Assembly (NCBI GenBank): GCA_003543135.1
Contig: DPJG01000033.1
Coordinates: 116,057-180,056, forward strand
Source of the DNA: Rheinheimera sp.
GTDB taxonomy: Bacteria; Pseudomonadota; Gammaproteobacteria; Enterobacterales; Alteromonadaceae
DNA: 64,000 nucleotides
Direction of reading: 5' to 3'
Shown: piece by piece, positions 1-64,000 of the stretch
How the letters are laid out: every line of letters begins with the position of its first letter
Position numbering within the stretch: position 1 is the stretch's first letter
The notes under the pieces: generated by a model
Seen by the model: the letters and a program-made list of their open reading frames with translations, nothing else
Database searches by the model: none
What the model was told of the DNA's origin: nothing
Position numbers and translations under genes: made by a program

Positions 1-277
1 TAGTTGCACCCGTGTAAGTGCAGGGCCCACCACTGAGCTCACACAACTGTTCTATCAATAAACGGCGAAACCTCGGGATATCAGTATCCTGAAAATGATG
101 CACTATTTGCTGATCTTGTTCTATTTCCAGTAGCAGGCCGTCCACCAGTTGTTCGAGACCGGCCTGTGCGCCCAGCGCCAGATAAAGCTGATCAGTTTTT
201 TGGGGTTGTTGGCTGCAGGCGCTAAGGCTCAGACATAAAAGCAGCGCAACCAGCAGCGGTGTTTGTTTGACAGTCAT
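1..277 (-). CDS. Group 1 truncated haemoglobin, lipoprotein (3' end outside window)
   Basis: Partial gene; 92 residues are visible and the reading frame runs off the left edge. The N-terminus is a lipoprotein signal with lipobox LSAC (Cys about residue 20), so the mature protein should be lipidated in the periplasm. The following part matches group 1 truncated globins: LYxxLG start, an LVD helix, an F-x-D-TD segment and GGPCTYTG near the end of what is visible. The proximal haem-ligand histidine lies beyond the edge and cannot be checked. Start ATG has AGGA upstream. It is the last visible gene of a run after a GGDEF/EAL enzyme and a DUF3034 protein (25-base gap). Family assignment is firm; oxygen, NO or other ligand is unknown. 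Confidence 0.85.
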   Translation of the reverse strand, partial: MTVKQTPLLVALLLCLSLSACSQQPQKTDQLYLALGAQAGLEQLVDGLLLEIEQDQQIVHHFQDTDIPRFRRLLIEQLCELSGGPCTYTGAT

Positions 278-302
278 TAAATTTTTCCTGTGTGGCTGCG
301 GT

Positions 303-1127
303 TTACCATGTGGCTTCCAGTGCCAGATAATAACCCTGTTGCTCTGAAAATCCGGCAATACGGCCAAGGTCAACATAACCGCCTACCAGACTGAAGTTTT
401 TATTAATAAACCAGGCGGCAAAAATATCGCGCCAGTGCTGCTCATCAGCAAAATCAAGCTGATTGGGTTTTTGCCTGAATTCAACCCCGACCGCCAGTTG
501 AGGGGTCAGTAGTACAGCGGCCGAGCTTTCAACTAACCACTGATAACTGTTGTCGCTGTGACTGCCAAACCCTAACAAGCCAATCTGATTGGCACGGCTG
601 GCACGCAAGGTTGCGTTCAGCAGCAGATTGCGTCCGGCTACAGCAGCAAAATACACTTTGCTGGCGGCCAGATAATAATCAATGTCACTGTCGTCTTTGG
701 CACCAACAGCAGAGGGCAGGGCAAAGTTACGGTGTTTTTTATACTGAATGCCGGCACTAAGCTGTGGCAGCTGGCTATAAAGCAGCTCACCGGCAATATG
801 ATATTTCAGACCTATCACATCCTGCTGTAAATCACCGCCTAAGGTGTCCAGATCAAACTGCTGTCTGGTAAAAGACAGTTCCCATTCATTGTTGTAGCTG
901 GCGGCTACACCATAAGTGTGCAGGCTGAAATCATCGACACCGACATTATTGTTAAAAGCCAACACCGACCACTGTTCACTACTGGCATAACCATTGATCA
1001 CGGCCCAGGGCACAATGCCACCGCCGGCAGCACCTTCAATACTGGTGGCGCCACCTGTGGCGATAATTTTGCTGCCTGCCTGCACCGGCAACGCCAGTGC
1101 CAGCAGCAATAATGCGGCATATTTCAT
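303..1127 (-). CDS. DUF3034 family exported protein
   Basis: 274 residues with a cleavable signal peptide (cut likely after VQA, residue 17). The mature start GSKIIATGGATSIEGAAGGG is the hallmark of DUF3034 proteins. The rest alternates short hydrophobic and polar stretches with aromatic ends and finishes in W, which suggests an outer-membrane or periplasmic beta-barrel; this is inference. Function of the family is unknown to me. Its ATG overlaps the stop of the upstream GGDEF/EAL gene in an ATGA, indicating translational coupling, and the globin lipoprotein follows closely, so the three are probably one operon. Confidence 0.85.
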   Translation of the reverse strand: MKYAALLLLALALPVQAGSKIIATGGATSIEGAAGGGIVPWAVINGYASSEQWSVLAFNNNVGVDDFSLHTYGVAASYNNEWELSFTRQQFDLDTLGGDLQQDVIGLKYHIAGELLYSQLPQLSAGIQYKKHRNFALPSAVGAKDDSDIDYYLAASKVYFAAVAGRNLLLNATLRASRANQIGLLGFGSHSDNSYQWLVESSAAVLLTPQLAVGVEFRQKPNQLDFADEQHWRDIFAAWFINKNFSLVGGYVDLGRIAGFSEQQGYYLALEATW

Positions 1128-3445
1128 CCGGCATTCTCCTTAAAATAACCCTGATGCTGTGCAGGGAATTGCAGCAGCCATTGATGGAAAGCCTCTGCCG
1201 TTAAAGGTTTGGAAAAATAATAACCCTGTACTTTATCGACACCGTGTTGCCGCAATTTGGTTAGGCCCGCCTGGTTTTCCAGGCCCTCAGCTGTGACCAG
1301 CAGGCCAAGGCCATGCGCCAGCTGAGTGGTGGCTGCTATTATCAGTTCATCATTCTGGTTAAATTCGATATCTTTGACAAAAGCCCGGTCAATTTTTACT
1401 TCGTGCACCGGCAGCTGTTTGATATAAGCCAGTGACGACTGGCCGGTGCCAAAGTCATCAATCGCCAGTTGAATGCCCATACTACGCAGCTGACTTAAGA
1501 TATCGATCACCTTTTGCGGTTCCTGCATAACAGCCCCTTCGGTGACTTCCAGTGCCAGAGCCTGTGCACTCAAACCAAATTGTTGCAGTTTAGCCGCCAG
1601 CATGGCCGGCAGTTCAGGGTTGGTTAAATCGTTGGCTGACAGATTAATGGCCACCTGCACCAGCATCTGCTGTTGTTGCCAGCGCGCCAGTTGTGCCATC
1701 ACCTGATCGATCATCCAGTGCGTCACCAAAGCTATCAGGCCTGAGTGTTCAGCCAGACGGATAAATTCATCCGGTGGAATAAAACCAAGTTGTGGGTGTT
1801 GCCAGCGGATCAGCGCTTCGGCGCTATGGCAGCTTTGTTGCTGCACTTCTACTTTGGGCTGGTACACGACAAACATCTGGCCACTTTGTAACGATAAAGG
1901 CAGATCACGCAGTATGGTCAGTTCCCGCTGATGGCTTTCGTCCTGACCACTCTGATACCAGGCCAGGTGGCCGGCCTGTTGTTTGGCATGCATCATGGCA
2001 ATATCGACCCGGCGCAGCGCATCGCCGGCAGTCACTGTTTGCGAGCTATCTGGCTGATACAGCGCCAGTGCCAGCGTCAGATTCAGGCTGGAATCCTGCA
2101 GTTTATAGTCCAGTGACAGCTGTTGTGTCAGTTGTTGTAACATCTGGGGATTGAGCTGATGCTGATGTAATAATAAAAATTCGTCACCGCCAAGCCTGGC
2201 AATTAGCAAAGGTTTTAATAACGACGTTTCCAGCCGCCTGGCTAGTTGTTGCAATAACAAGTCGCCATTGTGATAACCAAAGGTATCGTTGATATGTTTA
2301 AAGTCTTTGATATTCACCAGCAGTAACTGCGCCTGTGGCAGCTTTAACAGCTCCGGTAGCTGCAGTTCGGCCAAACTGCGGTTAGCCAGGCCGGTCAGGC
2401 CGTCATGTTGCGACTGGAATATAATCTGTTGTTCCCTTTTGCTGATATCCAGCTGCATTTTGCCAAGCGTCTGACTGAGCACACCGACTTCACCTTTATG
2501 CAGCGCCGGGGCACTGGCTGGTAAACCCTGACCTATATTGCGCGCAAATTCTGTCAGTTGTTTCAGCGGATGGGTGATGCTACGCGCCACCACATAAGCC
2601 AGCAGCAGGGCCAGCGACAAACCCAGACCAAAAATAATCAGCAACTGGGTGCGCGCCTGCTGATAATTTTCACGCCAGCGACTGGTGGCTAAATGCAGAT
2701 AAGCAAAAAGTTGCTGGGGTTGATCAAGCGCCACCGCCTGATTTAAGTAGTCGGGAAAACTATCGGCAAAAAAACCGCTTTGCATCTGATGGCTGCTGGC
2801 GGCAAGCTCGGCTGCCAGTTGCAGTGGCACTGTAGCGGCCAGTGGCTGCATGTTATTGCCATCGCGGCGCTGAAAGCTGATATCCAGCTCAGTCACCCCT
2901 TTAATTTGAGACGCAAGTTGCTGGTCGAGTGAAAATCCCATGCCTACCCAGGCAATCAGCTGTGGCGCCAGCACAGGCACCATCACCAGCTGGTAAGCAT
3001 CATCCCCCAAAAGCACAATGTCGGTATAACCCTGGCGCCCTGTTTGTTTGATTTGCTGAACCAGTGCCTTGATTTGGGACTGGCTGATTTGATTTTGTGT
3101 GCTGGCCAGCAGTTCACCCTGGGGGGACAGCAGCATGCCGACATTGGCATGAATACGATCACCATGGTTTTCCAGCACTGAGCTGATAGTGTCCTGCTCT
3201 GAGGTGGCCACAGCGCGGCGAAAACCAAAGTCACTGGCGACAATACGCACTGAGGTATTGAGCTGCTCTGAGCGGTTACTCAATAGTTGCTGAAATACTT
3301 TGGTGGCCACCGACAAACTTTGTTGGGCTTCGCTGTAGTTATCCCTTTTCATCGCGCTTAAGGTGGCGATGGCAATAGCCACTGTCATCAGACTGAGCAG
3401 CCCGGTAAACAGAATAATCAGGCGAACACGTAAAGAGTCAAACAT
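1124..3445 (-). CDS. Membrane GGDEF/EAL protein, probable c-di-GMP phosphodiesterase
   Basis: 773 residues. TM helix about 9-30, periplasmic sensory region about 31-265 (Cache-like by position), second TM about 267-288, HAMP about 289-340, GGDEF about 345-500, EAL about 505-765. The GGDEF signature is intact (419-423), but the metal-binding DxD before FK is replaced (N378, K380) and no RxxD inhibitory site precedes the motif, so cyclase activity is doubtful. The EAL domain keeps E543 of EAL, the NLS Asn, the TEG Glu, DDFGTG, VKID Lys, AEGLE and QGYYFSKP, so hydrolysis of c-di-GMP is likely. First gene of the DUF3034/globin operon; the periplasmic domain may read a signal connected with those exported partners (inference). 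Confidence 0.9.
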   Translation of the reverse strand: MFDSLRVRLIILFTGLLSLMTVAIAIATLSAMKRDNYSEAQQSLSVATKVFQQLLSNRSEQLNTSVRIVASDFGFRRAVATSEQDTISSVLENHGDRIHANVGMLLSPQGELLASTQNQISQSQIKALVQQIKQTGRQGYTDIVLLGDDAYQLVMVPVLAPQLIAWVGMGFSLDQQLASQIKGVTELDISFQRRDGNNMQPLAATVPLQLAAELAASSHQMQSGFFADSFPDYLNQAVALDQPQQLFAYLHLATSRWRENYQQARTQLLIIFGLGLSLALLLAYVVARSITHPLKQLTEFARNIGQGLPASAPALHKGEVGVLSQTLGKMQLDISKREQQIIFQSQHDGLTGLANRSLAELQLPELLKLPQAQLLLVNIKDFKHINDTFGYHNGDLLLQQLARRLETSLLKPLLIARLGGDEFLLLHQHQLNPQMLQQLTQQLSLDYKLQDSSLNLTLALALYQPDSSQTVTAGDALRRVDIAMMHAKQQAGHLAWYQSGQDESHQRELTILRDLPLSLQSGQMFVVYQPKVEVQQQSCHSAEALIRWQHPQLGFIPPDEFIRLAEHSGLIALVTHWMIDQVMAQLARWQQQQMLVQVAINLSANDLTNPELPAMLAAKLQQFGLSAQALALEVTEGAVMQEPQKVIDILSQLRSMGIQLAIDDFGTGQSSLAYIKQLPVHEVKIDRAFVKDIEFNQNDELIIAATTQLAHGLGLLVTAEGLENQAGLTKLRQHGVDKVQGYYFSKPLTAEAFHQWLLQFPAQHQGYFKENAG

Positions 3446-3776
3446 GAGACCTCGTCAGACTGGCTTTTTTACTGAGGGCGAAGCATAACATAATGGGTAC
3501 TTCAGCGAACATCTGAGCTGTATCAGTAGCTTAGTGCTAAGTTGTATAACCATAGGCTGTCAGGGCATGGCTTTCAACGCAGGCAGCGGTAAAGCAGGTA
3601 AAAAGAAGGGAAAATGAAGGTAAAAAGCGCTCTGCAGCCCCGGTTTTTCCCGATGCTGGAGAAATTTGTGCTGCAAATGCCGGTGAGCAAAGTCTGTGAA
3701 GAAAATTCAGGGGTAACAATAAAACGATAAAAAAACCGCCTGACGGCGGTTTTTTTATCTTGGGTAGCGCTTGCGC
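3446..3776. other. Intergenic region 331 bases
   Basis: Lies upstream of the GGDEF/EAL gene and downstream of the cohesin-like gene, both on the minus strand. It should hold the promoter of the GGDEF operon. Apart from the terminator near its left end relative to position 3757 I see no convincing gene, repeat or operator. A 60-codon open frame here has no ribosome-binding site and unremarkable composition. Confidence 0.5.
3729..3757 (-). terminator. Rho-independent terminator after cohesin-like gene
   Basis: AAAACCGCC-TGA-CGGCGGTTTT-type stem flanked by A and T runs on both sides, 20 bases after the stop of the cohesin-like gene. It could work in both directions, but only the minus-strand operon ends here. 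Confidence 0.85.
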
Positions 3777-4370
3777 TTAACGGCGGCGTACACGCAGCAT
3801 CAACAGCAGGGCTGGCAGCATCAGCCAGGCGGTCGCTGGCGCTGAAACTGCAGTGGCCTGATCGCCAATCTGCACCTGAGCCAGTTCAGTGCGCACTTCC
3901 ATATCGAAATAGGGCGTTTGGCCCACAGGCTCATACACCACAGAGGCAGAACCCAGCTGCAGCTTAGCTAAACCGTTTTTCAGCGCAGTAAAGCTGATGC
4001 TGGCCAGGCGGAAACTGCTACCTTGCTGTAACGCAGCTAAGTCGGTCATATCTTCAGTAGAAAAACCAAAAAACAGTTCCCACAGCATCAGCTCGCCGTT
4101 ATCGGCAAAAAAGTCACGATCACTGCTCACGGCCGGCAGGCTCAGCGAGTTACCAAAGCTGACGTTTTGCAGCTGTAACAGCTTGCTGTTAAACAGCAGG
4201 CTGGCGTCAAAACCTGTCACCAGATCCTGAATGTCGCTCAGCCACAGCTCGGCTTTGACAGTGTCACCCACTTCATATTGGTTTTTATCCAGCTGGATAT
4301 TGATCACAGTGGCCTGGCTTTGTGCTGCAAAAAACAGCGCAGCGGCGGCAAATAAAGTTTTAAACATCAT
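3777..4370 (-). CDS. Cohesin-like domain protein with PEP-CTERM-like sorting tail
   Basis: 197 residues. Signal peptide about 1-20 (cut near SQA). Residues about 22-165 look like a cohesin/carbohydrate-binding-type beta-sandwich: the start VGDTVKAELWLSDIQDLVTG and the following F(D)ASLLFNSKLLQL resemble cohesin strands. The C-terminus is a tripartite sorting signal: VSAPAT motif, a hydrophobic helix and RVRRR, as in PEP-CTERM-type proteins processed by an exosortase (variant with SAP instead of PEP). It begins 13 bases after the stop of the dockerin-bearing nuclease, so the two are co-transcribed. Inferred role: surface or envelope anchor for that nuclease. The cohesin call is by pattern, not by search; a generic Ig-like fold is the alternative. 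Confidence 0.7.
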   Translation of the reverse strand: MMFKTLFAAAALFFAAQSQATVINIQLDKNQYEVGDTVKAELWLSDIQDLVTGFDASLLFNSKLLQLQNVSFGNSLSLPAVSSDRDFFADNGELMLWELFFGFSTEDMTDLAALQQGSSFRLASISFTALKNGLAKLQLGSASVVYEPVGQTPYFDMEVRTELAQVQIGDQATAVSAPATAWLMLPALLLMLRVRRR

Positions 4371-4383
4371 TTTTTAATTCCTG

Positions 4384-6909
4384 TTAGTTAATTGCGCAGC
4401 GGGCATAGGTGCACAGCGCAGTCATGGCGCGGGCATCCAGCAAATTCACTTTGCCATCTTTGTTAAAGTCGTAGATCAGCGGTAACACAGCGCCGCTGCG
4501 CAGCAGGTTGTTAAACAGCGTGATATCTTTGTTGTCGACATCACCGTCTTTATCAAAGTCGGCCGGATTGTCGGTTTTCAGCGCCAGTTCAATCACCACA
4601 GGGTCGTGGTCAGAAGAACGGAACTGTGTTGGCTGGTACAAGTCGTTTTGTTGTTGCAGCGTTTTGTTTTCAACGTTGTAGTCGAACAAAATAGGCTCGT
4701 CAGCATTGATGTGCCATTCAGTGGCATAAGTCACCTGAGAAGACAGATTTGTGCTGGCCAGTGCATGGTCTAAATAACCACTTTCACCACTGAACACATA
4801 ACCATAACCATGGCTGCCCTGATATTTACCTACTAAGTCGATAAACCCATTGCTAACAAAAGCGTGGATTGGATCTTCTTTGGCGTACGAGTTTAAGTCA
4901 CCAATCACCAGCACGTCTTTGTCGGCAGAGCCGGTTGGGTTGGTGGCAAGCCAGGCCATCAGCTCGGTTGCAGCCTGCACCCGGGTAGCATTCCAGCAGC
5001 TCTGACCGTCTTTCAGGTCGCGGTCCGGATTGGTGTTGCCACTTGGACAACCGCCTTTGGATTTAAAGTGGTTGACTGCCAGGGTAAAGACTTCGTTGTT
5101 GCTCAGTTGTTTAAAGCTTTGTACCAGCGGTTGACGGTTGCCATGAGCAAACACACCACTGCTGGTCGTCACAGCTGCACCTTGTGGCGCTACTTTGGCG
5201 GTTTTATAGATCAGGCCAACAGCAATTTCGTCCGTGCCTAACTGAGTTAAACCAGGAACCTGCACAAACTGATACACAGTGCCGCCCATCCGCTGATTCA
5301 GTTTGTTGACTAAATCAACAATAGCGCTGCTGCTGCCATAACCGTCGTTTTCAATTTCCATTAAACCAACCACATCGGCATCTAATGCGGCCAGAGCGGC
5401 AACTACTTTGTCTGATTGACGTTCAAACTCGGCAAAAGAACTGGCACCACGTGAGGTTGGGAAACCAGCACCAGCGCCGTCACCGTTAAAATAATTCAGC
5501 ACGTTAAAGCTGGCGACTTTTAAAGTGCCGGTATTTTTCAGTGGCGCTTGTTCGGTGCGTGGGTTGGTGTTTACCAGTTGAGGAGCGCTCACTGGCAATA
5601 AACGCCAGGCGCTGAAGCTGTAATCCAGGGTTCCACGCAGATTGCTAAAGCTGTCGCCGGTGCGTACCGGGTTTTGCATGGTCAAGCCAGGCGCAGGGTA
5701 AATGATGTTGGCCGGGTTTTTGCCGTTTTGCAGGTCATCCAGCACAATTTTATTCCGGCGGTTTTGGTCGCTCAGTGCTACAGCTTCGGCGCTGCCAGGG
5801 CGATACAGATTGGTTGGGGTGAATAACCGCTCTGATGCAAGCGTCAGCTCGCCGTAAGTGCCAAGGTTATAAGTATCAACCACGGTCAGGGTCTGGCTGA
5901 ACTCCACCTGCATACTTTCCAGGCTTTCCCACAGGTTCAGGTTGCTGACTGGCAAAGTCACATTCAGTGCAGCAATGGTTTCACCCACACCACAGTCCAG
6001 CAGCGCAGTGCTGCGTTTTAATTGGGTTTTAGTGAAAAACTCTTCCACTACACCCTGCACTCTTACTTTCTGGCCAGGTTGTGGGTAGTCAGTGACGCCG
6101 CTGTTGTAGATAAAAATAGCTTCTGAGGTGTTGGCATCCGCGTCCTGATCGGCAGCTTCTTCCTGCACAAAAAAGCCGTTGGCTGTTGGCAGTACCTGAG
6201 TGACTACAGCTTCCACCACATGGGTTTTGCCCACTTCCGGCGAAACAGCAGTGGCGCCCTGGATCAGGCTGATTTTTGTGGCGGCTTCACCACAGTTGCC
6301 AAGGCTTGGCGTTGGAACCGGCTCTTCCGGCTCTGGTTCAGTACCGCCGCCGGAGCCACCTGCATGGCTGCCCAGGTTGCTGTAGGTGTTGGCGGCAAAA
6401 CCGTCCCATTCCAGCGCCGGGTCAAAAGCGTCGTCAGCAATAGTGTCACCTTTGCCAATGCTGCTTTTACGCACCAGGGTGGTGTCCAGCGTTTTGACTG
6501 TGCTGCCCCAGGTGGTGCCAGGGTCAACACCAATCTGACCAATCACGTCCAGTAAGGTGGTGCCTTTGTATAAAGCAACGGCGTCATCACCGTTAAAGTT
6601 GCCCGAGCCTAAAGTCAGGCTGGCCGAGGTTTGTTTGTCTTTCAGTGCCTGCTCTGCACTGGTATCCACCAGTACCAACACCGATTTTGCAGCCACCTGG
6701 CCAGACAAGTTAATGGTTTTGCCGGCAGTGACAGCACCATTGGAAAACACTTTGATGGAATAACCGGATAAATCCAGTGGGGTGTCGGCCGGGTTATAAA
6801 TTTCCAGCGCTTTATTGTTTGAGGTGCCTTCGACATATTCCGAAAAAAACGGTTCTGCCTGAAGTGCCGGTGCCAATAACGCCGGCAGCAGGAGCATTTT
6901 AATGTTCAT
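4384..6909 (-). CDS. ExeM/NucH-type secreted nuclease with lamin-tail domain and C-terminal dockerin
   Basis: 841 residues. Signal peptide 1-18. Lamin-tail domain about 19-140 (FFSEYVEGTSNNKALEIYN), Gly/Glu/Pro linker about 182-202, OB-fold-like part about 205-430, then an endonuclease/exonuclease/phosphatase domain about 460-775 with ASFNVLNYF, an EIEND metal-site segment, NHFKSKG, GDLNSY and the SSDHDP catalytic end. Residues 780-841 hold two EF-hand-like loops, DFDKDGDVDNKD and DFNKDGKVNLLD, a classic dockerin pair. Family members degrade extracellular DNA; known ExeM carries a direct membrane sorting tail instead. Here the next gene encodes a cohesin-like protein, so docking is likely. 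A shorter paralogue without lamin-tail and dockerin lies at 38894-40669. Confidence 0.88.
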   Translation of the reverse strand: MNIKMLLLPALLAPALQAEPFFSEYVEGTSNNKALEIYNPADTPLDLSGYSIKVFSNGAVTAGKTINLSGQVAAKSVLVLVDTSAEQALKDKQTSASLTLGSGNFNGDDAVALYKGTTLLDVIGQIGVDPGTTWGSTVKTLDTTLVRKSSIGKGDTIADDAFDPALEWDGFAANTYSNLGSHAGGSGGGTEPEPEEPVPTPSLGNCGEAATKISLIQGATAVSPEVGKTHVVEAVVTQVLPTANGFFVQEEAADQDADANTSEAIFIYNSGVTDYPQPGQKVRVQGVVEEFFTKTQLKRSTALLDCGVGETIAALNVTLPVSNLNLWESLESMQVEFSQTLTVVDTYNLGTYGELTLASERLFTPTNLYRPGSAEAVALSDQNRRNKIVLDDLQNGKNPANIIYPAPGLTMQNPVRTGDSFSNLRGTLDYSFSAWRLLPVSAPQLVNTNPRTEQAPLKNTGTLKVASFNVLNYFNGDGAGAGFPTSRGASSFAEFERQSDKVVAALAALDADVVGLMEIENDGYGSSSAIVDLVNKLNQRMGGTVYQFVQVPGLTQLGTDEIAVGLIYKTAKVAPQGAAVTTSSGVFAHGNRQPLVQSFKQLSNNEVFTLAVNHFKSKGGCPSGNTNPDRDLKDGQSCWNATRVQAATELMAWLATNPTGSADKDVLVIGDLNSYAKEDPIHAFVSNGFIDLVGKYQGSHGYGYVFSGESGYLDHALASTNLSSQVTYATEWHINADEPILFDYNVENKTLQQQNDLYQPTQFRSSDHDPVVIELALKTDNPADFDKDGDVDNKDITLFNNLLRSGAVLPLIYDFNKDGKVNLLDARAMTALCTYARCAIN

Positions 6910-7259
6910 AGGGTTTCCATGACTGAATTGTTGGAGTTGGCTGTTGTTAACATTTTTCGTTTTTTGTCAGCAAAGTTGCGCAAAAAAACGTTACTTTTTA
7001 TTTAGCCGCTGCACGTTAGAGAATATTTGTGACAATTTCAATAAAGCCTAATGAATCTTTTTAAAACCTTTACATGGTTTTGTAAAATAACCTGACAGTT
7101 CTGGAGGTAAATTGTTGATTTACTGGACGGATCAGTTGCTGAAAAAATATTAAATTTTTTTTCGTTGCCCCCCGATCAGATCAAGCTTTGTGTGTTGTTG
7201 CAATTGGCAGAACAGCCCGGCTCCGCTAAGCTGGAGCAACCAGACATAAGGGATTGATG
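6910..7259. other. AT-rich divergent intergenic region
   Basis: About 350 bases between the divergent nuclease and patatin genes, with clearly higher AT than its neighbours, so both promoters should lie here. A perfect GGAGG at 7103-7107 precedes a short TTG-started frame at 7115-7153 (see findings). Nothing else is recognised. Confidence 0.5.
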
Positions 7260-9527
7260 ATGAAGCTAATTTGTGCCGTTTTAGCATTGAGTTTGCTGGC
7301 GATGCCGCTGCGGTCTGATGCCGGTGCTGAGTCCAAAAACGATCCTTGCGCCCGGGTGAAAGGCCGGCCTTGTATAGCGCTGGTGCTGGGAGGCGGCGGC
7401 GCCCGCGGTGGTGCTCATGTTGGGGTGCTGAAACAGCTGGAAAAACAGCAAGTGCCGGTCGACTTGATTGTCGGTACCAGTATCGGTGCTTATGTCGGTG
7501 GTTTATATGCGCTGGGCCACAGCCCAAAAAGTATTGAACAAATGCTGCTTGATACCAACTGGAGTCAGGGTTTTCGCGACAGGGTAGAGCGGGATGAAAT
7601 GCCGATGCGGCGCAAGCAGCAGCGGGATGATTTTCCGATTAATCTGGATTTAGGCCTGGATGGATCCGGCCTGAAGTTACCCAGAGGCGTGTTGCATGGT
7701 CAGGCGATGGCGGAACTGATTCGCCACGCTTATGGCGTGCAGCCTGAACTGAATAGCTTCAACGAACTGGCCATTCCATTCCGGGCTGTGGCCACCAATC
7801 TGGCGAACCGTGATGAAGTTGTGCTTGGCAGCGGTAGCCTGTTACAGGCGGTGCAGGCGTCGATGTCTATTCCGGGTGTGGTGCGGCCGCTGGAACTTGG
7901 GGGGATCTCTCTGGTGGATGGCGGGGTGGCCAATAACCTGCCGGTTAGCGTGGCTAAGGCTCTGGGAGCCGACAAAATTATTGCAGTGGCGATAGATGCC
8001 CCTTTGCTGGAGCAACATCAGCTCAATAGCGCCGTGGCTATTACCGAACAACTTACCAGTTTTTTAGTGCGCGAAGCCGTTGAGCGGCAGCTGGCTTTGT
8101 TGGCGCCTGGCGATATTTTGCTCAAACCCAAGGTGGAGCAAATCGGCACCCTTGAGTTTGACCGGATGGCCGAAGCCATTCGTGCTGGCGAACGGGTCGC
8201 GACAGCCGCTGAATCTGCTTTTGCTGCACTGAGCCAGCCGCAGCTTTATGCCAGCTGGCAGCAACAACACAGGGCGCGCCGCCACAGCGAGCTGCAATTA
8301 AGCAAAGTGCAGCTGGATAATCAAACCAGCCTGGCTGATGACATTTTATTAAAGCGGCTGAATTTAACGCCGGGTCAGCAGCTGACGCCGGATGAACTGA
8401 ATCAGGCACTGCGCCGTGTTTATGGCCTGGATACGCTGGAGCGGGTGAGTTCCAGCCTGAGTCGCAGCGAAGATGCAGAGCAACTGTTAAAAGTGCAGGC
8501 GCTGGAAAAAAGTTGGGGGCCGGCTTATCTGAACTTCCGGCTGCAGCTCGAGGATGATTTTCGCAATACCCACAATTACCAGCTGGCGGCCTCTTATTTG
8601 TGGACAGGTTTATCAGCTTATGGCGCTGAGTGGCAAACCGATATTGCGCTTGGCACCGATAAAAACCTTCACACCGAATTATATTGGCCCTGGGGGGCTT
8701 CGGGGTTTTACAGTGCAGCCAGATTGGCGCAGCAGCGCACTGTATTGGGGTTAGAGGATGACCAGGGCCTGTCGGATGGTGAACTCAGTAACTCAGAGTT
8801 ATTGCTGGCCACAGATTTTGGTTATGAGTTGTCCGATCACAGCAGGTTGAGTCTGGGGCTACAACAGGAGGATGGCCAGTACCGGTTACCGGCCGGTACT
8901 GCGGCAGAGCTTGGTTTTGGTGCTTTTTCTTATTTGCGCCGCGGTGTGTCCGGCAGTTATGCCTGGGATAACCTCGACAGCATTAGTTTTCCAAACCGGG
9001 GTATCAGGTTTGAAGCCACAGTGCAGCGGATGCAGGACAATGTGTTAGACAGCCGCAGCCATAGTGTCAGCTCTCTGTTGCATCTGCAGGGCGCAAAGCG
9101 TTTTGGCGCCCATGTGCTTCGCAGCAGACTACGCTGGGATACTTTTAATGGTGATGCAGGTGTGCTGGCGCTGGAGCAATATTCACTGGGTGGTTTGTTT
9201 AATTTATCCGGTTATCCCAAAGCTTATTTATTCGGCTCTGAAGTGCGTTTTGGCAGCCTGATGTATTTGTATCAGCTCAGTGACAGCAAATTCAGCTTTT
9301 TTAATGCACCTTTTTACCTCGGCGCATCGCTGGAGCGCGGCGCTGTGTATCAGCCGCGTTTTAACCGGGCTGCGGCTGCCAATTCCGGTGGTTGGATTTG
9401 GGCCGGTAGTGTGTTTGCCGGTTGGGACAGTCCTTTTGGGCCTTTGTACCTGGGGTATGGTTTGGCCGAAGCCAGCACAGAGCAGCAGCCCTATCGTTTT
9501 TATTTGTCGCTTGGCCAGAGTTTTTAA
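7260..9527 (+). CDS. Patatin-like phospholipase with Omp85-type barrel (type Vd, PlpD-like)
   Basis: About 755 residues. Signal peptide, then a patatin domain (about 38-310) with oxyanion-hole GGGGARGGAH, nucleophile motif GTSIG and the catalytic Asp in LVDGGVANN. A POTRA-like segment (LNLTPGQQLTPDELNQALRR, about 370-410) follows, then a C-terminal 16-strand-type barrel ending in Phe, as in BamA/TpsB proteins. This order is that of PlpD, which passes its lipase domain through its own barrel to the surface. Start choice: TTG 7254, ATG 7257 and ATG 7260 are in frame; AAGGGA at 7248-7253 best fits ATG 7260. glpK follows by 18 bases, so co-transcription is possible. Confidence 0.9.
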   Translation: MKLICAVLALSLLAMPLRSDAGAESKNDPCARVKGRPCIALVLGGGGARGGAHVGVLKQLEKQQVPVDLIVGTSIGAYVGGLYALGHSPKSIEQMLLDTNWSQGFRDRVERDEMPMRRKQQRDDFPINLDLGLDGSGLKLPRGVLHGQAMAELIRHAYGVQPELNSFNELAIPFRAVATNLANRDEVVLGSGSLLQAVQASMSIPGVVRPLELGGISLVDGGVANNLPVSVAKALGADKIIAVAIDAPLLEQHQLNSAVAITEQLTSFLVREAVERQLALLAPGDILLKPKVEQIGTLEFDRMAEAIRAGERVATAAESAFAALSQPQLYASWQQQHRARRHSELQLSKVQLDNQTSLADDILLKRLNLTPGQQLTPDELNQALRRVYGLDTLERVSSSLSRSEDAEQLLKVQALEKSWGPAYLNFRLQLEDDFRNTHNYQLAASYLWTGLSAYGAEWQTDIALGTDKNLHTELYWPWGASGFYSAARLAQQRTVLGLEDDQGLSDGELSNSELLLATDFGYELSDHSRLSLGLQQEDGQYRLPAGTAAELGFGAFSYLRRGVSGSYAWDNLDSISFPNRGIRFEATVQRMQDNVLDSRSHSVSSLLHLQGAKRFGAHVLRSRLRWDTFNGDAGVLALEQYSLGGLFNLSGYPKAYLFGSEVRFGSLMYLYQLSDSKFSFFNAPFYLGASLERGAVYQPRFNRAAAANSGGWIWAGSVFAGWDSPFGPLYLGYGLAEASTEQQPYRFYLSLGQSF

Positions 9528-9545
9528 CAGGCCAAAGGAGCCGTT

Positions 9546-11027
9546 ATGCAACAGGTGATGCTGGCGCTGGATCAGGGCACTTCGTCCAGCCGCGCTTTGT
9601 TATTTAATCAGCAAGGCCAGGTGCTGGCCGAAGCGCAGCAGGAACTGAACTGCCAATACCCGCACCAAGGTTGGGTGGAGCAGGATGCCGAGCACATCTG
9701 GTTGTCGGTACTAAAAGTCTGCCGTGATGTCCTGAAACAGGCACAGCAACAGCAATTGCAGGTGGCAGGCATAGGCATCAGCAATCAGCGTGAAACGACC
9801 GTCGCCTGGCACAAAAGCACGGGCGAAGTGTTGGCTCCGGCCATTGTCTGGCAAGACAGGCGCACCGCTGCTTATTGTGCTGAGTTAACAGCGCAGGGCC
9901 ATGCGGCGCTGGTACGGCAAAAAACCGGCCTGGAGCTGGACCCTTATTTTTCGGCCAGTAAAATCCACTGGTTACTGCAAAACCAGCAGGCGGTGGCTGA
10001 GGCTGCGGCGGCCGGCGCGCTTTGTGTGGGCACCATCGACAGTTTTTTAGTCTGGCGGCTGACCGGCGGTACCGTGCATGCCACCGACAGCAGCAATGCC
10101 AGCCGCACTATGTTGTTTAATATTCACAGTTTGCAGTGGGATCAGGAGCTGCTGAGCCTGTTTCAGGTGCCGGCCAATTGTTTGCCGCAGGTCAAGCAAA
10201 GCGCTGATTTTTATGGGGTTTGTGCAGAGGCCATATTTGGTAATGCTATACCTGTGCTGGCGCTGGCTGGTGACCAGCAGGCTGCGGCTATCGGCCAGGG
10301 TTGTGTCAGCGCTGGTTCGTTAAAAAGTACCTATGGCACCGGCTGTTTTGCCCTGCTAAACACCGGTGAACAACCGCTGTATTCGTCGAATAACCTTTTG
10401 ACCACAGTGGCCTGCACAGTGCAGGGCCAGACTTTGTATGCGCTGGAAGGCGCCATTTTTGTCGCCGGTGCTGCGGTGAAATGGCTGCGGGATCAGCTTG
10501 GTGTGATCCAGTGTGCCAGCGAAACTGAAACTCTGGCTGCCGGGCTTCTGGATAACGGTGGAGTGTATTTAGTGCCGGCTTTTACCGGTTTGGCCGCGCC
10601 GCACTGGCGCGCTGATGTGCGCGCTGCTGTGCTTGGCATGACCTTTGGCACCGGCAAAGCACAGCTGGCGCGTGCTGCACTGGAGGCCGTGGTGTATCAG
10701 ACAGTTGATTTATTAGCGGCGATGCAGGCGGATGGCGCCCGCATCACAGCGCTGAAAGTTGATGGTGGCATGGTGGTCAACAACTGGTTTTGCCAGTATC
10801 TGGCTGATTTATTAAATCTGCCGGTGCTGCGCCCGGCCACCACTGAATCTTCTGCTTATGGTGTGGCGCTGCTGGCGGGCATCAGTTATGGCTGGTACCC
10901 GGATTTAGCGGCAACAGCACAGCGCTCAGATACAGCGCAGCGCTTTGAACCCCGGATGGACGACGCAGAGCGTGCTGCACTGCTGAAAGGCTGGCATCAG
11001 GCCGTGGCGCAGGTACTGGCATGTTAA
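9546..11027 (+). CDS. glpK: Glycerol kinase
   Basis: 493 residues. FGGY-type kinase that phosphorylates glycerol to sn-glycerol 3-phosphate. LDQGTSSSRALLF at the N-terminus is the ATP-binding signature and GWVEQDAEHIW, SNQRETTVAW and GLAAPHWRADVRAAVLGMTF are typical of GlpK rather than other FGGY kinases. AAAGGAG lies 6 bases before the ATG. No glpF or glpD is nearby; the neighbours are a surface patatin lipase upstream and a Toprim protein overlapping downstream. Linking lipase-released glycerol to this kinase is possible but only inferred. Confidence 0.95.
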   Translation: MQQVMLALDQGTSSSRALLFNQQGQVLAEAQQELNCQYPHQGWVEQDAEHIWLSVLKVCRDVLKQAQQQQLQVAGIGISNQRETTVAWHKSTGEVLAPAIVWQDRRTAAYCAELTAQGHAALVRQKTGLELDPYFSASKIHWLLQNQQAVAEAAAAGALCVGTIDSFLVWRLTGGTVHATDSSNASRTMLFNIHSLQWDQELLSLFQVPANCLPQVKQSADFYGVCAEAIFGNAIPVLALAGDQQAAAIGQGCVSAGSLKSTYGTGCFALLNTGEQPLYSSNNLLTTVACTVQGQTLYALEGAIFVAGAAVKWLRDQLGVIQCASETETLAAGLLDNGGVYLVPAFTGLAAPHWRADVRAAVLGMTFGTGKAQLARAALEAVVYQTVDLLAAMQADGARITALKVDGGMVVNNWFCQYLADLLNLPVLRPATTESSAYGVALLAGISYGWYPDLAATAQRSDTAQRFEPRMDDAERAALLKGWHQAVAQVLAC

Positions 11028-11824
11028 AAAAATACCTGCAGCACATTAAAGAAGGCAAGGCAGTGCATTACAGCAAGTTGCTGCAGTTGCTGCCGCCTGG
11101 TTTTTATCAGAGGCGCAGTGAGCTTTTTAAAGTGAAGGTGACAGGGGCAGGCAAATGGCAGGTGACGGTGCTGGATCAGGCGCTGTTTGAGCAGTTATGG
11201 CAAAGTGCCCTGGCGCCACAGGACAGGCAAACCGCCAGTTTGCAGGGCAATTCACATCAGGCGGTGACGTCTTATTGTTATCTGCTGCTGTACCACAATG
11301 CACTGCCTGATGTCAGGCCGGATCTGGTGCTGGCGAGCACAGAGCAAAACGGCGCTGTGTGTGTAACCCAGGCCTATCAGCCCAAAACCAAACTGTTACT
11401 GATTGAAAATGAAGAAAACTTTTTCTGTTACCCCAAGGTGCTGCAGCTCGCCACTCAGATGCTGGCACAGCCTTTTCGTCTGGATAACTGTGATGTGGCG
11501 CTGGCAGCCGGCTCCCGTATTGGCTCTGCGCTGTTAACCGACTGGTTGATGCAATACCAGGAGATTTATTGTGCTTTTGATTTTGATGCGGCTGGCCTTG
11601 AGGTATTTGACAGCCTACAGAAAAAATACGGTGACAAAGTGCAGTTTGTGGTGGCGCCCGATTTAACGCCCTGGCTTAGCGGCTTTAAATGTCTGCCAAA
11701 ACAACAAAGCCATCTGGATAAAGCGATACAGCTTGCAGCCAAACATCGGTTATTCGGGTTGGAAGCGGCTTTTAGCCAGACAAAACATTTTCTGGAGCAG
11801 GAAGTATTGCTGGCCGGCGTGTAG
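11021..11824 (+). CDS. Orphan JetD/DUF2220-like Toprim protein
   Basis: 267 residues. The N-terminal about 70 residues look like a winged-helix region. The centre carries Toprim-type acidic motifs: LLLIENEENF (E129) and AFDFDAAG (D187, D189), laid out as in the JetD nuclease of Wadjet systems and in Spo11/topoisomerase VI A Toprim domains. No JetA, JetB or JetC partner is in the window. It overlaps the end of glpK by 7 bases (ATGTTAA), so it is translationally coupled to glpK. Function unknown; a DNA-cutting or nucleic-acid role is inferred from the motifs. The family relation is by eye and needs a profile search. Confidence 0.6.
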   Translation: MLKKYLQHIKEGKAVHYSKLLQLLPPGFYQRRSELFKVKVTGAGKWQVTVLDQALFEQLWQSALAPQDRQTASLQGNSHQAVTSYCYLLLYHNALPDVRPDLVLASTEQNGAVCVTQAYQPKTKLLLIENEENFFCYPKVLQLATQMLAQPFRLDNCDVALAAGSRIGSALLTDWLMQYQEIYCAFDFDAAGLEVFDSLQKKYGDKVQFVVAPDLTPWLSGFKCLPKQQSHLDKAIQLAAKHRLFGLEAAFSQTKHFLEQEVLLAGV

Positions 11825-11853
11825 TGCTGCTGCCTGGCAGTATGTAGCAACAG

Positions 11854-11890
11854 CAACAATAAAGGCAGCCATTGGCTGCCTTTATTGTTG
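11854..11890. terminator. Bidirectional terminator, 17-bp perfect stem
   Basis: A 17-base perfect inverted repeat (CAACAATAAAGGCAGCC and its complement) around a 3-base loop, between the convergent Toprim and DUF533 genes. The AATAAA/TTTATT ends give a T-rich run on either strand. Confidence 0.85.
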
Positions 11891-11905
11891 GTGAAATGAT
11901 GCTGC

Positions 11906-12697
11906 TTATTGCAAACTTTGCCGCACCTCTGCCACCTGTGCTCTTAAACTTTGTTGCAGCTCAGGCGGTAATTGCAGCTGACGCGCCAACTCCTGCAAAT
12001 AAGATTTTTCCATAAAGTTTTCTTCATCCACCACCAACACACTGGCTAAAAACATTTCGCTGGCCATGCTTGTATCTGTGGCATGGCGGGCAATATCGGC
12101 TGGGTCCAGCGGTTTTTTTAATTCGCTGTCAAACCACTGCTGCAAGCTGTTGTCGTGGGTGATTTTGGCAATTTCACCGTCAATCAGCTGGCGCTCGCGA
12201 TCATCAATATGACCATCGGCTTTGGCGGCGGCAATTAAAGCCACCAGAATGGCTTTGCTATGGGCTTCCTGCGCCGGTGCCGGCAGTTGCTCCAGCGGTT
12301 GAGCCTGGTATGCCGCCTGAGCGGAGTTTAAAGGCTGCGTCTGGTTTGTAGATTGCGCTGTTGTACCCTGTTGCTGCTGGTAATTTTGATACGCCTTAAA
12401 GGCCAGCGCGCCCAAAGCGGCCAGTCCGCCATAGGTCAGCACTTTGCCGCCCATTTTACGGCCACTTTTACTGCCAAGTAATAAACCCAAAGCACCACCG
12501 GCCAGCGCCGCGCCCCCTTTGCCCGACAATAAAGACGACAACTGCGAGCCAATATCGCTGCCTGACTGCTGCTGTGCACCAGAAGATGAAGAGTGTTGTG
12601 AGGATGAGTGGCCATATCCCTGCTGGCCGCTACTTTTACCTTGCAGTAGGTCGCTGCCGGAACCTAATAATTGATTTAACAGGCTTTTCATATTCAT
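11906..12697 (-). CDS. DUF533/YebE-like, TerB-fold protein
   Basis: 263 residues from the chosen start. Residues 1-60 include a Ser/Gln/Gly-rich stretch, then a Gly/Ala-rich hydrophobic segment (LAGGALGLLLGSKSG and a following helix) that may touch the inner membrane, then a Gln-rich linker and a C-terminal helical TerB-like domain (AKADGHIDDRERQLI). This is the YebE/DUF533 architecture; function unknown. The ATG at 12697 (MNMKSLLNQLL) is preferred over an in-frame start 36 bases upstream because AAGGAGC precedes it directly. Stands alone, with a terminator after it. Confidence 0.85.
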   Translation of the reverse strand: MNMKSLLNQLLGSGSDLLQGKSSGQQGYGHSSSQHSSSSGAQQQSGSDIGSQLSSLLSGKGGAALAGGALGLLLGSKSGRKMGGKVLTYGGLAALGALAFKAYQNYQQQQGTTAQSTNQTQPLNSAQAAYQAQPLEQLPAPAQEAHSKAILVALIAAAKADGHIDDRERQLIDGEIAKITHDNSLQQWFDSELKKPLDPADIARHATDTSMASEMFLASVLVVDEENFMEKSYLQELARQLQLPPELQQSLRAQVAEVRQSLQ

Positions 12698-12915
12698 AGA
12701 AGCTCCTTGCCAATGTGCCGCAGCGCGCCACAAATGGCAAAAGCTGCTGGTTGATGTGCAGCCAGCTTAACGGTCAATTGTTAAACAGGGCAAGTTTTTA
12801 CCACAATTGGGCTGTATCAGAATGTAACAAGGTTTTGTGCTGTGATGGTTAAGAAGAGCTAAGGCTGACACTAAAGCCAGGAGTGCAGCCTGTTTCCGGC
12901 AAAGTTTTTAGTGAG

Positions 12916-13521
12916 TTAATCCTTACGAAACCAGCCGGCAATGCTGTAACGCAAAGCTTTGGCCGGTAACACCTGATGCGGGAATCTTTCGCTTTCAAAC
13001 ATCACCAATAAACCGGCTTGTGGTAACACCCGCTGCAGTTCGTGGTTGTGTTCATCGTAAATCACCAGCTCGCCGCCTTCGGCCACAGAGTTTAAATACA
13101 GCACTGTGGTTAACACTCTGTTGGATCGGCCACGAAAAGCGTCCAGATGGGTTTGGTAAAAGTCGCCAATCTGGTAACGGGCAAAATGACATTCGTGGTG
13201 GGTCAGGCCTAAAAAACACTGCCGGTTCATTTGGGTTTGCAGCGCCTGCATCAGCGCCAGATATTGTTGTTGTGCATCGGTGCTGCCATCGAGCCAGGCG
13301 GTCTGGTCGCGGCGTATTTCGGTGTTTTGTTGCAGAGCTCCGGCTCTGCCAACTCCTGCTGCTGTTAAATCCTGCCGCTGCGAGACTTCTTCCAGCAGCG
13401 CCTGGCATAACTGTGCCGGAATAGCCTGTGGCAATATCGCCAGCCCATGCTGGTAAAAATCCGGCATGATGTCCTGTATCCAGTCCTGGCGAGTTGGCCA
13501 GTTAAATTCAGCTTTGCTCAT
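12916..13521 (-). CDS. 2-oxoglutarate/Fe(II)-dependent oxygenase (prolyl 4-hydroxylase type)
   Basis: 201 residues. The double-stranded beta-helix shows the iron triad: H and D in THLDAF, and H in FPHQVLPA, followed by the 2-oxoglutarate Arg in RYSIAGWFR. LTTVLYLNS and GGELVIYD are typical core strands. The substrate is unknown; related small proteins act on protein side chains. Start ATG 13521 follows GGAG by 6 bases; the frame stays open upstream through a 15-base repeat (13528-13602), but no ribosome site supports the longer form. Neighbours are unrelated. Confidence 0.85.
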   Translation of the reverse strand: MSKAEFNWPTRQDWIQDIMPDFYQHGLAILPQAIPAQLCQALLEEVSQRQDLTAAGVGRAGALQQNTEIRRDQTAWLDGSTDAQQQYLALMQALQTQMNRQCFLGLTHHECHFARYQIGDFYQTHLDAFRGRSNRVLTTVLYLNSVAEGGELVIYDEHNHELQRVLPQAGLLVMFESERFPHQVLPAKALRYSIAGWFRKD

Positions 13522-13527
13522 TACAGA

Positions 13528-13602
13528 CTCCAAATAGTCAGGCTCCAAACAGTCAGGATGCAAAGACGCAGACTCCAGACAGACCAACTGCAATCAGGGA
13601 CC
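13528..13602. repeat. Degenerate 15-bp tandem repeat, about 5 units
   Basis: Units starting at 13528, 13543, 13558, 13573 and 13588. The first two differ by one base (CTCCAAATAGTCAGG and CTCCAAACAGTCAGG); later units are progressively diverged. It lies just upstream of the oxygenase start, partly in its likely 5' leader. Confidence 0.7.
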
Positions 13603-13691
13603 AGATTCAAGCGGCGTTTTTACAAAGTTGCCCCGGCGCTGTCAAGCAGTCTTCGGAGGTAGCAGTGTGACTCAGCAGCTAACCAGAGATT

Positions 13692-14303
13692 TCAGGCCGA
13701 CAATAAGTGCCGAAGCCAGGGTTTGAGGGCCAGCAGCAGCTCGTGGCGCGACAGCTGCGGGTTGAGCACTGCCCGCACCAATAAACCGTTAAACACCGAG
13801 GATAACAACTCCAGCCGGGCTTCTACTTCATGATCGGGCAGGCTGCGCAACGTGCCTTCAGGCCCGGTCAGCAGCGCTTTAATTTGTGCCCGTGCGCTTT
13901 GGTCGGCGTGGCGCAGTAGCGCTGCGACTTTGTCGTTGCGTGCAGCTTCCGATAACATTTCCAGCTGCAAAGCTGAATAGGCGGGATTGAGGTTTTTCTC
14001 CACGCCTTGGTCGGCACCATCCACCAGCGCATCCAACAAATCACCCTCCAGCTGGGCGAAAGCGCTTAACATTGAAAACATCTCAGCCATGTTCTGCGCC
14101 ACTATGGCTTCGATAATGGCTTCTTTATTCACAAAATAATTGTAAATATGGCCCGGGCTCATGCCCGCGGTTTTGGAAATTTCCGCCATACCGGCGCCAT
14201 GGTAACCACGGCGGCGGAAACAATCGGCGGCTGCAGTTAAAACTTGTTGCCTCCTGGCTTCAGCCTGGGCCGGATCCTGATGTTTTTTTGTTTTTGTGTT
14301 CAT
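13692..14303 (-). CDS. TetR/AcrR-family repressor of the adjacent RND pump
   Basis: 203 residues. The N-terminal helix-turn-helix is typical (RRRGYHGAGMAEISKTAGMSPGHIYNYFVNKEAI, in parts), followed by a variable ligand-binding helical domain. Start ATG 14303 has GGAG 5 bases upstream. It is the third gene in the direction adaptor-pump-regulator, 54 bases after the pump, with a hairpin in the gap. The palindrome at 18738-18757 in front of the adaptor is its likely operator, giving ligand-released autoregulation of the whole set (inference). Confidence 0.9.
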   Translation of the reverse strand: MNTKTKKHQDPAQAEARRQQVLTAAADCFRRRGYHGAGMAEISKTAGMSPGHIYNYFVNKEAIIEAIVAQNMAEMFSMLSAFAQLEGDLLDALVDGADQGVEKNLNPAYSALQLEMLSEAARNDKVAALLRHADQSARAQIKALLTGPEGTLRSLPDHEVEARLELLSSVFNGLLVRAVLNPQLSRHELLLALKPWLRHLLSA

Positions 14304-14318
14304 AAGCACTCCAAAACA

Positions 14319-14340
14319 AACGGCAGCTGGGGCTGCCGTT
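14319..14340 (-). terminator. Intercistronic hairpin between pump and tetR
   Basis: AACGGCAGC and its complement form a 9-bp stem with a short loop; on the minus strand it is followed by a T-rich stretch. It can act as a partial terminator that keeps regulator levels below pump levels. Confidence 0.6.
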
Positions 14341-14357
14341 GGAATTAAACAAGTTTA

Positions 14358-17300
14358 TCAGGCTTTGACGGCAGTTTCTGCAGCTGTCGTTGCCTGTAGC
14401 TGCTGTTGAGCCGGTGCAGCAATTTGCGGGAACACTCTGCCAATTAACACATAAAACAGCGGCACAAACAGCACCGCCAGAATGGCTGAGGCCAACATAC
14501 CGCCAATGACGCTGCTGCCGAGCGCATTTTGGGCTCCTGAGCCTGCGCTGGACGCTGTTGCCAGCGGCAGTACGCCAAAAATAAAAGCAAAAGACGTCAT
14601 TAAAATAGGTCTAAGCCGCAAGCGTACAGCAGCAATAGCGGCGTCACTTAAAGACATGCCTTGCTGCAAAGCACCTTTGGCAAACTCAACAATCAAAATG
14701 GCATTTTTAGCGGCCAAACCCATCGTCGTTAATAAACCCACCTGGAAATAAATGTCGTTGGACAGCTTCAGCAGCGTTGATGCCAGCAGGGCACCAAAAA
14801 TACCCAGCGGCACCACCGCCATTACTGCGGCCGGAATAGACCAGCTTTCGTACAGCGCAGCCAGACATAAAAACACCACCAGTAAACTCAGTGCATAGAG
14901 CATAGGTGCCTGATCGCCGGTCATCCGTTCCTGATACGACATGCCTGTCCATTCAAAACCAATACCGGTCGGCAGTTTGGCTATTAACTCTTCCATTGCC
15001 AGCATGGCTTCACCTGTACTAAATCCCGGGCCTGCCATGCCCTGAATTTCCATCGAAGGCATGCCGTTATAACGCTCAAGCCGTGGCGAGCCATAACTCC
15101 AATAGGCACTGGCAAAAGCGGTAAAAGGCACCATCTCGCCTGTGCTGTTACGCACATACCATTTGGCCACATCTTCCGGCACCATGCGGCTTGCAGCGTC
15201 CCCCTGTACAAACACCTTTTTCACCCGGCCTTTGTCAATAAAATCATTGACGTAACTGGCACCCCAGCCGGTTTGAATGGTCTGGTTAATATCGGCCTGA
15301 CTGACCCCCAAAGCACCGGCTTTGGCGAGGTTCATATCCAGTTTCAGCTCTGGGGTGTCTTCCTGACCATTAGGTCGCACCGCCATCAGGCGTTTATCCT
15401 GTGCGGCCATGCCCAATAACTGGTTACGGGCGGCCAATAAACCTTCGTGGCCTAAGTTGGCTCTGTCTTGCAAGTGCAGGTTAAAACCATTGGCGGTGCC
15501 AAGCTCAACCACGGCTGGCGGCGCAAATGCAAATACCATAGCGTCTTTGATCTGGCTAAAAGCGCCCATGGCTTTGCCGCTGACGGCTTTGACTGATAAG
15601 TCGGGGCGCTGACGCTCGTCCCAGTGTTTTAAATTCACAAAACCAATGGCGGCGTTCTGGCCACGGCCGGCGAAACTAAAACCACTGACCGAAAACACCG
15701 ACTTCACCGCTTCTTTTTGCTCCACCAAAAAGTGTTGTTCCACTTGCTTGACCACCTCCAGGGTACGTTCACTGGTGGCACCGGCTGGCAGCACAATTTG
15801 GTTAAATAAAATGCCCTGGTCTTCATCGGGTAAAAAGGCCGAGGGTAAGCGCAGCATCAACAGCGCCATGCCGCCGACAATCAGGCCGTACAGCAATAAA
15901 TACCGTTTAGGCTGGGTGATCATGCGTCGGGCAATCGACTGGGTTTTGTTGTTGGTGGCATCAAAACCACGGTTAAAACCGGAGAAAAATTTACCCAGCC
16001 AACCACCACCGCTGTGGCCGGACGGTTTGAGCATAGTGGCACAAAGTGCCGGTGTTAACACCAAAGCCACCAAGACCGACAGTGCCATAGCCGACACCAG
16101 CGTGATAGAAAACTGGCGGTAAATCACGCCGGTTGAACCGCCAAAAAACGCCATAGGCACAAAAACTGCCGACAGCACCAGCGCTATACCCACCAGGGCA
16201 CCGGTAATTTCGTCCATTGATTTACGGGTGGCTTCGCGCGGTGATAAACCTTGTTCTGTCATCACCCGCTCGACGTTTTCAACCACTACGATGGCGTCAT
16301 CGACCAGCAAACCTATCGCCAGCACCATGGCAAACATCGTCAGGGTATTTATGGAATAACCAAAAGCCGATAACACGGCAAAGGTGCCGAGCAATACCAC
16401 AGGCACCGCAATAGTAGGAATTAACGTAGCGCGGAAATTCTGTAAAAACAGATACATTACTAAAAACACCAGCACGACGGCTTCAATTAAGGTGTGCACT
16501 ACTTTTTCAATAGAAATTTTGACAAAAGGTGTGGTATCAAAAGGCACCACCGCCTGTAATCCGGCCGGAAAATACGGCTGCATATTGGCAATAGCGGCTT
16601 TAACACCGTCGGCGGTATCCAGCGCATTGGCGCCGCTGGCCAGTTTGACGCCCAAACCAATGGCCGGTTTACCGTTATAACGGGCTGACACTTCATAAGT
16701 TTCACCACCCAGTTCAATACGGGCCACATCTGACAGTTTCACCGCTGAACCGTCGGCGTTAATGCGCAGCAGAATATTGCCAAATTGCTCTGTGCTTTGC
16801 AGCCGGCTTTGTGCAGTCACAGAAGCATTCAGCTGCTGGCCTGCTGCCGCCGGTAAGCCACCGAGCTGGCCGGCTGATACCTGCGCATTCTGTGCCAGAA
16901 TAGCAGCGTTGATATCACCCGGGTTCAGTTTGTAATTGGCAAGTTTGGCCGGGTCTAACCAAATGCGCATCGCATATTGGGTGCCGAACATCTGCACTTC
17001 ACCAACACCTTCCACCCTGGCGATAATGTCCTGCACATTGGCAGACACATAATCGCCAATGTCGATATTGTTCATGCTGCCATCTTCAGACACAAAACCC
17101 ATCACCAGCAGGAAGTTACGCGCAGATTTTGCCACCTGCACGCCCTGACGCTGCACTTCCTGTGGCAATAAAGGGGTGGCGAGTGCCAGTTTGTTCTGCA
17201 CCTGCACCTGAGCAATGTCCGGGTTGGTGTCGGCGCTGAAGGTCAGGGTTAAAGTGGCGGTGCCACTGGATTCACTGGTCGATGACATATACAACAAGCC

Positions 17301-17519
17301 ATCCAGGCCTTTCATTTTTTGCTCAATGACCTGAGTCACACTGTCTTCCAGCGTTTTGGCCGAAGCGCCAGGGTAGCTGGCAGTAATGCTGATGGCTGGC
17401 GGTGCAATGGAAGGATATTGTGCTATCGGCAAACCTTTAATGGCGAGCACACCGGCCAGCATAATGACGATGGCAATGACCCAGGCAAAAATGGGCCTGT
17501 CGATAAAAAAGCGACTCAT
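14358..17519 (-). CDS. RND multidrug efflux pump, AcrB/HAE1 type
   Basis: 1053 residues, usual length for AcrB-type inner-membrane pumps. N-terminal [16 protein letters not shown] is diagnostic. TM4 keeps the proton-relay Asp pair ([16 protein letters not shown]), and the C-terminal half repeats the fold. It exports drugs in exchange for protons together with the adaptor encoded by the overlapping upstream gene (ATGA overlap at 17516-17519). No TolC-type channel gene is adjacent, so it probably shares one encoded elsewhere. Substrates cannot be read from the sequence. Confidence 0.95.
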
Positions 17520-18721
17520 AACGCGGCTCCGTTGTTATTGCCCGCTGCTTTTACCGAAGGCTCTGTGGCAGCAGGAGCGGCATTAAAAGGCACGGCTTTT
17601 ACCGGTGCTCCTGGCCGCACTTTTTGCAGTCCTTCAACGATCAGCTTGTCGCCAGCGGCTAAACCCTCTTCAATCAACCATTTATCGCCGATGGTACGGC
17701 TGGTTGTTAATACTCTGAGTTCAGCTTTGCCTTCGTTATTCACTACCAGGGCTGTGGCCTCACCTTTGGCGTTGCGGCTGACCGCCCGTTGAGGTGCCAG
17801 AATAGCAGCGGTTTTAATGCCGCTATTGAGGGTAGCCCGCACATACATGCCCGGTAACAACAGCTGGTTCGGGTTGGTAAATTGGGCGCGCAGCACCACT
17901 GAGCCTGTGCTTTCATCCACGCTGACTTCAGCAAACTGCAGCTGGCCCTGATGTGGGTATAAGCTGCCGTCTTCCAGTTTTAAACTTACTTGCGTGCCGG
18001 CGGCATTAAGCTGACCCGCAGCCAGCGCTTGTTTGAGTTGCAGCAGCTCTTTGCTCGATTGGGTAATTTCAACATAAACCGGATCAAGCGCCGTGATAGT
18101 GGCCAGCGCATCGGCCTGACCAGCGCTCACCAGCGCACCGGCTGTGACAGTCGATTTGCCAATACGGCCGCTGATAGGTGCCAGCACCTTGCTATACGTC
18201 AGCTGCAAACTGGCTTGTTCAACACTGGCTTTGGCGGCCAGCACATCGGCTGCCGCTTGCTGTTCAAGTGCAATCACTTCATCAGTATCTTGCTGACTGA
18301 CCAGATTGTTTTTGCGTAAATTTTTAAAACGACTGGCTTTGGCACTGGCCTGCAGCAAGTTGGCTTCAGCCTTGGCCAGCTGCGCTTTGGCACTATTCAG
18401 GCTGCTTTGATAAGGTGCCGGGTCAATCTGATACAAAGTGTCACCGGCTTTGACTTCAGCACCTTCAGTAAAGTTACGCGACAAAATAATACCGCCAACC
18501 TGAGGGCGGATTTGCGCTTGTGAAAATGCATGCACCCGTCCCGGCAATTCGGTATTTAAGGTAACTGCTTCCGGCTGCAGCGTGAGTACCGCCACTTCAA
18601 CGGCGGCCTGAGGGTTTGGTGCGGCATTTTGTGGTGCCGGCTGACAGGCGCTGAGCAGCAGGGCGGCAGACAATAAAACCGGGGCAGGCAGGCCGCTGGT
18701 AAAGGCAAACAGGCGTTTCAT
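17516..18721 (-). CDS. RND efflux periplasmic adaptor (AcrA/MexA type), lipoprotein
   Basis: 401 residues. Lipoprotein signal with lipobox LLSAC (Cys about 26). Lipoyl-like half motifs ([18 protein letters not shown] and later [18 protein letters not shown]) flank a coiled-coil hairpin about 100-170; beta-barrel and membrane-proximal parts follow, ending in an Ala/Pro-rich tail. It joins the pump to an outer-membrane channel. First gene of adaptor-pump-tetR; GGAG precedes the ATG, and the TetR-type palindrome lies 16 bases upstream of the start. Confidence 0.95.
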
Positions 18722-19024
18722 GCAGAATCTCCAAAACTAGAATGAACGATCATTCTATACTTTTTGGCTATCAAGCTGCAAGCCAGTATCTGGTGATTGA
18801 CCGATTTCAGCTTGCTGTTGGTCGTGTCAAAAAAGCGCATTTTTATCAACACAGAATGAGAAATCTTGGTTTTTGCGTAAATGCCAATAACAACATAGAT
18901 GTATTCCCTCAGTGTAAAGGGACTGTAACTCAATGCTGCAAAATGGAAATTTTTGGGCGCGGGCGGCGACTTTGTTATAGTGGTTTATCAGCTGTGGCTT
19001 TTGCCTTGGGAACGATCAATACGG
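18722..19024. other. Divergent promoter region between adaptor and solute-binding protein genes
   Basis: 303 bases. Contains the TetR-type operator next to the adaptor. A TTATAG element near 18975 is a possible -10 for the plus-strand gene, without a clear -35. No gene is supported here. Confidence 0.5.
18738..18757. promoter_or_regulatory. TetR-type operator palindrome
   Basis: TAGAATGA-ACGA-TCATTCTA: two perfect 8-base arms around 4 bases, 16 bases before the adaptor ATG and just before its ribosome-binding site. Size and AATGA/TCATT arms fit TetR-family operators; the nearby TetR gene is the obvious candidate ligand. Confidence 0.8.
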
Positions 19025-20008
19025 ATGAATATTCTGGGCATTTTTTCTGGTTTGTTGTTGGTGAGCAGTGCCCTGGCTGGTGCGGCGCAGCAACACAACA
19101 CAGCTGTCGAAGCTTCAGCAAAAGACAAAGTCAGAACTGTGATTTATGGCAGCCCTTTACTGAGCGCCGAACAAACCGCCCAGATGTATCCTTTTAAATT
19201 GCTGCAGGCAGCGCTTAAAGCCAGTGGCGGCAATTATCAGCTTAAACCCGCCAACCTCGATATGGTACAGGGCAGGGTGCTGAAAGAAATTGAGCTTGGC
19301 AATGTTGATGTGTACTGGAGTATGACGTCAGTGGAGCGGGAGAAACGGCTGTTGCCGGTGCGTATTCCGCTGGATAAAGGCTTAAATGGCTGGCGTTTGT
19401 TGTTATTGGCCGCTGATCAGGCTGATATTGCCGAAGGTGTTCACAGTTTAAAAGGGCTTAGGCGGCTGAGTTTTTTGCAGGGCCATGATTGGCCCGACAC
19501 CGAAATTTTGCGTTTTAATCAGTTAAAGGTGCTGACAGCGCCGCACCCGCAGCAGCTGTTTGATATGCTGGCGCGCCACAGAGCCAGTGCCTTTCCGCGT
19601 TCTGTCATTGAAATTGAGCAGGAACAACAACACAATAGGCAAGGTTTTGTGGTCGAGCCAGATCTGGTGATCCGTTACCCTTCCGCTGTGTATTTTTTTC
19701 TGAATAAAACCGAATTGCAGCTAGCCGCTGATCTTGAACGTGGTCTGCATATTTTGCGTAAAAACGGCCAGTTTGATTTGTTGTTTCAGCAGCGTTATGG
19801 CGCTGCTATCAAAAAAGCCCGGTTGGATCAGCGCCGCATTATCGAGCTGAAAAACCCGTTATTACCGCCCGACACGCCACTGGCAGATCGCACTTTATGG
19901 TATAAGGTGCCGCAGCCGGCTGCAGCGCCGGTGAAGGTGGTGAAGCCTGATGTGATGGCGGCTGAACTGAGTGAGCCTGCCACCACTTTGCCAACACAAC
20001 ACGAATAA
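19025..20008 (+). CDS. Orphan periplasmic solute-binding-like protein (SBP family 3 fold)
   Basis: 327 residues from ATG 19025 (MNILGIFSG), with a signal peptide to about residue 20. The body resembles extracellular solute-binding proteins of the amino-acid type: VIYGSPLLSAEQTAQMYPF, ELGNVDVYWSMTSVERE and a C-terminal GLHILRKNGQFDLLFQQRYG segment. The last about 50 residues are Pro/Ala/Val-rich and likely unstructured. No ABC permease or ATPase is adjacent, so it may sense or scavenge rather than feed a dedicated transporter. Ligand unknown. A longer in-frame start 72 bases upstream would spoil the signal peptide and is not used. Confidence 0.7.
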   Translation: MNILGIFSGLLLVSSALAGAAQQHNTAVEASAKDKVRTVIYGSPLLSAEQTAQMYPFKLLQAALKASGGNYQLKPANLDMVQGRVLKEIELGNVDVYWSMTSVEREKRLLPVRIPLDKGLNGWRLLLLAADQADIAEGVHSLKGLRRLSFLQGHDWPDTEILRFNQLKVLTAPHPQQLFDMLARHRASAFPRSVIEIEQEQQHNRQGFVVEPDLVIRYPSAVYFFLNKTELQLAADLERGLHILRKNGQFDLLFQQRYGAAIKKARLDQRRIIELKNPLLPPDTPLADRTLWYKVPQPAAAPVKVVKPDVMAAELSEPATTLPTQHE

Positions 20009-20167
20009 CGGCTGGCAGCATAGCTCTTCACAGTGCAGTTGGTTACTGTGCATTTCTTAAATTTGTCATCAAAAAGCCATAAAAATGTCAGCATTCATCT
20101 GCAGAATAAGCCCCAGTACAGCGCGCTGTGCCGCTTGTGTATGTCCTGGATGATGTGTTCCTTTTTT

Positions 20168-20193
20168 AAGCTCCTGCAAAGGGGCTTTTTTTT
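20168..20193 (+). terminator. Rho-independent terminator
   Basis: AAGCTCC-TGCAAA-GGGGCTT stem followed by eight T on the plus strand, 160 bases downstream of the solute-binding protein stop. Confidence 0.75.
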
Positions 20194-20320
20194 GCCTGCT
20201 AAACCGACAGGCTGGCAAAGTCGCTGTTGCTGTTTTTGCTAAAAGGGTCTGTGTTGATTTGGCTGTGAGCGTTAATCAGGGATAAGGGCGCTGTGCTACC
20301 GCCATGATGGAAGGGGAAAA

Positions 20321-20343
20321 CCGGGCAATGATAGATTGCCCGG
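20321..20343 (-). terminator. Terminator hairpin after phoD
   Basis: CCGGGCAAT and its complement, a 9-bp perfect stem with a 5-base loop, 13 bases after the phoD stop; on the minus strand TTTT follows. Confidence 0.75.
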
Positions 20344-20355
20344 CAGCAGTGAGGA

Positions 20356-22053
20356 TTAAGATGGATAGCTGTGGTTAAAACCTGCTTCGAGTTGATAGTC
20401 TTTTTGTTTGATACTGCTGACAAAATGCCAGTGGCACTCGACCTGCGTTTTGCTGATAGCCAGTTGCATAAAACCACGGCGGTGCACATCACATTGTTTT
20501 AATTCAGAAATCAGCATCGGCAGCAACTGGGCAAATTGTTTGCTTTGGGTGTCGCTCAGTTTTAAATAAGACTCAAGCCCCGGTGATGATACCGATGCTG
20601 TGGCATATTCAACCCCTACTTTTTTACCGTGCATATCGGTCAGCTCTGACATCCAGGCATTGTGGGTGTCGCCCGCCAACACAATCAGCTGCTTTTTCAT
20701 GGCCTGCACAGTGGCATAGAGTTGTTCACGCTCTGCAGGGTAGCCATCCCAGGCATCCAGGTTGTACGGCAGTTGTGGTTGTTTTAACCTGGCCAGCTCA
20801 GCCGGGGTCAGGCTTGGGTCGTTCTGTTGTTCACGCGCTTTGAGCTTTGCCAAATCAGCCATTTGTGTCAGCAGCGCCGGGCCCGGATTTGCAAGACCTG
20901 CAATCAACTCAGCAGGTAAGGTCATTCTGGCCATCAACACCTGTTGCCCCAACAGCTGCCATTTGGTATCTGCACTGAGCATTTCCGCCTGTAACCACTG
21001 CATTTGGCTGGCACCCAGCAGCGCACGGCCTGGTGTCATTAAATCCTGGGCAAATCTGTTGCTGTCAAAACCGCCGGCACTAAAATAATTGGCATAGTCC
21101 AGCGGCTGACTGCGTGCTTCCAGCCGGGTATCCAGCATATAAATACTGGCCAAATCACCAAAGCGGAAATGACGGTACAAGGCTTTGCCGGCGTCTACTT
21201 TGGGTCGTATTGGCATCCATTCAAAATAGGCCTGTAAGGCAGCCAGTTTGCGATCCTGATAGCTGCCTTCGCTGCTCTGGTGGTTTTCAGCACCACTTTG
21301 CCAGGCATCGTTACAGACCTCATGGTCGTCCCACACCAGCAAAAATGCGTGTTGCTGATGGGCTTTTTGCAGCGCCGGATCTGTGCGGTAGCGTGCATAA
21401 CGGCGGCGGTAGTCGGTTAAGCTGATAATTTCAGTATTGTTATCATCCGCTAAAGTACGGCCCAGTTTTACTGCATCTTCACCGGCATAACCATCAGTGG
21501 CATATTCGTAAATGTAATCGCCAAGATGCAACACGGCATCCAGCTCGGTACGCTTAGCAAGTTCCTGATATACATGAAAATATCCGGCCGGATAGTTACT
21601 GCAGCTGACAACGCCCAGTTGTATTTTTTCCGGACTGCCGCTTGGCAGGGTTTTGGTGTGGCCTATGGCAGAGCGGCTTTGCCGATCGGCAAAACGGTAA
21701 TAATAACTTTTGCCCGGCAGCAGTCCTGTGACATCGACTTTACAGCAATAATCCGCCTGCTGACTGGCATCGACCCGGATGCGCTGCAGATCCTGGGTAA
21801 AATCACGGTCTGTCGCTATTTCCAGCAATAAAGCCACAGTGCTGACAGGTTGTGCCGGCGTGGCTCTGGTCCAGAGGACCACTCTGTCCTGCAAAGGGTC
21901 GCCACTGGCAACACCATGGTCAAAACGGATAGTGGTGGCATTGTCCGGCAGGCTGTCATTGCTGCCAAGGCAACCACTGACGGTGGTCAGCCAGGCTGAG
22001 CCTGTTAATACAGCAGACATTTTTAAAAAATCACGGCGGTTCAGTCGGGTCAT
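20356..22053 (-). CDS. phoD: PhoD-family alkaline phosphatase/phosphodiesterase, Tat-exported
   Basis: 565 residues from ATG 22053. The N-terminus NRRDFLKMSAV is a twin-arginine signal, needed because these Ca/Fe enzymes are exported folded; a Cys after the hydrophobic part (VSGC) may allow lipidation. Then the PhoD N-terminal beta domain (FDHGVASGDP, VVLWTRATP) and the metallophosphatase core with HLGDYIYEY, WDDHEVCND and VLAGDTHNAW. It releases phosphate from esters outside the cytoplasm. No convincing Pho box is visible upstream. A start 102 bases upstream is rejected since the Tat motif should be near the N-terminus. Confidence 0.92.
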   Translation of the reverse strand: MTRLNRRDFLKMSAVLTGSAWLTTVSGCLGSNDSLPDNATTIRFDHGVASGDPLQDRVVLWTRATPAQPVSTVALLLEIATDRDFTQDLQRIRVDASQQADYCCKVDVTGLLPGKSYYYRFADRQSRSAIGHTKTLPSGSPEKIQLGVVSCSNYPAGYFHVYQELAKRTELDAVLHLGDYIYEYATDGYAGEDAVKLGRTLADDNNTEIISLTDYRRRYARYRTDPALQKAHQQHAFLLVWDDHEVCNDAWQSGAENHQSSEGSYQDRKLAALQAYFEWMPIRPKVDAGKALYRHFRFGDLASIYMLDTRLEARSQPLDYANYFSAGGFDSNRFAQDLMTPGRALLGASQMQWLQAEMLSADTKWQLLGQQVLMARMTLPAELIAGLANPGPALLTQMADLAKLKAREQQNDPSLTPAELARLKQPQLPYNLDAWDGYPAEREQLYATVQAMKKQLIVLAGDTHNAWMSELTDMHGKKVGVEYATASVSSPGLESYLKLSDTQSKQFAQLLPMLISELKQCDVHRRGFMQLAISKTQVECHWHFVSSIKQKDYQLEAGFNHSYPS

Positions 22054-22460
22054 ATTATTGCTCTTAGTGATAAGGTGTTGGCCAGCAGCACACTTTGGTG
22101 ACTGCTGTGACTTTGTGGGCCGTGCTACTACAGATAAAGCCTGATTTATTCGCAATATTGCAGTGATTTGTGGTTAAAAGTGGTGGACCTGCAATACATG
22201 CTGTGCAGCAGCCGGCGCACAGAACTTAAGATGGTTTTGTTAAAGTTAAATGTCTGAATTGTGATATTTGATTGCTTTTTTTATGACAAAGCAGGTAAGC
22301 CAGATGCCAGTACCAGAAAAAATTGGGGGGATTGGTGAAAACCAGCTGAGGTGATAGCAAAGCAGTTGTTGATAGCGGACGCTGTGGTAAGGCTGCTCTT
22401 AAAAGAACATGTCAGTTTAAGCGAGGAAGCTATCAGGGATGATACAAGAGGGTCTGAAAA
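22054..22460. other. Intergenic region upstream of phoD
   Basis: 407 bases between phoD and the tRNA gene, both on the minus strand. It should hold the phoD promoter and the tRNA 3' end processing region. I looked for direct repeats of the PhoB-box type and saw none. No gene is supported. Confidence 0.4.
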
Positions 22461-22537
22461 TGGTGGCCCCACCTGGACTTGAACCAGGGACCTGCCGATT
22501 ATGAGTCGGATGCTCTAACCAACTGAGCTATAGGGCC
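22461..22537 (-). tRNA. ileX: tRNA-Ile2 (CAU anticodon, lysidine type)
   Basis: 77 bases including encoded CCA. The cloverleaf folds fully: acceptor GGCCCTA with TGGGGCC, D-arm GCTC/GAGC, anticodon loop CTCATAA, T-loop TTCAAGT. The CAT anticodon alone could mean Met, but the GGCCC acceptor end is that of the minor isoleucine tRNA (E. coli ileX), whose C34 becomes lysidine to read AUA. Position close to rpoD matches the E. coli location of ileX, which supports the call. Elongator Met is the alternative. Confidence 0.85.
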
Positions 22538-22581
22538 GTGTCTTTGTGCAGCGACGAATGTTCCTGCAATAAAACGCAGGC

Positions 22582-22610
22582 AGTATAAGAAGATTTGTGG
22601 TTGTTGTCAC
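22582..22610 (-). promoter_or_regulatory. Sigma70 promoter of the tRNA gene
   Basis: On the minus strand GTGACA (22605-22610) and TATACT (22582-22587) are separated by exactly 17 bases and lead into a GC-rich start region (TGCCTGCG), about 45 bases before the tRNA. A GC-rich discriminator is typical of stringently controlled stable-RNA promoters. Confidence 0.75.
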
Positions 22611-22757
22611 TTGCTGATCTGGGCTTTTGTATTTCAATTGCTTGTTTTTTAAACGTCTTCGCTTTTGGTCATCAAATCAGCTGCGGGCCGACAGCCGATT
22701 GAGAGCTGGCAAGTGTAGCGTTAGCGCGCGTTTTTTTGATGGTAGTCAGCCCCAAAT

Positions 22758-22783
22758 AAAAAAGCGCCGCAAGGCGCTTTTTA
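22758..22783 (-). terminator. Terminator after rpoD
   Basis: AAAAAGCGCC-GCAA-GGCGCTTTTT: 10-bp stem, GCAA tetraloop and T run, about 50 bases after the rpoD stop. Confidence 0.88.
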
Positions 22784-22830
22784 TGATGTTTGTAATGAGT
22801 TATCACCACAAAAGGCTGATAAGCCTAGGT

Positions 22831-24678
22831 CTATTCGTCCAGGAAGCTCTTTAATACTTCTGAACGGGAAGGGTGGCGCAGTTTACGCAGCGCTTTAGCT
22901 TCAATCTGACGGATCCGCTCGCGCGTTACATCAAATTGTTTACCCACTTCTTCCAGTGTATGGTCGGTATTCATATCGATACCAAAACGCATGCGCAGAA
23001 CCTTGGCTTCACGGGCGGTCAGGCCTGCCAGCACTTCGTTGGTCGCTGCTTTTAAGCTTTCCATGGTAGCTGAATCCAGTGGTGATTCTGAACCACTGTC
23101 TTCGATAAAATCGCCCAGATGCGAATCTTCGTCGTCACCAATTGGGGTTTCCATCGAAATTGGCTCTTTGGCGATTTTCAGCACTTTACGGATCTTATCT
23201 TCCGGCATGCCCATACGCTCAGATAATTCTTCCGGCGAAGGTTCACGACCCATTTCCTGCAACATCTGCCGCGAAATACGGTTCAGTTTGTTGATGGTTT
23301 CAATCATATGCACCGGAATACGGATGGTGCGCGCCTGGTCGGCGATTGAACGGGTGATGGCCTGACGGATCCACCAGGTGGCATAAGTAGAGAACTTATA
23401 ACCACGACGGTATTCAAACTTATCTACAGCTTTCATCAAGCCGATGTTGCCTTCCTGAATTAAATCAAGGAATTGCAAACCGCGGTTGGTGTATTTTTTC
23501 GCAATAGAAATAACCAGACGTAAGTTGGCTTCCACCATCTCTTTTTTCGCACGGCGGGCTTTGGCTTCGCCAATCGACATGCGACGGTTAATATCTTTGA
23601 TTTTGAAAATGGACAGGCCAGTTTCTTCTTCAATTTTGCGTAATTTGTCGGTTGAACGCACCAGCTCTTCGCGCATATCAGCCAGTTTGGCCGAATAAGG
23701 TTTGTTGCCGGCAATTTCGGCGTCAATCCAGGCGCTGCTGTTTTCGTTGCCGGTAAATGCCTTTAAGAAGTTTTTCTTCGGCATTTTGGCGTATTCAACA
23801 CAGTGCTTCATCACAATACGTTCCTGGACGCGCACGCGGTCCATCATTTCACGCATGTTTTTGACCAGGCGGTCAAATTGTTTTGGCACTAAGCGGAAAC
23901 AACGGAAAACTTCAGACAGTTTTTCAATTTCTGCTTTGGTGGTTGCGTGTTCACGACCATTTTGTGTGATTGAATTGCGTGTGACTTCGTACTGAGTGCG
24001 CAGTTCAGCAAACTTAATTTTAGCCAGTTCCGGATCCGGACCAGTGTCGGCTTCGTCGTCGCCGTCTTCTTCTTCGTCGTCACCGGATAAATCGGCGTCT
24101 TCGTCAGCCAACTCTTCTTCCGGCACGTCAGAACCGATATGAGTGGCTGTTGGTGCCATGTCGTCTACTTCGTTTGGATCAACAAAAGCAGAAACGATGT
24201 CACTTAAACGAATTTCTTCAGCTTCAAATTTATCCCACTGTTCCAGCAGGTAAGTAATGGCTTCCGGGTATTCAGCTACAGAAGTCTGAACCTGGTTAAT
24301 GCCTTCTTCGATACGCTTGGCGATGTCAATTTCGCCTTCACGGGTCAGCAGTTCAACTGTGCCCATTTCGCGCATATACATCCGGACCGGATCTGTAGTG
24401 CGGCCCAGTTCTTTGTCGACGCTAACCAGTGCTTGTGCAGCTTCTTCCGCGGCGTCTTCATCCGGCGCAGCATCAGACATAATTAAATCGTCGGCATCTG
24501 GTGCAGTTTCAAACACCTGAATGCCCATGTCGTTAATCATGCGGATGATATCTTCGATCTGATCTGAGTCGATGATATCTTGTGGAAGGTGATCGTTTAC
24601 TTCGGCAAAAGTTAAATAACCTTGCTCTTTACCTTTTAAGATAAGGAGTTTTAATTGCGACTGAGGATTATGCTCCAT
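22831..24678 (-). CDS. rpoD: RNA polymerase sigma factor RpoD (sigma-70)
   Basis: 615 residues, close to the E. coli 613. Region 1.1 starts [13 protein letters not shown], which fixes the start at 24678 rather than an in-frame ATG 21 bases upstream. The acidic non-conserved region, region 2 ([35 protein letters not shown]) and region 4 helix-turn-helix ([20 protein letters not shown]) are complete. Directs core polymerase to housekeeping promoters. Last gene of rpsU-yqeY-dnaG-rpoD, 82-103 bases after dnaG, which may hold an extra promoter. Confidence 0.98.
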
Positions 24679-24781
24679 AGAGGCTGTTCTTCCACCCAAA
24701 TATAGTTAAATTTCAAAAATGCGAATAAACGATTATAACAAAGCGCGGCTTTTCTAGCCAGCGAAGCGCGCTTATCCGCAG

Positions 24782-26509
24782 TTATTTGCTCTTAAATGCT
24801 TTTAACAGCATCACGTATTCGTGCTTCTCGGCCACCGTTAATTTGCTTAATTGGTCCTTGCGTTGTAAGGATTCAAGGCGCTGTTGCAAATATTGATCTT
24901 CGATTGAACGAAACGTATCTAAAAACTCCTGGGTTAGCTGTTCTTCGGCAACCTGATGGTCCCAAAGTGCCAGTTTGCTCAGAATGTTGTACTCAGGTAA
25001 CTCACGCCAGTATTCCAGCAGCTGGGCTGTGGTTAACTGGGGTTTTTCCAATAACAGTTGCTGAATCGCCATCAGCAGCGGCATACCGGGCAAATTTGCC
25101 TGCGCCAGTTCAGGCGCCACCGGCATTACTTGGGCTAAAGCCGGATACTGTAATAACAACGCAATAGCACGGCGCATTGGTGTAATTTTGGTTTTTTGCA
25201 CCACCACTGCTGCTTTACGGTTTTTGCCGGCAGTGATTTGTTGTTCTGTACGTTTTCGCCCCACCAGATTGGCTAAGCGTTCCAGCAGGCTGTCACGGTA
25301 AAAATCGCTGGGAATCTGCGCTATCATGTCATTGGCTTTGGCCCAGAGTGCCGATTTACCGGCATCACTGTTCACATCGAGTTCCTGTAATAAATGCTCA
25401 AACAGGTAGTTCCCCAATGACATGGCATCACCAAGCCGGGCTAAAAAGGCATCTTTGCCTTCTTTTTGCACTAAAGTGTCTGGGTCTTCGCCGTCGGGTA
25501 AAAATACAAAATTCAGTTCAACGCCGTCTTTTAAATTGGGCAGTGCACTTTGTAATGCACGCCAGGCGGCATCACGGCCAGCTCTGTCGCCGTCATAACA
25601 ACAAATTACTTTGCTGCAGAATCTGAACATGGTTTGCATATGTTCAGAAGTAGTGGCCGTGCCAAGGCAAGCCACCGCAAACTGGATGCCGTGTTCAGAA
25701 AGCGCCACCACATCCATATAACCTTCCACCACCAGCAACTGCTCAAGGCGGTCTTGCTGCTGTCTGGCTTCATACAAACCGTAAAGTTCACGGCCTTTGT
25801 GAAAAAGCCGGGTTTCCGGTGAGTTCAGATATTTAGGGGTTCCGTCACCCAGCACCCGGCCGCCAAAACCAATCACCCGCCCGCGTTTATCGCGGATAGG
25901 GAACATAATACGGTCGCGGAAAAAGTCGTATTCGCGGCCATTTTCATTACGGTTGGTCAGTTTTAATTCAAACAGCTGGTCGCGGTTATTTTTACCTTGT
26001 CCCAGTTGTTTTAATAATAAATCCCAGCTGTCCGGCGCATAACCAATCCCATATTTATGAATGGTGGCTGCCGACAACCCCCTTTTGGCAATATAAGCTG
26101 CGGCCTGAGGGTGCAAATTCAGCTGTTGCTGATAAATATGTGCAGCTTTTTGCATCTGGCTGTAATCGTCGGCGCTACCCTGAACATAGGTTTTGCCTTT
26201 AGAGCCAGCTTCACGCGGCACTTCCAGATGATGTATTTTGGCAAGCTCTTCAATAGCTTCTACAAATTCGAGCTGTTCAAAGGCCATCATAAAGCTGATG
26301 GCATTGCCGTGCGCACCACAACCAAAACAGTGATAAAACTGTTTTTCGGCACTCACAGTAAAAGAAGGTGATTTTTCGTTATGGAAAGGGCAACAAGCGG
26401 TATGGTTTTTACCGGCTTTTTTTAACGGCACCCGTAAATCTATTAATTCAACGATGTCGGTTCTTGCCAGCAAATCGTCGATAAAGGGCCTTGGGATTTG
26501 TCCTGCCAC
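24782..26509 (-). CDS. dnaG: DNA primase
   Basis: 575 residues. N-terminal zinc finger (CCPFHNEKSPSF ... YHCFGCGAHG), then the primase catalytic core with Toprim motifs (VVEGYMDVVAL, CYDGDRAGRDAA), and a C-terminal DnaB-binding helical domain. Makes RNA primers at the replication fork. Starts at GTG 26509, in line with the E. coli protein start MAG; AAGG lies upstream. Weak expression is expected from the GTG start and from the hairpin after yqeY. Confidence 0.97.
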   Translation of the reverse strand: MAGQIPRPFIDDLLARTDIVELIDLRVPLKKAGKNHTACCPFHNEKSPSFTVSAEKQFYHCFGCGAHGNAISFMMAFEQLEFVEAIEELAKIHHLEVPREAGSKGKTYVQGSADDYSQMQKAAHIYQQQLNLHPQAAAYIAKRGLSAATIHKYGIGYAPDSWDLLLKQLGQGKNNRDQLFELKLTNRNENGREYDFFRDRIMFPIRDKRGRVIGFGGRVLGDGTPKYLNSPETRLFHKGRELYGLYEARQQQDRLEQLLVVEGYMDVVALSEHGIQFAVACLGTATTSEHMQTMFRFCSKVICCYDGDRAGRDAAWRALQSALPNLKDGVELNFVFLPDGEDPDTLVQKEGKDAFLARLGDAMSLGNYLFEHLLQELDVNSDAGKSALWAKANDMIAQIPSDFYRDSLLERLANLVGRKRTEQQITAGKNRKAAVVVQKTKITPMRRAIALLLQYPALAQVMPVAPELAQANLPGMPLLMAIQQLLLEKPQLTTAQLLEYWRELPEYNILSKLALWDHQVAEEQLTQEFLDTFRSIEDQYLQQRLESLQRKDQLSKLTVAEKHEYVMLLKAFKSK

Positions 26510-26539
26510 CTTTTTCCTTTTGCTACAAAATGCTCATTT

Positions 26540-26571
26540 CAGAAAAAGACAAACCGTGCGCGAGGCACGGT
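26540..26571 (-). terminator. Attenuator hairpin between yqeY and dnaG
   Basis: ACCGTGC-GCGAG-GCACGGT, a 7-bp stem (26553-26571) followed on the minus strand by TTTGTCTTTTTC. In E. coli a terminator lies between rpsU and dnaG and limits primase; this hairpin sits in the equivalent place, displaced by yqeY. Confidence 0.65.
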
Positions 26572-26607
26572 GTGCAGTTTAACAGCGGTTACCGTTGTTT
26601 CAGGCGG

Positions 26608-27051
26608 TTAGCTTAGCTTGCTTTTCACCAGACCGCTCAAAGCGCCCATATCGGTGCGACCCTGAACCTGTGGTTTTAGCCATGCCATCACTTTGGCCAT
26701 GTCTTGCATTGAGCTGGCTCCTGTCGCGGCCACTGCCTGCGTCAGTAAATCATTCAGCTCAGCCTGAGTTAAGGCTTGCGGTAAAAACTGCTCAATAATC
26801 GCAATTTCAGCCAGCTCTGTTTCAGCGAGGTCTGCTCTGCCACCGGCAGCATATTGACTTGCTGACTCTTTGCGTTGTTTTGACATTTTAGTCAGAACTG
26901 CAAGAACGTTGGCATCATCAGGTACCATTTGCAGGTCGATTTGGCGTTGTTTAACTTCAGCCAGTGCCATGCGGATGGTATTCAGACGCAATTTGTCTTT
27001 GGCACGCATTGCGTCTTTTTGTGCTTCCTGAAGTTGCTCTAACAGAGCCAT
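26608..27051 (-). CDS. GatB/YqeY domain protein
   Basis: 147 residues, standard length for stand-alone YqeY. Two helical parts: LEQLQEAQKDAMRAKDKLRLNTIRM and the C-terminal MAWLKPQVQGRTDMGALSGLVKS, the latter like the tRNA-binding tail of GatB. The molecular role of the free-standing protein is not established. It sits between rpsU (15-base gap) and dnaG, the usual arrangement in Alteromonadales-like genomes. Confidence 0.93.
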   Translation of the reverse strand: MALLEQLQEAQKDAMRAKDKLRLNTIRMALAEVKQRQIDLQMVPDDANVLAVLTKMSKQRKESASQYAAGGRADLAETELAEIAIIEQFLPQALTQAELNDLLTQAVAATGASSMQDMAKVMAWLKPQVQGRTDMGALSGLVKSKLS

Positions 27052-27066
27052 CTGAGGAGTCCGATC

Positions 27067-27282
27067 TTAGTAAAGCTTGATACGACGTGCGTTTTCGCGA
27101 GAAAGCTTTTTCATGTGGCGCTTAACAGCAGCAGCTTTCTTACGTTTACGAACCCACGTTGGCTTCTCGAAAAATTCTTTGGCGCGTACGTCAGCTAATA
27201 CACCAGCTTTTTCGCAAGAACGTTTGAAACGACGTAAAGCAACGTCAAATGGTTCGTTTTCTTTTACTTTCACTACAGGCAT
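27067..27282 (-). CDS. rpsU: 30S ribosomal protein bS21
   Basis: 71 residues, the full length for bS21, starting [21 protein letters not shown] and ending in a basic tail. Takes part in early mRNA-ribosome pairing during initiation. The leader has a strong GAGGTGAG ribosome site. First gene of the macromolecular-synthesis operon, divergent from tsaD, as in E. coli. Confidence 0.98.
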
Positions 27283-27466
27283 TAAAATCTCACCTCGGTT
27301 AATCTGGATACCGCGTTCTGGTCAGCGGCTAACCAATACGTTTAAATTTGGTGCGGCATTTTACTCAAAAGCCTGACCCAAAGTAAAGCAAATATATGCT
27401 TTGCTGGCTCTGTTGACCAGATCCCGTTACAATCCGCGGCTTCGAGGTCAGTAATGGGGCAAAAAA

Positions 27467-28480
27467 ATGCGGGTTCTTGGGATTGAAACTTCCTGTGACG
27501 AGACGGCTATTGCGGTTTATGACGGTAAACAGGGTTTATTAAGCCATGTGTTGTACAGTCAGATTGCGTTACATGCCCAATATGGTGGTGTGGTGCCTGA
27601 GTTGGCGTCACGTGATCATATCCGCAAAACTTTGCCGCTGATCCAGCAGGCGCTGACTGAAGCAAACTGCACAGCAGATAGCATAGATGCGGTTGCTTAT
27701 ACAGCCGGCCCTGGCCTTGCCGGCGCTTTATTGGTTGGCGCCGCTATTGGCCGCAGTCTGGCTTTTGCCTGGGGTAAACCTGCGCTGGCGGTGCATCATA
27801 TGGAAGGGCATTTATTGGCTCCTATGCTGGAAGCCAATGCGCCGGCCTTTCCTTTTATTGCGCTGTTAGTGTCCGGTGGCCATACCCAGTTGGTGAAAGT
27901 GGATGGCATTGGTTTATACGAGTTGCTGGGCGAGTCGGTGGATGATGCCGCCGGTGAAGCTTTTGATAAAACAGCCAAATTAATGGGGCTGGATTATCCG
28001 GGTGGACCCTTACTTGCCAAACTTGCAACACAAGGCGATGCCAAAAAATACAAATTTCCACGCCCTATGACCGACAGACCTGGCCTTGATTTTAGTTTTA
28101 GTGGTTTAAAAACAGCAGCCGCCAATGTGATTGCCAGTGAAGGCAATAGCCCGCAGGTGCAGGCAGATATTGCCGCTTCTTTTCAGCAGGCTGTGGTCGA
28201 TACCCTGGTGTTTAAATGCCGGCGGGCCCTGCAGGAAACGGGGTTGAAACGACTGGTGGTGGCAGGTGGCGTCAGTGCCAATCAGTCACTGCGTGAACAG
28301 CTGGAGCAGCTGTTAAAAAGTCTTAAAGGTGAAGTCTATTATCCGCGTAAAGAATTCTGCACCGACAATGGTGCCATGATTGCCTATGCCGGTTATCAGC
28401 GTCTGATGGCTGGACAACAGCAGGATTTAACCATAGGCGTCACACCACGCTGGCCTATGACGCAGCTGCCACCGCTTTAA
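27467..28480 (+). CDS. tsaD: tRNA N6-threonylcarbamoyladenosine synthase subunit TsaD
   Basis: 337 residues. ASKHA-fold protein that, with TsaB and TsaE, transfers the threonylcarbamoyl group to A37 of ANN-reading tRNAs. [16 protein letters not shown] opens the protein; the metal-binding HHMEGH and the FSFSGLKTA and VAGGVSANQ segments are all present. Divergent from rpsU across 184 bases. pabA follows after 27 bases and may be co-transcribed. Confidence 0.98.
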
Positions 28481-28507
28481 TACAGCAGGGCACAGAAGGG
28501 TTATCTG

Positions 28508-29095
28508 ATGTTATTGATGATCGACAATTACGACTCTTTTACCTACAACCTGGTGCAGTATTTTGCAGAGCTTGGGCAGGATGTTGTGGTGCGGCGTAAT
28601 AACGAGATTTCGCTGGCAGATATAGCTGCATTGACGCCTGATTATCTGGTGATTTCTCCTGGTCCCTGCACCCCGAATGAAGCCGGAATTTCGCTGGAGG
28701 CCATACGGCGTTTTGCCGGTGAAATTCCAATCTTAGGGGTTTGTTTAGGTCATCAGGCGATAGCTCAGGCTTTTGGCGCTCAGGTGGTGCGGGCCCGTCA
28801 GGTGATGCATGGCAAAAACTCTTTGATTAAACACAATAACTTGTCGGTGTTTCAGGGATTAAACAATCCTTTGAGTGTCACTCGTTATCACTCTTTGGTG
28901 GTTGCCGCCGACACTTTATCTGATGAGTTTGTGCTGACGGCCTGGACTGAACAGGCTGATGGTGGCGTGGATGAAGTGATGGGCATGATGCATCGTACTT
29001 TGCCACTACATTCAGTGCAGTTTCACCCTGAGGCGATTTTAACTGAGCAGGGACATCAGCTTTTGGCGAATTTTCTGGCAATAACACGCCGTTAA
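28508..29095 (+). CDS. pabA: Aminodeoxychorismate synthase glutamine amidotransferase subunit
   Basis: 195 residues. Class I glutamine amidotransferase: nucleophile Cys in [14 protein letters not shown] and the His/Glu pair in [11 protein letters not shown]. It supplies ammonia to PabB for 4-aminobenzoate and folate; the same family also serves anthranilate synthase (TrpG), and one protein may do both. The start [18 protein letters not shown] and position near the acetylornithine-type transaminase gene favour PabA. No trp gene is in the window. Confidence 0.9.
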
Positions 29096-29169
29096 ACGAC
29101 TCTTGGTTGACAGTGTTTAGGCGTAATTGCACACTGACCTGCTATTAAATGAGGGAAAGCTAAAACAGC

Positions 29170-30288
29170 ATGTCGATTGCAGTAGTGTTACAACAGCGTT
29201 TTTTTGATTGCATCCTTGAAGTCAGTCCGGATCAAGCCCGGATCGGCGTGAAACGTTCTTCGCAGCAAGCTGCTGCCGCCTCAGATAAAAGAACCTTATT
29301 GGCTGTTGAGCAACAAGCCATGCAAAGCCGTCAGGCCGGTGTGGTTGCCAAACAGCAGTTTCTGGAATTTACCCAGGCCCATTTGCATGATCAAGTGGCT
29401 GAAGAGCTGTTTTTAAAACTCAGTAAATTTGAAACTGTGTCTAATACAGTGTTTAACCTGGCCGATGGTTTTCCTGCGGTGCTGGATGCGCTGAGCGCTA
29501 AAGCTGTGACACTGAGCCAGCTTGAAGCTTTGATCAATCCGGTGGATTGGCTTAAAGAAGATTTACTGAAGCTGGCCAATCAGCCGCAATACCGCAAAAA
29601 AGTCGCTACTTCTTTTGTCAAAGAGCTGAAAGTGGCGTTAGGCATGTTTGGCATTGAAAGCCTGAAACAAATTATTCCGCTGTTTGCTTTTAAACGTTGC
29701 CTGCCGCACTCCACCGACCCTTTTACCCGTTTTAAAAGCAATATCTGGGAATACAGCATGGCGGTGGCGATGGCGGCAAAACGTCTGGCTGAAGAAAGTG
29801 GTGACAATGCTTTTGTCGCCTTTTGCACCGGTTTATTCCAAAGCCTGGGTTATCTAGTGGTCACCCGCACTTATCTGCGCACTTACGCCCAGGTTAAGCA
29901 GGATGCATTACTGAAAGCCCGGGATGCCCGCGACACTGAGCTGACCAATGCGCTGGATAGTCTGAATGCCGATGCCAGCTTCCTGACAAGTTGTTTTGCT
30001 GAGTTTTCCGCTTTTATCAGCGCCGATTTAGTGTCGAAATGGCAGTTAAAACGGATGCCGCTGGGGCAGACTTTAGACCAGCTGGCAGAAGGTATTGGTT
30101 TTCAGGGTGCTGGGCCTTTGGCCAAACTGGTACAGCAGGCTGATTATTTTGCCCAGGCGCAGTGGCTGAAACGCAACCGCCAGTTGTCAGAAGCTGAGGA
30201 TTTATTGTGGCGTCAGCAAGTGCAACTAAGACCCGAATATCTGGAAATTCTGCAAAATACCCGGCTGGATAAAGTCAGCCTCGAATAA
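29170..30288 (+). CDS. HDOD-domain protein
   Basis: 372 residues. The central and C-terminal part is an HDOD domain (NPVDWLKEDLLKLANQP ... FKSNIWEYSMAVAMAAKRLAEE), an HD-like fold without clear metal ligands; the N-terminal about 100 residues are unassigned. HDOD proteins act in signalling, often with c-di-GMP systems, but this one has no attached GGDEF or EAL domain. Stands between pabA and argM; the long inverted repeat at 30313-30360 follows it. Confidence 0.8.
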   Translation: MSIAVVLQQRFFDCILEVSPDQARIGVKRSSQQAAAASDKRTLLAVEQQAMQSRQAGVVAKQQFLEFTQAHLHDQVAEELFLKLSKFETVSNTVFNLADGFPAVLDALSAKAVTLSQLEALINPVDWLKEDLLKLANQPQYRKKVATSFVKELKVALGMFGIESLKQIIPLFAFKRCLPHSTDPFTRFKSNIWEYSMAVAMAAKRLAEESGDNAFVAFCTGLFQSLGYLVVTRTYLRTYAQVKQDALLKARDARDTELTNALDSLNADASFLTSCFAEFSAFISADLVSKWQLKRMPLGQTLDQLAEGIGFQGAGPLAKLVQQADYFAQAQWLKRNRQLSEAEDLLWRQQVQLRPEYLEILQNTRLDKVSLE

Positions 30289-31815
<1,527 letters not shown>

Positions 31816-32010
31816 GCATCAAAGCGCTGTTATGGCAGCGCCGCCCGGATTGTCAGTGCAGCACTGCGCCGGCAGTCTGAGCGAACCCGGCCAGTTGAGG
31901 CGGGTCAAATGAGTAGCTGTGACAATAAGCCAATACAGGCGGCACAGCATAAATAAAGCAAAAAAAATGGCAGGACTGAAGCACCTGCCACCCAATTGGA
32001 GTAAGCGACG

Positions 32011-33027
32011 ATGATGATTATTCGCCCAATCCGCGCTGCTGATTATCCTGCACTCTATGAGATGGCAGTCGAATCCGGCCACGGTTTTACCTCTTTGCCG
32101 GTCAACGATGAATTGTTGCAGCGCAAAATTAACCGCTCTGAAGCCTCTTTTGCCAAAGAGATCCAAAAACCCGGTGACGAAGGTTATTTGTTTGTGCTGG
32201 AAGACACAGACACCGGCCATATTTGTGGTACCAGTGCCATAGAAGCCGCTGTTGGTCTGGATGATGCGTTTTATCATTATCACCTGGGCAAAGTGGTGCA
32301 TACCTCAAGGGCGCTGGGGGTGTACAACACAGTTGATATTCTGACTTTGTGTAACGACTACACAGGTGCCACTGAACTTTGCACCCTATTCCTTCGGGAA
32401 AACCGCAGGTTAAAACACAATGGTAAGTTATTGTCCAGGTTCCGCTTTTTGTTTATGGCGGAATTTCGTGAGCGTTTTGCCGACCGGGTGATTGCCGAAA
32501 TGCGTGGTGTGTCGGATGAAAAAGGCAATTCGCCGTTCTGGCAATGGCTGGAAGAGCACTTTTTTTCGGTGGACTTTCCAACTGCAGACTACCTGACCGG
32601 CATAGGGCAAAAGGTATTTATTGCTGAATTGATGCCCAAATACCCGATTTACGTCAGTTTACTCAGTAAAGAAGCACAGGCAGTGATTGGTCAGGTGCAT
32701 GAAAAAACCAAACCAGCTTTGGCGTTGCTGCACTCTGAAGGTTTTTCCACCACAGGTTATGTCGACATTTTTGATGCAGGTCCGACAGTGGAAGCCAAGC
32801 TTGAGCATATCCGCACAGCGCGCAACAGCCGCCGTTTGCAGGTGCGGGTCAAAGATGTCAGCGGTGGTCAGCCTTATCTGATTTGTAATACCGACCGGAT
32901 GAATTTCCGTGCCGGTTGGGCCCATTTACATGTCAGTGAAAGCAGTGACGAAGTGAATCTGCCGCTGGATATTGCCGCGGGTTTACAGGTGCAGGATGGC
33001 GACTGGGTGCGGTTAGCACGGTTATAA
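32011..33027 (+). CDS. astA: Arginine N-succinyltransferase
   Basis: 338 residues. Starts MMIIRPIRAADYPALYEM, as in AstA proteins, with ESGHGFTSLPVN and the later LFLRENRRLKHNG. Transfers succinyl from succinyl-CoA to arginine, first step of the pathway. GGAG lies 9 bases upstream. A 195-base gap after argM contains a GC-rich hairpin but no clear terminator; astD follows after 27 bases. Confidence 0.96.
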   Translation: MMIIRPIRAADYPALYEMAVESGHGFTSLPVNDELLQRKINRSEASFAKEIQKPGDEGYLFVLEDTDTGHICGTSAIEAAVGLDDAFYHYHLGKVVHTSRALGVYNTVDILTLCNDYTGATELCTLFLRENRRLKHNGKLLSRFRFLFMAEFRERFADRVIAEMRGVSDEKGNSPFWQWLEEHFFSVDFPTADYLTGIGQKVFIAELMPKYPIYVSLLSKEAQAVIGQVHEKTKPALALLHSEGFSTTGYVDIFDAGPTVEAKLEHIRTARNSRRLQVRVKDVSGGQPYLICNTDRMNFRAGWAHLHVSESSDEVNLPLDIAAGLQVQDGDWVRLARL

Positions 33028-34518
<1,491 letters not shown>

Positions 34519-34542
34519 CCAGGGCGCTTGAGCCATCCAAAT

Positions 34543-34571
34543 CAGGGGCACTTTGATGCCCCTGTTTTTTT
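34543..34571 (+). terminator. Terminator after astD
   Basis: CAGGGGCA-CTTTGA-TGCCCCTG stem followed by seven T, 24 bases after the astD stop. Confidence 0.9.
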
Positions 34572-34710
34572 AATTGGAGTTTCAGTTTTTTGCCGGCGTT
34601 GTGCAACGACACTTTTAATAAAAATATTTTTGTTCAGTGCTTTACGCTGCTTCGCGTTCTGTGGCAGATTTGACTACTCTTTCACTACTTCGCTTTTTTT
34701 GGTTAATCGC

Positions 34711-35061
34711 ATGGTCACAGATAAACCCGGTTATGAACATCTGATCCAGTTTTTAACTGAACATTTAGCCTTGTTTGAAAAAGCCGGCACCGCCACCTCT
34801 GATGGCAAAACTTTGGGTGTTATTATTGAAGAGCGTATTGCCGAGCAGATCATCCAGCTTTGCACTCAGCATACCGAGCTTGAAACCATTCACCGCAGCC
34901 AGATTATCCGCGAAGTCGACGGCATTATGTATGACTTCCAGGAAGTGCTGGCGTCTGTGTTAAATCGTCCCGCCACCGAAGAGCAAATTGAATTAATTAA
35001 CGAAGTTGCTTTGCTGATTAAAAACCTGTTTGACAACGCTATTGCCCACCTGATGGATTAA
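34711..35061 (+). CDS. Conserved-looking small helical protein, function unknown
   Basis: 116 residues from ATG 34711. Not recognised. It is rich in amphipathic helix (FLTEHLALFEKAG, VIIEERIAEQIIQLC, EEQIELINEVALLIKNLF), acidic, soluble, with no signal peptide, membrane segment or Cys cluster. An upstream extension in the same frame to 34528 runs through the astD terminator and has poor composition, so it is rejected. Sits between astD and the OsmC gene. Codon use is like its neighbours. Confidence 0.7.
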   Translation: MVTDKPGYEHLIQFLTEHLALFEKAGTATSDGKTLGVIIEERIAEQIIQLCTQHTELETIHRSQIIREVDGIMYDFQEVLASVLNRPATEEQIELINEVALLIKNLFDNAIAHLMD

Positions 35062-35143
35062 TCCGGCAAATAGAGCCGCATTGGCTGGCTTGCGCTGCCC
35101 ACATTTTGTAGAATAACCGCCTGATTTTTGATGGAGCAACAAA

Positions 35144-35587
35144 ATGGCAGGCGATAATCAATTACATGCAACGGTAAGCTGGGCTGGCGACAGTAATTTT
35201 ATTGGCCGCTCCGGTACTGGCCATGCGGTGGTGTTTGATTCCAATAAAGATTCCGGCGTAGCGCCAACCCCAATGGAAATGTTGTTAATGTCGGCCGGCG
35301 CCTGTTCATCGGTGGATGTGGTCAGCATTTTGCAAAAAGCCAAACAACAAGTGACAAACTGCCGTGTGGTACTGACCGGCGAGCGGGTTGACACTATTCC
35401 GCGCGTATTTAGCAAAATTCACCTGCATTTTGAAGTGACAGGTTTTGATGTCAGCGAAAAACACGTGGAGCGCGCCGTAAACCTGTCGGCAGAAAAATAC
35501 TGCTCAGTGTCTATTATGTTGCAACAGGCGATGGAAGTGACCCATTCCTTCAGCGTCCACCCTTCTGAAGTTCAGCCGCAAAGCTGA
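35144..35587 (+). CDS. OsmC-family protein (YhfA-like)
   Basis: 147 residues. OsmC fold with one conserved Cys in LLMSAGACSSVDVVSIL and the second region around SAEKYCSVSIML. OsmC proteins remove hydroperoxides; the YhfA branch has no settled role. In E. coli yhfA sits beside prkB and crp; here speD and prkB follow, so the neighbourhood is partly conserved. Confidence 0.9.
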   Translation: MAGDNQLHATVSWAGDSNFIGRSGTGHAVVFDSNKDSGVAPTPMEMLLMSAGACSSVDVVSILQKAKQQVTNCRVVLTGERVDTIPRVFSKIHLHFEVTGFDVSEKHVERAVNLSAEKYCSVSIMLQQAMEVTHSFSVHPSEVQPQS

Positions 35588-35646
35588 GATAAGTTTGAAT
35601 ACACTATACTGCTGGTGCCCGACACCGGCAGTGGAGATTGAATACC

Positions 35647-36465
35647 GTGGTAAAACCTTTTGAAAAATTGAAGCTGCATGGCTTTAACAATTTAACCAAA
35701 AGCTTAAGTTTCAGCATTTACGATATTTGTTATGCCCCGACCGAGCAGGACAGGCAGGAATATATTTCGTATATCGACGAGCAATATAATGCCGATCGTC
35801 TGACCGATATTCTCAGTGAAGTGGTAGACATTATTGGCGCCAATATTCTGAATGTAGCACGTCAGGATTATGATCCGCAGGGCGCCAGCGTGACCATTCT
35901 GGTCTGTGAAGAGCCAATCGATAAACCGGAAAACGCCAAAAGCGATAACTCAGAGCAGCCAGGCCCGTTGCCCGAAGCTGTGGTGGCGCATCTGGATAAA
36001 AGCCATATTTGTGTGCACACCTATCCGGAGCATCACCCACATGGTGGCATCTGTACTTTCCGCGCTGATATTGAGGTGTCGACCTGTGGTGTGATTTCAC
36101 CACTGAAAGCGTTGAATTATCTTATTCACAGTTTTGAGTCGGACATTGTCACCATCGACTACAGAGTGCGGGGTTTTACCCGTGATGTGAATGGCGTTAA
36201 ACACTATATCGACCATCCTATTCATTCGATCCAGAACTTTATGGATGCCAATACCAAAAATGCCTTCCAGATGGTGGATGTGAATGTGTATCAGGAAAAC
36301 CTGTTCCACACCAAGATGATGCTCAAAGAATTTGATTTAAATAATTATTTATTTGGTGCTGGCATAGATTCTCTAAGCAGTGACGAGCAAAAAGACATCA
36401 GTAAAAAAGTAAAACGCGAAATGCGGGAAATTTTTTACGGCCGTAATCTGCCCGATATGAACTGA
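35647..36465 (+). CDS. speD: S-adenosylmethionine decarboxylase proenzyme
   Basis: 272 residues from GTG 35647. The proenzyme cleaves itself at the Ser of [13 protein letters not shown] to form the pyruvoyl group; HNN-type [14 protein letters not shown] at the N-terminus, [17 protein letters not shown] and [19 protein letters not shown] match the E. coli-type (class 1) enzyme. It supplies decarboxylated SAM for spermidine. GGAG (35633-35636) suits GTG 35647; an in-frame TTG at 35638 is only one base from it. No speE follows. Confidence 0.95.
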
Positions 36466-36486
36466 TGTGCAGATAAATACTTAGCC

Positions 36487-36517
36487 AATAAAAAAACCGC
36501 TGCACGCGGTTTTTTTA
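36487..36517. terminator. Bidirectional terminator between speD and prkB
   Basis: AAAAAAACCGC-TGCAC-GCGGTTTTTTT between two convergent genes, with A and T runs on both sides. Confidence 0.88.
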
Positions 36518-36536
36518 TGCTTGTTCGGCCAGAAAA

Positions 36537-37430
36537 TTATTCCAGCCAGTTCACCTGGCCTCTGGCCTGACGGCGTTTGAGCATCAGCTCTTCTATCAGC
36601 GGCGTTAAAATCAGCTCCATTGCCAACCCCATTTTGCCGCCCGGCACCACCAGCGTATTCACCCGCGACATAAAAGAGCCGTTGATCATCTGCAGGTAAT
36701 AAGGGAAATCCACATGTTTAATGCCGCGAAAGCGGATCACGACAAAACTTTCATCCAAAGACGGAATATCTTTGGCACTAAATGGGTTAGAGGTGTCCAC
36801 CGTTGGCACCCGCTGAAAGTTAATATGAGTGCGTGAAAACTGCGGTGTGATGTGATTGATGTAATCGTCCATGCTACGCACTATGCTGGCCATCACGGCC
36901 TCGCGCGAATGGCCACGCTCTGAAGTGTCGCGGATAATTTTCTGGATCCATTCCAGGTTAACGATAGGCACCATGCCTATCAGTAAATCCACATGCTGCG
37001 CCACATTGTGCTGTTCAGTAACCACACCGCCATGCAGGCCTTCGTAAAACAATAAGTCGGTGTCGGGGCGCAAATCCTGCCAGGGCGTAAAAGTGCCTGG
37101 CAACTGGTTATAAGGCACGGCTTCATCAAAGGTGTGCAGATAACGCCTTACTTTGGCCATGCCCTGTTCGGCATAACTGGCAAAACAGTTTTCCAGCGCA
37201 GTAAAATCGTTGGCTTCGGCGCCAAAATAGCTGATGTATTTGCCTTGCTCTTTGGCTTTACGGATGGCAACGTCCATTTCCGGACGGCTGAATTTATGAA
37301 AACAGTCGCCTTCCACCATGGCAGCATCAATGCCTAAGCTTCTGAATATATGCGAAAAAGAGTTAGTGGTGGTGCTGGTGCCGGCGCCACTGGAACCTGT
37401 GACGGCAATAATAGGATTGCGTTCTGACAT
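36537..37430 (-). CDS. prkB: Phosphoribulokinase-family protein
   Basis: 297 residues. P-loop GSSGAGTSTTTNSF, FYEGLHGG and VNLEWIQKIIRD are typical of phosphoribulokinases. It belongs to the PrkB type found in heterotrophs such as E. coli, where the physiological substrate is not known; no other Calvin-cycle gene is in the window. Convergent with speD and close to the yhfA-like gene, as in enterics. Confidence 0.9.
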   Translation of the reverse strand: MSERNPIIAVTGSSGAGTSTTTNSFSHIFRSLGIDAAMVEGDCFHKFSRPEMDVAIRKAKEQGKYISYFGAEANDFTALENCFASYAEQGMAKVRRYLHTFDEAVPYNQLPGTFTPWQDLRPDTDLLFYEGLHGGVVTEQHNVAQHVDLLIGMVPIVNLEWIQKIIRDTSERGHSREAVMASIVRSMDDYINHITPQFSRTHINFQRVPTVDTSNPFSAKDIPSLDESFVVIRFRGIKHVDFPYYLQMINGSFMSRVNTLVVPGGKMGLAMELILTPLIEELMLKRRQARGQVNWLE

Positions 37431-37545
37431 AACTTCTGTGCCTCATTTGCCTTGGCCTTACCATAAAGGATAAAGTGAAAACTTCGCAACCGCTTTTGTC
37501 GTGCCAGGGCAAAGCCGCCGTATCACTTATAAAGGAAGGACCTTG

Positions 37546-38442
37546 ATGGCTGTTCTTAAAAAGCTTTTGTTTATCAGTACGTTTTCTGCTGCCAGTCTGG
37601 TTCAGGCACAAACGGCAGCGCCACAGTTTGATATTTATCTGGCTGATTTACATCAGCAAAAAATCAGTCATGTCAAAAAGGTGAATAACAACAGCGGTTA
37701 CCAGAATCAGCCTGCTTTTAGCAGTGATGGCCGCTTTTTATACTGGACCTCAGAGCAAAAAAACGGCGATGCCAGTCAGATGGATATTGCCAGCCTGGAG
37801 CTTAGCACCGGCAAAACCGGTCTGTACCGTGCAACAACACTGAGTGAATTTTCACCTACTGTTCTGCCAGACGCTGCCTTGTCGGCTGTAGTGGTCGAAG
37901 CCGATGGCACTCAGCGGTTATGGCGTATTCCGGCTCAGGGCGAGGCCAAAGCCTTGTTTGCCGAGCCAAAAGACGTGGGTTATCACGCCTGGGGCCCGCA
38001 AGGGGATTTATTGTTATTTATTCTGGGCAAAGACGAAGCCGACCATCAGATTGCTTATCGCAGTAGTACAGGTGAATTAAAAACGCTGGCAAAAAATATC
38101 GGCCGTGCGCTGGCGTGGCGCCCTGGCAGCCAGCAAGGATACTTTACTGAAAAACAAGGGGATAGATTGTCGTTAAGTTGGTTTGATACTGGCAGCAATA
38201 CACTCAAATCCAAACAGTTATTGTTGCCACAAGCAGGGCAGGATCTGCGCTGGTTGAACACAAATACATTATTAGTATCGGCCGGCAGCAGCATTTATAG
38301 CTGGCAACCGGGAGCAAACAGCTGGCAGCTCTGGCTGGATTTAAGCAAAAGCTGCAACGGCAGTGTCAGCCGTTTTAGCATCAGCCCGGATCAGCAGAAA
38401 CTGGCCTTTGTCTGCCAGCCAAAAGTGGAGAGCGCAACATGA
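37546..38442 (+). CDS. TolB-like beta-propeller exported protein
   Basis: 298 residues from ATG 37546 with AAGGAAGGA upstream. Signal peptide to about residue 22 (cut near VQA). Repeated WD40/PD40-like blades: PAFSSDGRFLYWTS, SEFSPTVLPDAA, AWGPQGDLLLF and FSISPDQQKLAFVC. Likely periplasmic, function unknown. Its stop overlaps the start of the MAPEG gene (ATGA), so they are made together. Confidence 0.8.
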   Translation: MAVLKKLLFISTFSAASLVQAQTAAPQFDIYLADLHQQKISHVKKVNNNSGYQNQPAFSSDGRFLYWTSEQKNGDASQMDIASLELSTGKTGLYRATTLSEFSPTVLPDAALSAVVVEADGTQRLWRIPAQGEAKALFAEPKDVGYHAWGPQGDLLLFILGKDEADHQIAYRSSTGELKTLAKNIGRALAWRPGSQQGYFTEKQGDRLSLSWFDTGSNTLKSKQLLLPQAGQDLRWLNTNTLLVSAGSSIYSWQPGANSWQLWLDLSKSCNGSVSRFSISPDQQKLAFVCQPKVESAT

Positions 38443-38834
38443 GTGTATTAATTTGGGTGGCTTTTGCCTTGGTGTTGGTGATTTACCTGGCGCGTATTCC
38501 GGTCATTCAGGCACAAAAAAAACTGGGCGGTTATGACTATCATAATCCACGCGCGCAACAGGCTAAACTGGAAGGTTTGGGCCAGCGTGCCAATGCGGCG
38601 CATCACAATAGTTTTGAAGCTTTGCAGTTGTATCTGGCGGCTTTTATTGCTTGTGTCGCCAGTGGCAACACTGATGTTTTAATGCAGCAGCTGGCGGTGT
38701 TTTATCTGATTTGCCGGGTGGCATTTGTGCTGTTGTACTGGCTGGATAAAGCGTATTTGCGTTCAGCTGTTTGGGTGCTTGGCTGTGCCGCTATTTTAAC
38801 CATGCTGGTGCGCGCTGCTTTAGCTGCGGCCTGA
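38439..38834 (+). CDS. MAPEG family membrane protein
   Basis: 131 residues, four hydrophobic helices. The RANAAHHNSFEALQLYLAAF segment after helix 1 is the MAPEG signature. Bacterial members may bind glutathione or fatty-acid-derived substrates; the substrate here is unknown. Translationally coupled to the upstream propeller protein and followed by a terminator. Confidence 0.92.
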   Translation: MSVLIWVAFALVLVIYLARIPVIQAQKKLGGYDYHNPRAQQAKLEGLGQRANAAHHNSFEALQLYLAAFIACVASGNTDVLMQQLAVFYLICRVAFVLLYWLDKAYLRSAVWVLGCAAILTMLVRAALAAA

Positions 38835-38853
38835 TCCAAACCTCAACTTAACA

Positions 38854-38876
38854 CAAAGGGGCCATTGGCCCCTTTG
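38854..38876. terminator. Terminator between MAPEG and nuclease genes
   Basis: CAAAGGGGCC-ATT-GGCCCCTTTG perfect stem between convergent genes, with TTGTTT after it on the plus strand. Confidence 0.75.
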
Positions 38877-38893
38877 TTGTTTCTTATCAGCTA

Positions 38894-40669
38894 TCAGAAT
38901 TTAAAATCCATCAGCAGAGGGTCGTGATCCGAAGAGCGGAACGGCGTTGGCGCGTACAGGCTCTGCTGCTGATGTTTTGATTTAAATTCAGTGTTGTAAT
39001 CAAGCACGGCTGGCTCGTCGGCATTAATGTTCCAGTGCTGGAACTGTGTCAGTTGTTTAGCAAGGCTTGGGCTGGCCAGCGCATGGTCCAGACTGCCGGA
39101 GCGGCCACGATAGACAAAAGACCAGTGCTGACCTTCACCTGCCAGATGCACAAAACCGGCTTGCTCCAGGGTTTTTACCGGATCTTCCATCCGGTAAGCA
39201 TTTAAATCACCAATCACCAGCTGATGGGCTGTTTGAATACCGGTCGGGTGACTGGCCAGCCAGCTGGTCAGTGCTTTGGCGGCTTTGACCCGGCTTGGGT
39301 TCCAGCAGGACTGGCCATCATTTTGATCGCTATCCGGCATCTGTTGTTTTGGGCAGCTGCCTTTGGATTTAAAGTGGTTAATGCTGACGGTAAATTCAGT
39401 GCCGGATGCCGGATGACGGAAACTTTGCGCCAGAGGTGGCCGGCTGCCGCGATCAAAAGGCGCATCCAGTTTCACTGCGGCTTCACCAATTGGGCTTACC
39501 ACCGCCTTGCGGTAAATCATCGCCACTTTAATATCGTCACCACCAGGTTTTACCTTGGTGCTGACAAAGGCATATTGTTCACTGCCCAGTTGCTGGTTCA
39601 GGCTACTCACTATAGTGGCAATGGCGCTGTCAGCAGCTTCACCATTGTTCTCTACTTCCAGCAAACCTATGACATCAGCGTTTAATGCCGTTAAAGTGGC
39701 CAGCATTTTGGCTTGTTGCCGCTTTAACTCTTCTGCGTTGCTGGCGCCTCTTTTGGTTGGGAACTGCGGATTATTGCCGGCGCCGGTAAAGAAGTTCAGC
39801 ACATTAAAACTGGCCACCCTGACAGTGTCGGCCGCTTTGGTGTTGGGGGCTGTTTGTCTTGGGTTGGCGCTCTGAAACTCTGGCGCTTTGCTGACCAGCA
39901 AACGGTAACCGGCTTTGGTTTGCACCAGATAACCTTCAACCCCCTGCACTTTATCACCCACTCGTACCGTGTTCACTGCAGTTAAACCGCCGGTAGGGAA
40001 GGCAATAGGTTCGGCATTTTGTTTGTTGTTGTGATCATCAATGACAATTTCATGCAGCTGTTGTTGCTGCTCAAAAGCGCTGGCAGTTTTGCCTGGTTGT
40101 GTTACTTCTGTTGCGACAAATAATCTTTTGTCGGCCAATAACAGCTCACCGTAACGCGCCAGGCCATAACTGTCGTTCACCACCAGAGGTTGTGGCAGGC
40201 TCAGCCAATGACCTTCCAGACTTTCCCAGTCGGATAACTGCTTAACCGGCAAGGTCAGGCTGGTTTTGCGCACCGGCTGTTGGTCAGCACAAACACTGCT
40301 GTGGCTGATATTGGTTAAGGCTGTCATGTGTTGCAATTCACGCACTGTGCCGGTCAGCTCGAGGACTTGCCCTTGCTGATAAAGGCCGGCTAGTTCTTTG
40401 TCGGCGATTAAAATCGCTTCTGCTGTCTGGGGGTTGTCATCCGGCAGCACACTTTGTAGCAGCAACATCGGCTGTTTGCTGTCTTGATACAAAGTGCCAA
40501 GCACAACCCCCTGAGTGGTCAGGGTTTTGCCAACTAAGGGGCTTTGTGCGCCAGGGCCCTGAATGTCGGCAATGGCGGTAAATTCTTTGCTGCACTTGGC
40601 AGCAAGTGGCAGCGACAATAAAGAACAACTCAGGGGCAACAGCACCCAAGCAGCAGTAGAAAAATTCAT
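38894..40669 (-). CDS. ExeM/NucH-type secreted nuclease, short form
   Basis: 591 residues. Signal peptide 1-24, OB-fold-like region about 28-270, endonuclease/exonuclease/phosphatase domain about 285-590 with ASFNVLNFF, LLEVENNGE, NHFKSKGSCP, GDLNAY and SSDHDP. It is paralogous to 4384-6909 but lacks the lamin-tail domain and the dockerin, so it should be released freely. Stand-alone gene on the minus strand. Confidence 0.88.
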   Translation of the reverse strand: MNFSTAAWVLLPLSCSLLSLPLAAKCSKEFTAIADIQGPGAQSPLVGKTLTTQGVVLGTLYQDSKQPMLLLQSVLPDDNPQTAEAILIADKELAGLYQQGQVLELTGTVRELQHMTALTNISHSSVCADQQPVRKTSLTLPVKQLSDWESLEGHWLSLPQPLVVNDSYGLARYGELLLADKRLFVATEVTQPGKTASAFEQQQQLHEIVIDDHNNKQNAEPIAFPTGGLTAVNTVRVGDKVQGVEGYLVQTKAGYRLLVSKAPEFQSANPRQTAPNTKAADTVRVASFNVLNFFTGAGNNPQFPTKRGASNAEELKRQQAKMLATLTALNADVIGLLEVENNGEAADSAIATIVSSLNQQLGSEQYAFVSTKVKPGGDDIKVAMIYRKAVVSPIGEAAVKLDAPFDRGSRPPLAQSFRHPASGTEFTVSINHFKSKGSCPKQQMPDSDQNDGQSCWNPSRVKAAKALTSWLASHPTGIQTAHQLVIGDLNAYRMEDPVKTLEQAGFVHLAGEGQHWSFVYRGRSGSLDHALASPSLAKQLTQFQHWNINADEPAVLDYNTEFKSKHQQQSLYAPTPFRSSDHDPLLMDFKF

Positions 40670-40777
40670 TGGAATGTCCTGACAGAAAAACGCGTTGTGC
40701 GCAGTTAGCGGCTTAGCTTAATCAAAGTGGCCAGACAAACAAAGGGGCTTGGCATAAAGCGCCGGATTTTAACGATA

Positions 40778-40805
40778 AAAAAGGCAGCCATCAGCTGCCT
40801 TTTGC
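40778..40805 (-). terminator. Terminator after purD
   Basis: AAAAGGCAGC-TGATG-GCTGCCTTTTTT on the minus strand, about 25 bases after the purD stop. Confidence 0.88.
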
Positions 40806-40827
40806 TTTTTAAAGTGCTCATCAGCCG

Positions 40828-42117
40828 TTATTGTTGCTGTTCGCGGGCAATGGCTCTGTAACCAATATCACGGCGGCTGAATACACCTTGCCACTGAATT
40901 TGATCAACCAGCTGATAAGCCGCTTGTTGTGCTGCTGTGACATTGGCACCTAAAGCAGTGGCACATAACACCCGGCCACCTGCTGTCAGTACCTTGCCAT
41001 CTTCCAGTTTGGTACCGGCGTGGAACACTTTGGCTTCACGGCTGTCGGCTTGTGGCAAACCGCTAATCACATCACCTTTACGGTAATCATCAGGGTAACC
41101 ACCGGCTGCCAGCACCACACCCACTGCGGCACGGCTGTCAAAAGCAATCTCAGTTTGGTCGAGCTTGCCTTCAACGGCGTTCTGGCACAGCGCCACTAAA
41201 TCCGACTGCAGACGCATCATAATGGGTTGCGTTTCAGGGTCACCAAAACGGCAGTTAAACTCCAGCACTTTACAGGTGCCGTTTGGGGCTACCATCAGGC
41301 CGGCATATAAAAAGCCTGTGTACACAGTGCCTTCTGCTGCCATGCCATTCACTGTTGGATAAATCACGTTTTGCATCACCCAGTCGTGCACGGCCGGAGT
41401 CACCACAGGCGCTGGTGAATAAGCACCCATACCCCCGGTATTGGGGCCTTTGTCGCCATCGTCGCGGGCTTTGTGATCCTGACTGGACGCAAAAGCCAGG
41501 GCATTTTTACCGTCAACCATCACGATAAAAGAGGCTTCCTCACCGACCAGAAACTCTTCAATCACCACCCGGCTGCCGGCATCACCAAATTTGTTGCCGG
41601 ACAGCATATCTTCAATAGCGGCAAAAGCTTCAGCTTCAGTCTGGGCAATAATCACTCCTTTGCCGGCCGCTAAACCATCGGCCTTGATCACAATAGGAGT
41701 GCCTTGTTCAGCCACATAAGCTTTGGCGTCGGAGATATCGCTGAAAGTACCATAAGCTGCGGTTGGGATCTGATGGCGGGCTAAAAAGTCTTTGGCAAAG
41801 GCTTTGGAGCTTTCCAGCTGAGCAGCAGCTTGGGTCGGGCCAAAAATTGCCAGACCAGCAGCGCGGAAGCTGTCCACCACACCGCGGGCCAGCGGCGCTT
41901 CAGGGCCCACAATGGTCAGCTCAATCTGCTCGGCCTTGGCAAACGCCAATAAAGCCGGCACATCGTCGGCGGCAATGGCCACATTCTGCAGATTGTTTTC
42001 CAGTGCAGTACCGGCATTGCCAGGCGCGACAAACACCTGGCTGACTTTTGGCGATTGGGCTGCTTTCCACGCCAGGGCGTGTTCGCGGCCACCGCCGCCT
42101 ATGACTAGAACTTTCAT
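40828..42117 (-). CDS. purD: Phosphoribosylamine-glycine ligase
   Basis: 429 residues from ATG 42117, the E. coli length. ATP-grasp enzyme of purine synthesis; MKVLVIGGGGREHALAWK, GPNTGGMGAYSPAP and EFNCRFGDPETQ are diagnostic. An in-frame GTG 12 bases upstream is less likely. purH, its usual partner, is not adjacent; instead an exported methyltransferase-like gene lies 35 bases upstream on the same strand. Confidence 0.97.
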   Translation of the reverse strand: MKVLVIGGGGREHALAWKAAQSPKVSQVFVAPGNAGTALENNLQNVAIAADDVPALLAFAKAEQIELTIVGPEAPLARGVVDSFRAAGLAIFGPTQAAAQLESSKAFAKDFLARHQIPTAAYGTFSDISDAKAYVAEQGTPIVIKADGLAAGKGVIIAQTEAEAFAAIEDMLSGNKFGDAGSRVVIEEFLVGEEASFIVMVDGKNALAFASSQDHKARDDGDKGPNTGGMGAYSPAPVVTPAVHDWVMQNVIYPTVNGMAAEGTVYTGFLYAGLMVAPNGTCKVLEFNCRFGDPETQPIMMRLQSDLVALCQNAVEGKLDQTEIAFDSRAAVGVVLAAGGYPDDYRKGDVISGLPQADSREAKVFHAGTKLEDGKVLTAGGRVLCATALGANVTAAQQAAYQLVDQIQWQGVFSRRDIGYRAIAREQQQ

Positions 42118-42152
42118 CGATACATCCACTTAATTGGCTTGGGGTTGATAAA

Positions 42153-42983
42153 TTATTCAGCTTTTTTACGGAATTTCAGTGTCATACGGTCGCTTTCACC
42201 GATGGCGATATATTTGGCTTTATCCTGCTCTTTTAGCGCCAGCACTGGCGGTAAAGTCCAGACACCTTTTGGATGATCCGCAGTATCTTTTGGATTGGCG
42301 TTCACTTCACTGGTGCCATCAAGCACAAAACCAGCCTGCTCAGCCACACGGATCACCATGCTTTGTGGCATATAACCCGACTCAGTCCAGTCAGTATTAA
42401 GTTTGCTTTCCGGTAAACGGTGTTCAACCACACCCAAAACACCACCTGGTTTTAGTGCAGTGTGGAAAGTCTTAAAAGCGGTCAGCAGGCTGGCTTCACC
42501 TTTGTCTTTTTCGTACCAGTTGTGCAGGTTACGAAAGGTCAGTACCACATCAGCTGTACCGGCAGGCGCCACTTCATAAAATTTATCCGGCGCAAAACCT
42601 GTCACTGTCACTGCACTGTATACAGGGTCGGATGCCAGTTTTTCCAGATAAGCAGCGCGGGTTCTTTTGGCGTAATCCGAGGTGGCATCGGCAGGCTGAT
42701 GCGCGGCGTAATATTTGCCTTTTTCTTTTAATAATGGCGCCAGAATTTCGGTGTACCAGCCGCCGCCAGGGGAAATTTCCACCACAGTGCTGTCGGCTTT
42801 GACATCAAAAAAGCTCAGGGTTTCGTACGGGTGACGGTGCACGTCGCGCGCTTTATTCACCGCACTGCGGTTTGGATGATTGATGGCTTCTCTTAAAGCG
42901 TTAGTGGCGGCGTAACTTGGTAAGGTATTGATAGTGCAAGCGAATAAGCCTGCGAGTACAACGAACTTGGTCAAAGCTTTCAT
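42153..42983 (-). CDS. Exported methyltransferase-like protein (COG4798 type)
   Basis: 276 residues. A clear signal peptide (about 1-25, cut after SYA) precedes a class I methyltransferase fold: motif I EISPGGGWYTEIL, VVLTFRNLHNWY, and LKPGGVLGVVEHR. SAM is not expected in the periplasm, so a standard methyl transfer there is puzzling; a bound product or a different ligand is possible. Upstream of purD on the same strand, and divergent from trmJ. Confidence 0.8.
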   Translation of the reverse strand: MKALTKFVVLAGLFACTINTLPSYAATNALREAINHPNRSAVNKARDVHRHPYETLSFFDVKADSTVVEISPGGGWYTEILAPLLKEKGKYYAAHQPADATSDYAKRTRAAYLEKLASDPVYSAVTVTGFAPDKFYEVAPAGTADVVLTFRNLHNWYEKDKGEASLLTAFKTFHTALKPGGVLGVVEHRLPESKLNTDWTESGYMPQSMVIRVAEQAGFVLDGTSEVNANPKDTADHPKGVWTLPPVLALKEQDKAKYIAIGESDRMTLKFRKKAE

Positions 42984-43021
42984 GCGATCGATCCTTGTTG
43001 TGTTGAGGAGGCGCTAGTTTA

Positions 43022-43072
43022 GCAAAGCTGATTCAGCTTTGCAGTGGCAAATGGACAAATTCGCCATTTGCC
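43022..43072. repeat. Two adjacent perfect inverted repeats
   Basis: 43022-43042: GCAAAGCTGA, T, TCAGCTTTGC. 43046-43072: GGCAAATGG, nine bases, CCATTTGCC. Both lie between the divergent methyltransferase-like and trmJ genes, without a T run on either side. Confidence 0.7.
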
Positions 43073-43199
43073 CCGACTAGTGAAATTTGTTTGATTTTGG
43101 ATGTCTACACATCCGAATTTTGCGCGCAGTCGTAAAATCCTTATGCTAAAATGCCGCTCTTTTTTCAGGCGCTATGCTTTTTCCGGGAATTTTCATTTT

Positions 43200-43937
43200 A
43201 TGCTCGATCAAATCCGCATTGTTCTGGTTGGAACCTCACACACCGGCAATATCGGCTCTGTCGCCCGGGCGATGAAAACCATGGGCTTAAGTCAGTTATG
43301 GCTGGTATCTCCCAAAGAATTGCCCGATGGTCAGGCTTATGCCTTGTCGGCCGGTGCCAGCGAAGTGCTGGCCAATGCCAGAGTCGTCGATACGCTGGAA
43401 GAGGCCATCGGCGATTGTGGCCTGATTGTTGGCGCCAGCGCCCGTTCCCGCACTTTGTCCTGGCCTATGCTGGAGCCGCGTGAATGTGGTGAAAAAGCAG
43501 TGCAGGAAGCAACACAAAAGCCGGTGGCACTGGTGTTTGGCCGCGAAAATAATGGCCTGACCAACGAAGAGTTACAGCTGTGTAATTTCCATGTCTGTAT
43601 TCCGGCCAACCCTGAATACAGTTCGCTGAATCTGGCGATGGCCGTGCAAATCGTGGCTTATGAAGTGCGGGTGGCGGCGCTTGCCGCCAAACCTGTAGCT
43701 GTTGAAGCTGATGAAACCCAGTATCCGACGTCTTTGCAGATGGAAAGGTTTTTTGTGCATCTGGAAGAAACGCTGAACGACACCGGTTTTATTATCAAAC
43801 AACATCCGGGTGTGGTAATGACCAAACTGAAACGTTTATTTACCAGAGCCAGGCCGGAAGAAGCAGAGCTGAATATTCTGCGTGGCATTTTAACTTCAGT
43901 GCAGCGTAAGCAAAAACAACAGAGCCAAAGCGAATAA
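43200..43937 (+). CDS. trmJ: tRNA (cytidine/uridine-32-2'-O)-methyltransferase TrmJ
   Basis: 245 residues from ATG 43200 ([11 protein letters not shown]). SPOUT-class enzyme that methylates the ribose of position 32 in t[20 protein letters not shown] and the knot segment [14 protein letters not shown] with [17 protein letters not shown] are diagnostic. Upstream in-frame starts would add a basic stretch not seen in the family. Lies ahead of cysE and the isc operon, as trmJ lies ahead of iscR in enterics. Confidence 0.95.
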
Positions 43938-43961
43938 GCCACAGCGGCAAAGGACAATTCC

Positions 43962-44771
43962 ATGTTTGCAGGTATCAAAGAAGACATAAAAAGTGTATTT
44001 GACCGGGATCCGGCAGCGCGTAGTTTTTTTGAAGTGTTGACCAATTATCCCGGTTTGCACGCCATCTGGTGGCACCGGATGAACCACAAACTCTGGTTGG
44101 CCGGCTGGAAATGGCTGGCGCGGTTTTTAAGCACTATAGCCCGCTGGCTCACAGGGGTGGAAATTCACCCAGGTGCCAAAATTGGCCGGCGTTTTTTTAT
44201 CGACCATGGCATGGGTGTGGTGATAGGCGAAACTGCCGAAATTGGTGATGACGTGACTTTGTACCATGGTGTGACTTTAGGTGGCACCAGCTGGAACCCG
44301 GGTAAACGCCACCCCACTTTAGGTAACAATGTGGTGATAGGCGCGGGCGCAAAGGTGTTAGGTCCCTTGTATGTCGGCGAGAACGCCCGTATTGGTTCCA
44401 ATGCTGTGGTGGTCAAAGACGTGCCGGCCGGTGCCACTGTGGTGGGGATCCCGGGCCGTATTGTCGCCAAACAGGATTCAGCGGTATCAGAACAACGGCA
44501 GAATCTGGCGAAAAAATTTGGTTTTGACGCTTATGCTGTTGCCAGTGACAATCCGGATCCTGTTGCCAATGCCATAGGCCGCATGCTGGATCATATTCAT
44601 TGCCTCGACAACAAAGTGGCCGAACTTTGTAAGAGTGTCAATGACTTAGGTGGCAACGTTTGTGACGCTGTGCCCAGCATGGATATTGGTGATGAAGCTT
44701 TTTTAGCGGCTGAACGTGAAGCGGCCGAGCAACGCAAAAAGGCGCACGAAGAGTTTGATCCGACGATTTAG
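43962..44771 (+). CDS. cysE: Serine O-acetyltransferase
   Basis: 269 residues. Left-handed parallel beta-helix acetyltransferase: [24 protein letters not shown] and [14 protein letters not shown] are typical of CysE. It makes O-acetylserine for cysteine synthesis, the sulfur source used by IscS encoded two genes on. Located 24 bases after trmJ and 129 bases before iscR. Confidence 0.95.
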
Positions 44772-44807
44772 CATGAGCTGAGATTTATATCCGGTGCCAT
44801 GACCATA

Positions 44808-44832
44808 ATAGTTGACTGTTTTAGTAGGTTTT
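44808..44832 (+). promoter_or_regulatory. IscR type 1 site, upstream copy
   Basis: ATAGTTGACTGTTTTAGTAG and following bases fit the type 1 consensus (ATA..YGACT....AGT). Holo-IscR binding here would repress the isc operon as in E. coli. Confidence 0.75.
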
Positions 44833-44857
44833 ATACTTGACTAAATCAGTCAGGAAT
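44833..44857 (+). promoter_or_regulatory. IscR type 1 site, downstream copy, overlapping promoter
   Basis: ATACTTGACTAAATCAGTCA and following bases: near-consensus type 1 site. It covers the probable -35 TTGACT (44837-44842). Confidence 0.85.
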
Positions 44858-44864
44858 GTACAAT
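44837..44864 (+). promoter_or_regulatory. iscR promoter
   Basis: TTGACT (44837-44842) and TACAAT (44859-44864) with a 16-base spacer, about 37 bases before the iscR ATG, inside the IscR site. Confidence 0.7.
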
Positions 44865-44900
44865 TTGCGCCATTCTCAGGTCGAAGCTAATGGGGTCAGG

Positions 44901-45383
44901 ATGAGGTTAACATCGAAAGGGCGTTATGCCGTGACTGCAATGCTGGATGTGGCGCTACACACCAGTTCAGGTCCGGTGCCGCTGGCAGATATTTCTGCCC
45001 GGCAGGAAATTTCGTTGTCTTATCTTGAACAATTGTTCGCCCGGTTGCGTAAACAGGGTTTAGTCAGCAGTGTGCGTGGCCCGGGTGGTGGTTACCAGCT
45101 GGGCAAACCGGCCGCTGAAATTTCAGTGTCTGAAGTGATCAGCGCTGTAGATGAGTCGGTAGACGCAACCCGTTGTCAGGGCAAATCTGATTGTCAGGGC
45201 GGCGCCAAATGCCTGACCCATACCTTGTGGAGTGACTTAAGTCACCGGATTGAAGATTTTCTGACCCAAATAACTTTGGGTGAATTGGTCAGCCAGAATG
45301 AAATTCAGAGCGTGGCCAAGCGGCAGGACAGCCGCCTGTTAAAGAACCCTGAAACTGAAATTGAAGTCAGCTGCCAGTTGTAA
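44901..45383 (+). CDS. iscR: Fe-S cluster-sensing regulator IscR
   Basis: 160 residues from ATG 44901 ([18 protein letters not shown]). Rrf2-family winged helix with the three cluster-binding Cys in [13 protein letters not shown]. With a [2Fe-2S] cluster it represses the operon from the two type 1 sites upstream. First gene of iscRSUA-hscBA-fdx. Confidence 0.98.
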
Positions 45384-45401
45384 CAGCAGACGGAGCCCAA
45401 G

Positions 45402-46616
45402 ATGAAGTTACCTATTTATTTAGATTACGCCGCAACAACCCCGGTTGACCCTCGTGTTGCAGAAAAAATGATGCAGTACCTGACGATGGACGGCGATTTT
45501 GGTAATCCGGCCTCGCGTTCACACCGATTTGGCTGGCAGGCGGAAGAAGCGGTAGAGATCGCCCGTAGCCATATTGCTGATCTGGTAAACGCCGATCCAC
45601 GTGAAATTGTGTTTACTTCAGGCGCAACAGAGTCCAACAACCTGGCCATTAAAGGTGCAGCGCAGTTTTACCATAAAAAAGGTAAACATCTGATCACCTG
45701 CAAAACCGAGCATAAAGCCGTGCTGGATACCATGCGCGCTTTAGAGCGTGAAGGTTATGAAGTGACCTATTTAGATGTACAACACAATGGTCTGGTTGAC
45801 CTTGGCCAGTTAGAAGCCGCGATGCGCCCAGACACCACTGTGGTCAGCATTATGATGGTGAACAACGAAACCGGCGTGGTGCAGGATGTGGCCGCTATCG
45901 GTGAGTTGTGCCGTGCCAAAGGCATTATTTTCCATGTGGATGCGGCCCAGGCTGCAGGTAAAGTTGCTATTGACCTGCAAACATTAAAAATTGATTTAAT
46001 GTCGTTTTCTGCCCACAAAATTTACGGCCCTAAAGGCATTGGTGCTTTGTATGTGCGCCGTAAACCACGTATTCGGTTAGAAGCCCAGACGCACGGTGGT
46101 GGCCATGAACGTGGTATGCGTTCAGGTACTTTGCCAACCCACCAGATTGTTGGTATGGGTGAAGCTTTCCGTATTGCCAAAGTTGAAATGGCCGCTGAAA
46201 ACGAGCGTTTTGCCAAGCTGCGTCAGCGCTTGTGGGACGGTATTCAGGACATTGAACAAGTGTTTTTAAATGGGGATGCCACACACCGGGTACCTGGCAT
46301 TACCAATATCAGCTTTAACTATGTTGAAGGTGAGTCGCTGATTATGGCGCTGAAAGACATTGCGGTGTCTTCTGGTTCAGCCTGTACTTCAGCCAGTTTA
46401 GAACCTTCTTATGTGCTGCGCGCTTTAGGTTTAAGCGATGAACTGGCACACAGTTCAATCCGTTTTAGCATTGGTCGTTTTACCACTGAAGAACAGATTG
46501 ATCACACCATTAAAATTGTGCACGAAGCCATTGAAAAACTCCGTGCCATGTCGCCGCTGTGGGATATGTACAAAGACGGCATTGATTTAAACACAGTGGC
46601 CTGGGTGGCACACTGA
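45402..46616 (+). CDS. iscS: Cysteine desulfurase IscS
   Basis: 404 residues, the standard length. PLP enzyme that takes sulfur from cysteine: PLP Lys in [12 protein letters not shown], active-site Cys in [21 protein letters not shown]. Delivers sulfur to IscU and to tRNA thiolation. 18 bases after iscR. Confidence 0.98.
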
Positions 46617-46618
46617 TC

Positions 46619-46660
46619 CGCAGCGACAACAGCTGCGTCCACCCGCAAGCAATTGCGGGT
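46619..46660 (+). promoter_or_regulatory. Tandem hairpins between iscS and iscU
   Basis: 46619-46637: CGCAGC/GCTGCG with a 7-base loop. 46641-46660: ACCCGCAA-GCAA-TTGCGGGT, 8-bp stem with a GNRA-type tetraloop. No T run follows, so RNA stabilisation or processing fits better than termination. Confidence 0.65.
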
Positions 46661-46686
46661 TATCCGGATTAATGAGGTAAAGTACC

Positions 46687-47070
46687 ATGGCATACAGCGA
46701 AAAAGTCATAGATCACTACGAAAACCCACGTAACGTTGGCGCCTTTGCCAAAGACGACCCAACAGTGGCCACTGGTATGGTTGGCGCGCCTGCTTGTGGT
46801 GACGTGATGAAACTGCAAATCAAAGTTAACGAGCAGGGCATTATTGAAGATGCCAAGTTCAAAACCTATGGTTGTGGCAGCGCCATCGCATCCAGCTCGC
46901 TGGTGACCGAGTGGGTCAAAGGCAAAAGCCTGGACGAAGCGGCACAAATCAAAAACACTGACATAGCGCAGGAGCTGGCGTTACCGCCGGTAAAAATTCA
47001 CTGCTCTATTCTGGCCGAAGATGCCATTAAAGCAGCCATTGCTGATTATAAAACCCGGCACGGGAGCTAA
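46687..47070 (+). CDS. iscU: Fe-S cluster scaffold IscU
   Basis: 127 residues. The three cluster Cys are present (APACGDVMK, KTYGCGSAIAS, KIHCSI), as is the LPPVK motif read by HscA. Assembles the [2Fe-2S] cluster from IscS sulfur. Confidence 0.98.
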   Translation: MAYSEKVIDHYENPRNVGAFAKDDPTVATGMVGAPACGDVMKLQIKVNEQGIIEDAKFKTYGCGSAIASSSLVTEWVKGKSLDEAAQIKNTDIAQELALPPVKIHCSILAEDAIKAAIADYKTRHGS

Positions 47071-47076
47071 GTTGTT

Positions 47077-47400
47077 ATGGCAATTTCAATGACGGCAGCA
47101 GCAGCAGAACGGGTTCGCAGTTTTTTAGCGAACCGCGGCAAAGGTCTGGGTTTGCGGGTTGGTGTAAAAACTACCGGCTGCTCTGGTCTTGCTTATGTGC
47201 TGGAATTTGTTGACGAGCTGAATGACGACGATCAGGTGTTTGAGCAGGACGATCTGAAGTTGATTGTTGATGGCAAAAGCCTGGTCTATATCGACGGCAC
47301 TCAGCTTGATTTTGTCAAAGAAGGCCTGAACGAAGGGTTTCAGTTTAATAACCCGAACGTCAACGGCGAATGTGGTTGTGGCGAAAGTTTCACAGTATAA
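47077..47400 (+). CDS. iscA: A-type Fe-S carrier IscA
   Basis: 107 residues. Conserved Cys in [13 protein letters not shown] and the C-terminal ECGCGESF. Transfers or matures clusters. Six bases after iscU. Confidence 0.97.
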
Positions 47401-47412
47401 GCTGGCGGTCTG

Positions 47413-47937
47413 ATGAATTATTTCCAGCTGTTTCAGGTGCCGGCTCAGTTTGATCTTGATTTAACTGAGCTAGGTACCCGCTATTTAGAACTGCAACGGA
47501 ATTTTCATCCGGATAATTTTGCCGCTGCATCTGAACGTGACAGGTTGTTAGCGGTGCAACAAGCCGCCAATATCAATGATGCTTATCATAGTCTGAAACA
47601 ACCCCTGCTCAGAGCCGAACATTTGCTGGCGCTGCGTGGGGTAAAAATCAGTCATGAACAACGTAGTTTTACCGACACCTCGTTTTTAATGCAGCAGATG
47701 GAGCTGCGGGAGCTGCTGGCTGATATTCTGCATTCAACAGATCCCTATGCACTGATAGACGAAGCTGAACAACAAATTCAGCAGCAGAAAAAGTTATTAC
47801 TCAAGCAGTTAGCCAGTGCACTTGATGCCAATCAGCCCGAGCAGGATCTGCTGGCGGCTGATATAATCCGCAAACTCAAATTTTTCTTTAAACTGCAGCA
47901 TGAGCTGGAGTTAATCGAACAGCAACTACAAGACTAA
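47413..47937 (+). CDS. hscB: Fe-S assembly co-chaperone HscB
   Basis: 174 residues. J domain with the HPD motif ([11 protein letters not shown]) and a C-terminal helical domain that binds IscU. Stimulates the HscA ATPase. Followed by hscA after 8 bases. Confidence 0.97.
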
Positions 47938-47945
47938 ATCCTATT

Positions 47946-49802
47946 ATGGCTTTATTACAAATCGCTGAACCCGGCCAGAGCGCCGCACCTCATCAACATA
48001 AGCTGGCGGCAGGTATTGACCTTGGCACCACCAATTCACTGGTGGCCACAGTGCGCAGCGGTGAAGCCAAAACACTGAAAAACAGTGCCGGCGACGATAT
48101 GGTGCCTTCGGTGGTGCGTTATACCGCTGATGCGGTGCAGGTAGGCAAAGCTGCGCAGCAGGCCGCAGTCAGCGACCCGCACAATACCATCAGCTCAGTG
48201 AAACGTCTGATGGGGCGTGGTTTTGCCGAAATCATGGCGCAGGATCATAAGCTGCCTTATCAGCTGGTGGATCAGCAAGGTTTAGTTGCGATAGAAACAG
48301 CTCAGGGCATTAAAAACCCGGTGGAAGTGTCGGCTGAAATTCTGGCGACGCTGGCCGATACCGCCAGCCAGACGTTGGGCGGAGAGCTGACCGGCGTGGT
48401 CATTACCGTGCCGGCTTATTTTGATGACGCTCAGCGTCAGGCCACCAAAGATGCCGCTAAGCTGGCGGGCTTAACAGTGCTGCGTTTATTAAACGAGCCT
48501 ACCGCAGCGGCGCTGGCTTATGGCCTGGATTCAGGTCAGGAAGGGGTGATCGCCGTTTATGATTTAGGCGGTGGCACCTTCGACATTTCCATTCTGCGGT
48601 TAAAGCGGGGTGTATTTGAAGTGCTGGCAACGGGCGGTGATTCAGCCCTGGGTGGTGACGATTTTGACCATGTGATTGTTGACTGGCTGCAACAGCAAAG
48701 TGGCGAAACTGCATTGTCGCATCAAGCACTACGTCAATATCTACAGCTTGCCCGTGAGGTTAAAGAGCAGTTAAGTTCACTGGCGAGTTATAGTTTTGTG
48801 CTGCCAACAGCCAAAGGTGAGCTGAGTTTGAGCTTAAGTCGTGAAGAGCTCGACAGCCTGATTTTACCTCTGGTGCGCCGCACTATCCGCGCCTGTAAAC
48901 AAACCCTGCGTGATGCCGCTGTTGACACCGACGAAGTGGCACAAGTGGTGATGGTGGGGGGGTCTACCCGGGTGCCGCTGGTGCGAAGCCTGGTGGCAGA
49001 GTTTTTCCAGGCCGAACCTTTAACTTCAATTGACCCGGATAAAGTGGTGGCTATTGGCGCTGCTATTCAGGCCAATGTGCTGGTTGGCAATAAATCAGAT
49101 GCCGACACTTTATTACTGGATGTGATCCCACTGTCGCTTGGTTTAGAAACCATGGGCGGTTTGGTGGAAAAAATCATTCCGCGTAACACTATCATTCCGG
49201 TAGCCCGTGCTCAGGAATTTACCACTTTTAAAGATGGTCAGACCGCGATGTCGTTGCATGTGCTGCAGGGCGAGCGTGAACTGGTGGCCGATTGCCGCTC
49301 TTTGGCCAAGTTTAATCTGACCAATATACCGCCGATGGCGGCCGGTGGTGCGCATATCCGCGTCACTTTCCAGGTGGATGCTGATGGCTTATTGAGTGTC
49401 ACAGCCCAGGAAAAATCCAGTGGAGTCAGCGCCAGTATTCAGGTGAAACCTTCGTACGGTTTAACTGACGATCAGGTGGCCACCATGATCCAAAGCTCCA
49501 TGCAATATGCCAAACACGATATGCAGTTACGCTTACTCCGTGAACAGCAGGTAGAAGCCAGCAGAGTCTGGGAAGCGGTCAGTGCGGCTCTGGCAGCTGA
49601 TGCACATTTGCTTGGCGCGGCTGAACTGTTAGAAATTGAACAGGCCTTGTCTGAGTTAAAACAACTCAGTCAAAGCGACGATACTGCCGCTATTAAAGCC
49701 GCTATCGATAAAACCAATCATATCACCGATGATTTTGCCGCCCGTCGGATGGACAATTCAATCCGGCAGGCCCTGCAGGGTCACAAAGTAGACGAGGTGT
49801 AA
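47946..49802 (+). CDS. hscA: Fe-S assembly chaperone HscA
   Basis: 618 residues. Hsp70-type protein specialised for Isc[25 protein letters not shown] and the substrate-binding part after [14 protein letters not shown] are intact. fdx begins one base after its stop. Confidence 0.98.
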
Positions 49803-49803
49803 C

Positions 49804-50142
49804 GTGCCACAGATTATCTTTTTACCTCATGCCGAACTCTGCCCTGAAGGCGCCGCTTTAGCAGCGGAAAAGGGCGAGACAGTGCTGGATGTGGCGCTGC
49901 GTAACGGTATTGCCATTGAACATGCCTGCGAAAAATCCTGTGCCTGTACCACTTGCCATGTGATAGTTCGCGAAGGTTTTTACAGTCTGAACGAAAGTGA
50001 CGAGCTGGAAGAAGATATGCTGGATAAAGCCTGGGGTTTAGAGCCTGAGTCGCGTCTGGGGTGTCAGGCCCGTATTGCTGATGATGACTTAGTGGTGGAA
50101 ATTCCAAAATACACCATCAATATGGTCAGCGAAGGCCATTAA
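49804..50142 (+). CDS. fdx: ISC-system [2Fe-2S] ferredoxin
   Basis: 112 residues, GTG start at 49804. Cluster ligands in CEKSCACTTC and the later LGCQARI. Provides electrons for cluster assembly. No iscX follows; a terminator closes the operon. Confidence 0.96.
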   Translation: MPQIIFLPHAELCPEGAALAAEKGETVLDVALRNGIAIEHACEKSCACTTCHVIVREGFYSLNESDELEEDMLDKAWGLEPESRLGCQARIADDDLVVEIPKYTINMVSEGH

Positions 50143-50188
50143 CAATTTAGTTTGTAATTTATACCCTACTGTTTTTATTCATATTTTT

Positions 50189-50214
50189 AAGCCAGCTCTG
50201 ATGCTGGCTTTTTT
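50189..50214 (+). terminator. Terminator of the isc operon
   Basis: AAGCCAGC-TCTGAT-GCTGGCTTTTTT, about 46 bases after the fdx stop. Confidence 0.9.
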
Positions 50215-50339
50215 CTGGCCAAAATCCGGCGTTTTCTTGTAAACAATTGAAAATTCATATAAATTTCCGCTGATTTTATTTTTGTCCGTCGGGAACTAAA
50301 ATTTATAGTTCTGAATTTTCTGGTTTTTTTAGCTTCATT

Positions 50340-50352
50340 GTCTACGCTAGAC
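50340..50352. promoter_or_regulatory. Short palindrome before porin-like operon
   Basis: GTCTA-CGC-TAGAC, 34 bases before the first porin-like ATG. Position suits an operator; short enough to be chance. Confidence 0.35.
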
Positions 50353-50385
50353 ATAGTTGTAAGCATTCTGCTCGGAGATCTGTAT

Positions 50386-51507
50386 ATGAAGAAAACTTGG
50401 GTTGCGGCATGTGTCGCAATGGCTTGTTGTGCCACAACAGCCACAGCGGAAGTAAATATCAATGGTTTTGCTTCGATTAAGGCAGGCAAAGCGTCAAGTG
50501 GTGACACTTTATATGGCTATACCGACGAAATCGACTTTAAAAATGAAAGTCTGTTTGCGCTGCAGGTGCAGTCTGATCTGGGTGAGAAGTTGTCGGTTAC
50601 AGCACAAATTATGGCGCGTGGCCGCAACGATTTTGATGCGGAATTTGAATGGGCTTTTTTAACTTATCAGCTGACCGACGAATGGCGGTTAAATGCCGGT
50701 CGTCTGCGTACACCTTTTTATAAATACTCCGATTTCCGTGATGTAGGTTATGCCTACGATTGGCTTCGCACCCCACAAAGTGTTTACGATCTGGGTTTTA
50801 ATACCATAGAAGGTGTGTCCTTGTATCACAGCAGCAATTTCCGCAACATGCAGTCCAATCTGCAGCTGGTGTTTGGTGCTTATGATGGCGAAGTTGCTGT
50901 GGTGGGTACCGAATCCCCGGCGCAAATCAACAATATCGTTGGCGCCACCTGGGAGCTGAGTCAGGACTGGTTATCGATGCGTCTGGCTTATCTGGTGGGG
51001 GACGTCAGTATTGAAGCCAGTTCACTGAACCCATTATTACAGGCGCTTAGCAACCTGGGTTTAGGTTCTGTGGCACAGTCCATTGATTTTAATGAAGATG
51101 ACGGCAGCTTTTTTGGTGTAGGCCTGAACTATGACCGCAACGACTGGCTGATGGTCGCTGAATACACCCATGTGAAAGTTGAAGACAGTTTTTACGCCAA
51201 TCAGGACTCTTATTATCTGTCTTTAGGGCGCAGATTTGGTGCTTTCACCCCTTATGTTTCTTACGAAAAAGACGAAGACGATGCCAAGCCAGAGATTTAT
51301 GCCGCTTTGCCGGCAAACTTCCCGTTACGGCCAACCATCGCCACTATCGTCAACAGTCAGTGGTTTGACAATAGCACCTGGAATCTGGGCTTAAGGTATG
51401 ACTTCCACCCTGCAGCTGCTTTTAAAGTGCAGTTCAGCTCGGCCAAAGACAAGTTTACAAACAGCAAAGACAGCCTGATGGCGCTTGGAGTTGACCTGGT
51501 CTTTTAA
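50386..51507 (+). CDS. Porin-like outer-membrane beta-barrel protein, copy 1
   Basis: 373 residues from ATG 50386. Signal peptide to about residue 22 (cut near ATA). Mature part begins EVNINGFASIKAGK and is a run of amphipathic strands with aromatic girdles, ending DLVF, a typical outer-membrane barrel end. AGRLRTPFYKYSDFRDVGYAY marks the conserved loop shared with the next gene. Solute not known; the linked PstS-like gene hints at phosphate or another anion. Confidence 0.8.
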   Translation: MKKTWVAACVAMACCATTATAEVNINGFASIKAGKASSGDTLYGYTDEIDFKNESLFALQVQSDLGEKLSVTAQIMARGRNDFDAEFEWAFLTYQLTDEWRLNAGRLRTPFYKYSDFRDVGYAYDWLRTPQSVYDLGFNTIEGVSLYHSSNFRNMQSNLQLVFGAYDGEVAVVGTESPAQINNIVGATWELSQDWLSMRLAYLVGDVSIEASSLNPLLQALSNLGLGSVAQSIDFNEDDGSFFGVGLNYDRNDWLMVAEYTHVKVEDSFYANQDSYYLSLGRRFGAFTPYVSYEKDEDDAKPEIYAALPANFPLRPTIATIVNSQWFDNSTWNLGLRYDFHPAAAFKVQFSSAKDKFTNSKDSLMALGVDLVF

Positions 51508-51553
51508 TGCTGCCTGATTGAACTTGCAGCACATCAAGAATGAAGGAGTAGGC

Positions 51554-52624
51554 ATGAAAAAGCTCTTACTTGCAACTGTGGTGGCGGCTATCTGCAGTTA
51601 TCCGGTTCAGGCAGAAGTTGATATTTCTGGTTTTGCTTCAGTGATGGGAGGCAAGTTAACCAGCGGCAGTGGTGTGGCCTTATTTGGTCTTGAACCCACA
51701 TTTTTGGCCAATTATCCAACCGTTGGGGTTTATGAGGAAGACTGGACCTTTAAACCGGATTCTAAATTTGGTTTGCAGATGACAGCGGAATTAACCGAAG
51801 GATTAACCGCAACTGCACAGCTAGTCGGGCGGGGCGCAGATGATTTTGATGCCGGTTTTGAATGGGCTTATTTGTCTTATACGCTGAACGAGCACTGGAC
51901 ATTGCAGGCCGGCAAAAAACGTTTGCCTTTGTATTATTATTCCGACTTTTTTGATGTCAGTTACGCCTACCTTTGGATCCGTCCACCGGCAGACAACTAC
52001 ACCTGGCAGATTTTTAACTATACCGGCGTGAATGCCCAGTTTAACTATCAGCTCAGTGACTGGTCTCTGTCCGGTAATATCTACACCGGGCGAGAGGATG
52101 ATGCCGAAAACAAACTGTTATCGGAATTTTTCGGCACTGAACCAGTGCGGGAAATCTGGAAAGATATAGTCGGTGGTGTACTCAGCTTAAACCGCGATTG
52201 GTTGGATTTACGCTTGACCTATATGACCTATCAGAACGAAAGGTACAGTGGCGGACAACGGGTATTCTGGGATGGTGAAGACACCCGCAGAGGGAACTTC
52301 GCCGGTCTGTCTGTCAATATCGACTACAACAACTGGTTGTTATTGTCGGAAGTGAACCGTCTGGCGCTGGATGGCGATGACTATGACACTTATCTGCTGT
52401 CAGCCGGTTATCGCATACAACAATTTACCCCTTATGTTTCTTATGCGGATTTTGATTCAGACGGCGAAAAACACAACACCACCAGTGTGGGCGTGCGCTG
52501 GGATTTTCATAATTCAGCCGCCTTTAAATTTCAGTTTGATGACGTGAATGATAAAGGCATAGGAAGCAATCAGGTGGCCGGTGACAGCAAAGCTATCACC
52601 ATGGGCGTTGATTTAGTTTTTTAA
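51554..52624 (+). CDS. Porin-like outer-membrane beta-barrel protein, copy 2
   Basis: 356 residues from ATG 51554 with AAGGAG upstream. Signal peptide to about 21 (cut near VQA). Same plan as copy 1: EVDISGFASVMGGK, FDAGFEWAYLSYTLNEHW, KKRLPLYYYSDFFDVSYAY and the same DLVF end. The two are diverged tandem duplicates, 46 bases apart, likely with different pore loops. The PstS-like gene follows after 15 bases. Confidence 0.8.
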   Translation: MKKLLLATVVAAICSYPVQAEVDISGFASVMGGKLTSGSGVALFGLEPTFLANYPTVGVYEEDWTFKPDSKFGLQMTAELTEGLTATAQLVGRGADDFDAGFEWAYLSYTLNEHWTLQAGKKRLPLYYYSDFFDVSYAYLWIRPPADNYTWQIFNYTGVNAQFNYQLSDWSLSGNIYTGREDDAENKLLSEFFGTEPVREIWKDIVGGVLSLNRDWLDLRLTYMTYQNERYSGGQRVFWDGEDTRRGNFAGLSVNIDYNNWLLLSEVNRLALDGDDYDTYLLSAGYRIQQFTPYVSYADFDSDGEKHNTTSVGVRWDFHNSAAFKFQFDDVNDKGIGSNQVAGDSKAITMGVDLVF

Positions 52625-52639
52625 GTATTGGAGAAAACC

Positions 52640-53053
52640 ATGAACTGGTTCAAAGTGATGACGCTGACTGCGGCTCTGGCTGCCAACACAGCATTTGCCG
52701 AAGTAGCGGTGATTGTACATCCATCAAATGCTGCAACCCTTGATCAGGCTGAAATTACCCGCCTGTTTACCGGCCGTGGCGCTACTTTTAATAACGGCAA
52801 TAAAGCCACTCCGCTCAATTTATCGGAATCTGCTGCAGCGCGTGCCGATTTTGACAGCAAGGTGCTTGGCAAATCTTCCAGCCAGATGAAAGCTTATTGG
52901 TCAAAACTGGTATTCACCGGTAAAGGCACGCCACCAAAAGAGTTAAATTCTGATGCCGACATGAAAGCGGCTGTGGCCGCTGATGCCAACGCCATTGGTT
53001 ATATTGACGCAGCAGCAGTGGATGCAACAGTCAAAGTGGTGGCGAAGTTTTAA
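52640..53053 (+). CDS. Very short PstS-like periplasmic protein
   Basis: 137 residues from ATG 52640. Signal peptide to about 20 (cut after AFA). The mature part resembles one lobe of phosphate-binding proteins: AVIVHPSNAATLDQAEITRLFTG, then AYWSKLVFTGKGTPPKEL and ANAIGYIDAAAV. At under half the usual PstS length it cannot close a normal two-lobe cleft, yet it is intact (clean start, stop, terminator). Probably works with the two barrels encoded upstream; no ABC genes are adjacent. Confidence 0.8.
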   Translation: MNWFKVMTLTAALAANTAFAEVAVIVHPSNAATLDQAEITRLFTGRGATFNNGNKATPLNLSESAAARADFDSKVLGKSSSQMKAYWSKLVFTGKGTPPKELNSDADMKAAVAADANAIGYIDAAAVDATVKVVAKF

Positions 53054-53072
53054 CGCCATCCAGCTACTTAAC

Positions 53073-53100
53073 AAAAAAACCGGCAAAAGCCGGTTTTTTT
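53073..53100 (+). terminator. Terminator after PstS-like gene
   Basis: AAAAAACCGGC-AAAA-GCCGGTTTTTTT, 20 bases after the stop. Confidence 0.9.
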
Positions 53101-53223
53101 ATGGCGTTTTGCCGGGCGCGGCATTTTTTTAATGCACAAATAGGCATTTGATAAGCAATAGCGTATAATTCGCGGCCGCTAATTTTTAACCAGTTATTTA
53201 ATCAGATATTCAGGGAGTCTTCG

Positions 53224-53655
53224 ATGGCCTTAGAACGTACTTTTTCAATCGTAAAACCAGATGCAGTTGCTAAAAACCACATCGGTGCTATCTACCACCG
53301 TTTTGAAACTGCCGGTTTACGTATTGTTGCCGCCAAAATGTTACACCTGAGCCGCGAACAGGCTGAAGGTTTCTACGCTGAGCACAAAGAGCGTCCATTT
53401 TTCAACGCTTTAGTATCTTTCATGACTTCTGGTCCAGTAATGGTTCAGGTGTTAGAAGGTGAAGACGCTGTGCGTAAAAACCGCGAAATCATGGGTGCTA
53501 CTAACCCGAAAGACGCTGCTGCCGGCACTCTGCGTGCTGACTATGCTGCCAGCATCGACGAAAATGCTGTTCACGGTTCTGACGCTGCTGCTTCAGCTGC
53601 CCGTGAAATCGCGTTTTTCTTCACTGACGCTGAGCTGTGTGCCCGCACTCGCTAA
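53224..53655 (+). CDS. ndk: Nucleoside diphosphate kinase
   Basis: 143 residues. [18 protein letters not shown] start, catalytic His in [16 protein letters not shown]. Balances nucleoside triphosphates. First gene of the conserved ndk-rlmN-...-der order. Confidence 0.98.
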
Positions 53656-53690
53656 GTTAAAGTGAATTCAGCCCGGGATTGGGTTGAATA

Positions 53691-53719
53691 ACAGAAAGGG
53701 GGCATGGCCCCCTTTCTGT
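53691..53719 (+). terminator. Hairpin after ndk
   Basis: ACAGAAAGGGGGC and its complement, a perfect 13-bp stem with a 3-base loop, 35 bases after the ndk stop. The T run is weak (CTATCTG), so efficiency is uncertain. Confidence 0.65.
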
Positions 53720-53839
53720 CTATCTGTTGTACAGTTTTTAAAGAAGTGAACCCGGTTGTATTTTATCTGTCTCAACTCGTTGATGGCACAGACAAAATCC
53801 AACCGCCAGACCCCTAAGTCAGACCAGGAGTAACCCCAC

Positions 53840-54964
53840 ATGAGCGCAGTTGAAAACAAAGTCAATCTGTTAGATTTAACCCGCGAGCAGATGAAAGAGT
53901 TTCTGGTGTCTCTGGGCGAAAAACCATTCCGCGCCGATCAGTTGATGAAATGGATTTACCATTTCTGTATTGATGATTTTGACAAAATGACCAACATCAA
54001 CAAAGACTTGCGTGAGAAGCTCAAACGCAGTTGTGTCATTGAAGCGCCAGTGGTAGTGACACGTCAGGACAGCGCGGACGGCACTATCAAGTTTGTGATG
54101 GGACTCAAAGGCGGCCAGGAAGTCGAAACTGTCTGGATCCCGGAAAAAGACCGCCGTACTTTGTGTGTGTCATCTCAGGTGGGTTGTGCGCTGGATTGTT
54201 CATTCTGCTCTACAGCACAACAAGGTTTTAACCGTAATTTAAGTGTGTCGGAAATTATCGGCCAGGTGTGGCGCGTCAGCCAAATTATCGGCTCTTACGG
54301 CGATACCGACGTCAAACCTGTCACCAACGTGGTGATGATGGGCATGGGCGAACCGCTGCTGAACCTGAACAACGTGGTGCCGGCAATGGAGCTGATGCTG
54401 GAAGATTATGGTTTTGGCTTGTCCAAACGCCGGGTAACCTTAAGTACTTCAGGTGTGGTACCAGCTTTAGACTTATTAAAAGATAAAATTGATGTGGCTT
54501 TGGCAATTTCGTTACATGCGCCGAATAACGAGCTGCGTGACCAACTGGTACCAGTCAATAAAAAGTACCCGATGGAAGAATTTCTGGCATCGGCAAAACG
54601 ATATGTGCAAGATTCGAGAGCCAATGATAAAGTGACTGTTGAATATGTGATGCTTGAGGGCATCAACGACAGTATGGAACAGGCGCACGAGCTGGCAAAA
54701 GCGTTAAAAGATACGCCGTCAAAAATTAACCTGATTCCATTTAACCCTTATCCGGGGTCGCCTTATAAAAGATCAAGCAATTCACGCATTGACCGTTTTA
54801 ACAAAGTGCTGCAGGAACACGGTTTTACCGTGATGGTCCGTAAAACAAGAGGCGACGACATCGATGCCGCTTGTGGTCAGCTGGTGGGTGATGTGATTGA
54901 CCGCACTAAACGTCTGGCAAAAAAGCAGATGAAAGGTGAGGCGATTTCCGTAAAAATAGTGTGA
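53840..54964 (+). CDS. rlmN: 23S rRNA/tRNA adenine-C2 methyltransferase RlmN
   Basis: 374 residues. Radical-SAM CxxxCxxC in [15 protein letters not shown], and the C-terminal methyl-carrying Cys in DIDAACGQL. Methylates A2503 of 23S rRNA and A37 of some tRNAs. pilW follows by 25 bases. Confidence 0.97.
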
Positions 54965-54989
54965 TAACTACAAGGATTAGTGCACCAAG

Positions 54990-56783
54990 ATGCGAAAAAT
55001 TTCGGTTGCTGGTTGTGTTTTCCTGCTGCTGTTAAGCGGCTGTGTGTCTGAATCTACCATTGTTGGCAATGACAGGCCGGGGCAACCCCGCACGGACATG
55101 AAAGAAGCCGCCCGCACCCGGATGTCGCTTGGTTTGAACTATTTGCAGCGTGGTGACAACACCCAGGCGAAATATAATCTGGAAAAAGCCAAACAGCTGG
55201 CGCCGGATCTGGCCGAAATTGACAACGCGCTGGCCTACTATTACCAACAGGTGGGCGAGCTGAAACAAGCTGAAGATGCCTACCGCAGTGCCTTACGCAA
55301 AGACAGCAATAACGCAGACACCTATAACAACTTTGGTGCTTTTTTATGCCAGCACCAAAAATACCAGCAAGCCGAAGAGTTATTGTTAGCCGCCGTTAAA
55401 AGACCGGGTTATATCCGGGTGGCCGACAGTTATGAAAACCTGGCTTTATGTGAGCTTGAGCAAAAAAACTATATCCAGTATCACCAGTATCTGAAGCAGT
55501 CGTTGCAGCACAACAGCAACCGCAGCTCTGCTTTGTACAATATGGCGGTGATGGAATATGCCATGGGCAATCTGGCGGAAGCAAAAAAATGGCAAAGCCG
55601 TTTGCATCAGTTAGGGCAGGTCTCTCCGGAAGCCACTTTATTACGTTACATAGTTGCTTATTACAGCGGTGATGTTGCCGAACAACAAACGGCGGAAAAA
55701 TTCCTGTTATCTGTGTATCCCGGCAGCACCGAAGCAGCCATGTTACTGGCGAGCGATTTTAGCCAGAGCAAACCGGAACAAATGCGTAAGGCGTATAAAA
55801 GTTCGTTGATGCAGGATGATGTCGCTGCGGCAACAGTTGCCAGCAACGACAAACCCAAAATGAAAATCGTCAAACGTAAATCTGCAACTGCGGCCAAAAC
55901 CGCTGCTGTACCTGCAGTAGCAGCTGCTTTACCTGACTCTGAGCTGCCTGCTGAAACAACGGACACCGGGGCATTCGCCAGCACAGACAGTGCAAGTACA
56001 GCAGAGAGTTCTGAACCTGTCTCAGCTGAACCAGCTACAGAAACAATAACGCAAGCGCCTGAGCAAAGCGTGAATCCTCAGGCTGCAGAAACAGTAGCAG
56101 CGACTGAGCTGCTTACGGCGGATAACAGTCTTGTCAGCAACCCGGCTCAGAGTAGCAGCACAGAAGCTGAAGAGCTGGCCGCACTGGCAGCGCCTGAGCC
56201 AATTCCAGCGGAAACCCTGACGACACAGCAGCCGGCAGTGGTATCAGCTGAAGCAAATACCATCACAAACGCCGAATCCGATGCCGCCATAATAGCGCAG
56301 GAACAGCAGCCAGAGCAGCAGGCGGCGCAGTTTGCACAGCCGGTCGCTGAAGTTGAAGCGGCGCAGTCAGAACCGCAGCAGCAGACCACCTCAGACAATG
56401 CAGCAGAAACGGTGGCCCAGACCCACAAAGTCGCTGCAGGCGAAACGCTGTACAGTATCGCCAGCAGATATCGTTTATCGGTGTCTGAGCTACAGGCGAT
56501 GAATAACCTGAGTAATGCAGCGCTGATTAAAACAGGTCAGGTATTAAAATTAACCGCAACTGCGGTTGCACCTTCGGCTGCGCCAAAGCCTGCGATGGAA
56601 CAAGTGAGCGGGGAAATCCCGGCCACCTATCAGGTAAAAGATGGGGAGTCGATGTTCAGCATCTCTTATAAATACAACATCAAACTTGATACCTTATTAA
56701 AATGGAACAATATGACGGTGGATCAGCCACTGTCGATCGGTCAAACGATTTATCTTCGGGATCCTGCCACTTCGTCATTATGA
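54990..56783 (+). CDS. pilW: PilW/PilF-type pilotin with C-terminal LysM pair
   Basis: 597 residues, more than twice the usual PilW/PilF length. Lipobox LLSGC (Cys about 18), then TPR repeats about 40-260 (LGLNYLQRGDNTQAKYNLEKA, DNALAYYYQQVGELKQAEDA), as in pilotins that assemble the type IV pilus secretin. A long Ala/Glu/Gln/Thr-rich linker about 290-475 leads to two LysM domains (about 478-522, HKVAAGETLYSIA; about 546-592, YQVKDGESMFSIS), which bind peptidoglycan. The stop overlaps rodZ (ATGA). Confidence 0.88.
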   Translation: MRKISVAGCVFLLLLSGCVSESTIVGNDRPGQPRTDMKEAARTRMSLGLNYLQRGDNTQAKYNLEKAKQLAPDLAEIDNALAYYYQQVGELKQAEDAYRSALRKDSNNADTYNNFGAFLCQHQKYQQAEELLLAAVKRPGYIRVADSYENLALCELEQKNYIQYHQYLKQSLQHNSNRSSALYNMAVMEYAMGNLAEAKKWQSRLHQLGQVSPEATLLRYIVAYYSGDVAEQQTAEKFLLSVYPGSTEAAMLLASDFSQSKPEQMRKAYKSSLMQDDVAAATVASNDKPKMKIVKRKSATAAKTAAVPAVAAALPDSELPAETTDTGAFASTDSASTAESSEPVSAEPATETITQAPEQSVNPQAAETVAATELLTADNSLVSNPAQSSSTEAEELAALAAPEPIPAETLTTQQPAVVSAEANTITNAESDAAIIAQEQQPEQQAAQFAQPVAEVEAAQSEPQQQTTSDNAAETVAQTHKVAAGETLYSIASRYRLSVSELQAMNNLSNAALIKTGQVLKLTATAVAPSAAPKPAMEQVSGEIPATYQVKDGESMFSISYKYNIKLDTLLKWNNMTVDQPLSIGQTIYLRDPATSSL

Positions 56784-57910
56784 GTACTCAAGCGCAATCA
56801 CAACAGGGCGGCGTTGGCGCCCTACTGAAACAAAGCCGCGAACAACGCGGTCTGACCACGGCTGAAGTTGCCAGTCAATTGCGGCTGAAAGTCAGTCAGA
56901 TTGAACAGATTGAAGCAGAACAGTGGGATCCTTCAGTCTCAGCTACTTTTATCCGTGGTTATCTGCGGGCTTATGCCAAATTAATGAAATTGCCGGAAAA
57001 AGAAATTCTGGCCAACTTTGAATTGCAGGCGGCTTATTTACGCAATCAGGCCAAGCCAATGCACAGCTTTTCCAATAAAGCGAGCCTGGACGCTGTGGAT
57101 AACAGATTTATGCTGGCCAGTTATTTGCTGGTTGTGCTGTTGATTGGGTTGTTTTTGGTCTGGTTCTGGCAAACCCATTTGCTTGATTCCAAACCTGTCA
57201 CTGCGCTACCGGAACTGACTGCCACTGAGTTAACAGCCAACCAGGTTGAAACGATGCAGCCTGATGAAGGTGCTTTACAGGCAGCTGGTACGCCAGTTGC
57301 AGATGACACGACAGTTGCAGATGGTACGGTACCGGCAACTGCTGCACAAAACACAGCAGCTGTAACTGAAGCCGGCACTGAGAGTCAGGCGCAGCATACG
57401 ACAGACACCACAACTGTGGCCGGCCAGAGCCAGGATATGCAAAACAGCACAGCAGCGGTCAGTACAGAACCTCAACAGACAGTGAGCGCTGCTTCAGAGG
57501 ACAACGCCGGCACAACACCAGCTCAACAAGGCGCTGTGGCAAATGCTCAGTCTCAGCCAGAGCAGCCTGTAGCCAGCGAAACTGCAGCCACTGAAACATT
57601 ATCAGGCAATACAGCACAGGCGCCGGTGAACCCGGCAGAGAACAACGCTGCTGCAGCCACAGGCACGGCCCGTTTAAAGCTGCAGTTTAGCGCCGAATGC
57701 TGGCTGGAAGTGACAGATGCCACAGGCAAAAGACTGGCTTATGGCACCCGTCAGGCCGGTCAGAATGACGTTTTAACCGGCACTGCGCCTTTTAAAGTGC
57801 TGCTTGGCAATGCCGCAGCGGCCACAGTGCAATTCAATGATGTTGCTGTTGATTTGTCTGGTTATGCCGCCGGACGGGTCGCACGTTTAACCTTAGGTGG
57901 ACAGCCTTAA
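56780..57910 (+). CDS. rodZ: Cytoskeletal protein RodZ
   Basis: 376 residues from ATG 56780. N-terminal HTH about 15-85 ([22 protein letters not shown]) that binds MreB, TM helix about 115-135 ([16 protein letters not shown]), Ala/Thr/Gln-rich periplasmic linker, and C-terminal DUF4115 domain ([19 protein letters not shown]). Controls rod shape. Coupled to the LysM-bearing pilW by a 4-base overlap. Confidence 0.96.
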
Positions 57911-57911
57911 T

Positions 57912-59024
57912 ATGTTTGCAGAAAGTCCTATTATCCGCCGCAAATCAAAACAAATCCGTGTTGGCAATGTGCTGATTGGCGGTGACGCACCTATTGCAGT
58001 GCAGTCGATGACCAACACCAGAACCACAGATGTAGACGCCACAGTGGCGCAAATTCAGGCTATTGCCAAAGCAGGTGCTGATTTAGTGCGGGTGTCTGTG
58101 CCCACTATGGAAGCTGCTGAAGCTTTTAAACTGATTAAACAGCAGTCACCTATTCCGCTGGTGGCTGATATTCACTTTGATTACCGTATTGCGCTCAAAG
58201 TAGCGGAGTATGGGGTGGACTGTTTGCGCATAAACCCTGGCAATATCGGCCGGGAAGACCGCATCCGCGCTGTGGTGGAATCGGCCAGGGATCACAATAT
58301 TCCCATCCGTATTGGCGTGAACGGTGGTTCGCTCGAAGCAGATATTCAGGAAAAATATGGTGAGCCAACACCGGAAGCGCTGGTGGAATCGGCCATGCGC
58401 CATGTCGAGATTTTAGATCGGCTGAATTTTGATAATTTTAAAGTCAGTGTCAAAGCGTCTGATGTATTTTTAGCCGTGGGTGCTTATCGTTTACTGGCCA
58501 AACAAATTGAACAGCCTTTACATCTGGGGATTACCGAAGCCGGTGGCGCCCGTGCCGGTGCTGTTAAATCGGCCATCGGCTTAGGTATGTTATTGGCAGA
58601 AGGCATTGGCGATACTTTACGGATTTCACTGGCCGCAGATCCGGTTGAAGAAGTAAAAGTGGCATTTGATATTTTAAAGTCACTGCGCATCCGCTCGCGC
58701 GGCATTAACTTTATCGCCTGCCCCAGTTGTTCACGGCAGGAATTTGACGTGATTAAAACCATGAACGAGTTGGAGCAGCGGCTGGAAGATATCATCGACC
58801 CTTTAACTGTCTCTGTGATAGGGTGCGTGGTCAACGGCCCGGGTGAAGCGCTGATTTCCGATTTAGGTGTGGCCGGTGCCAACCGCAAAAGTGGTTTTTA
58901 CCTGAAAGGTGAAAGGCAAAAATTACGCATCGACAACGACAGCGTGGCCGAGCAGCTGGAACAACAGATCCGCGCTTATCTGGCACAGCAAAAACAGCTG
59001 ATTGACATCAAAGCTGTGGATTAA
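57912..59024 (+). CDS. ispG: 4-hydroxy-3-methylbut-2-enyl diphosphate synthase
   Basis: 370 residues from ATG 57912. Penultimate step of the MEP isoprenoid pathway; [4Fe-4S] Cys in [11 protein letters not shown] and [12 protein letters not shown]. The TIM-barrel motif [12 protein letters not shown] is intact. One base after the rodZ stop. Depends on the isc system for its cluster. Confidence 0.97.
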
Positions 59025-59092
59025 CCAATTTCCGAATTTGAATTGAAGGCCGCCTGCATCTGCGGGCCTGCCGTTTATAGTCAGGGTAAAAA

Positions 59093-60364
59093 GTGTCTAA
59101 AGATATCCAAGCAATTCGTGGCATGAATGATTGTCTGCCGCAGGATACGCCGGTGTGGCAGTATCTGGAACAAATGATCAGAAGTACCGTCAGCAGCTAC
59201 GGTTATGACGAAATCCGTTTTCCTATTGTGGAAATGACCGAACTTTTTAAACGTTCTATCGGTGAAGTGACTGATATCGTTGAAAAAGAAATGTACAGCT
59301 TCGAAGATCGCAATGGCGACAGCCTGACCCTGCGCCCTGAAGGTACCGCCTGTTGTGTGCGCGCCGGTAATCAGCATGGTCTGCTGTACAATCAGGAACA
59401 GCGTTTGTGGTATATGGGGCCGATGTTCCGACATGAAAGGCCACAAAAAGGCCGTTATCGCCAGTTCCACCAGTTTGGTCTGGAAGCTTTTGGTATGCAG
59501 GGCCCGGATATTGACGCTGAAGTGATTATTTTAACAGCCCGTTTATGGCAGCAGCTGGGGCTGGCACCTTATGTCAAGCTGGAGCTGAACTCACTGGGCT
59601 CCAATGCCGCCCGTGCAGCTTACCGCGACAAGCTGGTGGCTTATCTGGAACAGCATCAGGAACTGCTGGATGAAGACAGCCAGCGCCGCTTGCACAGCAA
59701 TCCACTGCGGGTACTGGACAGCAAAAATCCGGCTATGGCCGAGATGTTGTCAAAAGCGCCGCAGTTGCTGGATCATCTGGATGAAGAATCTGCTGCTCAC
59801 CTCGAAGGTTTAAAACAGCGTTTAACTGCGGCTGGCATTAGCTTTGAGATCAACCCGCGTCTGGTTCGTGGCCTGGATTATTACAACAGAACCGTATTTG
59901 AGTGGGTCACCACCAACCTGGGGTCACAAGGCACAGTCTGTGCCGGTGGCCGTTACGATGGTCTGGTAGAGCAACTGGGTGGCAAAGCCACACCGGCTGT
60001 TGGTTTTGCCATGGGTATGGAACGACTGGTGTTGTTGCTGCAAAGTCTGGACTTAGTGCCAGCGGTCAGTAACAATGCAGACCTTTATTTAATGCCACTG
60101 GGTGAAGCGGCGGAACTTGCCGCAGTTTCTGTTGCCGAACAGCTTCGCAACGCCTTACCGGGCAAGCGTATTGTGATGCACTGCGGTGGTGGAAACCTGA
60201 AAAAACAATTAAAACGGGCTGATAAGTCTGGTGTAGCTGTGGGTTTGTTATTGGGTGACGACGAACTGGCTTCAGGTCAGGTTACCTTAAAATGGCTCAG
60301 AGCCGATAAACCACAACAAACAGTCGCAATAACTGAGCTGGCCGCAGCGTTGATGCAGTCGTAA
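59093..60364 (+). CDS. hisS: Histidyl-tRNA synthetase
   Basis: 423 residues, GTG start ([15 protein letters not shown] follows). Class II synthetase: motif 2 around [20 protein letters not shown], histidine loop [15 protein letters not shown]. 68 bases after ispG, with AGGG upstream of the start. Confidence 0.97.
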
Positions 60365-60375
60365 CGGAGTGATGG

Positions 60376-61014
60376 ATGGAAATTTACAACACCGAAGAAC
60401 AACAGGTTGAAGCGATCAAGCGTTTCTGGAAAAACAACGGTACTTCAATTCTGGCCGGTATTGCTATTGGTTTAGCCGGTCTTTATGGTTTTCGTTATTA
60501 CCAGGCGCAACAACTGGGCGCAATTGAAGCCCAGTCGGGCCAATATGCTGCTTTAGTAGAGCAGGTTAGTGCTGAAGGTACGGATAAGGCCACCTGGCTG
60601 ATTGAAACGCAAAAGTTTATTGATACCAACAAAGGTAGTAGCTACAGCGTACTGGCAGCTTTATTGGCCGCCAAAGAAGCCGCTTTTCTGAAAGATTATG
60701 CCGCAGCTGAAAAACAACTGGCGTTTGTCATTGCCACCAGCAAAGCGCCCGAAGTGATTGCGCTGGCCACTTTACGTCAGGCTCGTCTGCAGCTGGAACA
60801 AGCCAATTATGAAGCTGCGCTAAAAACACTGGACACCACAATGCCAGCAAGTTTTGTTGCTCAGCAGCAAGAGCTCAAAGGTGATGTGTTATTAAGATCC
60901 GGTGACGAAAGCAAAGCCAAAGCTGCGTATCAGGCTGCTTTAACAGCGTCTGAAGCGGGCAAAAATCCGCTGTTACAAGTTAAATTAAATGAGCTGGCCC
61001 ACGTCGCCGGTTAA
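60376..61014 (+). CDS. yfgM: YfgM family SecYEG-associated protein
   Basis: 212 residues. One TM helix about 23-42 (ILAGIAIGLAGLYGFRYY), cytoplasmic N-terminus MEIYNTEEQQVEAIKRFW, and a periplasmic TPR-like domain. In E. coli YfgM associates with the translocon and PpiD. 11 bases after hisS and 9 before bamB. Confidence 0.95.
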   Translation: MEIYNTEEQQVEAIKRFWKNNGTSILAGIAIGLAGLYGFRYYQAQQLGAIEAQSGQYAALVEQVSAEGTDKATWLIETQKFIDTNKGSSYSVLAALLAAKEAAFLKDYAAAEKQLAFVIATSKAPEVIALATLRQARLQLEQANYEAALKTLDTTMPASFVAQQQELKGDVLLRSGDESKAKAAYQAALTASEAGKNPLLQVKLNELAHVAG

Positions 61015-61023
61015 GAGGTCGCA

Positions 61024-62220
61024 GTGAAGTTATCGGTAAAAACCTGGGCGCCGCTGGTGCTGGTGCTGGCGTTAACCGCTTGTTCGTCCAATGATGAAGA
61101 AGAGCTGGTACTGCCTGAGATCAGCAACAAGGTAGAGCCAAATGAAGTGTGGAGCAGTTCGGTAGGTAATGGCATTGAGCATTACGACTCCAGACTTAAA
61201 CCCGCCATTTTTGATAACAAAGTTTATGCTGCCAGCCGTGATGGTAAGGTCTCAGCTTTTGACCTGGCATCAGGCGACAGTCTCTGGTCTGTAGATCTAC
61301 GCGACGGCGATGATGCACCTTTGTTTGGTGGCATCAGCCATTGGTGGAATGAACGTTCTGTGAAAGTGGGAGGGGGGGTTTCTGTTGGTTTTGACAAAGT
61401 TTTTGTTGGTACCGAAGACGGCCTGGTGATTGCACTGAACCCACAAACCGGCGAGAAACTCTGGTCGGTCAATGTCAAAGGTGAAGTGTTAGCAACCCCA
61501 GTTGCCGCTGAAGGCTTAGTGCTGGTCAACACCGGTGGTGGCCGTATTTTTGCGTTGCAACCAGACACAGGTGAGCAGCGCTGGATGCACGAAACTGAAA
61601 ACGCCATTTTAACTTTACGTGGCATTAGCCAGGTGTCAGCGCAAAGTGGTGGTGTGATTTATGGCACCGGCAATGGCAAAGTTGGAGCTTTAATCGCAGC
61701 CAAAGGGGTTCCTGCCTGGGAAGAAGCCATTACTGTTGCCAAAGGTGCCACTGATTTAGCCAGGATCATCGACGTAGACGCGACACCTATAGTGGACAAT
61801 GGTACAATTTACGCCATTGCCTACAACGGTCAGCTGGTGGCGATGGAATTACGCAGCGGCCGCGTGTTGTGGAAGCGTGAATATGCCAGTTTCCGCGATA
61901 TGGTGTTAGAGAACAACGTTCTTTATCTGGTTGATTCTGTTGGTAAGTTGTACGCAGTTGATGCCCGCACCGGTCTGGAAACCTGGGCTCAGTTGACCTT
62001 ACATAAGCACTTTGTTACTGCACCTGCTGTGTATAAAAATTATGTGGTGGTTGGTGACAACGAAGGCAATCTGCATTGGTTTGATAAAAGCAGTGGTGAA
62101 TACCTGGCACGGCACGAGTTTGACAGTTCAGGCTTTTACGCTGAAGCTGTTACCACCAGCGAGTATTTATTATTGCAAAGCCGTAACGGTGAAATCACCT
62201 TACTGAACGTGCCTGAATAA
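61024..62220 (+). CDS. bamB: Outer-membrane assembly lipoprotein BamB
   Basis: 398 residues, GTG start. Lipobox LTAC (Cys about 20), then an eight-bladed propeller of PQQ-type repeats (GKVSAFDLASGDSLWSVDL, GLVIALNPQTGEKLWSVNV). Supports BamA in folding barrels such as the porin-like and patatin/Omp85 proteins in this window. Confidence 0.96.
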   Translation: MKLSVKTWAPLVLVLALTACSSNDEEELVLPEISNKVEPNEVWSSSVGNGIEHYDSRLKPAIFDNKVYAASRDGKVSAFDLASGDSLWSVDLRDGDDAPLFGGISHWWNERSVKVGGGVSVGFDKVFVGTEDGLVIALNPQTGEKLWSVNVKGEVLATPVAAEGLVLVNTGGGRIFALQPDTGEQRWMHETENAILTLRGISQVSAQSGGVIYGTGNGKVGALIAAKGVPAWEEAITVAKGATDLARIIDVDATPIVDNGTIYAIAYNGQLVAMELRSGRVLWKREYASFRDMVLENNVLYLVDSVGKLYAVDARTGLETWAQLTLHKHFVTAPAVYKNYVVVGDNEGNLHWFDKSSGEYLARHEFDSSGFYAEAVTTSEYLLLQSRNGEITLLNVPE

Positions 62221-62241
62221 ACGCAAAAACAGATTTGCAGA

Positions 62242-62271
62242 AACAGGCCTGCTTGCAGGCCTGTTTTTTTG
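62242..62271 (+). terminator. Terminator after bamB
   Basis: AACAGGCCTGC-TT-GCAGGCCTGTTTTTTT, about 21 bases after the bamB stop; der therefore probably has its own promoter in the following 130 bases. Confidence 0.9.
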
Positions 62272-62402
62272 TTGTTAGAGACCCAGATTTTACTGACGAC
62301 AGCGCCAGACGCTGACATCAGGCAGCATGCTGCTGCACTTTACCCAAAGTGGTAAAAATCCAGCTACCTGAAACAGGTAGCCCTGAGTATTGAGGAATTT
62401 AC

Positions 62403-63881
62403 ATGTTACCGGTAGTCGCCCTGGTTGGCCGTCCTAATGTCGGCAAATCTACATTATTTAACCGTCTCACCCGCACCCGCGATGCTTTAGTGGCGGATTT
62501 TCCGGGGTTGACGCGGGATCGTAAATACGGCTCAGTCGATTACGAAGGCCTGGAGTTTATTGTGGTAGATACCGGTGGTATCGACGGCAGTGAAGAAGGT
62601 ATTGAACTGGAAATGGCCGAACAGTCGCTGCGCGCCATTGATGAAGCCGATATTGTGTTGTTTATGGTAGACGCCCGTACCGGCGTGAATGGTGCTGACA
62701 GCGCTATTGCCAATCATATTCGCAAAATCAATAAAACCGTGTTTTTGGTTGCCAATAAAACCGATGGTTTAGATGCCGACACTGCGATTGCTGATTTTTA
62801 TAGCCTGGGCATTGGTGAAGTCTACCCAATTGCGGCAGCGCATGGTCGTGGTGTTACCAACTTACTGCAACGGGCTTTAGTGCCTTTGCTGACTGAACAA
62901 CAAGCTGCCCGTCTGGCTGCTTTTGAAGCAGGTGAAGAACTGGATCCTGTTGATGAAGAAGCCGAAAAACTGGCGCGGGATCAACATATTAAACTGGCTA
63001 TTGTTGGCCGGCCTAATGTGGGTAAATCTACTCTAACCAACCGTATTTTGGGTGAAGAGCGGGTGATTGTTTATGATATGCCCGGCACCACCCGTGACTC
63101 TATTTATATTCCGATGGAGCGGGGCGAGCGTAAATACACCCTGATTGATACTGCCGGTGTGCGTCGTCGTGGCAAAATTGATGATGTTGTTGAGAAGTTC
63201 TCAGTCGTCAAAACACTGCAGGCTATTGAAGATGCCAACGTGGTGATTTTAGTGCTGGACGCCCGTCAGGGTATTTCAGATCAGGACTTAAGTATTTTAG
63301 GTTTTGTACTCAATGCCGGCCGTTCGCTGGTGATCGCCGTTAATAAATGGGATGGCCTGGACGATGGCATTAAAGATGAAGTGAAACGTGAACTGGATCG
63401 TCGTTTAGGTTTTATCGATTTTGCCCGTTTGCATTTTATCTCAGCACTGCACGGCTCTGGTGTTGGTAACTTATTCGAATCTGTGGAAGAAGCTTTTGAT
63501 TCTGCGACCCGCCGGGTCAGCACCGCGCTCCTGACCAAAATTATGATGATGGCGCAGGAAGATCACCAGCCCCCATTGGTGAAAGGCCGCCGGGTCAAGC
63601 TGAAATACGCTCACGCCGGTGGTTACAACCCACCGCTGATTGTTATTCACGGTAACCAGGTGGAAGATTTACCGGATTCGTACAAACGTTATCTGATGAA
63701 TTATTTCCGCAAATCGCTGCAAATGATGGGCACGCCGGTGCGGGTGGAATTCCGGGGGGGTGACAACCCCTTTGCTGAGCGTCGCAACACCTTAACACCA
63801 AATCAGCAATATAAACGTGAGCGTATTTTAAAAGCGCGGGCGAATCTGGCGAATAAAAAGAAACCAGGCCAGCCAGGCTGA
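62403..63881 (+). CDS. der: Ribosome biogenesis GTPase Der
   Basis: 492 residues. Two tandem GTPase domains with P-loops [14 protein letters not shown] and [14 protein letters not shown], each with its DxxG and NKxD, then a KH-like C-terminal domain. Needed for 50S assembly. Last gene of the block, followed by a terminator. Confidence 0.98.
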
Positions 63882-63900
63882 TAATGACCGCTGTTCTGAT

Positions 63901-63926
63901 AAAAAACCGCCTGTTGGCGGTTTTTT
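63901..63926 (+). terminator. Terminator after der
   Basis: AAAAAACCGCC-TGTT-GGCGGTTTTTT, 20 bases after the der stop. The last 74 bases of the window show no further feature. Confidence 0.9.
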
Positions 63927-64000
63927 GTTGTGAATTGATACCCGGTATTTATGATGGCAAGTCTGCAACTGTAGCCCAAACATGATAAAACGGCTTTTGC

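Follow-up and report, generated by a model that had tools for sequence, protein, structure and literature searches.

A secreted nuclease gene of Rheinheimera sp. and the small gene immediately downstream of it very probably encode a split surface anchor: the plug would sit on the enzyme, and the socket on a separate protein that is processed by an exosortase. The two genes were located in the window, by which we mean the whole 64,000-nucleotide stretch that was analysed, and all features given here are on its reverse strand. The first gene (4384..6909) encodes a nuclease of the ExeM/NucH family with a C-terminal dockerin (841 aa), and the second (3777..4370) encodes a small anchor-type protein of 197 aa with a signal peptide, a single cohesin domain and an exosortase-type tail. 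Both open reading frames were confirmed where the initial annotation had placed them, separated by a 13-nt gap (4371..4383) that contains AGGA ahead of the cohesin ATG. Among the 82 ORFs in the window with a length of 100 aa or more, these two genes were the sole matches (E ≤ 0.01) to the dockerin and cohesin profiles built here, whose source sets included the window's own two proteins. The unit is closed 3' of the cohesin gene by an intrinsic-terminator-like hairpin (3726..3759; 15-pair stem and T run; fold z-score -4.1), which had been overlooked. Six terminator-like sites were found against 4.9 expected, and the stem of this one was the longest by far.

The nuclease matched profile NF033681 (ExeM/NucH) with 660.8 bits against a cut-off of 300. 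Its catalytic region covers residues 232–777 (4579..6216), a lamin tail domain lies at residues 20–125 (6535..6852; PF00932, 49 bits), and the N-terminus reads as signal-peptide-like. With the GlyGly-CTERM nuclease profile NF033680 the protein scored 413 bits, below 1300, and its C-terminus is a dockerin, not a GlyGly-CTERM tail. The Dockerin_1 region, residues 783–829 (4423..4563), was scored by PF00404 at 18.5 bits on the entire protein, at 24.5 bits on its last 95 aa and at 23.6 bits in a six-frame search, against a curated cut-off of 22.9. The two EF-hand-like loops noted in the initial annotation are present and are of the calcium type, namely DFDKDGDVDNKD (residues 784–795, 4525..4560) and DFNKDGKVNLLD (residues 814–825, 4435..4470); when 79 dockerins were aligned, D1 and D12 of both loops were conserved in all 79. 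In C. thermocellum dockerins, Ser/Thr recognition residues lie near loop positions 10–11; such residues are absent from the window dockerin, which has NK and LL there, and R, N and L are common at these positions in the dockerins of relatives. A feature that had gone unremarked is the C-terminal C-x4-C pair (Cys833/Cys838, 4396..4413) that caps this dockerin type, which was found at the C-terminus of 79 of the 83 upstream neighbours of cohesin-tail genes and is invariant in a 46-row alignment.

The cohesin-type match proposed for the product of the second gene was borne out by PF00963, which gave 25.4 bits against a cut-off of 24.1 and covered 76 of 139 profile positions (1–76) at residues 23–97 (4080..4304). 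Compared alone with solved cohesins, the protein reached only E 0.011. The cohesin family profile A3 matched cellulosome cohesins in the PDB, a chain with two cohesins giving the best E value (4.7e-18) and the best single cohesin reaching 5.8e-10, and its match to scaffoldin cohesins spans positions 20–161; antibody chains enter the same list from E 6e-4 onward. Because the sorting tail is inside A3, the profile also gathers unrelated PEP-CTERM proteins, and later counts were restricted to rows that span almost its full length. Among the 93 family cohesins, 51 fall short of E 0.01 with Pfam Cohesin. As a control, the eight other PEP-CTERM-type proteins of the genome scored at most 6.3 bits with the cohesin profile (best E 0.005), and 33 ORFs downstream of dockerin genes scored at least 13.9 bits, one of them (L153) being already in the initial cohesin set.

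Following a signal-peptide-like N-terminus and the cohesin, the 197-aa protein ends in a sorting-type tail made up of VSAP, a hydrophobic stretch and RVRRR (residues 175–197, 3780..3848). Profile NF041927, which describes an exosortase-dependent protein, matched this tail weakly with its own tail portion (E 0.023). In the family, PF07589 matched 36 of 93 members at E ≤ 0.01, all three tail parts were detected by a loose script in 91 of 93, and a hydrophobic N-terminus was detected in 87 of 93. The window protein shares with PEP-CTERM proteins of the exosortase systems (EpsH, XrtA) the signal peptide, the P-containing motif, the hydrophobic helix and the basic end. It differs from them in being the second gene behind an enzyme, in bearing a cohesin and in having a tail that the PEP-CTERM profile PF07589 does not match; according to an excerpt of PMC1569441, PEP-CTERM proteins are mostly encoded in single-gene operons with large upstream gaps. 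GlyGly-CTERM/rhombosortase tails occur on extracellular nucleases, according to an excerpt of PMC3237569, and such nucleases belong to the same family with the tail on the enzyme itself, whereas the window tail is on the partner.

In the mechanism that we propose, the nuclease would be exported with its calcium-type dockerin plug at the C-terminus, and the 197-aa protein would be exported separately, its cohesin being the socket for that dockerin. XrtA would process the tail of the 197-aa protein and so bring the cohesin to the cell surface or into the layer of exopolysaccharide, where calcium-dependent docking would then retain the nuclease. Other large hydrolases may be held in the same way, each through a dockerin and cohesin of its own, for example an M9 collagenase in this genome and polysaccharidases and esterases in relatives.

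The cellulosome cohesin-dockerin pairs of Clostridium and relatives have the same domains by profile and two calcium-type loops per dockerin. The window system differs from them by its one cohesin, its nuclease cargo, the partner next door, the exosortase-type tail and the C-x4-C dockerin cap, and cellulosomes are anchored by SLH or sortase. Taking a cellulosome as a multi-cohesin scaffoldin with cellulase cargo, the present system is a different one, with one cohesin in 197 aa and a nuclease as cargo. The OlpA-like surface proteins of cellulosome bacteria hold a single dockerin enzyme with one cohesin, as is proposed here, but they are anchored by SLH in Gram-positive bacteria and are not known to be co-encoded with one enzyme, whereas the window protein is an operon partner with a Gram-negative exosortase-type tail. 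Long-type ulvan lyases are likewise extracellular enzymes of marine bacteria with a dockerin repeat (Kopel 2016, cited in PMC11101340), and the BNR_4 cargo seen here may be of this kind; the word "cohesin" is absent from the text of PMC11101340, and its ulvan lyase passage names no cohesin partner. In an excerpt of a 2017 review (PMC5244752), what cohesin and dockerin proteins do when they are not part of a cellulosome is given as not known, and the literature searched held no description of such dockerin/cohesin-exosortase pairs. The pairs offer a specific function that can be tested in a named genus, the retention of nucleases, collagenases and polysaccharidases at the surface or in the matrix. 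Exosortase substrates would also gain a well-defined role, and protein engineers would have many small, naturally occurring docking pairs to draw on.

Comparative analyses showed that the pair is frequent in the family and is kept together with unrelated enzymes. Among 196 genomes of the family, 66 have cohesin-tail genes, at 93 places in all. The large ORFs whose ends lie immediately upstream of these genes, 83 in number and chosen by position, strand and length, matched Pfam Dockerin_1 in 73 cases (E ≤ 0.01). BLAST divides the upstream proteins into 13 clusters, which include nuclease, collagenase, porphyranase, GH98 and esterase. This cargo diversity led us to reject the explanation that the pairing is just a single nuclease operon passed on by vertical descent. 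The repeated occurrence of the pair with unrelated enzymes suggests a general means by which secreted enzymes are kept on the cell surface; a device specific to the nuclease, as the initial annotation had it, was too narrow a view of a modular pair that serves many enzymes, while the comparative evidence supports the broader claim, namely a dockerin and a cohesin dedicated to each other, an anchor of the exosortase type and a role that does not lie in cellulose breakdown. A home-made dockerin profile, made from 46 of the same upstream tails, found an adjacent same-strand dockerin gene in 84 of the 93 regions, and 2 of its 86 matches among 418 ORFs were located away from cohesin genes.

In the reverse test, 134 dockerin genes were examined (16 further listed places were left out), and a cohesin was located just downstream of 108 and just upstream of 9. 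The check for relatives with a dockerin but no partner came out mixed: 17 of the 134 genes had no cohesin on either flank, and three dockerin-bearing genomes had neither a cohesin match nor an exosortase. Such partnerless genes would fit a dockerin that is merely a calcium-stabilised C-terminal cap, with the cohesin-like protein as a matrix protein that shares the operon but has nothing to do with the dockerin, and a cohesin-like sequence is by itself no proof of binding. We consider this very improbable, since adjacency is kept across 13 clusters and both partners can be recognised as domain types known to bind each other.

Of the nine upstream cases, seven have the cohesin gene between two dockerin enzymes, so a strict one-to-one pairing does not hold. 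These places, the region L278 of relative G177 (four dockerin enzymes and two cohesins within 18 kb) and several genomes in which dockerins outnumber the cohesins found favour a shared scaffold, where cohesins would accept several Cys-type dockerins of the cell instead of one neighbour enzyme and mixed enzyme layers would form. This arrangement is possible and on balance rather doubtful: the distances among dockerins are correlated with those among cohesins (r 0.66, 0 of 2000 permutations), though much of this is explained by shared ancestry, and the genome's own two dockerins differ at loop positions 10–11. After allowing for the catalytic part, the correlation was 0.39 in the nuclease set (0 of 1000), and in the collagenase set it was not significant (0.11, 111 of 1000). 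As split surface anchors, the pairs would each be specific to their own enzyme.

The second pair of the same Rheinheimera genome, which was also overlooked earlier, is unlinked and is carried by the M9 collagenase. The cohesins of the two pairs are 39% identical (31% in a larger alignment), and loop positions 10–11, known as specificity determinants from cellulosome work, are NK/LL in the nuclease dockerin and KR/RR in the collagenase dockerin. Only two sites in this genome were matched by the family dockerin profile, and the weak dockerin candidate G000:C23:5841, in a 661-aa frame (14.6 bits), was set aside because it is not among them. A Pfam cohesin candidate (G000:C32, 22.3 bits, below cut-off) falls within a long ORF with repeats, RHS-like on visual inspection, and was dropped. 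The window cohesin had no match in plasmid records, and a scan of named genomes with it returned two loci, both in Rheinheimera.

An exosortase, to which the initial annotation had tied the anchor, is present in the genome. It is XrtA (TIGR03109, 288.3 bits against 208), adjoining a PEP-CTERM/XrtA glycosyltransferase; a second candidate (G000:C4, 17.8 bits) was under the cut-off and was rejected. Exosortase was found in 66 of 66 cohesin genomes and in 85 of 130 other genomes, and the P value of 4e-10 overstates the case because related genomes are not independent. It was also found in 104 of 107 dockerin genomes. These distributions, together with a gene order and a tight spacing, with a median of 31 nt, that would favour early assembly, are consistent with a carrier role in which the enzyme docks in the periplasm and crosses the outer membrane with the cohesin protein via the exosortase/exopolysaccharide route, export coming first and anchoring second. 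We regard such a carrier as improbable, given the dockerin-free homologous nucleases of exosortase-free relatives, which are presumably exported without it. The split surface anchor may be one instance of a family-wide plug-and-socket sorting system, made up of many mutually specific pairs of a Cys-capped dockerin and an exosortase substrate with one cohesin encoded beside it; the cassette would be movable onto unrelated hydrolases, and the partner may ferry the enzyme outward. Such a system would be a distinct, split form of surface sorting, with the sorting tag borrowed via a docked partner; we put this forward tentatively, our expectation falling somewhat short of even.

The C-terminus of the nuclease is exchanged where exosortase is missing. 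All five Rheinheimera genomes with pairs have exosortase, and three have neither pair nor exosortase; in these three the homologous nuclease carries a different C-terminus and no dockerin. The alignment of such same-genus homologues to the window nuclease runs up to residue 775. Exosortase without this dockerin was found in 47 genomes, including G002, where the homologous nuclease bears another C-terminus, which indicates that exosortase does not bring the dockerin along. The nuclease of genome G111 ends in a GlyGly-CTERM tail.

The reverse strand of the window encodes a secreted ExeM/NucH nuclease of 841 aa (4384-6909; NF033681, 660.8 bits) with an N-terminal lamin tail domain and a C-terminal dockerin, and, 13 nt further on, a putative anchor protein of 197 aa (3777-4370, reverse strand) composed of a signal peptide, a cohesin domain and a tail of the form VSAP / hydrophobic / RVRRR. 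The cohesin gene is followed on the same strand by a hairpin resembling a terminator (3759-3726; fold z-score -4.1). The two nearest named genomes assign the source to the genus Rheinheimera. Dockerin_1 was marginal on the nuclease (18.5 bits for the whole protein and 24.5 for the tail alone, cut-off 22.9). The cohesin that the initial annotation had placed beside a dockerin-ended nuclease was confirmed by PF00963 (25.4 bits, cut-off 24.1). A second, shorter ExeM/NucH nuclease in the window (38894-40669, reverse strand; 591 aa from its ATG) stops directly after the motif SDHDPLLMDFKF, without a dockerin or a tail, and a short paralogue of this kind was present in all 8 genus genomes searched.

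The dockerin search of the genome holding the window revealed one further site above the cut-off, an M9 collagenase on another contig (PF01752, 309.7 bits), followed after 24 nt by a gene whose 206-aa cohesin-like product starts with a signal peptide, ends in a tail of the form PAPP / hydrophobic / RR and was not among the PF00963 matches in this genome. Identity between the two cohesins was 39% when they were aligned as a pair and 31% in a large alignment. The family dockerin profile likewise found two sites in this genome, each with a cohesin partner.

A cohesin profile made from these two proteins was run on 196 genomes of the same family and matched 93 places in 66 genomes; the surrounding DNA was read for all 91 places outside the genome holding the window. 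An ORF of more than 350 aa on the strand of the cohesin ended within 150 nt upstream at 83 of the 93 places (median gap 31 nt; at most 50 nt in 61 of 83). These upstream ORFs were picked by position, strand and length, not by dockerin, and 73 of them matched Pfam Dockerin_1 at E<=0.01 in their last 95 residues. With the dockerin profile built here, 84 of the 93 regions had an adjacent same-strand dockerin gene, and 2 of 86 dockerin matches among the 418 ORFs of these regions were located away from the cohesin; since 46 of these tails had gone into the making of this profile, the Pfam result serves as the independent test. In two of the nine remaining regions (L274 and L277), wider reading found that the cohesin is flanked by a dockerin gene on its opposite side. 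The gene order is reversed in L274, L270 and L277, with the cohesin gene first and the dockerin enzyme second. Among the 93 family cohesins, 42 matched Pfam Cohesin and 36 matched PF07589 (both at E<=0.01), and all three tail parts were recognized in 91 by a loose script.

From the dockerin side, the profile matched 107 of the 196 family genomes, including all 66 cohesin genomes. It gave at least 150 dockerin places; among the matches listed, 134 were examined. A cohesin of the first survey follows 74 of the 150 listed places, and 60 of the other 76 were read in detail. In 33 of these 60, an ORF of 150-260 aa with a hydrophobic tail lay at most 200 nt downstream, and every one of these ORFs matched the cohesin profile at E<1e-3 (one of them, L153, had already been counted in the first survey). 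One further downstream match, at L194, had an incomplete tail, and nine more dockerin enzymes had a cohesin, from the first survey or a later search, within about 700 nt upstream of their reading frame; in seven of these nine cases that cohesin also follows another dockerin enzyme. In this survey of co-occurrence, which the initial annotation had proposed, a cohesin thus lay just downstream of 108 of the 134 examined dockerins and just upstream of 9; for the other 17 no cohesin was found on either side, which counts against a strict one-to-one rule. These 17 genes belong to 14 genomes, all covered by a later cohesin-type search, which gave no match in one (G077) and weak or unlinked matches in some others. 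In the relative G177, two cohesin anchor genes and four enzymes with Cys-dockerins lie together in a region of 18 kb (genes at L278:961-14163), so several enzymes may share a single anchor.

When the 83 upstream proteins were trimmed of their last 70 residues, BLAST clustering gave 13 clusters, of 39 (nuclease), 17 (M9 collagenase), 7, 7, 3, 2 and 2 members and six singletons. Cargo representatives matched Peptidase_M9, Exo_endo_phos, Endonuclease I plus NucH, BNR_4, purple acid phosphatase, porphyranase domains, GH98, glucuronyl esterase with CBM9, CBM6, F5/8 type C, PKD repeats, a propeller repeat and an IgGFc-binding family. The phosphatase at L116 had the weakest dockerin of those inspected (16.1 bits, under the threshold of the profile built here). 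At L112:3-4448, a nuclease ORF with an open 5' end carries an endonuclease I domain and a NucH domain ahead of its dockerin. Across clusters the enzyme part varies and the dockerin with its adjoining cohesin is constant, which is our strongest argument that the two form a functional pair. Comparative genomics supports well the idea of a docking device, to be widened beyond the nuclease of the initial annotation to what would be a modular enzyme-plus-anchor pair.

Among 5.39 million open-access papers (no preprints, few subscription papers), none combined cohesin, dockerin and PEP-CTERM, or "cohesin domain" and PEP-CTERM, and the papers found by further searches gave, in their titles and abstract openings, no description of a dockerin enzyme paired with a cohesin-tail protein. 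The only open-access paper found with both dockerin and exosortase was a 2017 review of methane-oxidising archaea, a passage of which gives the function of cohesins and dockerins outside cellulosomes as not known (PMC5244752). One passage mentions long ulvan lyases that carry a dockerin repeat (PMC11101340), so dockerins on such enzymes had been noticed before.

For 79 pairs, dockerin distances were correlated with cohesin distances (r 0.66; 0 of 2000 permutations). With the catalytic part allowed for, the 38 nucleases gave a partial correlation of 0.39 (0 of 1000) and the 17 collagenases one of 0.11, which is not significant (111 of 1000). Much of this co-variation is explained by shared ancestry.

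The exosortase expected from the partner's tail is present in the genome holding the window as XrtA, adjoining a PEP-CTERM/XrtA glycosyltransferase. Exosortase (PF09721) occurred in 151 of the 196 family genomes, in 66 of 66 with the cohesin versus 85 of 130 without it (Fisher 4e-10, relatedness among genomes ignored). Because related genomes are not independent, more weight is given to the contrast inside the genus, where five of eight Rheinheimera genomes have both the pair and exosortase and three (G111, G157 and G192) have neither. A simple rule is contradicted by 47 genomes that have exosortase but not this dockerin; in one of them, G002, the nuclease has a different C-terminus. In G018, G077 and G186 a dockerin is present and both exosortase and a cohesin match are absent. 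The G077 nuclease (L182 and L228) has a Cys-dockerin with a low-complexity lysine/serine/asparagine extension behind it, and this dockerin looks like a decaying or reused one.

The three exosortase-free Rheinheimera genomes encode a homologous nuclease (45-47% identity). The alignment starts at residue 1 or 17 of the window nuclease and runs to residue 775, where the dockerin part is reached. The dockerin profile found no dockerin in these genomes, and no cohesin-type ORF lay downstream of the nuclease within the flank read. The two nucleases scanned (G157 and G111) continue with a stretch that resembles cadherin but scores below the cut-off. The G111 nuclease ends in a GlyGly-CTERM tail, which the genome search scored above the cut-off (19.4 bits) and the protein scan just below it (14.0 against 15.5); those of G157 and G192 end hydrophobic and almost alike, and the G157 end matched no sorting model in the protein scan. 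GlyGly-CTERM matches occurred in all eight genus genomes. One and the same nuclease thus comes with a tail of its own in some genomes and, in others, with a dockerin plus an exosortase-type partner.

Among 369 genomes of the class, 14 were matched by the dockerin profile at E<=1e-8, three of them in the same family. At phylum level 12 of 398 genomes were matched, every one in the same class. Among 12 loci read outside the family, a cohesin-type ORF lay 22-101 nt downstream in four (L207, L209, L213 and L217) and 793 nt downstream in L212; in the other seven, without a cohesin read, the motif script missed the site (4), the frame overran (2) or a contig end was near (1). The pair system is therefore common in one family, Alteromonadaceae, and scattered among other members of the class Gammaproteobacteria.

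Both cysteines of a C-x4-C motif near the dockerin end are invariant in the 46-row alignment, and the pair occurs in 79 of the 83 upstream neighbours. Against the PDB the dockerin profile matched dockerins and EF hands, and none of the best 60 of 230 rows reached the second cysteine. In cellulosomes, dockerin loop positions 10-11 decide partner choice; here they vary, the window nuclease having NK/LL and the collagenase of the same genome KR/RR. Cellulosome cohesins aligned to positions 20-161 of the cohesin family profile (E 4.7e-18 for the best chain with two cohesins, 5.8e-10 for the best with one), antibody chains entering from E 6e-4 on, and the window cohesin alone reached PDB cohesins at E 0.011 at best. 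A second type of dockerin, which lacks the C-x4-C cap and has the ending ...DFSDYRLWYQCYRS..., was observed at L268:2049-5000 and L269:1873-4818; in both cases a small gene of cohesin type, encoding a hydrophobic tail, comes no more than 20 nt later.
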